A program made the position numbers and the translations under genes. A stretch of DNA of 28,362 nt from a virus, in the IMG/VR virus record IMGVR_UViG_3300020457_000068, positions 1-28,362 of that record. The stretch is one strand, 5' to 3'. Shown piece after piece: positions 1 to 28,362 of this stretch. Below the pieces are notes generated by a model, which did not search any database, had not been told where the DNA came from, and saw nothing but the letters and a program-made list of their open reading frames with translations. The first letter of the stretch is position 1, and each line of letters begins with the position of its first letter.

Positions 1-201
1 GCAACATTTGGAACAGCATTTGCTAAATGGTTTTTCACAACAAAGATAGGTGTATGGGTTCAACAAAAATTTGAACAATACATGAACTATCTACAAAAGA
101 AATATGATATAGAAATTGCCAAAAAGGAAGCTGCTTGGAGAAGAGATTATCCTTTGTTGGCAAAACGAATCGACGAGATAGAGAGAAAGTTAGATGAGTA
201 A
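1..201 (+). CDS. C-terminal end of an unknown protein (5' truncated)
   Basis: Frame 1 is open from the first base of the window to TAA at 199-201, giving at least 66 residues with no start visible. The visible part has a mixed hydrophobic and aromatic beginning (WFFTTKIGVWVQQ) and then a charged, helix-prone tail ending RIDEIERKLDE, which could form a short coiled coil. I do not recognise the family. Its stop overlaps the start of the inner-membrane spanin by 8 bases (ATGAGTAA), so the two are probably translationally coupled. That neighbourhood makes a lysis role (holin or endolysin partner) possible, but nothing in the visible residues proves it. Confidence 0.7.
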   Translation, partial: ATFGTAFAKWFFTTKIGVWVQQKFEQYMNYLQKKYDIEIAKKEAAWRRDYPLLAKRIDEIERKLDE

Positions 202-568
202 AATTTTTATAGGAATTATCTTAGCTTTGTTATTAGCTTTTGGAGGATATTATTGGATATCAGAAAAGAGAATAGCAACATTAACGGAAAATAATGCTAA
301 ACTTACTATTGCAGCCCAAACAAATCAGGAAACAATAGATAAGTTAGAAGAAGATAATAAGGCATTTGAAGTAGCCAATAAGGAACTTCAAATAAAATAC
401 AAGGAGGCAGAAGCATATGGAGATGAACTGTCTCGTAAATTGAGAGAACATGACTTGACAAGACTAACACTTAGAAAGCCTGGTCTCATTGAGAAGAGAG
501 TAAACGATGCAACAGCAAAAGTTTTTGAAGATCTTGAGTCTTCTACTGCTATTGACCCTAACGATTAG
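194..568 (+). CDS. Inner-membrane spanin (Rz-like)
   Basis: The 124-residue product has a short N-terminal basic stretch, one hydrophobic segment at about residues 4-22 and then a long charged, coiled-coil-like region (about 28-85). This is the layout of an i-spanin, which is anchored in the inner membrane and spans the periplasm as a coiled coil. The C-terminal part is encoded in the same DNA as the start of the next gene, which begins at 507 in the +1 frame. That nesting matches the classical Rz/Rz1 arrangement. With its outer-membrane partner it would fuse inner and outer membranes at the last step of lysis of a Gram-negative host. The call rests on architecture, not sequence identity. The start overlaps the upstream stop by 8 nt. 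Confidence 0.75.
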   Translation: MSKIFIGIILALLLAFGGYYWISEKRIATLTENNAKLTIAAQTNQETIDKLEEDNKAFEVANKELQIKYKEAEAYGDELSRKLREHDLTRLTLRKPGLIEKRVNDATAKVFEDLESSTAIDPND

Positions 569-902
569 TGGTTGTAGTCTTATACCAAAACAAGTAGAAG
601 TTCAGACTAAATTTATAGAAAGAAAAATCCCAGTCCAAGAGCCACCTAAAGGTGTGACTTTATACCCTGTAAAGTTCTATGCAGTTACAGAAGCTAACTA
701 CGAAGAGTTCAAAGAAAAGTTTAAAGACAAGAACGATAGTCTAGTCTTTTTTGCTTTATCTGTGCCTGATTATGAGAATTTGTCCCTAAACATGGCAGAA
801 ATGAAGAGATACATAGAACAGCAGAAAACTATCATTGTCTACTATGAGAAAAGTATAAATAATGAGTATAAAGCACAAATAGGTATCGAGGATGACGAAT
901 AG
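507..902 (+). CDS. Outer-membrane spanin lipoprotein (Rz1-like)
   Basis: The product (131 aa) starts with a lipoprotein signal: basic residues, a leucine-rich core and the lipobox ISGC with the lipidated cysteine at residue 23. No Asp follows the Cys, so outer-membrane sorting is expected. A proline-containing stretch (PVQEPP) follows, as in Rz1 proteins, and then an unusually long C-terminal domain compared with the roughly 60-residue lambda Rz1. The gene begins inside the i-spanin gene in the +1 frame and overlaps it by 62 nt. It ends overlapping the next gene by 11 nt if that gene starts at 892. Expected role: outer-membrane partner of the i-spanin. The long tail ending in acidic residues is not explained by the spanin model. 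Confidence 0.75.
   Translation: MQQQKFLKILSLLLLLTLTISGCSLIPKQVEVQTKFIERKIPVQEPPKGVTLYPVKFYAVTEANYEEFKEKFKDKNDSLVFFALSVPDYENLSLNMAEMKRYIEQQKTIIVYYEKSINNEYKAQIGIEDDE
854..861 (+). promoter_or_regulatory. T4-type late promoter (TATAAATA)
   Basis: An exact match to the T4 late-promoter element lies within the end of the o-spanin gene. In T4 the octamer occupies about -13 to -6, so transcription would start near 867. That leaves a leader of about 25 nt before the ATG at 892, or about 49 nt before the ATG at 916. It would drive the first lysine-rich protein. Unlike four other late promoters in the window it is not placed to give a leaderless message. Confidence 0.55.
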
Positions 903-3147
903 AATAAAAGAGGACATGGCTTCAGGTAGACCAATAAAGAAACCTGTCAAGTCTAACTTACTAAAAGCACGAAAAGATGCCAACGAAAAAGCACTCAAGT
1001 CAGGATTTATGAAAATGCCAGGATATGTAAAAGACAAATTTAACGAAGAAGAAGAATTCAAAGCCCATTACATGTATAAGGGTGATAGTAAGATTTGGGC
1101 TAAAAAGCCTGAAGATCATGAGAGACTAAAGAAAAAAGGTTACGATCATGATGACCCTAAAACTAAAGGCGACGAAAACAAGACAGGACCAGTAACTACC
1201 AAAGAAGCTAAAGACTACTGTGATTGTGATTGTGAATGTAATGGCAAAGTCTGTAAGACATGTGGTAAACCTAAAAGGATGGTTGAATCATATCTAATAG
1301 AAAAATCCACACCTACAAATCCTGGCTTATGGTCAAGAGCTAAGTCAGCAGCTAGATCTAAATTTGATGTATATCCAAGTGCTTATGCTAATGGCTGGGC
1401 AGTTCAATGGTATAAGAAAAGAGGCGGTGGCTGGAGAAAAGGTAAAAAAGAAGCTATCGAAAGAGCATACAACAATATGATTACAGAACTTAAACAGTCT
1501 ACAATGAAAAGTTATATTGGTAAGGCACAAAAACAGGTTACTGATACAGAAAAATTTAGAGATTATCAGAACAAATCAATGGACAAAATGAATTTGTCTA
1601 AAGATGACAAAGATTTTGTAAATAAAAAGATGGATAAAGATACACTTAAAAGACGTAAAGGTATCAAAACTGCAATGTCCAAAATGAACAAAAGAGTTTC
1701 AGAAGAAAAAATGACAGGCAGTGAATACGCAGGATATATGAAGAAGGTTAAGTCTACAAATAGAGATGTTAGAAGTGCTGTTTCACATACATTAGATCAA
1801 AAGAAATCACCACTTACTAAAGCACATGCCAAACATCCTGAAGTTCAAGCAGCTCAAAAGTATATGAAGACAGAACAAAAGCTAGTTTATGCTAGTCTTT
1901 TAGAACTTTCACCTAAAACAATTAGTTCATATCAGAAGAAAGCAGGTGCACAATATAGAGAACTAAGAAAGTCTACACCTAGCAGAGCACAAGCAGACGC
2001 AGGTTATTACAAAGGTTACACCTCAGATAAAGAATATGATGCCATAAACATGGACAGAGAGAAAATGAAGAAACGTGGTAAAGGTTTATCAATGTCAGCA
2101 GGCAAAGGTCTTAAGAAAGAAAGTTACGAAAAAGGTAGAGGTCCTACAGGTATAGCATTTGCTATTGCAAAAGGACATCCTGATGCTGAGAATCCTAAAA
2201 CAAGGAAAAAGTATCCTGAAAGACAGACACCAGAATATAAGGCTAATTGGGCAAAACAAAGCAAAAAGTCAATGATGAACCCTCCTCAACAAAAAGAGGA
2301 ACAACAAATAGATGAATTAAAGAAGTCTACACTAGGTAGCTACGTTAAGAAGGCTACAGGAGATGCTATATCTAGATCACATACATCTCAATATAACATT
2401 CAAAAAGGAATGTCTGCAAGAGATAAAGGACAGGAAAAGATAGCACAAAAACATTTTAAAAAATCTGAGAAAGAAAGTAAAAAAACAATGGATAGATTCC
2501 ATGGTATCAACAGGGCAGCAAATAAACTAACTCCTGGAAAAGACAAAGACGAATACTTAGCAGATAAAAATAAAACTAAAATGGGTGCAAGTGAGAAAAC
2601 ATTTAAACAAATGCACTCAGGTAAAGTTAAAGCCACAGAAGAAACTATTAAAGAGTTATCAACAGATTTAATTAATAAAGTAGCTAAGAAAAGAAATGCA
2701 GAGGTTGTTAGAACTGCTAGTGAATATGGTTATACAGATTATAGAAATCCAAACTATAAAAAAGCTGTAAAGAAAGCAGACAGGAATCAACGTTTAACAT
2801 TTAGAGCAGGAGCTAGGAAAATAGATCAGTTTAAAAAATCTCTAAGTAAGGCAACAAAAGAAGAACGTGCTCATCCAGATTATTATAAACTATTACCTAC
2901 AAATTCAGAACTAAAAGAAGGTGGTATGAAACGTATGGCTTCTGGTGATGGCATGAAAACATTTAAAAAGAAACCAAAAGAACCTACAGCACCTAAACAA
3001 GAAGTAAAAGAGGATAAAGGTTTGAACAAACTTGTATCTCATGCAGTTAATCAAATACAAAAGGATATGAAATCCCCTACAGCACCTAAACAAGAAGTAA
3101 AGGTGCCAATTAAGAACGCAGAGATAAAGAACAAGTCGACTTATTAG
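892..3147 (+). CDS. Large lysine-rich modular protein 1, probable phage structural/DNA-associated protein
   Basis: A 751-residue, highly basic, low-complexity protein with several recognisable modules but no known enzyme signature. A cysteine cluster lies at residues 110-124 (C at 110, 112, 114, 116, 121, 124). An aromatic-rich module follows at about 142-181 (NPGLWSRAKSAARSKFDVYP start), which I believe resembles DUF5872-type domains. A motif of the form EL-x3-T-x2-SY-x2-KA begins at residues 199, 338 and 475, with a degenerate copy near 588. The tail carries two PTAPKQEVK repeats. Similar modules occur, from memory, in marine T4-like phages. The start is uncertain: ATG 892 overlaps the spanin gene, while ATG 916 (MASGRP) is preceded by GAGG only 2 nt away. 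Function unknown; a virion-internal protein is an inference. Confidence 0.8.
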   Translation: MTNRIKEDMASGRPIKKPVKSNLLKARKDANEKALKSGFMKMPGYVKDKFNEEEEFKAHYMYKGDSKIWAKKPEDHERLKKKGYDHDDPKTKGDENKTGPVTTKEAKDYCDCDCECNGKVCKTCGKPKRMVESYLIEKSTPTNPGLWSRAKSAARSKFDVYPSAYANGWAVQWYKKRGGGWRKGKKEAIERAYNNMITELKQSTMKSYIGKAQKQVTDTEKFRDYQNKSMDKMNLSKDDKDFVNKKMDKDTLKRRKGIKTAMSKMNKRVSEEKMTGSEYAGYMKKVKSTNRDVRSAVSHTLDQKKSPLTKAHAKHPEVQAAQKYMKTEQKLVYASLLELSPKTISSYQKKAGAQYRELRKSTPSRAQADAGYYKGYTSDKEYDAINMDREKMKKRGKGLSMSAGKGLKKESYEKGRGPTGIAFAIAKGHPDAENPKTRKKYPERQTPEYKANWAKQSKKSMMNPPQQKEEQQIDELKKSTLGSYVKKATGDAISRSHTSQYNIQKGMSARDKGQEKIAQKHFKKSEKESKKTMDRFHGINRAANKLTPGKDKDEYLADKNKTKMGASEKTFKQMHSGKVKATEETIKELSTDLINKVAKKRNAEVVRTASEYGYTDYRNPNYKKAVKKADRNQRLTFRAGARKIDQFKKSLSKATKEERAHPDYYKLLPTNSELKEGGMKRMASGDGMKTFKKKPKEPTAPKQEVKEDKGLNKLVSHAVNQIQKDMKSPTAPKQEVKVPIKNAEIKNKSTY
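2983..3008 (+). repeat. 26-bp direct repeat, copy A
   Basis: This stretch, starting cctacagcacctaaacaaga, is repeated exactly at 3076-3101. Both copies are in the same reading frame and encode PTAPKQEVK near the C-terminus of lysine-rich protein 1. Confidence 0.95.
3076..3101 (+). repeat. 26-bp direct repeat, copy B
   Basis: Exact second copy of 2983-3008, 93 bp (31 codons) downstream and in frame. Recombination between the copies would delete or add exactly 31 codons without changing frame. Confidence 0.95.
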
Positions 3148-3156
3148 GGTAAGGCT

Positions 3157-5379
3157 ATGAGAGAAGAGGCCCCTCCAACAGCCAAGGCAGAAAGAATGAT
3201 AAGGCATATTAAGAAAGGATATGCTAAAGATGGCAAACTTACAGATACAGAAAAGAAAATTGCCTACGCCACAGCTTGGAAACAACACAACAAAGAAGAA
3301 ATAGAACGACATGGTGTTAAAAAAGATGCCTCTAAATCAGAACTAAAGAAGATAAGATCTAGTTCTAAATCCAGTAAGGGAGCTAAACAATTAGCACATT
3401 GGAAACTTAACATGCATCATAAAGAAACAACTGTTTACAATGTTAAAGACGGCAATGTAAAAACAACTGTTAAGATGAAAAAAGATGCTAAACATGACGA
3501 AGATAAAATGCACAGACGTCCACCACAACCAAGTCATATGTTCGAGGCAGTAGGTTCTGCAGAAAGCTCTCTTAAAAAATGGAAACATAAAGACGCTGTA
3601 AAAGTAGCAAGATTTATTATCAAAGCCTACGGACAACCTGATGAAGTTACAGAAACAATGCTTAAATGGTATAAGTTAGGTGACTTTGGTAAAGGCGAAA
3701 AAGAAACATGGATTATAGACGAAAGCATACCACATGACTTTCCAGCAAAACATCACGACTTCCTATACACATCTAAAGAAATAGTAGTTCCAGCAGAAAT
3801 GATGGACACACTAGGACATGTAACTGGAAGTATTATTATAGACGGATTAAAGAAAACTGTTACTGCCAGATGTGGTAGTTTAAATGCTAATGCATCTACA
3901 TTAGGTTTTGTAGATGATTTAGTAAAAGGCAAAGTCCCTAATGACTTTGATAAGGCTAAGAAAGAATATGCCAAGAGAATAAAAACAGGAGCCTTCTTAC
4001 CAGGATATAAAGATAGATTAGACAAATACTATAAGATGGAAGAGCAACAGAAAGAAGTAGTAGAAAGTCTAAAAGATTGGTTTGGTAAAGGACCAAAAGG
4101 TGATTGGGTTCGTGTAGATACAAAAGGCAAAATTAAAGGAGCCTGTGCAAGAGAGCCTGGAGAAGGTAAACCTAAATGTATGCCACGTTCTAAAGCACAT
4201 AGCATGAGCAAGAAAGATAGAGGCTCAGCAGCTAGGAGAAAGAGAGCAGCAGATCCTAGTGTAGATAGACCAGGCACAGGTAACAAACCTATAAATGTAA
4301 AGACACAAAAAGAAACAAAAGAATATGATTCAGGCTACGGCAAAATGGAATGGGGAACAGACGTAGGTGATGATTATTACAGAAGACTTACACCAGGACA
4401 AACACCAAAGAACAAACGTAAACAACCTCTAAAACCTGTAGACGTTCCTTTCAATCCACCATTTACTGTAGAAGGTAGACTTTCTGCTAAGATAATGGAA
4501 AAGTGTTGGCAAGGATATAAACGTGTAGGAATGAAGAAGAAAGGCAACAGAATGGTGCCTAATTGTGTTAAAGAGGATGTAAATTTAGATCATATAGAGC
4601 CAGGACAGGCACACCACAGTAAACACCAATATCCTATAGACAACGAAGTAGATGCCAGATGGGCAGCTAATGTAGATGGCATACTTACAGGAGCATATGA
4701 AGGTGGCGAAATTACTATGCAGGATGTCAAGGAACTAGAAGCAGAAGTAGATAACTATACATTCGAAGATGCTGTAGAAGATGGATTGTATGATCAGGAT
4801 GAACTAGAGAACTTAGACTTTGGTTATGATCTATATGATGATTACGAAATAACAGAAGCATTATCCGTTCAAGGAAGAATGAAAAGACGTTTTGCTGCTA
4901 GAAGAAACAGACAAAAATTAAGAGTAGCAAGACGTATAGCATTACGAAGAGGTTCTACACCAGATAGATTAAAACGTAGGGCTGTTCGTGGTGCAAGACT
5001 TATGGTTTACAAACGTCTATTAAGAGGTAGAGACAGAGCTGGACTACCACCAGCAGAGAAGGCACGTCTCGAAAGAATGATAACAAGATTCCAACCACTT
5101 GTTAATCGTATATCTGTAAAACTATTGCCACAAATGAGAAGAAACGAAATCAAACGTCTTACAAATAGAGGCAAAAGTGGCGCACAAAAGAGTAAGAAAT
5201 ATAGAGCAGCTAAACCAATTAAAGGAGCAGCATCTTACAAAGCTAAAAGATATAAAATTAAGGCAAAACCATTTAAGGCTCCTAAGAAAGCAGCACCTAA
5301 ATCTAGAATCAAATCAGGTGGTCCTACACTTAAGAAAGCATCTAAAGCCTACAAAGCATTCTCATATTCAGTAGGTTAA
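3157..5379 (+). CDS. Large lysine-rich modular protein 2, probable phage structural/DNA-associated protein
   Basis: A 740-residue basic protein built from modules. Residues 1-50 form a basic helical module (KAERMIRHIKKGYAKDG). Residues about 129-300 look like a globular domain. Residues about 309-383 are a Gly/Lys/Cys module (FGKGPKGDWVRVDTKGKIKG). About 447-472 is a small module with two cysteines (MEKCWQGYKRVGMKKKGNRM). About 475-566 is strongly acidic, followed by a very Arg/Lys-rich tail at 568-740. The acidic-basic boundary contains ITE|ALS (E567), which fits the T4 prohead-protease consensus (I/L)-x-E|(A/G/S). I recall similar modules in marine T4-like phages, where they are unassigned. 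It starts 9 nt after the previous stop with a weak AAGG element. Function unknown; packaging with DNA in the head is an inference. Confidence 0.8.
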   Translation: MREEAPPTAKAERMIRHIKKGYAKDGKLTDTEKKIAYATAWKQHNKEEIERHGVKKDASKSELKKIRSSSKSSKGAKQLAHWKLNMHHKETTVYNVKDGNVKTTVKMKKDAKHDEDKMHRRPPQPSHMFEAVGSAESSLKKWKHKDAVKVARFIIKAYGQPDEVTETMLKWYKLGDFGKGEKETWIIDESIPHDFPAKHHDFLYTSKEIVVPAEMMDTLGHVTGSIIIDGLKKTVTARCGSLNANASTLGFVDDLVKGKVPNDFDKAKKEYAKRIKTGAFLPGYKDRLDKYYKMEEQQKEVVESLKDWFGKGPKGDWVRVDTKGKIKGACAREPGEGKPKCMPRSKAHSMSKKDRGSAARRKRAADPSVDRPGTGNKPINVKTQKETKEYDSGYGKMEWGTDVGDDYYRRLTPGQTPKNKRKQPLKPVDVPFNPPFTVEGRLSAKIMEKCWQGYKRVGMKKKGNRMVPNCVKEDVNLDHIEPGQAHHSKHQYPIDNEVDARWAANVDGILTGAYEGGEITMQDVKELEAEVDNYTFEDAVEDGLYDQDELENLDFGYDLYDDYEITEALSVQGRMKRRFAARRNRQKLRVARRIALRRGSTPDRLKRRAVRGARLMVYKRLLRGRDRAGLPPAEKARLERMITRFQPLVNRISVKLLPQMRRNEIKRLTNRGKSGAQKSKKYRAAKPIKGAASYKAKRYKIKAKPFKAPKKAAPKSRIKSGGPTLKKASKAYKAFSYSVG

Positions 5380-5385
5380 ACCTCA

Positions 5386-5393
5386 CATAAATA
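5386..5393 (+). promoter_or_regulatory. T4-type late promoter (CATAAATA), leaderless type
   Basis: CATAAATA lies 5 nt before the ATG at 5399. If it works like a T4 late promoter (octamer at -13 to -6), transcription starts on the A of the start codon. There is no Shine-Dalgarno sequence in between or upstream. Confidence 0.6.
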
Positions 5394-5398
5394 CAGAT

Positions 5399-6958
5399 AT
5401 GAACCACGGGTTAATTATCGGTGGTGTGGTTGACTATCATTATGTATCTGTCAAAAGAGCGCCTGGCGCACATAAAATAGCAACACACCTTAGAAGACAA
5501 GGTTGGGACGTAGAAGTCCTAGACTTTGTTCAGTCATGGACTCTTGAAGAATTAAAAGAGTTCAGTAGACAACGAGTAACAAACAAAACAAAATTCTTAG
5601 GTATATCAGCTACCTTTTCTGTAAGGTTCAAACATCTATATGAATTCTTACCTTGGTTCAAAGAACAATATCCAGATGTTATTATAGTTTCAGGCTCACA
5701 GTCCTTTTATAATTGTGAGGGTTTACCTATAGATTATATGGTAACAGGTTATGGTGAACATGCAATGGATGCTATTCTTAATGGAACAGTAAAAGGTTCT
5801 GAACATAAATGGCTGAACGGAAATAAATTTTTAAGAGTAGATGCAACAGCACATCACCCTGCAGCACAAATGAAAAACTTATCCTCACACTATGAGGAGA
5901 GAGATTACATACAACCACAAGAAGTTCTTACTGTAGAATTTGGTAGAGGTTGTATATTTAATTGTCATTTTTGCACACTAACACATAGGAACATTAAAGA
6001 AGATCATAGTAGATCAGCAGATAATTTATATGATGAACTATTAGAAAACTATGAGAAGTGGGGTGTTACAAACTATTCAATAGCAGACGAAACAGTAAAC
6101 GACTACACAGAAAAGCTATACAGATACTCTAATGAGATAAAGAAACTACCTTTTAAACCTAATATGGCAGGGTATATTAGAGCAGACTTACTTATATCTA
6201 AGCCTAATGATTGGGAGATGATTAGTGATATAGGACTTAATTCTCAGTTTTATGGCATAGAATCTTTCAACAGACCCTCAGCGAAGTCCGTAGGCAAGGG
6301 TATGGAAACTATACGATTACAGGATGGGCTACTTAAATACAAGGATTGGATGGAGGCTAGAGGGTTTTACAGGGGACATTTGAGCCTTATAGCAGGGTTA
6401 CCACACGAAACATTAGATACACTAAGAGCTACAAAACAATGGATAGAAACTAATTGGCAGGGACAATCCTCAATGATTAATCCTTTATGGATACCTGATA
6501 TAACAAGACCCTACGAGGAAAAGAGTAGGTTTGCTGAGGACCCAGAGAAATATGGATATACAATTACAACACTAGGCGATAAGGAGTGGACACAGGGTCC
6601 ACAAGGACGTTTTACAGGGTTATTTAAGGCACTACAGGCTATGGAAGCTCCTGAATATGAGAGAAAATATAAGACAGAAGAAGCTACATTCCAGGAAGAA
6701 ATGGCTTTTATGAACTGGAAAAACAAAGATATGGAACTATATGATGCTTTGAAATACTTAGAACTAGAGTGGTATGATGAGAGTGATATACATAAAGATC
6801 AACCACCATTGCCATTTACATATCACAACTGGTTGATAGATACTAAATACACATGGCAAGATATGAAGAAGCCTCAGGATTCATTACAATTACCTCAAGA
6901 TCTGGCAGAAGATTTTATTAACCAATATAAAAAACAAAAGCTCCAATCAAGTAGTTGA
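5399..6958 (+). CDS. Radical SAM enzyme with N-terminal B12-binding-like domain
   Basis: A 519-residue protein. Residues about 1-135 resemble the Rossmann-like cobalamin-binding domain seen in front of many radical SAM enzymes (GLIIGG start, IIVSGSQS, TGYGEHA), but the classical DxHxxG cobalamin-ligand motif is not visible. The radical SAM core follows with the iron-sulfur motif C185-x3-C189-x2-C192 (GRGCIFNCHFC). A downstream IESFNRPSAKSVGKG stretch is typical of this superfamily. Expected chemistry: reductive SAM cleavage to a 5'-deoxyadenosyl radical; the substrate is unknown. It sits between lysine-rich proteins 2 and 3, with its own late-promoter-like element 5 nt upstream and no Shine-Dalgarno sequence. 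Late expression among probable structural genes suggests a virion component as substrate, but this is inference. Confidence 0.85.
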   Translation: MNHGLIIGGVVDYHYVSVKRAPGAHKIATHLRRQGWDVEVLDFVQSWTLEELKEFSRQRVTNKTKFLGISATFSVRFKHLYEFLPWFKEQYPDVIIVSGSQSFYNCEGLPIDYMVTGYGEHAMDAILNGTVKGSEHKWLNGNKFLRVDATAHHPAAQMKNLSSHYEERDYIQPQEVLTVEFGRGCIFNCHFCTLTHRNIKEDHSRSADNLYDELLENYEKWGVTNYSIADETVNDYTEKLYRYSNEIKKLPFKPNMAGYIRADLLISKPNDWEMISDIGLNSQFYGIESFNRPSAKSVGKGMETIRLQDGLLKYKDWMEARGFYRGHLSLIAGLPHETLDTLRATKQWIETNWQGQSSMINPLWIPDITRPYEEKSRFAEDPEKYGYTITTLGDKEWTQGPQGRFTGLFKALQAMEAPEYERKYKTEEATFQEEMAFMNWKNKDMELYDALKYLELEWYDESDIHKDQPPLPFTYHNWLIDTKYTWQDMKKPQDSLQLPQDLAEDFINQYKKQKLQSSS

Positions 6959-6962
6959 TTTG

Positions 6963-6970
6963 TATAAATA
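6963..6970 (+). promoter_or_regulatory. T4-type late promoter (TATAAATA), leaderless type
   Basis: An exact TATAAATA lies 5 nt before the ATG at 6976, so predicted transcription starts at the start codon. No Shine-Dalgarno sequence is present. The in-frame TTG at 6955 lies upstream of the promoter and could not be translated from a message starting here. Confidence 0.65.
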
Positions 6971-6975
6971 CATGT

Positions 6976-8622
6976 ATGGAACCAAAAGAAGCCATAGAAT
7001 ATTTACTAGAAGTTGACCAACAACGTCAAAGACTAGACAGACTCATAAGACAAGGCATGTTACCTGCTAGACAATTACCTATTTTACATAGAGCTTTAGC
7101 AAACATGAAGGCAGGTAAATTACTACCTCCTTACGAGAGAGAAGCTATTAGTAAATTAGTTGATAAAATGATGAACTTTCAATTTGGAGACGACATCACA
7201 TACAACAGAGCTAGGTTACATACACAAAAAACAAAATATCAGACCGAGGAGAAAAAAATGAAGAATGGTAAAGAAGGCGACGTTGTCGTCTATGATGGCT
7301 CCGAGGATGAGGCTGAAGCTAAAAAGAAACAAAAGAATGGCAAGTCAATCCTCAAGTCTAACAAAGGGGATGGCATAAACAAAGACGAAGAGATGTATGA
7401 ATACTATGACAGAGGTCATGGTGAAGATCCAAACGATGCAACACCACAAGCAGAATTGGAGAGAGAAAGATCCAAACGTCTTAAGGCCATGATGAAAAAG
7501 AAACCACAAAAAATGGAGAAACCTATGAAAGAGGAAATGGCAATGGGTAATAGACCCGCCGATGCTGGCCACAATGAAGGTGATCTAAACAAAAAACCTA
7601 AACAAGGTGGTAGTAAAGAGAATCCTGAAGTGGGCGAGTTAGCACCTAAACAAGATGGCAAACCAGATATCAAAGAAGGTTTACTATCTGACTTAGATGC
7701 AGAAGGAAAAAGAACTAGAGATGCTCGAAGATTTAAAAGAGCAGGAAGACGTGCTAAAGATGAGATACTCAAAGGTATGCCTTCTTCTTTAAGGAGAGAG
7801 AAAATGAAAAATGAATCTACTCTTCCTACAGATCTACAAAAGTTCAATGAACTTTACAAAAAGAATTTAGAAACAGCTCTAGCAAATAGAGGTGTTGACA
7901 ATGTTAGGGACTTACCTGAGAACATGAAAGAAAGCATGTTTAAGAAAGTAGATGAAGCATCTTACTCTAACAAACAAATTAAAATGGCTAAGGGTATAGC
8001 TTTTGATAAAAGATATAAAGGTGGCAACATGACAGGCGCTGCTAAACAAATGGAAAAGATTAAGAAAGGACTTTCAGATCATCCAGCAGTATCAGATGCT
8101 CTTAGACAAGCCAATGAAGAAAAAATGGCAAGCAAAGATCACGATGGCGATGGTAAAATAGAATCAGGTAAAGATGAATACATGGGTTCTAGAGACAAAG
8201 CTATTAAGAAGGCTATGGCAATGAGAAAAGGTAAGAAATTACAGGACTCTGTCATAGATGTAATGTTAGGTAGAGAACCATTACCTGAAGGTGCTAAAGA
8301 GGACGCAATGCGAGACATGAAGAACTCTCAAAACACAAAAGGAATGGCTTCTACGAAGAAAGATCCTAAGCCTGGAAAGTCTAAACATGACGGTTCAGAG
8401 AATAAAGGACCTGCACATATAGTTTCTCAATTAAGAGGCGTATTAGATCAAGGTGATAAACACGCAGGCGTCAAGTTTCAAGACGGTAAAACAGCAAAGG
8501 TTGGCGTAAAAGACGCTCATAAGTTTTTGAATAAATATATGAGTGGGAAACCAGCAGACAAAATGAAGATGCAGGCACATGGACATGCATCTCATGATAA
8601 CTTTAAAACACATTTAGACTAA
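6976..8622 (+). CDS. Large lysine-rich modular protein 3 with calcium-loop motif, probable phage structural protein
   Basis: A 548-residue basic protein. I place the start at ATG 6976 (MEPKEAIEYLLEV), because the frame upstream passes through the late promoter. Residues 1-70 form a helical, Arg/Leu-rich module. Residues about 80-230 are charged low-complexity sequence. Residues 388-401 (DHDGDGKIESGKDE) resemble a DxDxDG calcium-binding loop, but the twelfth position is Lys, with Asp-Glu just after. The C-terminal 70 residues (SQLRGVLDQGDKHAGVKF onward) look like a compact conserved domain. IKE|GLL at E234 fits the T4 prohead-protease consensus. Together with the genes at 892 and 3157 it forms a family-like trio. 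I recall similar modules in marine myoviruses, without a known function. Confidence 0.8.
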   Translation: MEPKEAIEYLLEVDQQRQRLDRLIRQGMLPARQLPILHRALANMKAGKLLPPYEREAISKLVDKMMNFQFGDDITYNRARLHTQKTKYQTEEKKMKNGKEGDVVVYDGSEDEAEAKKKQKNGKSILKSNKGDGINKDEEMYEYYDRGHGEDPNDATPQAELERERSKRLKAMMKKKPQKMEKPMKEEMAMGNRPADAGHNEGDLNKKPKQGGSKENPEVGELAPKQDGKPDIKEGLLSDLDAEGKRTRDARRFKRAGRRAKDEILKGMPSSLRREKMKNESTLPTDLQKFNELYKKNLETALANRGVDNVRDLPENMKESMFKKVDEASYSNKQIKMAKGIAFDKRYKGGNMTGAAKQMEKIKKGLSDHPAVSDALRQANEEKMASKDHDGDGKIESGKDEYMGSRDKAIKKAMAMRKGKKLQDSVIDVMLGREPLPEGAKEDAMRDMKNSQNTKGMASTKKDPKPGKSKHDGSENKGPAHIVSQLRGVLDQGDKHAGVKFQDGKTAKVGVKDAHKFLNKYMSGKPADKMKMQAHGHASHDNFKTHLD

Positions 8623-8632
8623 GGAGAATAAT

Positions 8633-9112
8633 ATGTCAGGATGGGGAAGAAAAGACGACAAAACGTCTACAGGCACAATAGCTCTTAGTGCAGCCGGTGC
8701 AGTAACAGGGACATCTACAGCATTCACAACTGAAGCAGCTGTAGGAGATATCCTGACTGCTAATTCTATAGATTTCAGAATTACTGCTATTGCTTCTAAT
8801 ACTGCTTGCACAGTAGTAGATGCAGATACACCAGGTGCAACTATTGTAGCTCAGAGTGCTGGAGCAAACTACACACTTAGCGAGAAGCCAAGTGGTATGA
8901 TTAAAGCCAATTCAGTAGCAGCATTTACATCTGAGAAGGTGTTTGGTGTTGACCAAACTGAAATGGGTGTTACTAACGGACCAGCACATGCAGGTTGGGT
9001 TAGTGTCCAGACTGTAGGTTCTAGAAAGAAATACGAAACACTTGTAGCTCTTTCCTCAGCATCAGCTTCCGATATGGGAGATGCTGAAGACTCAGAATTT
9101 GCAGATAGTTAA
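8633..9112 (+). CDS. Probable virion structural protein, Ala/Thr/Ser-rich
   Basis: A 159-residue product beginning MSGWGRKDDKTSTGTI, with a strong Shine-Dalgarno sequence (AAGGAGAATA before the ATG). The composition is rich in Ala, Thr, Ser and Gly and suggests beta structure, as in head-decoration or fibre proteins. I recall a marine T4-like virion family with this SGWGR-DDK start and a C-terminal acidic ending (here EDSEFADS). It follows lysine-rich protein 3 by 10 nt and probably shares its late transcript. Exact location in the virion unknown. Confidence 0.7.
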   Translation: MSGWGRKDDKTSTGTIALSAAGAVTGTSTAFTTEAAVGDILTANSIDFRITAIASNTACTVVDADTPGATIVAQSAGANYTLSEKPSGMIKANSVAAFTSEKVFGVDQTEMGVTNGPAHAGWVSVQTVGSRKKYETLVALSSASASDMGDAEDSEFADS

Positions 9113-9122
9113 GGGGTAAACA

Positions 9123-9569
9123 ATGGCAGACAGTAAAGTTTCAGAAATGACAGCGGCTACAGCAGCCGCTGCTGCCGACAAACTGTATTTAGTTCAGGGT
9201 TCAGATTCTAAGTCTGTAACTAATGCAGTATTGTTTGGTAACGTTGCAACACCAGCAGCATTCAACGACAAAGTATGTATTGGTGATCATGATGTAATGA
9301 CAGCTGTTGGAGCTGTATCATTAGATACCAATGTAACGTTCCTAAACAACTTTAGTGGTGCTGGTAACTTAACACTAGCAGCTGGCGTAGACGGCCAGAT
9401 TAAAATTATTATTATGTCTTCCAACTCGGGAGGCCACAGTATAACGTTAAATGCAGCTAACATAGCTAATGATATTAGTTGGTCAGCAGCAGGACATAGT
9501 GCTACATTATTATATGATAGTGGCACATCTAGGTGGTATTTCATAGGAGGAAGCGCAACAACGGCTTAA
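9123..9569 (+). CDS. Probable virion/fibre-like structural protein
   Basis: A 148-residue product, Ala/Gly/Ser/Asn-rich, opening MADSKVSEMTAATAAAAADK. The C-terminal half contains alternating hydrophobic and polar strands (NLTLAAGVDGQIKIIIM, SATLLYDSGTSRWYFIGG), a pattern typical of phage fibre and carbohydrate-binding-like beta domains. It has a good Shine-Dalgarno sequence (AAGGGG) and lies 10 nt after the previous gene, so the two are probably co-expressed late. The family assignment is from composition and general resemblance only. Confidence 0.65.
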   Translation: MADSKVSEMTAATAAAAADKLYLVQGSDSKSVTNAVLFGNVATPAAFNDKVCIGDHDVMTAVGAVSLDTNVTFLNNFSGAGNLTLAAGVDGQIKIIIMSSNSGGHSITLNAANIANDISWSAAGHSATLLYDSGTSRWYFIGGSATTA

Positions 9570-9571
9570 GA

Positions 9572-9967
9572 ATGAATGAATTTGATGAACTTACGGATGA
9601 CAACTTTTTAATATACGCCATAAAAAATTATCAGAACCCCTCTTGCACAGGGATGGCAGAATTAGAAGATGACTTGAAACGTTTTAAATACTTGAAGAGA
9701 TTACTTAACAAGTATCAAAAAACAGGAGAGCCAAATGAAAGGTTGATTATCAACCATATTATTTTATTATATAACGTCTTTGGTAGTGCAACGACTAGGA
9801 TGTTATTTTTTAAATTAGAAGAAAAATATTGGTCTGATTTAAAAACATTTTTAGTATATTTAAATAGGATGCCTTTAGAAACAGTATTTTCTAAAAGTTT
9901 ACCTAAGAATATAGAAACAGATGTTATGATTAATTCAGGCCTTGCAGATATATTAAGGAAAACATAA
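9572..9967 (+). CDS. Conserved phage protein of unknown function
   Basis: The likely start is ATG 9572 (MNEFDELTDDNF, 131 aa), 2 nt after the previous stop. The upstream GTG at 9533 would overlap the preceding gene and adds an unlikely basic stretch. The product is mostly helical, with DDLKRFKYLKRLLNKYQ and NHIILLYNVFG segments, and no membrane span or catalytic motif. It resembles a small protein I recall from marine T4-like genomes near structural genes. The following gene starts immediately after its stop (TAA-ATG), so the two are coupled. Confidence 0.7.
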   Translation: MNEFDELTDDNFLIYAIKNYQNPSCTGMAELEDDLKRFKYLKRLLNKYQKTGEPNERLIINHIILLYNVFGSATTRMLFFKLEEKYWSDLKTFLVYLNRMPLETVFSKSLPKNIETDVMINSGLADILRKT

Positions 9968-10537
9968 ATGAGTAGAATAGCAGATACTTTAGTTACATAT
10001 AGGTTATTAAAACTTATGTCTACTCCTATCAAAAACTCACAAGCATTTAAGATGGGTATAATTGATGGAGATGGTAAACAACTAAGAAAAGCTAATACTG
10101 CACAAGAAAAAGAAGCTTATACATTCCTTAATAGATTTGTTTTTAAAATTCAGAACGCATTGATGAGATCTTCAGATAGAAATGCAAGGAGACTTTTAAC
10201 ATTTGCAGCAGCATTAGCATTGTTAAAAGAATACAAGGAAGAAGACGATGAAGTTACAGTAGGTGCATTGATGGAAAACTACATGGATGATAGTAATGTT
10301 CAAAGACATGCTAGATTGTTAGAACGTTACGAAATATTATCATTCGCAGAATTTGTTATGGACGAGGAAGTAGCAGCTAATGCCGTTGGCGGAGGCGGAG
10401 TAGACGGGATAGGCATAGGCACAAAAGGAGAACCTGGTGTGCCATTAAATAGATGGCCTTTTCCTGGTATCGGAATGCCTAGCATGTTTAGGCGTAAACC
10501 AGTAATCAAGAAGAGGAAAAAGAAAAATGCCCGTTAA
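9968..10537 (+). CDS. Conserved phage protein of unknown function, basic C-terminus
   Basis: A 189-residue product starting directly at the end of the upstream stop codon. The N-terminal half is helical (MSRIADTLVTYRLLKLM, then NRFVFKIQNALM and LLTFAAALALLKEY). Then comes an acidic helical part and a Gly-rich linker at about residues 138-150, and finally a Pro/Lys-rich tail ending RRKPVIKKRKKKNAR. The basic tail suggests contact with nucleic acid or membrane phosphates. I recall a similar protein in marine T4-like phages without assigned function. It overlaps the next gene by 11 nt. Confidence 0.7.
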   Translation: MSRIADTLVTYRLLKLMSTPIKNSQAFKMGIIDGDGKQLRKANTAQEKEAYTFLNRFVFKIQNALMRSSDRNARRLLTFAAALALLKEYKEEDDEVTVGALMENYMDDSNVQRHARLLERYEILSFAEFVMDEEVAANAVGGGGVDGIGIGTKGEPGVPLNRWPFPGIGMPSMFRRKPVIKKRKKKNAR

Positions 10538-10988
10538 ATCTCAAACTGCCAGTGGTAGAGAAATTGCCACAGTTAAGACTGATGTTGCAGCACTAGGACA
10601 CATGTTAGCCAAAGTGGAGCAAGCAATAGGTAAAATTTCCGAGACACACCAGGAAATGGGCAAAATACTAGCCGTCCATGAGGAACGTCTCGACACTCAA
10701 GAGAAAGAAAGAATGCAGAGAAGAAAAGAATCAGATAATGCGGTAAAAGAACTACATTCGAGAATCTCTACAGGCTCACGTGAAACACAAGCGCATATAG
10801 CACAATCCGAAGACAAAATCCTTAAAGCAGTAGAAGCCCTAAGAATAGAGATTAATAAAGAGCAGGACCATATGGAAGAAAGAATCCGTAAACTAGAACA
10901 ATGGAGATGGATTCTTATTGGTATATTGGTTGCAGTAAGTGCCCTTTTTCCAAACATTGGCAAAATTGTTTCTATGCTAGGAAGCTAG
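10527..10988 (+). CDS. Coiled-coil protein with C-terminal membrane anchor (XhlA-like layout)
   Basis: A 153-residue product: a long heptad-like charged region (about 10-125), a KLEQWRW transition and one hydrophobic segment at about 128-150 (WILIGILVAVSALF). This coiled coil plus C-terminal anchor layout resembles haemolysin XhlA-type lysis accessory proteins and some phage membrane proteins, but there is no diagnostic motif. It starts inside the end of the previous gene with GAGG upstream. It could be a holin-associated or membrane-remodelling protein; the spanins are at the other end of this structural block. Confidence 0.65.
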   Translation: MPVKSQTASGREIATVKTDVAALGHMLAKVEQAIGKISETHQEMGKILAVHEERLDTQEKERMQRRKESDNAVKELHSRISTGSRETQAHIAQSEDKILKAVEALRIEINKEQDHMEERIRKLEQWRWILIGILVAVSALFPNIGKIVSMLGS

Positions 10989-11012
10989 CACACCAATTGG
11001 TAAATTAACTTC

Positions 11013-11041
11013 TTGATTCCTACTTAGGAATTTCGTATAAT
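11013..11041 (+). promoter_or_regulatory. Early sigma70-type promoter (TTGATT-N17-TATAAT) with inverted repeat
   Basis: The -35 TTGATT (11013-11018) and perfect -10 TATAAT (11036-11041) are separated by 17 nt. Predicted transcription start is near 11048, at the primase ATG (11049), so that message would be essentially leaderless. A 6-bp inverted repeat with a 4-nt gap (ATTCCT at 11016-11021, AGGAAT at 11026-11031) overlaps the -35 and the spacer and could be an operator. Confidence 0.75.
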
Positions 11042-11048
11042 ATTGACT

Positions 11049-12083
11049 ATGTTACATATAGATTTGAAATATATTAATATGATCTCGCACAGGCTAGATC
11101 GTTTTAAACGTAAGGATGACTATCTATTTAATTTCCGTTGCCCTATCTGTGGCGACAGCTCAACCAAAAAGAATAAGGCTCGAGGATACATTTACAAGAA
11201 AAAGAACGATATGTTCTACAAGTGTCATAATTGTGATGCTGGCAAAACTTTTGGTGGATTATTAAAGATAGTAGATTCTCTTCTGTATCCTCAGTATGTA
11301 ATGGAGAGATATCAAGAAGGTGTAGCAGGTCCTCGAGCCAACAAAGAACCAGAATTTAAATTTGAACAACCTAATTTCTCTGGCAGAAATACCTCTCGAC
11401 TTATAGACAGTATAATGGATAGAGTTGATAAATTACATGAACAATGTGATCTCACAGATTCTAATCATATTGCTGTTGACTATTGTAGGAAGAGAAGGAT
11501 TCCAATAGAAAAATGGGATAGGCTATATCATATAGAAGACATCTCGAAGATACATCAGTTAGCTCCTAAATACAAAGATAGGATAAAAACAAATGAGCCT
11601 CGTCTTGCTATCCCATTTTTCGATAGGGAGGGTAAGATGACTGCTATCAGTCTAAGGGACTATGGCAACAGCCCATTAAAATACATATTGGTAAAAGTAA
11701 ATGAAGATTCTCCTACAGTTTATGGTCTAGATGTTATAAATTATAATGAGCCTGTAAAGATAGTGGAGGGTCCTTTAGACAGTTTATTTTTGGACAACGC
11801 TATTGCTTGTGCAGGCACATCTTTTAACAAGATACAAACGTTAAATTTACCAGAGGATAGAATTATTATTGTGGATAACCAACCTAAAAATAAGGAAGTA
11901 TGTAACATTATCCACAACCTTATACAGTCAGGAGAACGTATAGTTATATGGCCTGACAACATTGAACAGAAAGACATTAACGATATGGTTATGGCTGGCG
12001 TCGACGTTGGCAATCTTATAAGTAATAATGTCTTTCAAAATTTAGAAGCAGAACTTCGGTTCACAAATTGGAGAAAATGTTAA
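11049..12083 (+). CDS. DNA primase, T4 gp61-like (CHC2 zinc finger, TOPRIM)
   Basis: A 344-residue protein that would make RNA primers for lagging-strand synthesis with the phage helicase. It has an N-terminal zinc-binding motif C31-x2-C34 and C59-x2-C62 (CPICGD, CHNCDAGKTF), typical of CHC2 primases. A TOPRIM-like region follows with E240 (IVEGPLDS), D276 (IIIVDNQ) and a late KDINDM motif. The preferred start is ATG 11049 (MLHIDLKYI) rather than the TTG 6 nt upstream. There is no Shine-Dalgarno sequence, and the strong early promoter ends 7 nt before the ATG. It is the first gene of the replication/nucleotide block and overlaps the next gene by one base. Confidence 0.85.
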   Translation: MLHIDLKYINMISHRLDRFKRKDDYLFNFRCPICGDSSTKKNKARGYIYKKKNDMFYKCHNCDAGKTFGGLLKIVDSLLYPQYVMERYQEGVAGPRANKEPEFKFEQPNFSGRNTSRLIDSIMDRVDKLHEQCDLTDSNHIAVDYCRKRRIPIEKWDRLYHIEDISKIHQLAPKYKDRIKTNEPRLAIPFFDREGKMTAISLRDYGNSPLKYILVKVNEDSPTVYGLDVINYNEPVKIVEGPLDSLFLDNAIACAGTSFNKIQTLNLPEDRIIIVDNQPKNKEVCNIIHNLIQSGERIVIWPDNIEQKDINDMVMAGVDVGNLISNNVFQNLEAELRFTNWRKC

Positions 12084-12250
12084 TGGATGATGGAAGAGTT
12101 ACAGATTTACAAATACACCAACAAAATATACGAGAGTTACAGGGTCAACTCCAAGAAGCTTATCAGCGTATCAAAGCCTTGGTGGAAGAGAATCAACAGT
12201 TAAAAGAAACAATCAAGGCTACAGAAGACAAAGTCTTACTTAAAGGATAA
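12083..12250 (+). CDS. Small coiled-coil protein of unknown function
   Basis: A 55-residue product from ATG 12083 (MDDGRVTDLQIHQQ), overlapping the primase stop by one base, with GGAG at 12070-12073. The in-frame TTG 12068 and ATG 12077 fit the ribosome site less well. The middle part has a clear heptad pattern (IRELQGQLQEAYQRIKALVE), suggesting a short parallel coiled coil. It is followed 3 nt later by nrdA. Its position suggests a small accessory of replication or of the reductase; no motif decides. Confidence 0.6.
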   Translation: MDDGRVTDLQIHQQNIRELQGQLQEAYQRIKALVEENQQLKETIKATEDKVLLKG

Positions 12251-12253
12251 TTA

Positions 12254-14050
12254 ATGGCACGGAAGGATTACTTAGGCATACAAATAGACTATGATAGAGA
12301 TCAGCTCTTTGACTCTCTAGGTTTACAAAGACTAAAAGAAAGTTATATGAAGGAAGAGGAGTCCTCTCCTCAAGAAAGGTTTGCCTTTGTAAGTAAAACT
12401 TTTGGCACAGATATAGAACACGCACAAAGGTTATATGAATATGCTAGTAAACATTGGCTATCATACAGCACTCCTATTCTTTCCTATGGAAGAAGTAAAA
12501 AAGGAATGCCTATCTCATGCTTTTTAAATTACATTAATGATACGGCGGAGGGTTTAGTTGAAAACTTATCTGAAACAAACTGGCTTAGCATGCTTGGTGG
12601 TGGTGTCGGTATTGGCTTTGGTATCAGATCATCTGATGATAAGTCTACTGGTGTTATGCCTCACCTTAAGACTTATGATTCATCCTGCCTCGCATACAGA
12701 CAGGGTCGCACTAGAAGGGGCTCTTATGCTACTTATCTTGACATCTCTCATCCAGATGTCCTCATGTTTTTAGAAATGAGAAAGCCTACAGGCGATCCTA
12801 ATATGAGATGCCTGAACTTACACCATGGCATAAACATTACAGATAATTTTATGCAGATTATAGAAAGGTGTATGCAAGATCCAGATGCAGATGATGGTTG
12901 GAATCTAGTAGATCCTCATTCAGGACTAATTAGAGATACAGTATCAGCCAAGGACTTATGGCAAAAGATATTAGAACTTAGAATGGAAACAGGCGAACCC
13001 TACATACATTATATTGATACAAGTAATAGGGAGATGCCTCAGTTCCAAAAGGATTTAGGTTTAAAAATACATCAGAGTAATTTGTGTTCTGAGATTATTT
13101 TACCTACTAATGAAAAGAGAACAGCAGTATGCTGTTTATCATCCGTTAATTTAGAAAATTACGGTGCATGGGTTCGAGACCCACAATTTTTAAGAGACGT
13201 AGCAGAGATGTTAGATAATGTTCTAACATTCTTCCTCAAACATGCTCCTGATGAGGTAAGTAGAGCTAAATATTCTGCTATGAGAGAAAGGAGTATAGGT
13301 GTTGGTGCTTTAGGTTTTCATGCGTATCTACAGAAGAACGGAATTGCATGGGAGACACCTGAAGCCAAAGGTGCTAACTTGAGATTATTTAGACATATAA
13401 GGAGCAAGTTAGATGAAGCTAACAAACAACTTGGAAAGGAGAGAGGAGAAGCGCCTGACGCTAAAGGACGAGGCTTACGTTTTAGTCATGTTATGGCTGT
13501 TGCTCCTAATGCTTCCTCTAGTATTATTATGGGCAACACCTCGCCATCTATTGAGCCGTTTAGAGCTAATGCTTACAGGCAAGATACACTATCTGGAGCC
13601 TATCTTAACAAAAACAAATACTTGGATGATATCATTAAGGAATACTGCGAGAAACATCCTAGAACAAATTATGACGAGGTTTGGTCGTCGATAATTGGCA
13701 ATGATGGTAGTGTTCAACACTTAACACAATTAACTGATGAACAAAAAGCCATTTACAAAACATCTATGGAAATAGATCAACGTTGGTTGATAGAACATGC
13801 AGCAGATAGGCAGGAGTTTATTGACCAAGCACAAAGTTTAAATTTATTCTTTAGACCTGACACGAACATAGCATACTTACATGCTGTTCATTTCCTAGCC
13901 TGGAAGTCAGGTATAAAGACATTATATTATTGTCGTTCAGAGAAATTAGGCAAGGCTGATAAAGTGTCTAAAAGAATAGAACGAGAAATTATACAAGAGC
14001 TAGACATGAGAGAAATTGCAGATGGAGAATGTCTAGCTTGTGAAGGATAA
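12254..14050 (+). CDS. nrdA: Ribonucleoside-diphosphate reductase, class I large subunit, no ATP-cone
   Basis: Reduces ribonucleotides to deoxyribonucleotides with the NrdB radical subunit. Key residues are visible: redox cysteines C89 (ISCFLNY) and one of C293/C294 (AVCCLSS), the active-site triad N276-C278-E280 (NLCSE), the radical-transfer pair Y558-Y559 (LYYC), and a C-terminal C593-x2-C596 shuttle pair. At 598 aa it is shorter than typical NrdA (about 760 aa). It begins close to the catalytic barrel, so the N-terminal ATP-cone for dATP feedback is missing; this should free the phage enzyme from that off-switch. The Shine-Dalgarno sequence AAAGGA precedes ATG 12254. The QueC-like gene follows 4 nt after its stop. 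Confidence 0.93.
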   Translation: MARKDYLGIQIDYDRDQLFDSLGLQRLKESYMKEEESSPQERFAFVSKTFGTDIEHAQRLYEYASKHWLSYSTPILSYGRSKKGMPISCFLNYINDTAEGLVENLSETNWLSMLGGGVGIGFGIRSSDDKSTGVMPHLKTYDSSCLAYRQGRTRRGSYATYLDISHPDVLMFLEMRKPTGDPNMRCLNLHHGINITDNFMQIIERCMQDPDADDGWNLVDPHSGLIRDTVSAKDLWQKILELRMETGEPYIHYIDTSNREMPQFQKDLGLKIHQSNLCSEIILPTNEKRTAVCCLSSVNLENYGAWVRDPQFLRDVAEMLDNVLTFFLKHAPDEVSRAKYSAMRERSIGVGALGFHAYLQKNGIAWETPEAKGANLRLFRHIRSKLDEANKQLGKERGEAPDAKGRGLRFSHVMAVAPNASSSIIMGNTSPSIEPFRANAYRQDTLSGAYLNKNKYLDDIIKEYCEKHPRTNYDEVWSSIIGNDGSVQHLTQLTDEQKAIYKTSMEIDQRWLIEHAADRQEFIDQAQSLNLFFRPDTNIAYLHAVHFLAWKSGIKTLYYCRSEKLGKADKVSKRIEREIIQELDMREIADGECLACEG

Positions 14051-14054
14051 AACT

Positions 14055-14753
14055 ATGGATAATACATCAATAGCGAAGTTCTATCTGTCTTTTTTAAAAG
14101 AAATGAGTATGATGAACAATAAAGTTATTGGTGTTGTAGTATCAGGTGGATTTGATAGTTCATTATTATGGCATTTAGTATATGGTGTATGCCTAAAAAG
14201 GAATCAAAAGTGTATTCCTTTTACTGTTCCTAAAGTGGACGGTGCATTAACTTATGCCAATAGAATGTTAGAGTGGTCTAGTAATTATTATGAACAAAAA
14301 AGACTCCATCCTATTGTAATAAATCAACAAGGGGTTGATTGGAACAGAAACGATTATTTAGGAGATGAGGTTGCACAGCAACTTTTAGACGGGATAAAAG
14401 AGATAGTAGATAATAATATGGCAGATGTAGTATTCACAGGTGTAAATGACTATCCTCAGCATTATGAAACACTATGCGCTTATCACACTCCTGCACGTAG
14501 AAAAAAAGTTAGTGAAAGTGATTATGTTCACAACGGAGTTCCAATACAAGATATAATCAAACAACCATTCGCAGACTATACTAAGGATTTTTTAGTTAGA
14601 CTGGCATGGGAAGAAGGGATATTAGATGACGTGGCTAGTTTTTCACATAGCTGCGTGGAACAAATTAGAGGCAGATGTAACGAATGTTTTTGGTGTAATG
14701 AAAGATCATGGGCATTCCAGGAGGCTGATCTATCAGATATAGGGAAAGAGTAG
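14055..14753 (+). CDS. QueC-like PP-loop ATPase (7-cyano-7-deazaguanine synthase family)
   Basis: A 232-residue product starting at ATG 14055 with AAGGA upstream; an earlier GTG at 14040 lacks a site. Residues 30-35 are the PP-loop SGGFDS that binds ATP. Near the C-terminus C200-x7-C208-x2-C211-x2-C214, followed by NER and an aromatic-AF ending, reproduces the QueC zinc signature (usual spacing Cx8Cx2Cx2C). QueC converts 7-carboxy-7-deazaguanine to preQ0, the precursor of queuosine and of some phage DNA modifications. The middle of the protein looks divergent, so another substrate is possible. It sits between nrdA and nrdB, with stop and nrdB start sharing a base, so it is co-expressed with dNTP synthesis. 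No other deazaguanine-pathway gene is recognisable in the window. Confidence 0.75.
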   Translation: MDNTSIAKFYLSFLKEMSMMNNKVIGVVVSGGFDSSLLWHLVYGVCLKRNQKCIPFTVPKVDGALTYANRMLEWSSNYYEQKRLHPIVINQQGVDWNRNDYLGDEVAQQLLDGIKEIVDNNMADVVFTGVNDYPQHYETLCAYHTPARRKKVSESDYVHNGVPIQDIIKQPFADYTKDFLVRLAWEEGILDDVASFSHSCVEQIRGRCNECFWCNERSWAFQEADLSDIGKE

Positions 14754-15748
14754 TGGTAAGTAAAAACAAATTAACAGATGAAAGGGATTATTTTAAACCG
14801 TTTAATTATCCTTGGGCGTATGAAGCATGGTTAAAACATGAGCAATCACATTGGTTGCATACAGAAGTTCCAATGGCAGAAGATGTAAAGGATTGGAAAG
14901 ATAAATTATCAGATCCTGAGAAGGCATTTCTAACAAACATATTTAGATTCTTTGTGCAGGGAGATATAGATGTAGCAGGAGGTTATGTAAATAACTATCT
15001 GCCTTATTTTCCTCAGCCAGAAGTTCGTATGATGTTGTCAGGATTTGCTGCAAGGGAGGCATTGCATGTCGCTGCCTATGCACATTTAATCGAGACATTA
15101 GGTATGCCTGAGTCTACATATAGTGAGTTCTTAGAGTATCAGACAATGGTAGAAAAACATGAATACTTTATGGACTTATCATCTAAAAATGGAACGGCAG
15201 AATCTGTTGCTGTAAATATAGCAGCGTTCTCAGCATTTACAGAAGGAATGCAGTTATTCTCTTCTTTTATAATGTTGTTGAACTTCCCACGTCATGGCAA
15301 AATGAAAGGCATGGGACAAATAATTACGTGGTCTATTGTAGATGAAACAATGCACGCAGAGTCTATGATACAATTATTTAAGACTTATGTAAAAGAAAAC
15401 AGAAACCTATGGAACGACAAAATTAAGAAAGAAATATACGATATAGCAGAAAAGATGGTAGAACTAGAAGAAATGTTTATTGATACATGTTTTGCTATGG
15501 GAGATATGGAAGACCTAAAACCAGAACAAGTAAAACAATACATAAGATATATTGCTGACAGGCGTCTTATAAGTATGGGAATGAGAGGAATCTTTAAAGT
15601 AAAAAGAAATCCTTTATTATGGGTAGAAGAAATGATAAATGCCCCTACACATACAAACTTCTTTGAAAACAGAGCTACAGATTATGCCCGTGGTGCTCTT
15701 AAAGGAGATTGGGGTGATGTATGGGGTGCTGCACAGAATGGAAGATAA
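14753..15748 (+). CDS. nrdB: Ribonucleoside-diphosphate reductase, class I small (radical) subunit
   Basis: A 331-residue di-iron tyrosyl-radical subunit partnering the NrdA at 12254. The expected metal ligands are present: D71 (VQGDIDVAGGY), E102 and H105 (REALHVAAY), E164 (FTEGM), and E198 and H201 (DETMH). The candidate radical tyrosine is Y109, at the Y122 position of the E. coli enzyme. This supports a class Ia-type cofactor rather than a tyrosine-less variant. The start is GTG 14753, sharing its G with the TAG stop of the QueC-like gene. Translation is probably coupled, as no strong ribosome site stands alone there. The tail overlaps the zinc-ribbon gene by 11 nt. Confidence 0.93.
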   Translation: MVSKNKLTDERDYFKPFNYPWAYEAWLKHEQSHWLHTEVPMAEDVKDWKDKLSDPEKAFLTNIFRFFVQGDIDVAGGYVNNYLPYFPQPEVRMMLSGFAAREALHVAAYAHLIETLGMPESTYSEFLEYQTMVEKHEYFMDLSSKNGTAESVAVNIAAFSAFTEGMQLFSSFIMLLNFPRHGKMKGMGQIITWSIVDETMHAESMIQLFKTYVKENRNLWNDKIKKEIYDIAEKMVELEEMFIDTCFAMGDMEDLKPEQVKQYIRYIADRRLISMGMRGIFKVKRNPLLWVEEMINAPTHTNFFENRATDYARGALKGDWGDVWGAAQNGR

Positions 15749-15920
15749 AATATATTTAGAGTGTGAGAAGTGTGAAGGTGTTGCAACGATAACACATGAT
15801 CAGGACCACCATTTTTATCAAGTGAAATATTGTCCTTTTTGTGGCGATGAACGGGAGCCAGAAGAGGAATTTAAAATGACAGACCCGTATGAAGAAGAGT
15901 ATGAAGCTGGACTTAAATGA
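15738..15920 (+). CDS. Small zinc-ribbon protein
   Basis: A 60-residue product from ATG 15738 (MEDKIYLECEKCEGV). Two Cx2C knuckles (CEKC at about residues 9-12 and CPFC at about 32-35) make a treble-clef or zinc-ribbon-like metal site, followed by an acidic tail. The gene overlaps nrdB by 11 nt and the cupin gene by about 20 nt, so it belongs to the same transcript. Such small zinc ribbons are common phage accessory proteins; the role is unknown. A redox link to the reductase is conceivable from context only. Confidence 0.6.
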   Translation: MEDKIYLECEKCEGVATITHDQDHHFYQVKYCPFCGDEREPEEEFKMTDPYEEEYEAGLK

Positions 15921-16233
15921 TATCGGCGGTGAAACTATAAAAGACAATGAAACTTATTTACTAAAAGACAATAAGTTTCTAAATAATCTAGTATTAAGTA
16001 GCACAGAACTAAAGCCACATCAACAAACTACAGGACACATGCACAAGGGGCAAGAGGAAGTATATTTCTTTGTCTCGGGCAAAGGATTTATAACTGTAGA
16101 TGCAGAATTGTATGATGTAGAAGCTGGAACTGTGGTGCTTATACCTGATGGTTCTTTTCATAGAGTGTATAATGACACCGATGAGCCGTTATATTTTGTA
16201 TGCGTTTTCGACGGTAAACGCACACATAAATAG
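15901..16233 (+). CDS. Single-domain cupin protein
   Basis: A 110-residue product from ATG 15901 (MKLDLNDIGGE); an in-frame ATG at 15889 would add four residues and cannot be excluded. The cupin motif 1 is clear: G45-H46-M-H48, an E at 52/53 and a following G (GHMHKGQEEVYFFVSGKG). Motif 2 gives P82-D-G and H87. Cupins bind a metal through these His/Glu residues and act as isomerases, epimerases, dioxygenases or sugar-binding proteins; the substrate is not readable. Its TAG stop lies inside the late promoter CATAAATA of the next gene. A role in sugar or small-molecule metabolism during infection is an inference. Confidence 0.75.
   Translation: MKLDLNDIGGETIKDNETYLLKDNKFLNNLVLSSTELKPHQQTTGHMHKGQEEVYFFVSGKGFITVDAELYDVEAGTVVLIPDGSFHRVYNDTDEPLYFVCVFDGKRTHK
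16225..16232 (+). promoter_or_regulatory. T4-type late promoter (CATAAATA), leaderless type
   Basis: CATAAATA overlaps the stop codon of the cupin gene and lies 5 nt before ATG 16238. There is no Shine-Dalgarno sequence before that ATG. Predicted transcription start falls on the start codon. Confidence 0.55.
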
Positions 16234-16237
16234 ATGT

Positions 16238-16558
16238 ATGGCAAAAGAAAAGAAGAAACATAGAGTATATTGCACATATTTTCCTGATGGGAGATATTAT
16301 ATAGGATATTCATGTAAAACAGATAAACAATTCGAGAAGTATTTTGGTAGTTCTAAAATTGTAAAAGAGTCTGTTGATGAAATGACTAAAGAAGTTATAG
16401 CAGAATATCCAACAAGAGCTCCTGCAAAGATGCAAGAGTTTTTATTGCAATGGCAACAAAGGCATGACCCTAACTGTATCAATGATATGTTACATGTAAG
16501 AATAAGGTCTAGCTTTTTGAAAGATTTCGAGGAATTAGAATGGAAACCAAAAGTTTAA
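16238..16558 (+). CDS. GIY-YIG-like domain protein
   Basis: A 106-residue product; ATG 16238 (MAKEKKKHRVYCTYF) is preferred because the late promoter lies directly upstream, although the frame is open further 5'. The start of the fold is recognisable: VYCTYFPDG then YYIGYS, and later KYFGSSK, matching the pattern Y-x-Y...YIG...Y-x-GSS of small GIY-YIG nucleases. However, the usual arginine a few residues after YIG and a clear catalytic Glu are not evident, so it may be inactive, a divergent homing-type nuclease or only a structural relative. The 3' end overlaps the membrane-protein gene by 19 nt. It is probably expressed late. Confidence 0.6.
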   Translation: MAKEKKKHRVYCTYFPDGRYYIGYSCKTDKQFEKYFGSSKIVKESVDEMTKEVIAEYPTRAPAKMQEFLLQWQQRHDPNCINDMLHVRIRSSFLKDFEELEWKPKV

Positions 16559-17961
16559 CACTCATAATAGGATTATTGTTCTCTGCATTGGCAGTATCTG
16601 GTGTAGCAGCATACTTCTCAGTCGTAGGACTTATGGCTATCTTTAGTGGCTTACCCTGGTCTATATTGTCCATGGGTATAGTTTTGGAGATAGCAAAACT
16701 TATTACTGCCTCTTGGATTTATCAATATTGGTCCAGAGTTCAATGGCTAATGAAAACCTATATGGTATTAGCAGTAATTATCCTATCATTAATCACATCT
16801 ATAGGTATATTTGGCTTTTTAAGTAAAGCACACATAGAACAATCAGGAGTATCTGGTGACGCTATGGCAGAAGTAGCAAGAGTAGAACAACTAATAGAAC
16901 GTGAACGTGGCAAGATAGAAGTATCAGAAGAAAGAATACAAAGGATAGAAGACGGCGGAACATTAGACATCACAGAATCTATACAACAACAAGAAGAGAT
17001 ACGTGATACGGCATGGGAAAGAGTCCAAGGCGATATAACATACGCCGAGAATCAAATAGAGTCTATTAGGTCTAATTTGAATACAGATATAGATCAAAAG
17101 GAGCAAGAACTAGCAGAATTAGACGCTATTGTGGAGTCTTATACAAGCCAAGGCACAACAGGCAATCTAATAAACAGAACAGACAATGTAGCAAAAGGTA
17201 TAGAAGTTAGGGAGAGTCAAAAGGTAGAACGTGAGGCAATAGCAGATGAGATAGATGAACTAAGATCTTATGCTGAGGAACAAATAGCCAGTTATCGTAA
17301 CCAGATATCAGAGTATAGAACTAATACACAAACAACAATAGACAATGCCAATGCTGAAATAAACCGTCTAAGGGACAATGAGAGTGTCTCACAGGACAAT
17401 AAAGACGAACAAATAGACAATATACAAGCAAAAATAGACGAGTCTTATGATAAGATCGATGAATATAATGTAACACTCTTTGATAAAAGATCTATTGTAA
17501 GAGAGTTAGAACAAGAAGTGGGTCCTATCAAGTATGTTGCACAATTAATATATGGAGACGACTCCATGGCGAGTATCGACGCTGCAGTCCAGATATTAAT
17601 CTTACTGCTTATATTTGTATTTGACCCACTTGCCATAGTTTTAGTCATAGCAGCTAATCTAAGTTTTAAGGAGAGACAAGGAACGCGCATAACTCCTGTC
17701 CATTTAGAAGATGACGTTGTAGACTTTAAACAAGAATTACCAGAAGATCCTATATTAGATAGACAGACTACCATAGGAGAGCAGGTAGGTATGGACGACG
17801 ACATACATATAGAACTAACCACAGATTCTCCTCAGGAAGAAGTCATAGGAGATGATTGGGTTTCAGACAAATATGGTCCAGAGTCTGCGATGGACCCTAA
17901 AAAGGAAGCAGATTTACAATGGTTAATAGATAAAAAACTGAGAGGGAAAGATGCCAAATAA
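16540..17961 (+). CDS. Large membrane protein with long coiled coil, conserved in marine T4-like phages
   Basis: A 473-residue product. Three hydrophobic segments in the first 95 residues (about 6-30, 32-55, 73-95) are followed by a long charged coiled-coil region at about 105-320. Two more hydrophobic segments lie at about 345-375 (AVQILILLLIFVF, LAIVLVIAANL), followed by an acidic cytosolic-type tail to the end. The coiled coil would sit on one side of the inner membrane between the two membrane blocks. I recall similar proteins in cyanophages with no assigned function. GAGGAATTAG precedes ATG 16540, inside the upstream gene. Possible roles are superinfection exclusion, membrane anchoring of replication or host-membrane remodelling; the sequence does not decide. 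Confidence 0.75.
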   Translation: METKSLTLIIGLLFSALAVSGVAAYFSVVGLMAIFSGLPWSILSMGIVLEIAKLITASWIYQYWSRVQWLMKTYMVLAVIILSLITSIGIFGFLSKAHIEQSGVSGDAMAEVARVEQLIERERGKIEVSEERIQRIEDGGTLDITESIQQQEEIRDTAWERVQGDITYAENQIESIRSNLNTDIDQKEQELAELDAIVESYTSQGTTGNLINRTDNVAKGIEVRESQKVEREAIADEIDELRSYAEEQIASYRNQISEYRTNTQTTIDNANAEINRLRDNESVSQDNKDEQIDNIQAKIDESYDKIDEYNVTLFDKRSIVRELEQEVGPIKYVAQLIYGDDSMASIDAAVQILILLLIFVFDPLAIVLVIAANLSFKERQGTRITPVHLEDDVVDFKQELPEDPILDRQTTIGEQVGMDDDIHIELTTDSPQEEVIGDDWVSDKYGPESAMDPKKEADLQWLIDKKLRGKDAK

Positions 17962-18304
17962 AGATAAAAAAGGTGACAACACAGAGATACAGTATGATCC
18001 TAATCGTAATGATAATGATTGGCAAAATGCTGTAACTGAACATACAAAGCTAGGTTATTCTATGTTTAGAATACACAAAGCTAATGGTGAAGTTAGAGAA
18101 ATGGTATGCACACTAAAAACAGATATCATTCCTGAAACAAAAACAAACACAGAGAAGTCTGTAAAAGGTAATTTAACAGTATATGACGTTGAAGCAGAGG
18201 GCTGGAGAACAGTCAAATTCGACAGAGTTATATTCTGGAAAATGTTAGCAGACTATCCAGAACCAGATAAGGCTAGTAGCTTTGTTGAGTCTTCATCAGG
18301 TTAA
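17951..18304 (+). CDS. WYL_2 / DUF2693-like small protein
   Basis: A 117-residue product starting inside the end of the membrane-protein gene with GAGGGA upstream. The centre and C-terminal half (MFRIHKANGEVREMVCTL, then TVYDVEAEGWRTVKFDRV) match my recollection of the DUF2693/WYL_2 family. That is a small beta-rich fold common in phages, with a conserved R-x-M-x-C-T-L-K core and a Y-D...W-R element. These are thought to bind a ligand or nucleic acid but have no firm function. The N-terminal 30 residues are charged and probably disordered. It is followed by an overlapping gene. Confidence 0.6.
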   Translation: MPNKDKKGDNTEIQYDPNRNDNDWQNAVTEHTKLGYSMFRIHKANGEVREMVCTLKTDIIPETKTNTEKSVKGNLTVYDVEAEGWRTVKFDRVIFWKMLADYPEPDKASSFVESSSG

Positions 18305-18983
18305 TAATTATGACGTGCTTATACCTGGCACACCACCTACCTATGAAGAACTTACAGACGAGAATAGTCCTAAGTTTCACAACAGAAAGGCAAGACTAAA
18401 AGATCATGTAGTTAATCTAAAGGAGCAATGGATAGGTTATCCACATGCTCTTTACTACATGTCAGTCAAAATAGCCTGTATCAGAAGGCACATGGGAAAT
18501 GCTAACCCAGATATAAGAGGCGTAAGACATCCTGAAATACATACAGATATAAAAGATTTCTATTGGTTGATAGCTAACTGTGGCAACATAATAGTAAACA
18601 ACATATATCATGAACACTTAAAATTAAGATGGGTCAATGCTTTGTTAGACACAATTATTGATACACATGATAATCCTATGATAAGAATGCAGGCATTGAA
18701 CCTTGTATGTTTTACAAAGTGCATACCACCATGGCTCAATACACCAAAACTACAGGGCTTTTTTACAAACGATACATTTCATAATTTGTATATAAGAATA
18801 AAAAAGAACTTAAATGACTCATGGGACGGCAACTATGACCCTACATATATTATGCTACGTCTATTGGGTGTGGTTGAAAAACATCTAATAGATGAGGCAG
18901 ACTATGAAATATTACCTCACGAGGACAACCAATACTTTCAACCATTAAGCCTTTATCCTCCTTCTGGTCCTCTAGACTCTTGA
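18282..18983 (+). CDS. Unknown phage protein
   Basis: An open frame of 233 residues with no ATG near its beginning. Candidate starts are TTG 18282 or TTG 18285, inside the previous gene, or GTG 18315 just after it; none has a convincing ribosome site. The product is rich in aromatic residues and His (HALYYMSVKIACIRRHMG, YWLIANCGNIIVNNIYHEH), appears mostly helical and has no recognised motif. The stop overlaps the -35 element of the early promoter of the next transcript, so it ends an operon. Translational coupling to the upstream gene is likely. Function unknown. Confidence 0.65.
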   Translation: MLSLHQVNNYDVLIPGTPPTYEELTDENSPKFHNRKARLKDHVVNLKEQWIGYPHALYYMSVKIACIRRHMGNANPDIRGVRHPEIHTDIKDFYWLIANCGNIIVNNIYHEHLKLRWVNALLDTIIDTHDNPMIRMQALNLVCFTKCIPPWLNTPKLQGFFTNDTFHNLYIRIKKNLNDSWDGNYDPTYIMLRLLGVVEKHLIDEADYEILPHEDNQYFQPLSLYPPSGPLDS

Positions 18984-19008
18984 TTCTAGGTCTTGCAGGT
19001 CTTATAAT
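18980..19008 (+). promoter_or_regulatory. Early sigma70-type promoter (TTGATT-N17-TATAAT) with AGGTCTT repeats
   Basis: The -35 TTGATT (18980-18985) and perfect -10 TATAAT (19003-19008) are 17 nt apart, identical in these elements to the primase promoter. Two direct copies of AGGTCTT (18988-18994 and 18997-19003) lie in the spacer, and an inverted copy (AAGACCT, 19030-19036) sits just before the ATG. They could be a regulator site. Unlike the primase promoter, it leaves a leader of about 24 nt with AAGGAGA. Confidence 0.75.
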
Positions 19009-19038
19009 TAGTAATATGAAACTAAGGAGAAGACCTTT

Positions 19039-20154
19039 ATGGCAACTAAGAAACGAACTCCGTATATGCTTACGGAACCTAACTGGGCTGAATACAGCTT
19101 AAAGACAACAGAAGAAGAAAGGATAGAGGTTTGGAAGAAAGCTCAATACTTTATTCACGCTGAGATTCCTAATAAAGAATGTTATAAGACATTTCGTAAT
19201 TGGGTAGTAAAACATTCCAAGTGGACTAAGGCAGAACAAAAGAAGGTGTTGAAAGCACCTGACTATTGTTTCCTGTCTATATCTGAATACACTTGGTTCC
19301 ACAACAAAACAGGCTGGATGCTATCTTCACAAGAAGAATACATTTATAAGAAGTATGAATACTTTGTAGAGACTGGCAAAAAGAAAGAGGCAGAGAAAGC
19401 ACAAGCAGCAGCACAACGTAAAGTAAATGTCACACCTATTAGGCGTGAACTAGATATCTTTATCAATGCTGTAGATGAATCTGTGGACAAACTACAAGTA
19501 GGACAAAAGCCTATGAGTATAGAGTCATTGAGTGCCTCTTGTAAACTAAACAAACTAGAATCAGAGGCAGTATATCAAGAGTATTCTCCTATCCTAGAAG
19601 AATACAAAGAACTGCAACGTGTTCGTAAACTAAGACAACGTAATGATTGGGACGAACAATTGATAGAAGGCTATTCTCACATTAAGAAGTCTGCAATGGA
19701 CAAACTTATTGTCTGGATGGAAGAACTATTACAAACTATGATCACACAACAGAAGCGTAAGACTCCTGTAAGGCGTAAGAAGCCACAAGATCCACGTAAG
19801 GTAGTAGCACGTTTAAGGTATTTACAAGCAAATAAGGACTTTAATATAGCATCTGTGAACCCTGTAGATATATTAGGCAGTAGTGAGGTGTGGGTATATG
19901 ATGTTAAACGCAAGAGACTAGGGCTATATGCGTCTAAAGGTGAGGGAGGACTCTCGGTTAAAGGCACAAGTATTACAGGTTATGATACAGAACTATCATA
20001 TGAAAAGACATTACGAAAGCCTGATGAACAGCTCAAAGTAATAATGTCTAAATCTAAAAAGGCAATACATGAAGTCGTAGGTAAGATACGTGGTAAACAA
20101 ATGAAAGTTAAGACTCGTATCAATCCTAATATGCTATTGTTAAAGGTGCAATAA
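19039..20154 (+). CDS. Basic conserved phage protein of unknown function
   Basis: A 371-residue product with a good Shine-Dalgarno sequence (AAGGAGA) and a strong early promoter directly upstream, so it is probably made early. The N-terminal 130 residues contain many aromatic residues (EVWKKAQYFIHAEIP, LSISEYTWFHNK). The middle is a long helical, Lys/Arg-rich part with QQKRKTPVRRKKPQDP at about 238-253. The C-terminal part looks beta-rich and basic (VYDVKRKRLGLYASKGEGG). Basic patches suggest nucleic-acid binding. Its stop and the RNase H start overlap by one base, so the two are coupled and may act together at the replication fork. No catalytic motif was recognised. Confidence 0.75.
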   Translation: MATKKRTPYMLTEPNWAEYSLKTTEEERIEVWKKAQYFIHAEIPNKECYKTFRNWVVKHSKWTKAEQKKVLKAPDYCFLSISEYTWFHNKTGWMLSSQEEYIYKKYEYFVETGKKKEAEKAQAAAQRKVNVTPIRRELDIFINAVDESVDKLQVGQKPMSIESLSASCKLNKLESEAVYQEYSPILEEYKELQRVRKLRQRNDWDEQLIEGYSHIKKSAMDKLIVWMEELLQTMITQQKRKTPVRRKKPQDPRKVVARLRYLQANKDFNIASVNPVDILGSSEVWVYDVKRKRLGLYASKGEGGLSVKGTSITGYDTELSYEKTLRKPDEQLKVIMSKSKKAIHEVVGKIRGKQMKVKTRINPNMLLLKVQ

Positions 20155-21044
20155 TGATTGTTGTAGACTATAACCAGACTGCCATTGGTTCATTTATGGC
20201 AGAGGCAAAAGGCTCAGGCAATGTAGAGCCTAACCTAGACTTATTACGCCACATGATAATTAATTCTATTCGTTCCTACAACAAACGTTGGGGAGATGAA
20301 TTTGGAGAGTTAGTTATAGCCTGTGATAACAGATACTATTGGAGACGCCAGGTGTTTCCTTATTACAAAGCAGGCAGAAAGGTTACAAGAGAAAAGAGTA
20401 GCATGGATTGGAGTGCTATATTTGAAGCAGTAAACTTGGTAAGAGATGAGATATCAGAAGTATTTCCTTATCCTGTTATAGATGTAGATGGTGCTGAGGC
20501 AGATGATGTTATAGGCACACTAGCAGAATATAGCCAGACTATAGGAGAGCCAGGTCCTTTGTTCGAAGATGAGATTACACCTGATCCTTTCCTTATTGTA
20601 TCAGGAGATCATGACTTTAAACAACTACAAAAATATAGCAATGTAAAACAATTTGCTCCTGCACAAAAGAAATGGGTAAAGATAACTGAACCTGCTGATG
20701 TTGTGCTAAGAGAACATATAATCGTAGGTGATAAAGGCGATGGCATACCTAATATATTATCAGCAGACAATGTATTGGTAGAAGGCATACGTCAAAATCC
20801 TATTCGTAAGGTAAAACTTAATGAATGGAAATATATGGCACCAGAAAAATGGGTGTCAGGTGAGATGTCCAATGCTTATATAAGGAATAGCACACTGGTT
20901 GACTTAACCAAAACACCAGAAGACATCAAAGAAAGTATTATAAATAATTATAAGTCCCAACAGGGACAAGATAGAAGTTTATTATTAAATTATTTTATGA
21001 AGAATAAAATGAAACAAATGATAGATGTTATTGATGATTTTTGA
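20154..21044 (+). CDS. rnh: RNase H / 5'-3' exonuclease, FEN family (T4 Rnh-like)
   Basis: A 296-residue nuclease expected to remove RNA primers from Okazaki fragments. Acidic metal-binding motifs of the FEN/T4 RNase H family appear in order: D5 (VVDYNQ), the CDNRYYWRRQVFPYYKAGRK helical-arch region, AEADDVIGTLA, VSGDHDFKQL and GDKGDGIPNI. The length fits T4 RNase H (about 305 aa). Translation is coupled to the upstream gene through a TAATG overlap, with AAGGTG as ribosome site. Together with the primase it forms the lagging-strand set in this window; helicase, polymerase and ligase lie elsewhere. Confidence 0.9.
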   Translation: MIVVDYNQTAIGSFMAEAKGSGNVEPNLDLLRHMIINSIRSYNKRWGDEFGELVIACDNRYYWRRQVFPYYKAGRKVTREKSSMDWSAIFEAVNLVRDEISEVFPYPVIDVDGAEADDVIGTLAEYSQTIGEPGPLFEDEITPDPFLIVSGDHDFKQLQKYSNVKQFAPAQKKWVKITEPADVVLREHIIVGDKGDGIPNILSADNVLVEGIRQNPIRKVKLNEWKYMAPEKWVSGEMSNAYIRNSTLVDLTKTPEDIKESIINNYKSQQGQDRSLLLNYFMKNKMKQMIDVIDDF

Positions 21045-21067
21045 AACTAAAATAAAGGTGACAAATT

Positions 21068-21265
21068 ATGTTTAAATGGTTAAAAGAAGTATTCTTTCCT
21101 ACATATCCAGAGAAACCAGCTTCTGGTGTGAGAGCGAGAGATAAAAAAGGTCGTTACAAAGCTGACGACAAATCTACCCCAAACATTAACGAAGCTTATA
21201 AAGATGGCAAGACTCCTCCTAAGAAGAGAGGCCGTCCTAAAGGTTCTAAAAATAAGAAGAAGTAA
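21068..21265 (+). CDS. Small basic AT-hook-like protein
   Basis: A 65-residue product, with AAAGGTG upstream of ATG 21068. The N-terminal 12 residues are amphipathic (MFKWLKEVFFPT). The rest is Lys/Arg-rich and ends KKRGRPKGSKNKKK, which contains the AT-hook core (R-G-R-P) that binds the minor groove of AT-rich DNA. It would be a small phage DNA-binding protein, suited to an AT-rich genome. It lies between RNase H and an unknown gene in one transcript. An alternative reading is a non-specific charge-neutralising peptide. Confidence 0.65.
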   Translation: MFKWLKEVFFPTYPEKPASGVRARDKKGRYKADDKSTPNINEAYKDGKTPPKKRGRPKGSKNKKK

Positions 21266-21267
21266 TT

Positions 21268-21801
21268 ATGGCAAAGTTTAGACAGGTAGACGAAGGTCTT
21301 AATTGGGTATTCGAAGCCCGTGGCAAAAAAGCACAAGTAGATAGACTGAAAGAACTAGCAGCTAGTAATCAGACTATTGTGCCTCTTGTTAGACTAGGTG
21401 TAGGTGCTGAGAAAGCAGATTGGAATCTGCCTGAAGGCATGCCTGAGTCCACAAAAATAGAAGATGATATACCTGAAGGTATGGGTGATACAACTCTTAC
21501 ACTAGAATGGAGACGTATAAAACAATTTACAGATCCTAGTGCTAATATAAAAAATCTTCCTGCTTGGAAACAAGAAATGAATTGGATGTCTATATTAGAA
21601 GGCATGCATCATAAGGAAGCAGAGTTACTTACACACGTCAAGGATGGACAACTTCTAAAACTGTATCCTAAATTAGAAAAGATACTAAGCGACATTGGTA
21701 TCAAAGAATACAATAAAGCTAAAAAGGCATACAAGTTTAAGGACACATCTAAGAAGATGGACGAGATGAAAGCCAAAGTTGACTTCACACAGAGTGAATA
21801 A
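21268..21801 (+). CDS. Conserved phage protein, DUF6433-like
   Basis: A 177-residue product starting 2 nt after the previous stop. The N-terminal half is Pro/Glu-rich. The C-terminal half has a conserved-looking helical segment (MNWMSILEGMHHKEAELL, then HVKDGQLLKLYPKLEKI) that I associate with a family of unknown function in T4-like phages, possibly DUF6433. No enzyme motif is visible. Its TAA stop lies within the late promoter AATAAATA of the radical SAM gene downstream. The function is unknown; the operon suggests replication or DNA handling. Confidence 0.65.
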   Translation: MAKFRQVDEGLNWVFEARGKKAQVDRLKELAASNQTIVPLVRLGVGAEKADWNLPEGMPESTKIEDDIPEGMGDTTLTLEWRRIKQFTDPSANIKNLPAWKQEMNWMSILEGMHHKEAELLTHVKDGQLLKLYPKLEKILSDIGIKEYNKAKKAYKFKDTSKKMDEMKAKVDFTQSE

Positions 21802-21804
21802 ATA
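21797..21804 (+). promoter_or_regulatory. T4-type late promoter (AATAAATA), leaderless type
   Basis: AATAAATA contains the stop of the upstream gene and lies exactly 5 nt before the GTG start at 21810. There is no Shine-Dalgarno sequence. The first position differs from the T4 consensus TATAAATA, so confidence rests on the position. Confidence 0.5.
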
Positions 21805-21809
21805 CTTAT

Positions 21810-22949
21810 GTGGAAAACAACTGGACATACGGAAACTTACGAAGCGTTCATTTAGAATTATCAACGCTATGTAATTCTATATGTCCTTGGTGTCCTCGAT
21901 ACCAAGACTTCTCTCCTAATGTAAATCCTAATATTATACAGGGTGCATACACATTAGAGAGATTCAAAAGACACTTCCCTATCGATTTTATAGAACAGAT
22001 AGAGTTCTGGACCTTTGCAGGAGATTACGGAGATCCTTGCACTGCACCAGAGATACTAGACATTATTGAATACATCTTAAGCATAAAAGATTGTAAGATG
22101 CAAATCAATACAAATGGTGGTATGAAGAACAAAACATTCTGGAAAGAACTAGGAGAACTTATAAGGGGCAATCCAGATGAAACATATACACAATTCCAAA
22201 AGAGATATGTAATATTCTCTGTAGATGGATTAGAAGATACAAATCACATATACAGAAGGAATGTTAAATGGAACAAAGTTATCACTGCAATGGAAACTTA
22301 TAGTGATACAGGAGCGAGAGGCATTTGGGAGTTTTTAAAATTCAAGCATAATGCACACCAAAAGGAAGAGGTTATGAAATTAGCATACAAACTAGGCTTT
22401 CCTGTTAGAATGAAGAACCCTAATGGTTTTGAAGGTGCTCCTATGCCAGCCAAAGATAAAGAATACAATATACAATACGAAATATATCCAGAGGAAGAGG
22501 ATATAAAGCCCATACAAATGGACGACAAACAAAAACAATTCATAAAACTAATAAATGCTGATAACTCGCCTGTAAAGTATAAAGATGTATCACGCATATT
22601 AGAACAAAGTAGAAAAGGTAGAGAGACATGTATAAATTGTCAGGCAAAAACATTAGGAGCTGGCAATGAGATAAGAATAAACTATGATGGCACAGTCTGG
22701 CCATGTAGTTTTTATGGACATTTAAGTAGAAAGTATCTCAAAGGCAGATATGTTTCCGTTGTCCATAAGTTCCAGGCAGATGGTATATTTGAAAATATAC
22801 AAAACAATCTAGACAAACAAACACTAAAAGAGATATTAGATAATGACCCTTTCAGAAAAATATATGAAAGCTGGGAAGATCACAGCATTCTGTTATGCTC
22901 AGACTCCTGTGGCACAGCCCAAAATACTATGGAGAAAATATATGCGTAA
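21810..22949 (+). CDS. Radical SAM enzyme with SPASM-like C-terminal cysteines
   Basis: A 379-residue product starting with GTG 21810. The radical SAM motif is at the very N-terminus: C21-x3-C25-x2-C28 (CNSICPWC), binding the 4Fe-4S cluster and SAM. The C-terminal third has further cysteines C274-x2-C277, C299 and C363-x3-C367, with a YDGTVWPC element typical of SPASM/twitch extensions that hold auxiliary clusters. Such enzymes often modify peptides or proteins, but some act on small molecules or RNA; the substrate here is unknown. It overlaps the downstream Rossmann-type gene by 8 nt (ATGCGTAA), so the two probably act in one pathway. A late-promoter-like element lies 5 nt upstream. Confidence 0.85.
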   Translation: MENNWTYGNLRSVHLELSTLCNSICPWCPRYQDFSPNVNPNIIQGAYTLERFKRHFPIDFIEQIEFWTFAGDYGDPCTAPEILDIIEYILSIKDCKMQINTNGGMKNKTFWKELGELIRGNPDETYTQFQKRYVIFSVDGLEDTNHIYRRNVKWNKVITAMETYSDTGARGIWEFLKFKHNAHQKEEVMKLAYKLGFPVRMKNPNGFEGAPMPAKDKEYNIQYEIYPEEEDIKPIQMDDKQKQFIKLINADNSPVKYKDVSRILEQSRKGRETCINCQAKTLGAGNEIRINYDGTVWPCSFYGHLSRKYLKGRYVSVVHKFQADGIFENIQNNLDKQTLKEILDNDPFRKIYESWEDHSILLCSDSCGTAQNTMEKIYA

Positions 22950-23472
22950 AGCATTAGTAACTGGTGGTAACACTAAATTTGGTAGATCGTTGGTAGATTA
23001 CTTACGAATTAAATTTGAAGTTACCTTAATTAAACGTGAAGATCTAATCAATGGAGATGTAGATAAGTATGAAGGAGCATATGATTTAGTAATATTCAAT
23101 CATAATACAATGCCTACAAATATAGATGCTGAAACAATACAGAGAGACTGTCTTGTATGTCAGGATATATTACAATGGGCTAGTGATCCTTCATGTGACT
23201 TCAAACAAAAGGTTGTCTGGATGCTAAGTTCAGGTATAGGTGGCAAGAGTATGCCTAACCTAATGCCTTATTGGATGTGTAAGAGTATTAACCTCCACAT
23301 CATGAGGTATTATGCTTATTTGTATGATGAGATATACATTGGTATTGATCCTGAAAGACTTGTGGAATCTAATTATCCTCAACAAGCAGTATCAATGATT
23401 AACTTATTAGAAAGAGATGATCTGGAGAGTGGTAAAGTTTATAAATTGAATGGCTCTGTATCAGGTTTGTAA
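22942..23472 (+). CDS. Rossmann-fold SDR-like protein
   Basis: A 176-residue product from ATG 22942 (MRKALVTGG). The start has the nucleotide-binding glycine motif of short-chain dehydrogenases (VTGGNTKFGRSL, a TGxxxxxG pattern) followed by a short beta-alpha repeat and VIFNHN, where the family usually has NNAG. WMLSSGIGG and later YWMCKSINLHIMRYYAY sit where an SDR would have the catalytic Ser and YxxxK; YWMCK does match YxxxK. It is short for an SDR (usually about 250 aa). It overlaps the radical SAM gene and converges with the minus-strand NUMOD3 gene (34-nt overlap). The likely partner of the radical SAM enzyme; the reaction is unknown. Confidence 0.7.
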   Translation: MRKALVTGGNTKFGRSLVDYLRIKFEVTLIKREDLINGDVDKYEGAYDLVIFNHNTMPTNIDAETIQRDCLVCQDILQWASDPSCDFKQKVVWMLSSGIGGKSMPNLMPYWMCKSINLHIMRYYAYLYDEIYIGIDPERLVESNYPQQAVSMINLLERDDLESGKVYKLNGSVSGL

Positions 23473-23969
23473 GGGTCATAGAATCTGCCCCATTGCCAGC
23501 CCTCAGGCTTAGGTTCACTTACAGGTATTGTAGTAGTTACACCATCAGGTGAACACACCCAACGACGTCTTTCTTTTTGCATGGCAGCTTCATGCATCTT
23601 TTGTCTTGTTTCTTTAGAATGTCTTCTGCCCCACATAGGATTATTCTCTCCTAGTCTTGTGCCACGCATAGTATTTGATACTTTCTCTCTAAACTCTGCG
23701 TCCCTACCACGTTTTACAGCAGGGTGATTGATACCTTGTTTAGCCTCTCTTATACGTTCTAATCCTTCAGGGCTATGTTTAGCAGTTCTTTTCCTAGCGC
23801 TATCCATGACAATAGGCTGACTCATATACAATGCTCGTTCTCTTATTATCTCTATTTGTGAGGCTCTAAAGATAAGTTCACGAGGCTTAGGAACATCATC
23901 TATCTTTGTGTTATCTACAATATACAACTCACCACCGTGATTGAATAAGAAGAACAAACTAGCTTTCAT
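23439..23969 (-). CDS. NUMOD3-containing protein, homing-endonuclease remnant or regulator
   Basis: A 176-residue product. Residues about 107-125 (GENNPMWGRRHSKETRQKM) are a textbook NUMOD3 motif, a DNA-binding module of GIY-YIG and HNH homing endonucleases; a second weaker copy precedes it (GINHPAVKRG). The C-terminus carries a W-V-C-S-P-D-G and EGWQWGRF element common in such proteins. The first 60 residues show neither a GIY-YIG nor an HNH catalytic core, so it may be a degraded homing endonuclease or a DNA-binding protein. It has GGAG 9 nt before the ATG on the minus strand and overlaps the SGNH gene by 11 nt. It is the last gene of the minus operon. Confidence 0.7.
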   Translation of the reverse strand: MKASLFFLFNHGGELYIVDNTKIDDVPKPRELIFRASQIEIIRERALYMSQPIVMDSARKRTAKHSPEGLERIREAKQGINHPAVKRGRDAEFREKVSNTMRGTRLGENNPMWGRRHSKETRQKMHEAAMQKERRRWVCSPDGVTTTIPVSEPKPEGWQWGRFYDPYKPDTEPFNL

Positions 23970-24897
23970 TGGCTAACTCCACAAAGTAAGGTGCAAATAT
24001 TTCTCTATGTTGATATGGTCCAGGGTGTATTAGATCTCTGCCTACACAACTATTGTGTGGCGTAGTGTATTCCATATTGTTTTCGTTGTAATGATCTAAC
24101 CATGCTTGGGGAGGCATACCTATTAGTCCTTCGCCTTTACTGTTCTCAGGTAGATTCCATTGTGGAACATCTAACCAGTCTGCACAAACAAACTTACAAG
24201 GATATTTCCTACTGCCTCTACATATATGAGCCATTGCATCTCGGTTTAGATTTTGATACAACCAACGCTCTCTTGTGTCATTAGACATGTTGAAGTAATG
24301 TGCTAGGTTATCTTCTTTACTGAACGAGCCTATGTCTGTTCCCATTTCTTTCCATCTAGTTTCCTGATTATTATAGTGCTGTTCTATGTGATTATTGCCT
24401 CCCTCAGTTAGAAACAATTCTCTTCTGCCTGGGTCTTGTTGAAAGAAGAATACATACTTAGGTTTGATTACATCTATCCATTCTCTTGCTACTCTAACTG
24501 CAGCATTTTGTCCTGTGCCTGGTTGTCCCATGTTTATACACTCAACGCCTAGTGCTTTAGATACTAGGTAAGGCCAGCTATCCTCATAATTAACACCTAC
24601 GCCAAATGTAAGACTACAACCTAAGAACACAGCGCTGTCATGATTCTTTTCAAAGTCTTTATTGTGTCTGAAACCATATGTATTTACATCATAATCTATG
24701 TTATCTTCTGTCCAACCATACTTAGAAGCTATGTCTTTGTTCTGTTCCCATCTATCTAATGTATCTCCTGGCATCCATTTATAAGTTCCAGGACATTGTT
24801 TCGCCCAGGCTTTTGATCTGCCATATTGAAATATATCAGAATACTTGATATGTTTTCTTTTCATGTCTGCTTGTCTTACTTGTTCTGTATAGTTCAT
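23959..24897 (-). CDS. SGNH/GDSL-family hydrolase
   Basis: A 312-residue product with the SGNH blocks in order: block I GCSLTFG with nucleophile S95 (GDS replaced by GCS), a block II glycine in NMGQPGTGQN (122-131), and block V D288-x2-H291 (DLIHPGPYQH). These enzymes hydrolyse esters of lipids, acetylated sugars or other carbohydrates. No signal peptide is visible, so it acts in the cytoplasm or is released at lysis. The start overlaps the upstream nuclease-like gene by 4 nt (ATGA on the minus strand), with AAAGG nearby. Possible roles are deacetylation of surface glycans or peptidoglycan, or modification of a phage product. Confidence 0.8.
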   Translation of the reverse strand: MNYTEQVRQADMKRKHIKYSDIFQYGRSKAWAKQCPGTYKWMPGDTLDRWEQNKDIASKYGWTEDNIDYDVNTYGFRHNKDFEKNHDSAVFLGCSLTFGVGVNYEDSWPYLVSKALGVECINMGQPGTGQNAAVRVAREWIDVIKPKYVFFFQQDPGRRELFLTEGGNNHIEQHYNNQETRWKEMGTDIGSFSKEDNLAHYFNMSNDTRERWLYQNLNRDAMAHICRGSRKYPCKFVCADWLDVPQWNLPENSKGEGLIGMPPQAWLDHYNENNMEYTTPHNSCVGRDLIHPGPYQHREIFAPYFVELANES

Positions 24898-26306
24898 ACG
24901 TCTGTCGCCTTTAGTATGGTAGCAAACAAGTCTGTAAAGAGAGCTTTCTTTTCAAATATATTCCTATAGTAAGGTGTGCCATCTCTAGCTTTCTCTCCAC
25001 GTTTAGCTCTTATTGTTAGCAATAGTTTAGGTTTAGTTTCGCCTTTGGATAAGGCATATATGTTTATACCAGGTAATTGGAAGTCACCCTCAGTCCTAGA
25101 TGTCTGTTCATAGTATTCAAATTTGAACTCTAAGTTCTCCATCATCTTTGTTACATTGTCTACATTATATTCTACAGCATAATCTTTCTTTAGTGTAACC
25201 AATGTAACTGCATCTTCTCCTAAGGTTACTTGTTGTTTTATAAAAGTAGCAAACGTCTGAACAGAGTTTTTATAACTCGTTGGGTCTTCAAATAGTTTCT
25301 TTACAACAGGCACGACAGCTTTATACATCTTTTGGAATGCCACAGCTGTATCAGTTACATGATTAACTGTCTTGAATTCTTTCTCATATTCTTCTCTAGT
25401 TAGTGGTGGCTCTATACCAAATGATGACATCCATACTAGCTTTTGGACATCATATGATACACCACCAAACTGTCCAAACTGTCCTACGTTACCTTTCTTA
25501 AGTGATACGTTTATATTTACAGGCTCTGGTATGCCGTCTTGATCTGTTATTGTTACTCTAACGTCTACCTTTGTTGCCTTTTGATCTAGTTCTCCCTCTG
25601 CTAATATCTTTATTTCGTTATAACTTCTATTCTTATATACTAGGTTAGCCCATGATACAACGTTAGGGCTGTTGGCATAGTTTAATGATGCTGATACAAT
25701 ATTATCTCCTGAACTATCTGGCAAGGACCAAACAGGCCATAAATTTTTATTTCTTACAGCTCTGTGGTTGTTGCCTGACATGCCCCAACGTAGTTCTACT
25801 TCATCCATTATATCTACGCCTTCATTAGGAGCCATCTTAAACATTGTGCCTGATTGTCCTGCTAGGTTATCACTGAATATAACATCTTTTACTTGTTGTT
25901 CTGTTACTCTGGCAGTTCTATTTGTAAACCTGGCAAATATAGCAGCAGCAAATATTATCTCTGCCACGTTTCCTTTGTTGTAATCTACTTTGCCACCTTT
26001 GTATTCTTCTGTCTTTAGGAATTGACCTATTGCTAATTCATCTCCTGTGCTTGTTATGAATCTAGTATTAGGTTTGGCTGGCTTCATAAACTTGTTAAAG
26101 TCTTTACCTGTCTTTATATCACTACCAAAGTTACCTGTAATCTCTTGTTGACGCTCACCTTTGATTGTGCTGTTCCATGCAGTCATGCCTGTAATTACAG
26201 CAGTCTTAGCATTTGTAAGTTTATGAGGCTCTCCGTCAAGACATTTCTGTATGAATATGCCTATTCTAAGTCCTGTTAGTCCTCCGCCTTCGTTTAGTGC
26301 TGCCAT
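24894..26306 (-). CDS. Unknown phage protein, possible PD-(D/E)XK-type nuclease
   Basis: A 470-residue product, first gene of the minus operon, with AAAGGATATT before the ATG. A helix at about 110-127 (NKGNVAEIIFAAAIFARF) and a later strand pair, D248 (KVDVRVTI) and S268-L-K270 (NINVSLKKGNVGQFGQ), have the order E...D...(S)xK of PD-(D/E)XK nucleases such as restriction-like enzymes. The acidic residue normally in (D/E)xK is Ser here, so activity is uncertain. I recall similar large proteins in marine T4-like phages without a function. It could attack host DNA or act in DNA processing. It has its own early and late promoter candidates on the minus strand. Confidence 0.7.
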   Translation of the reverse strand: MAALNEGGGLTGLRIGIFIQKCLDGEPHKLTNAKTAVITGMTAWNSTIKGERQQEITGNFGSDIKTGKDFNKFMKPAKPNTRFITSTGDELAIGQFLKTEEYKGGKVDYNKGNVAEIIFAAAIFARFTNRTARVTEQQVKDVIFSDNLAGQSGTMFKMAPNEGVDIMDEVELRWGMSGNNHRAVRNKNLWPVWSLPDSSGDNIVSASLNYANSPNVVSWANLVYKNRSYNEIKILAEGELDQKATKVDVRVTITDQDGIPEPVNINVSLKKGNVGQFGQFGGVSYDVQKLVWMSSFGIEPPLTREEYEKEFKTVNHVTDTAVAFQKMYKAVVPVVKKLFEDPTSYKNSVQTFATFIKQQVTLGEDAVTLVTLKKDYAVEYNVDNVTKMMENLEFKFEYYEQTSRTEGDFQLPGINIYALSKGETKPKLLLTIRAKRGEKARDGTPYYRNIFEKKALFTDLFATILKATDV

Positions 26307-26332
26307 ATATAATATCCTTTTGGTTAAGTAAC

Positions 26333-26340
26333 TATTTATA
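26333..26340 (-). promoter_or_regulatory. T4-type late promoter (TATAAATA) on the minus strand
   Basis: An exact TATAAATA reads on the minus strand. Predicted start is near 26327, giving a leader of about 21 nt that contains the AAAGGAT ribosome site of the operon starting at 26306. Confidence 0.6.
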
Positions 26341-26341
26341 T

Positions 26342-26370
26342 ATTATGAATAGGACCCTACCATAAGTCAA
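26342..26370 (-). promoter_or_regulatory. Early sigma70-type promoter (TTGACT-N17-CATAAT) on the minus strand
   Basis: Reading the minus strand, TTGACT (26370-26365) is followed after 17 nt by CATAAT (26347-26342). Each box is one base from consensus. It lies just upstream of the minus-strand late promoter, so the operon could be read both early and late. Confidence 0.6.
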
Positions 26371-26377
26371 GAACTAT

Positions 26378-26385
26378 TATAAATA
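26378..26385 (+). promoter_or_regulatory. T4-type late promoter (TATAAATA) before the lipase
   Basis: An exact TATAAATA lies 8 nt before ATG 26394. The predicted start at about 26391 leaves a 3-nt leader, so the message is nearly leaderless; no Shine-Dalgarno sequence is present. It is divergent from the minus-strand promoters. Confidence 0.65.
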
Positions 26386-26393
26386 TCTTTACC

Positions 26394-27158
26394 ATGATTA
26401 AATTATTGCAAGAAAAGGAAAAGCGTGTCCTATTTGCTAAACTTGCTAAAGTGGCATACTCAGGACCCAAGCTAGGTAAAGAACAAGGTAAGAAATTAGG
26501 CTTTACTGCAGCACTTTATATTGATGAGAGAGGAGCACAAACATATATCTTTCACAACAAGACAGATATTGTTATAACATGTAGAGGCACTCAACCATCA
26601 GAACTAAATGATATCTATGCAGACTTAGAGATCTTCAAGGCAGACTCAGTATCAGGTAATAAGATACATCAAGGGTTCAAAGAAGAAGTAGACAAGATAT
26701 ATCCTGAAGTAGAAAAACGTTTAGATAAATATTCTAAAGGACGTAAGATATGGGCGTGTGGCCACTCATTAGGTGGTGCCATGGCAACTATATTAGCACA
26801 GAGATTAGAATACAAAGGCGGACACGATATAGACACCTTATACACTTTTGGCTCGCCAAGAGCTGGAGGTCCACAGTTTAGGAAGTGGTGTGATAAACAC
26901 CTAAACCATCAACGATTTGTAAACAATAATGACGTAGTCCCTTGTGTTCCATCATGGTTCAGATGGCGACACACAGGCGAATGCTTATACATAAAATCAA
27001 CGGGTGAAGTTACCAAGTTAGCACGTTGGTCCTCAGAGAGGATAAGAGACAAAGGGTGGTCATTATTGAGTGCAATATTTAAGGGTAGATTTGATATAGT
27101 AGCAGACCATAATATAGTAGATTATATTAAAGCTCTAGAAGCAGATCTCAAACAATAG
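26394..27158 (+). CDS. Class 3 lipase (alpha/beta hydrolase)
   Basis: A 254-residue product with the class 3 lipase signature: GHSLGG with nucleophile S125, then TFGSPRAGG, D180 in NNNDVVP and H193 in RHTGE, completing a Ser-Asp-His triad. The length is normal for the core domain. No signal peptide is visible, so it probably meets its lipid substrate in the cytoplasm, at the inner membrane or after lysis. Expected reaction: hydrolysis of glycerolipid esters. It is transcribed divergently from the operon that holds the SGNH hydrolase, and a late promoter almost touches its start codon. It could help membrane breakdown at lysis or release fatty acids; both are inference. Confidence 0.87.
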   Translation: MIKLLQEKEKRVLFAKLAKVAYSGPKLGKEQGKKLGFTAALYIDERGAQTYIFHNKTDIVITCRGTQPSELNDIYADLEIFKADSVSGNKIHQGFKEEVDKIYPEVEKRLDKYSKGRKIWACGHSLGGAMATILAQRLEYKGGHDIDTLYTFGSPRAGGPQFRKWCDKHLNHQRFVNNNDVVPCVPSWFRWRHTGECLYIKSTGEVTKLARWSSERIRDKGWSLLSAIFKGRFDIVADHNIVDYIKALEADLKQ

Positions 27159-27168
27159 GAGCAAGTAT

Positions 27169-27339
27169 ATGCAAAATGTATTAGACTTTATCAAGGCTCG
27201 TCTTCCAGAGAGAACATCTTGGGACGGCGGTATGATTATTGGTGTATCAATATTAGTATTGGTAGCAGCACCAATTGTTAAGTTATTGGCATGGCCAGCA
27301 TTAGCTTATGGTATTTGGACTTTAGTAAAGCCTGAATAG
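27169..27339 (+). CDS. Small membrane protein, 56 aa
   Basis: A short frame from ATG 27169 with GGAG at a good distance (AATAGGAGCAAGTAT). The product begins MQNVLDFIKARLPERTSWDG, then has hydrophobic sequence for most of residues 22-50 (MIIGVSILVLVAAPIVKLLA, then a short break and LAYGIWTL) and ends KPE. One or two membrane spans are likely. I recall a very similar small protein (the ERTSWDG motif) in T4-like cyanophages, which supports it as a real gene. It follows the lipase by 10 nt and is closed by a terminator. It could be a holin-like or other envelope protein, unproven. Confidence 0.75.
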   Translation: MQNVLDFIKARLPERTSWDGGMIIGVSILVLVAAPIVKLLAWPALAYGIWTLVKPE

Positions 27340-27351
27340 TATTGGTTGAAC

Positions 27352-27398
27352 AACTGGGCTTTTGGTCCTATTGACTATTGATTAAAGGTCCAGTTTTT
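27352..27398 (+). terminator. Rho-independent terminator
   Basis: Twelve bases at 27352-27363 (AACTGGGCTTTT) pair with 27384-27395 (AAAGGTCCAGTT) using a few G-U pairs, around a loop of 20 nt. The 3' arm runs into five T residues (27394-27398). It ends the lipase/small-membrane-protein transcript. The loop holds the -35 of the next promoter. Confidence 0.6.
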
Positions 27399-27406
27399 CA
27401 TATAAT
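27378..27406 (+). promoter_or_regulatory. Early sigma70-type promoter (TTGATT-N17-TATAAT)
   Basis: TTGATT (27378-27383) and TATAAT (27401-27406) are separated by 17 nt, the third exact copy of this pair in the window. The -35 lies in the loop of the upstream terminator and the spacer holds its 3' arm. Predicted start is near 27413. Confidence 0.75.
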
Positions 27407-27411
27407 TGTAG

Positions 27412-27419
27412 CATAAATA
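27412..27419 (+). promoter_or_regulatory. T4-type late promoter candidate (CATAAATA, overlapping second register)
   Basis: ATAAATAAATAAATG at 27413-27427 offers two overlapping late elements, CATAAATA (27412-27419) and AATAAATA (27416-27423). Transcripts would start near 27425-27429, just ahead of the gene at 27436. It sits directly downstream of the early promoter. Confidence 0.45.
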
Positions 27420-27435
27420 AATAAATGGAGACATT

Positions 27436-27705
27436 ATGGGACAATACAGTGAACGAGTCCATGCACAGGCAGTAAAACTAGCTGCTGAGGAATGGGCAGG
27501 AGAACCAGCTTCTATACACATGCACTCATTAAAATCTATGTGGTATGATAATAGACCACAGGATACTGATGAAGGTCATGTAACTGATACACAATTCAAT
27601 GATGGAAGGATTGTTCGTGAGAAAGATGGTAAAATTATACATATCTTTACAGACGAACAGGTAAGAGGCGAGGAACTGTTAGACAAGTTTAGGAGAATGG
27701 TCTAG
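27436..27705 (+). CDS. Unknown small phage protein
   Basis: An 89-residue product with GGAG 5 nt before ATG 27436 (MGQYSERVHAQAVKLAAEEW). The N-terminus is a helix. The middle is polar with several His, Trp and Tyr (IHMHSLKSMWYDNRP), and the end is a charged helix (RGEELLDKFRRMV). No known motif. It has an early and a late promoter candidate upstream and shares a stop/start base with the next gene, so it opens a short operon that ends in a metallopeptidase at the window edge. Confidence 0.65.
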   Translation: MGQYSERVHAQAVKLAAEEWAGEPASIHMHSLKSMWYDNRPQDTDEGHVTDTQFNDGRIVREKDGKIIHIFTDEQVRGEELLDKFRRMV

Positions 27706-27944
27706 TGGCTTTAGGCAACAAAGCGTCACCACACGCAATAGCAGAGAAAATTAAGAGACTTACTGGTCCTGAACTGGCATTACTATCTAAGTTATTAGTA
27801 GAAGATCATATGGCAGACAAACTATTGCCAGCATTTGAAGTAGAGATATATGAGAGAGACTTCAAAGCTAAGCAACAGGATATGACAGAACTAAACGGCG
27901 ACGGTAATCGAACAAGAGGTAGATACGGTGAAGATTTGTCATGA
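27705..27944 (+). CDS. Unknown small helical phage protein
   Basis: A 79-residue product starting with GTG 27705, which shares its G with the upstream TAG stop, so translation is coupled. The first 45 residues are helical (AIAEKIKRLTGPELALLSKL) with a faint resemblance to the N-terminal helices of ribosomal protein L7/L12, probably convergent. The C-terminal part is polar and probably disordered (LNGDGNRTRGRYG). No function can be assigned. It is followed 12 nt later by the metallopeptidase gene. Confidence 0.6.
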   Translation: MALGNKASPHAIAEKIKRLTGPELALLSKLLVEDHMADKLLPAFEVEIYERDFKAKQQDMTELNGDGNRTRGRYGEDLS

Positions 27945-27956
27945 GGAGACTACATT

Positions 27957-28362
27957 ATGCACCCAGCCAACACCATTGAAATCACAGGTGGTTTACAAAA
28001 ACAACGACAACTAGCATACAATCTAATAGAATATTGTATTGATGAGATGTTACCAAGGCATCGTTCATTGTGGATTGAATGCAATCTAAGTGCTATTCCA
28101 AAGAAAGAGAGATGTGTAGGTTATTGTCAGCATGACAGCGGTAACGACTTTACACTAGAAATAGACAAAAATCAGAACTTATATGACTTCCTGCTAACGA
28201 TAGCACATGAAATGGTGCATGTAAAACAGTATGTCAGGAAAGAACTAAAGGAGGACTTTCCACAAACTATATGGTTCAATAAAGTATATAGTGATGGTAG
28301 ATGCTATCCATGGGAGTTAGAAGCTTGGAAACTACAGAAACCACTGACTCATGGCTTTATTA
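27957..28362 (+). CDS. Zinc metallopeptidase-like protein (HExxH), 3' truncated by the window
   Basis: Open from ATG 27957 (MHPANTIEITGGLQ) to the end of the window (135 codons), with GAGGAG as ribosome site. The zinc motif HEMVH lies at about residues 88-92 (TIAHEMVHVKQY), and a later acidic residue in YPWELEAW could be the third ligand. This resembles the SprT/gluzincin-like small metallopeptidases found in T4-like phages. The target is unknown. The C-terminus is missing, so completeness cannot be judged. Confidence 0.75.
   Translation, partial: MHPANTIEITGGLQKQRQLAYNLIEYCIDEMLPRHRSLWIECNLSAIPKKERCVGYCQHDSGNDFTLEIDKNQNLYDFLLTIAHEMVHVKQYVRKELKEDFPQTIWFNKVYSDGRCYPWELEAWKLQKPLTHGFI

Follow-up and report, generated by a model that had tools for sequence, protein, structure and literature searches.

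The closest described relatives of the enzyme considered here are QueC and Cap9, both of which use 7-carboxy-7-deazaguanine (CDG). In E. coli QueC, residues Y35, R99, Y131 and Y189 are essential (Libby et al. 2026, PMC13329287). An aspartate reads the guanine edge in both QueC and Cap9 (PMC13279940), and the tyrosine and aspartate of the YPDC motif contact CDG. Among phages, 7-deazaguanine bases have been measured in the DNA of Vibrio phage nt-1, which Hutinet et al. list as DpdA-bearing (PMC6884629).

The stretch of DNA analysed here, referred to as the window, comprises the 28,362 bases of a virus record in IMG/VR; it has no end repeats and is a genome fragment of about 28 kb. On its plus strand, at 14055..14753, lies a gene for a QueC-like (PF06508) PP-loop enzyme of 232 amino acids, named from Pfam, motifs, relatives and fold. 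It is preceded by nrdA, encoding the large subunit of a class I ribonucleotide reductase (RNR) (12254..14050, plus strand; PF02867, E 1.1e-107; phrog_84, 4e-167), and followed by nrdB, encoding the small subunit (14753..15748, plus strand; PF00268, E 4.4e-74; phrog_86). Further upstream, a DNA primase gene (11043..12083, plus strand; phrog_47, E 8e-70) is a syntenic marker of the nrd operon in sister phages, while a cupin gene (15889..16233, plus strand; PF07883, E 2e-16) follows nrdB as a conserved neighbour in most relatives. The original prediction placed a PP-loop protein with an SGGFDS loop and a C-x7-C-x2-C-x2-C site between nrdA and nrdB, and the 232-residue ORF confirms this: SGGFDS occupies residues 30-35 and the zinc-site cysteines are Cys200-x7-Cys208-x2-Cys211-x2-Cys214. 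The predicted junctions of 4 and 1 nt also hold, in that nrdA ends at 14050, leaving a 4-nt gap before the ORF, and the GTG start of nrdB at 14753 is the last base of the QueC-like TAG, giving a 1-nt overlap. An alternative in-frame GTG start at 14040 would add five codons to the ORF and make it overlap nrdA. Against three close relatives, the dN/dS of the gene is about 0.17, 0.09 and 0.13, and that of the flanking nrd genes is about 0.02-0.07. The gene is under purifying selection, and the low ratios mark it as a true protein-coding gene rather than a chance ORF.

Three other genes of the window deserve mention. A B12-binding radical-SAM protein is encoded at 5399-6958 (plus strand); its matches, to P-methyltransferase and further families of B12 radical-SAM enzymes, are weak. 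A radical-SAM/SPASM protein at 21810-22949 (plus strand) keeps its synteny downstream of an exonuclease in sister phages. Neither of the two radical-SAM proteins qualifies as QueE, as their best matches are to other radical-SAM families. On the minus strand, 23959-24897 encodes an SGNH-like protein with a weak DUF6473 match, and similar-looking genes recur between nrdA and nrdB in relatives. We also weighed, and discarded, a role for the QueC-like protein in building an unusual cofactor of RNR, since NrdB seems, by eye, to retain the class I metal ligands and tyrosine.

The assignment to the QueC family, also part of the original prediction, is upheld by profile searches. The window protein scores 23.7 bits with PF06508 (QueC) against a cut-off of 22, a match that covers only its C-terminal 57 residues, and no other Pfam family reaches its cut-off. 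The same model recognises all 13 aligned relatives (best E 1.1e-9). When PP-loop families were compared, as had been proposed, no other profile in Pfam or NCBIfam ranked above QueC for the window protein; phmmer against the PDB returned chance matches only. The protein is not a canonical QueC. With TIGR00364 the window scores 21 bits and three relatives 27.7-29.5, against a cut-off of 150.3, and the YxQxHxxE, VPxRN and SCY motifs are absent. The nrd-linked clade, of which 27 distinct sequences were collected from IMG/VR, nevertheless retains the PP-loop, the four cysteines and a P-F-x-x-x-T-K stretch. The S, G, G, D and S of the SGGxDS loop are invariant in 27/27 sequences, as are the four zinc-site cysteines, whose first spacing is x7 versus the x8 of QueC. 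Signatures of the clade in the window protein are VPKVDG (58-63), GVNDYP (129-134) and PFADYTK (171-177). By its sequence, the QueC-like protein is most likely a divergent, putative ATP-dependent amide synthetase of the QueC family, and the nrd-linked proteins, as judged from their motifs and profile matches, are a new clade within the known QueC superfamily.

The possibility of a different substrate was raised at the outset from the 7-residue first spacing and the divergent middle of the protein, and the motifs bear out that the substrate site differs from that of QueC. An invariant VPKxDG occupies the place of YxQxHxxE, with V58 of the window protein replacing Y35. VPxRN is absent from the clade, and SCY has become SCV or SCT, which puts V or T in place of Y189. 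The tyrosine equivalent to Y131 of YPDC (Y133 here) is retained in 23/27 sequences, and the guanine-edge aspartate is D in only 8/27 and Gln in the window; the alignment is uncertain at both places.

An AF2 model of the QueC-like protein (mean pLDDT 84.8) matches Cap9 best (Z 15.0), followed by QueC (Z 14.6 and 13.9), NcsA (Z 13.5, rmsd 5.4), LarE (13.0) and NadE (about 12), with NcsA nearly tied with Cap9 and QueC. The modelled fold is nearest to the two CDG-using enzymes. Since the margin in Z is small, the fold backs membership of the QueC family but leaves the substrate unfixed. With Cap9 at the top of these matches, tied with QueC, the protein might act as Cap9 does and ligate CDG to the N-terminal end of a protein of the phage or its host, and a QueC-fold and a TGT-fold enzyme also occur together in type IV CBASS (Cap9, Cap10). 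This protein deazaguanylation is nonetheless highly improbable: the operon has no CD-NTase or other obvious partner with an N-terminal glycine, NrdA and NrdB do not start with Met-Gly, and DpdA-linked phages are known as DNA modifiers.

The relatives come from a narrow range of sources. A tblastn search of 50,697 phage records with the QueC-like protein found nothing at E 0.01; that collection likewise contained no cultured phage or isolate of this lineage, and no relative was found in the bacterial and archaeal species genomes scanned. The source viruses are uncultivated and are probably marine bacteriophages. In all 27 distinct sequences the gene is placed between nrdA and nrdB, and the closest relatives share the whole gene order of the window (primase, nrdA, QueC-like gene, nrdB, cupin, GIY-YIG). 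The distance to nrdB is 0-20 nt in most relatives, about 205-233 nt where a small gene intervenes (glutaredoxin-like in L118), and about 650-690 nt where the gene is the leading copy of a tandem QueC-like pair. Such tandem, divergent copies between nrdA and nrdB were observed at L042:5036-6345 and L114:3714-4990, and in L015 and L016 a gene for an NfuA-like protein with Fe-S_biosyn and NifU domains (L015:6756-7340) separates nrdA from the QueC-like gene. In relatives without the QueC-like gene, the same gap is filled by genes that read as thioredoxin-like, glutaredoxin-like, oxygenase-like and others, names that reflect our reading of the sequences. Across L100-L179, thyX is also among the genes that occupy the gap. 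Since unrelated genes occupy it, the gap is best seen as a cargo slot, and position alone is no proof of a tie to the reductase.

A second, distant clade of phage QueC-like proteins was reached through the CNECFWCNER motif of record L005. Its members are more distant (22-27% identity), share the CxECFWCxER end, and sit in cassettes with several radical-SAM/SPASM proteins; QueD occurs in 1/16 of these records. This clade was set apart because of its different context and the single QueD-bearing record. Records L042-L044 have two QueC-like copies together with a radical-SAM gene between nrdA and nrdB; in L042 the radical-SAM gene comes ahead of the two copies. The cassette with a CGECFWCKER end (L051:4713-13214; L069, L074, L082, L089) is widespread and also encodes SGNH-like and Asp-hydroxylase-like proteins. 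The existence of the radical-SAM clade calls for caution about the substrate of the whole QueC-like group.

No other que genes are present in the 28-kb window, which is too short to hold them. Because the window cannot show the pathway, the pathway claim rests on sister genomes. There, QueD, QueE and a DpdA-like protein are encoded in all five long records (82-170 kb), with FolE confirmed in four; folE and queD occur together in 4/4 sister records (82, 84, 90 and 170 kb). The genes form a co-directional block of queE, a phosphoribosyltransferase gene, folE, an exonuclease gene, the DpdA-like gene, further small genes, a gene for a 353-aa protein, and queD. Profiles identify QueE (phrog_2076, 7.5e-53), QueD (phrog_2389, 2.6e-37), FolE and a phosphoribosyltransferase of xanthine type. 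About 40 contigs of IMG/VR share this conserved block, and in 5/5 sister records its DpdA-like gene is 52-56 kb from the QueC-like gene. The link to a 7-deazaguanine pathway that had been suggested from the window thus received a positive answer in sister genomes, where folE, queD, queE and dpdA were all found; the case against it, that no other pathway genes would exist, gives way to their presence in relatives. The statement that the gene goes with dNTP synthesis and not with other que genes stands for the 28-kb fragment but not beyond it, as the sister genomes have que and DpdA genes elsewhere.

The 422-aa DpdA-like protein is missed by the TGT Pfam model, PF01702. Its AF2 model (pLDDT 80.6) has a TGT fold (Z 20.4), and HADSGGLQ and SYDSTTHSR, with invariant DSGG and YDSTTHSR, are found in 12/12 aligned sequences. 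In Vibrio phage ValKK3 a homologue has folE on one side and queF/queC on the other, and in Stenotrophomonas phage Ps15 one adjoins QueC and QueE. ValKK3 belongs to the same phage group as nt-1. On the strength of the TGT fold, the kept motifs and the ValKK3 and Ps15 homologues, the protein is predicted with good confidence to be DpdA-like.

Two further members of the block bear on what is made of the base. All clusters that extend far enough have the phosphoribosyltransferase gene between queE and folE, and its homologue in Synechococcus phage BUCT-ZZ01 is annotated as a xanthine-guanine phosphoribosyltransferase. The enzyme could salvage guanine released by DpdA, or it could make a CDG nucleotide. 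Xanthine/guanine-type examples are at L194:5423-5938 and, as a homologue, L226:5748-6209; a 'phosphoribosyltransferase' of Ps15 is a 123-aa sequence unlike one and was left out of the count. The 353-aa protein is a GT-B glycosyltransferase (PF00534, best E 8e-12, in 6/11 members) with a weak PDB match to a putative glycosyltransferase. GT-B genes are seen in que/DpdA clusters across unrelated phages (L230:10178-11251, L226:10656-11822, L227:10272-11300, L228:7815-8975). The conserved GT-B gene suggests that the base in phage DNA is further modified, perhaps to a glycosylated 7-deazaguanine.

Presence of the QueC-like gene follows that of the pathway. In the 170-kb record and three others, PF06508 matches exactly one protein each, the nrd-linked one, and the 92-kb record has two tandem copies, both in the nrdA-nrdB slot. 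Among nrdB relatives in records of at least 80 kb, QueD, QueE and the DpdA-like protein are present in 5/5 with the QueC-like gene and absent from 5/5 without it (Fisher exact test, two-sided, p about 0.008, for ten records that share some ancestry). Mapped onto the NrdB tree, the trait requires six changes, at least two of them forced, so that the ten records do not count as ten separate cases. A 72-kb record that has the QueC-like gene shows no block, and synteny with a near-copy indicates that it ends before the block would begin. This pattern makes it quite improbable that the protein is a PP-loop enzyme of unrelated function merely filling the nrd cargo slot. Such a reading would draw on the slot being a hotspot for many different genes and on the sister QueC-like clade in radical-SAM cassettes, mostly without QueD, but it must contend with a presence that tracks the que and DpdA genes in 10/10 long records and with a fold nearest to CDG-using members.

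The reading we prefer, with a probability of roughly 0.58, is that the QueC-like enzyme serves a phage 7-deazaguanine pathway, amidating CDG with ATP so that the product can be exchanged into DNA by DpdA. FolE, QueD and QueE would in turn convert GTP into CDG, whose C7 carboxylate would be adenylated at the PP-loop of the QueC-like enzyme. The enzyme would then couple nitrogen, giving ADG and possibly going on to preQ0, and the DpdA-like transglycosylase would swap this product for guanine in replicated phage DNA, which may thereby be shielded from host nucleases. The scheme presumes that the rest of the pathway is present in the window's own genome and takes CDG as the substrate, ammonia as the amine and DNA as the final target. 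Under it, the nrd location would reflect co-expression with DNA synthesis and no direct reaction with RNR. Against amidation of CDG count the changes in the substrate site (V for Y35, V or T for Y189, VPxRN absent, the guanine-edge Asp mostly lost) and the fact that the gene is unclustered with the que genes.

The original prediction also raised the idea of a modified nucleotide handled by the reductase. In such a route the enzyme would act on a 7-deazaguanine nucleotide made from CDG by the phosphoribosyltransferase, RNR would reduce it, and polymerase would insert the modified dGTP. The strict nrdA-X-nrdB position in 27/27 distinct relatives fits, as do substrate-site motifs unlike those of base-using QueC, and a modified-dGTP route has been proposed for Campylobacter phages (PMC6884629). 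The phosphoribosyltransferase fixed between queE and folE in the que cluster keeps a nucleotide-level route alive; it could rather, however, salvage DpdA-released guanine. The same genomes encode a DpdA-like enzyme of TGT fold that has both catalytic motifs, and its presence makes exchange of the base in DNA a simpler account. In relatives, glutaredoxin, thioredoxin and unrelated genes use the nrdA-nrdB gap as a cargo slot. With this DpdA present and the gap open to unrelated cargo, the reductase route is possible but not favoured, and we regard it as unlikely.

Two other phages open another line of argument. Synechococcus phage BUCT-ZZ01 (L226, ON615601.1) and Acidovorax phage ACP17 (L227, KY979132.2) each encode FolE, QueD, QueE and the same DpdA family, with no QueC-family gene. 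This DpdA may therefore need no QueC product of the phage's own, either inserting CDG itself or using a host product, and the DNA base of these two phages may be CDG or depend on host QueC. If DpdA inserted CDG, the QueC-like enzyme could work afterwards as an amide ligase on DNA-borne CDG, coupling ammonia or another amine, possibly with the glycosyltransferase following. Besides the two phages that reach CDG and this DpdA family without QueC, the altered CDG-base recognition residues, with invariant VPKxDG replacing YxQxHxxE, agree with this order of events; the tandem QueC-like copies in L042-L044 and L114 suggest that substrates have diversified, and CmoY sets a precedent by joining glycine to 5-carboxymethylcytosine in DNA (PMC12783734). 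The protein has, however, no DNA-binding extension, its 232 residues being close to the size of a free-base QueC, and dCDG in these phages is hypothetical, which leaves ligation on DNA a doubtful order of events. Somewhat broader, though rather improbable, is a novel amide ligase that joins an amine other than ammonia to CDG, be it the base, a nucleotide or CDG already placed in DNA. Combined with the GT-B enzyme it could yield an undescribed hypermodified, possibly glycosylated 7-deazaguanine, its supply tied to the reductase operon.

Returning to the preferred pathway of CDG amidation and DpdA exchange, the locus adds to the QueC superfamily a clade tied to DNA modification of the DpdA type. 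Searches for que gene clusters would miss a QueC step displaced in this way. Taken together, the phosphoribosyltransferase, the GT-B enzyme and the divergent active site predict 7-deazaguanine DNA, perhaps in an undescribed form, and the nrdA-nrdB gap is revealed as a cargo slot in this phage group.

Several known systems can be set beside this one. QatC of qatABCD also has a QueC core, SGGxDS and altered CDG-recognition residues, but the protein described here differs in lacking N- and C-terminal extensions (232 aa versus about 400) and in its zinc spacing (x7 versus x19), and no qatABD genes were seen with the QueC-like gene. CmoY of Synechococcus phage S-B43 is likewise a phage ATP-dependent enzyme, asparagine-synthetase-like, that forms an amide on the carboxyl handle of a DNA base (PMC12783734); it differs in using a cytosine C5 handle, in belonging to the asparagine-synthetase family and in having no QueC-type zinc site. 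Cap9 of type IV CBASS (PDB 9NTO), the top structural match (Z 15.0), is a compact QueC-type CDG ligase that transfers to an amine other than ammonia, and that system, as here, uses a QueC-fold alongside a TGT-fold enzyme. Unlike Cap9, the phage protein has other motifs, and the phage pathway genes indicate DNA rather than a defence protein; no CD-NTase was found among the window ORFs examined, the neighbours of the QueC-like gene being nrdA and nrdB. With canonical QueC (PDB 3BL5, 2PG3; PF06508 cluster 1, PMC13329287) it shares the fold (Z 14.6), a similar size, the SGGxDS loop, the four-cysteine zinc site and the PF06508 match, with FolE, QueD and QueE in sister genomes. It departs from canonical QueC in its x7 zinc spacing, VPKxDG, the lack of VPxRN, SCV or SCT, a score far under the TIGR00364 cut-off and a gene in the nrd operon. 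Finally, the sister genomes share FolE, QueD, QueE and a DpdA-like protein with the DpdA-type systems of phages 9g, CAjan and nt-1 (PMC6884629). Unlike in those systems, the QueC step would be carried out by a divergent enzyme encoded 52-56 kb away, between nrdA and nrdB, and the que cluster adds a phosphoribosyltransferase, a GT-B glycosyltransferase and a small conserved protein.
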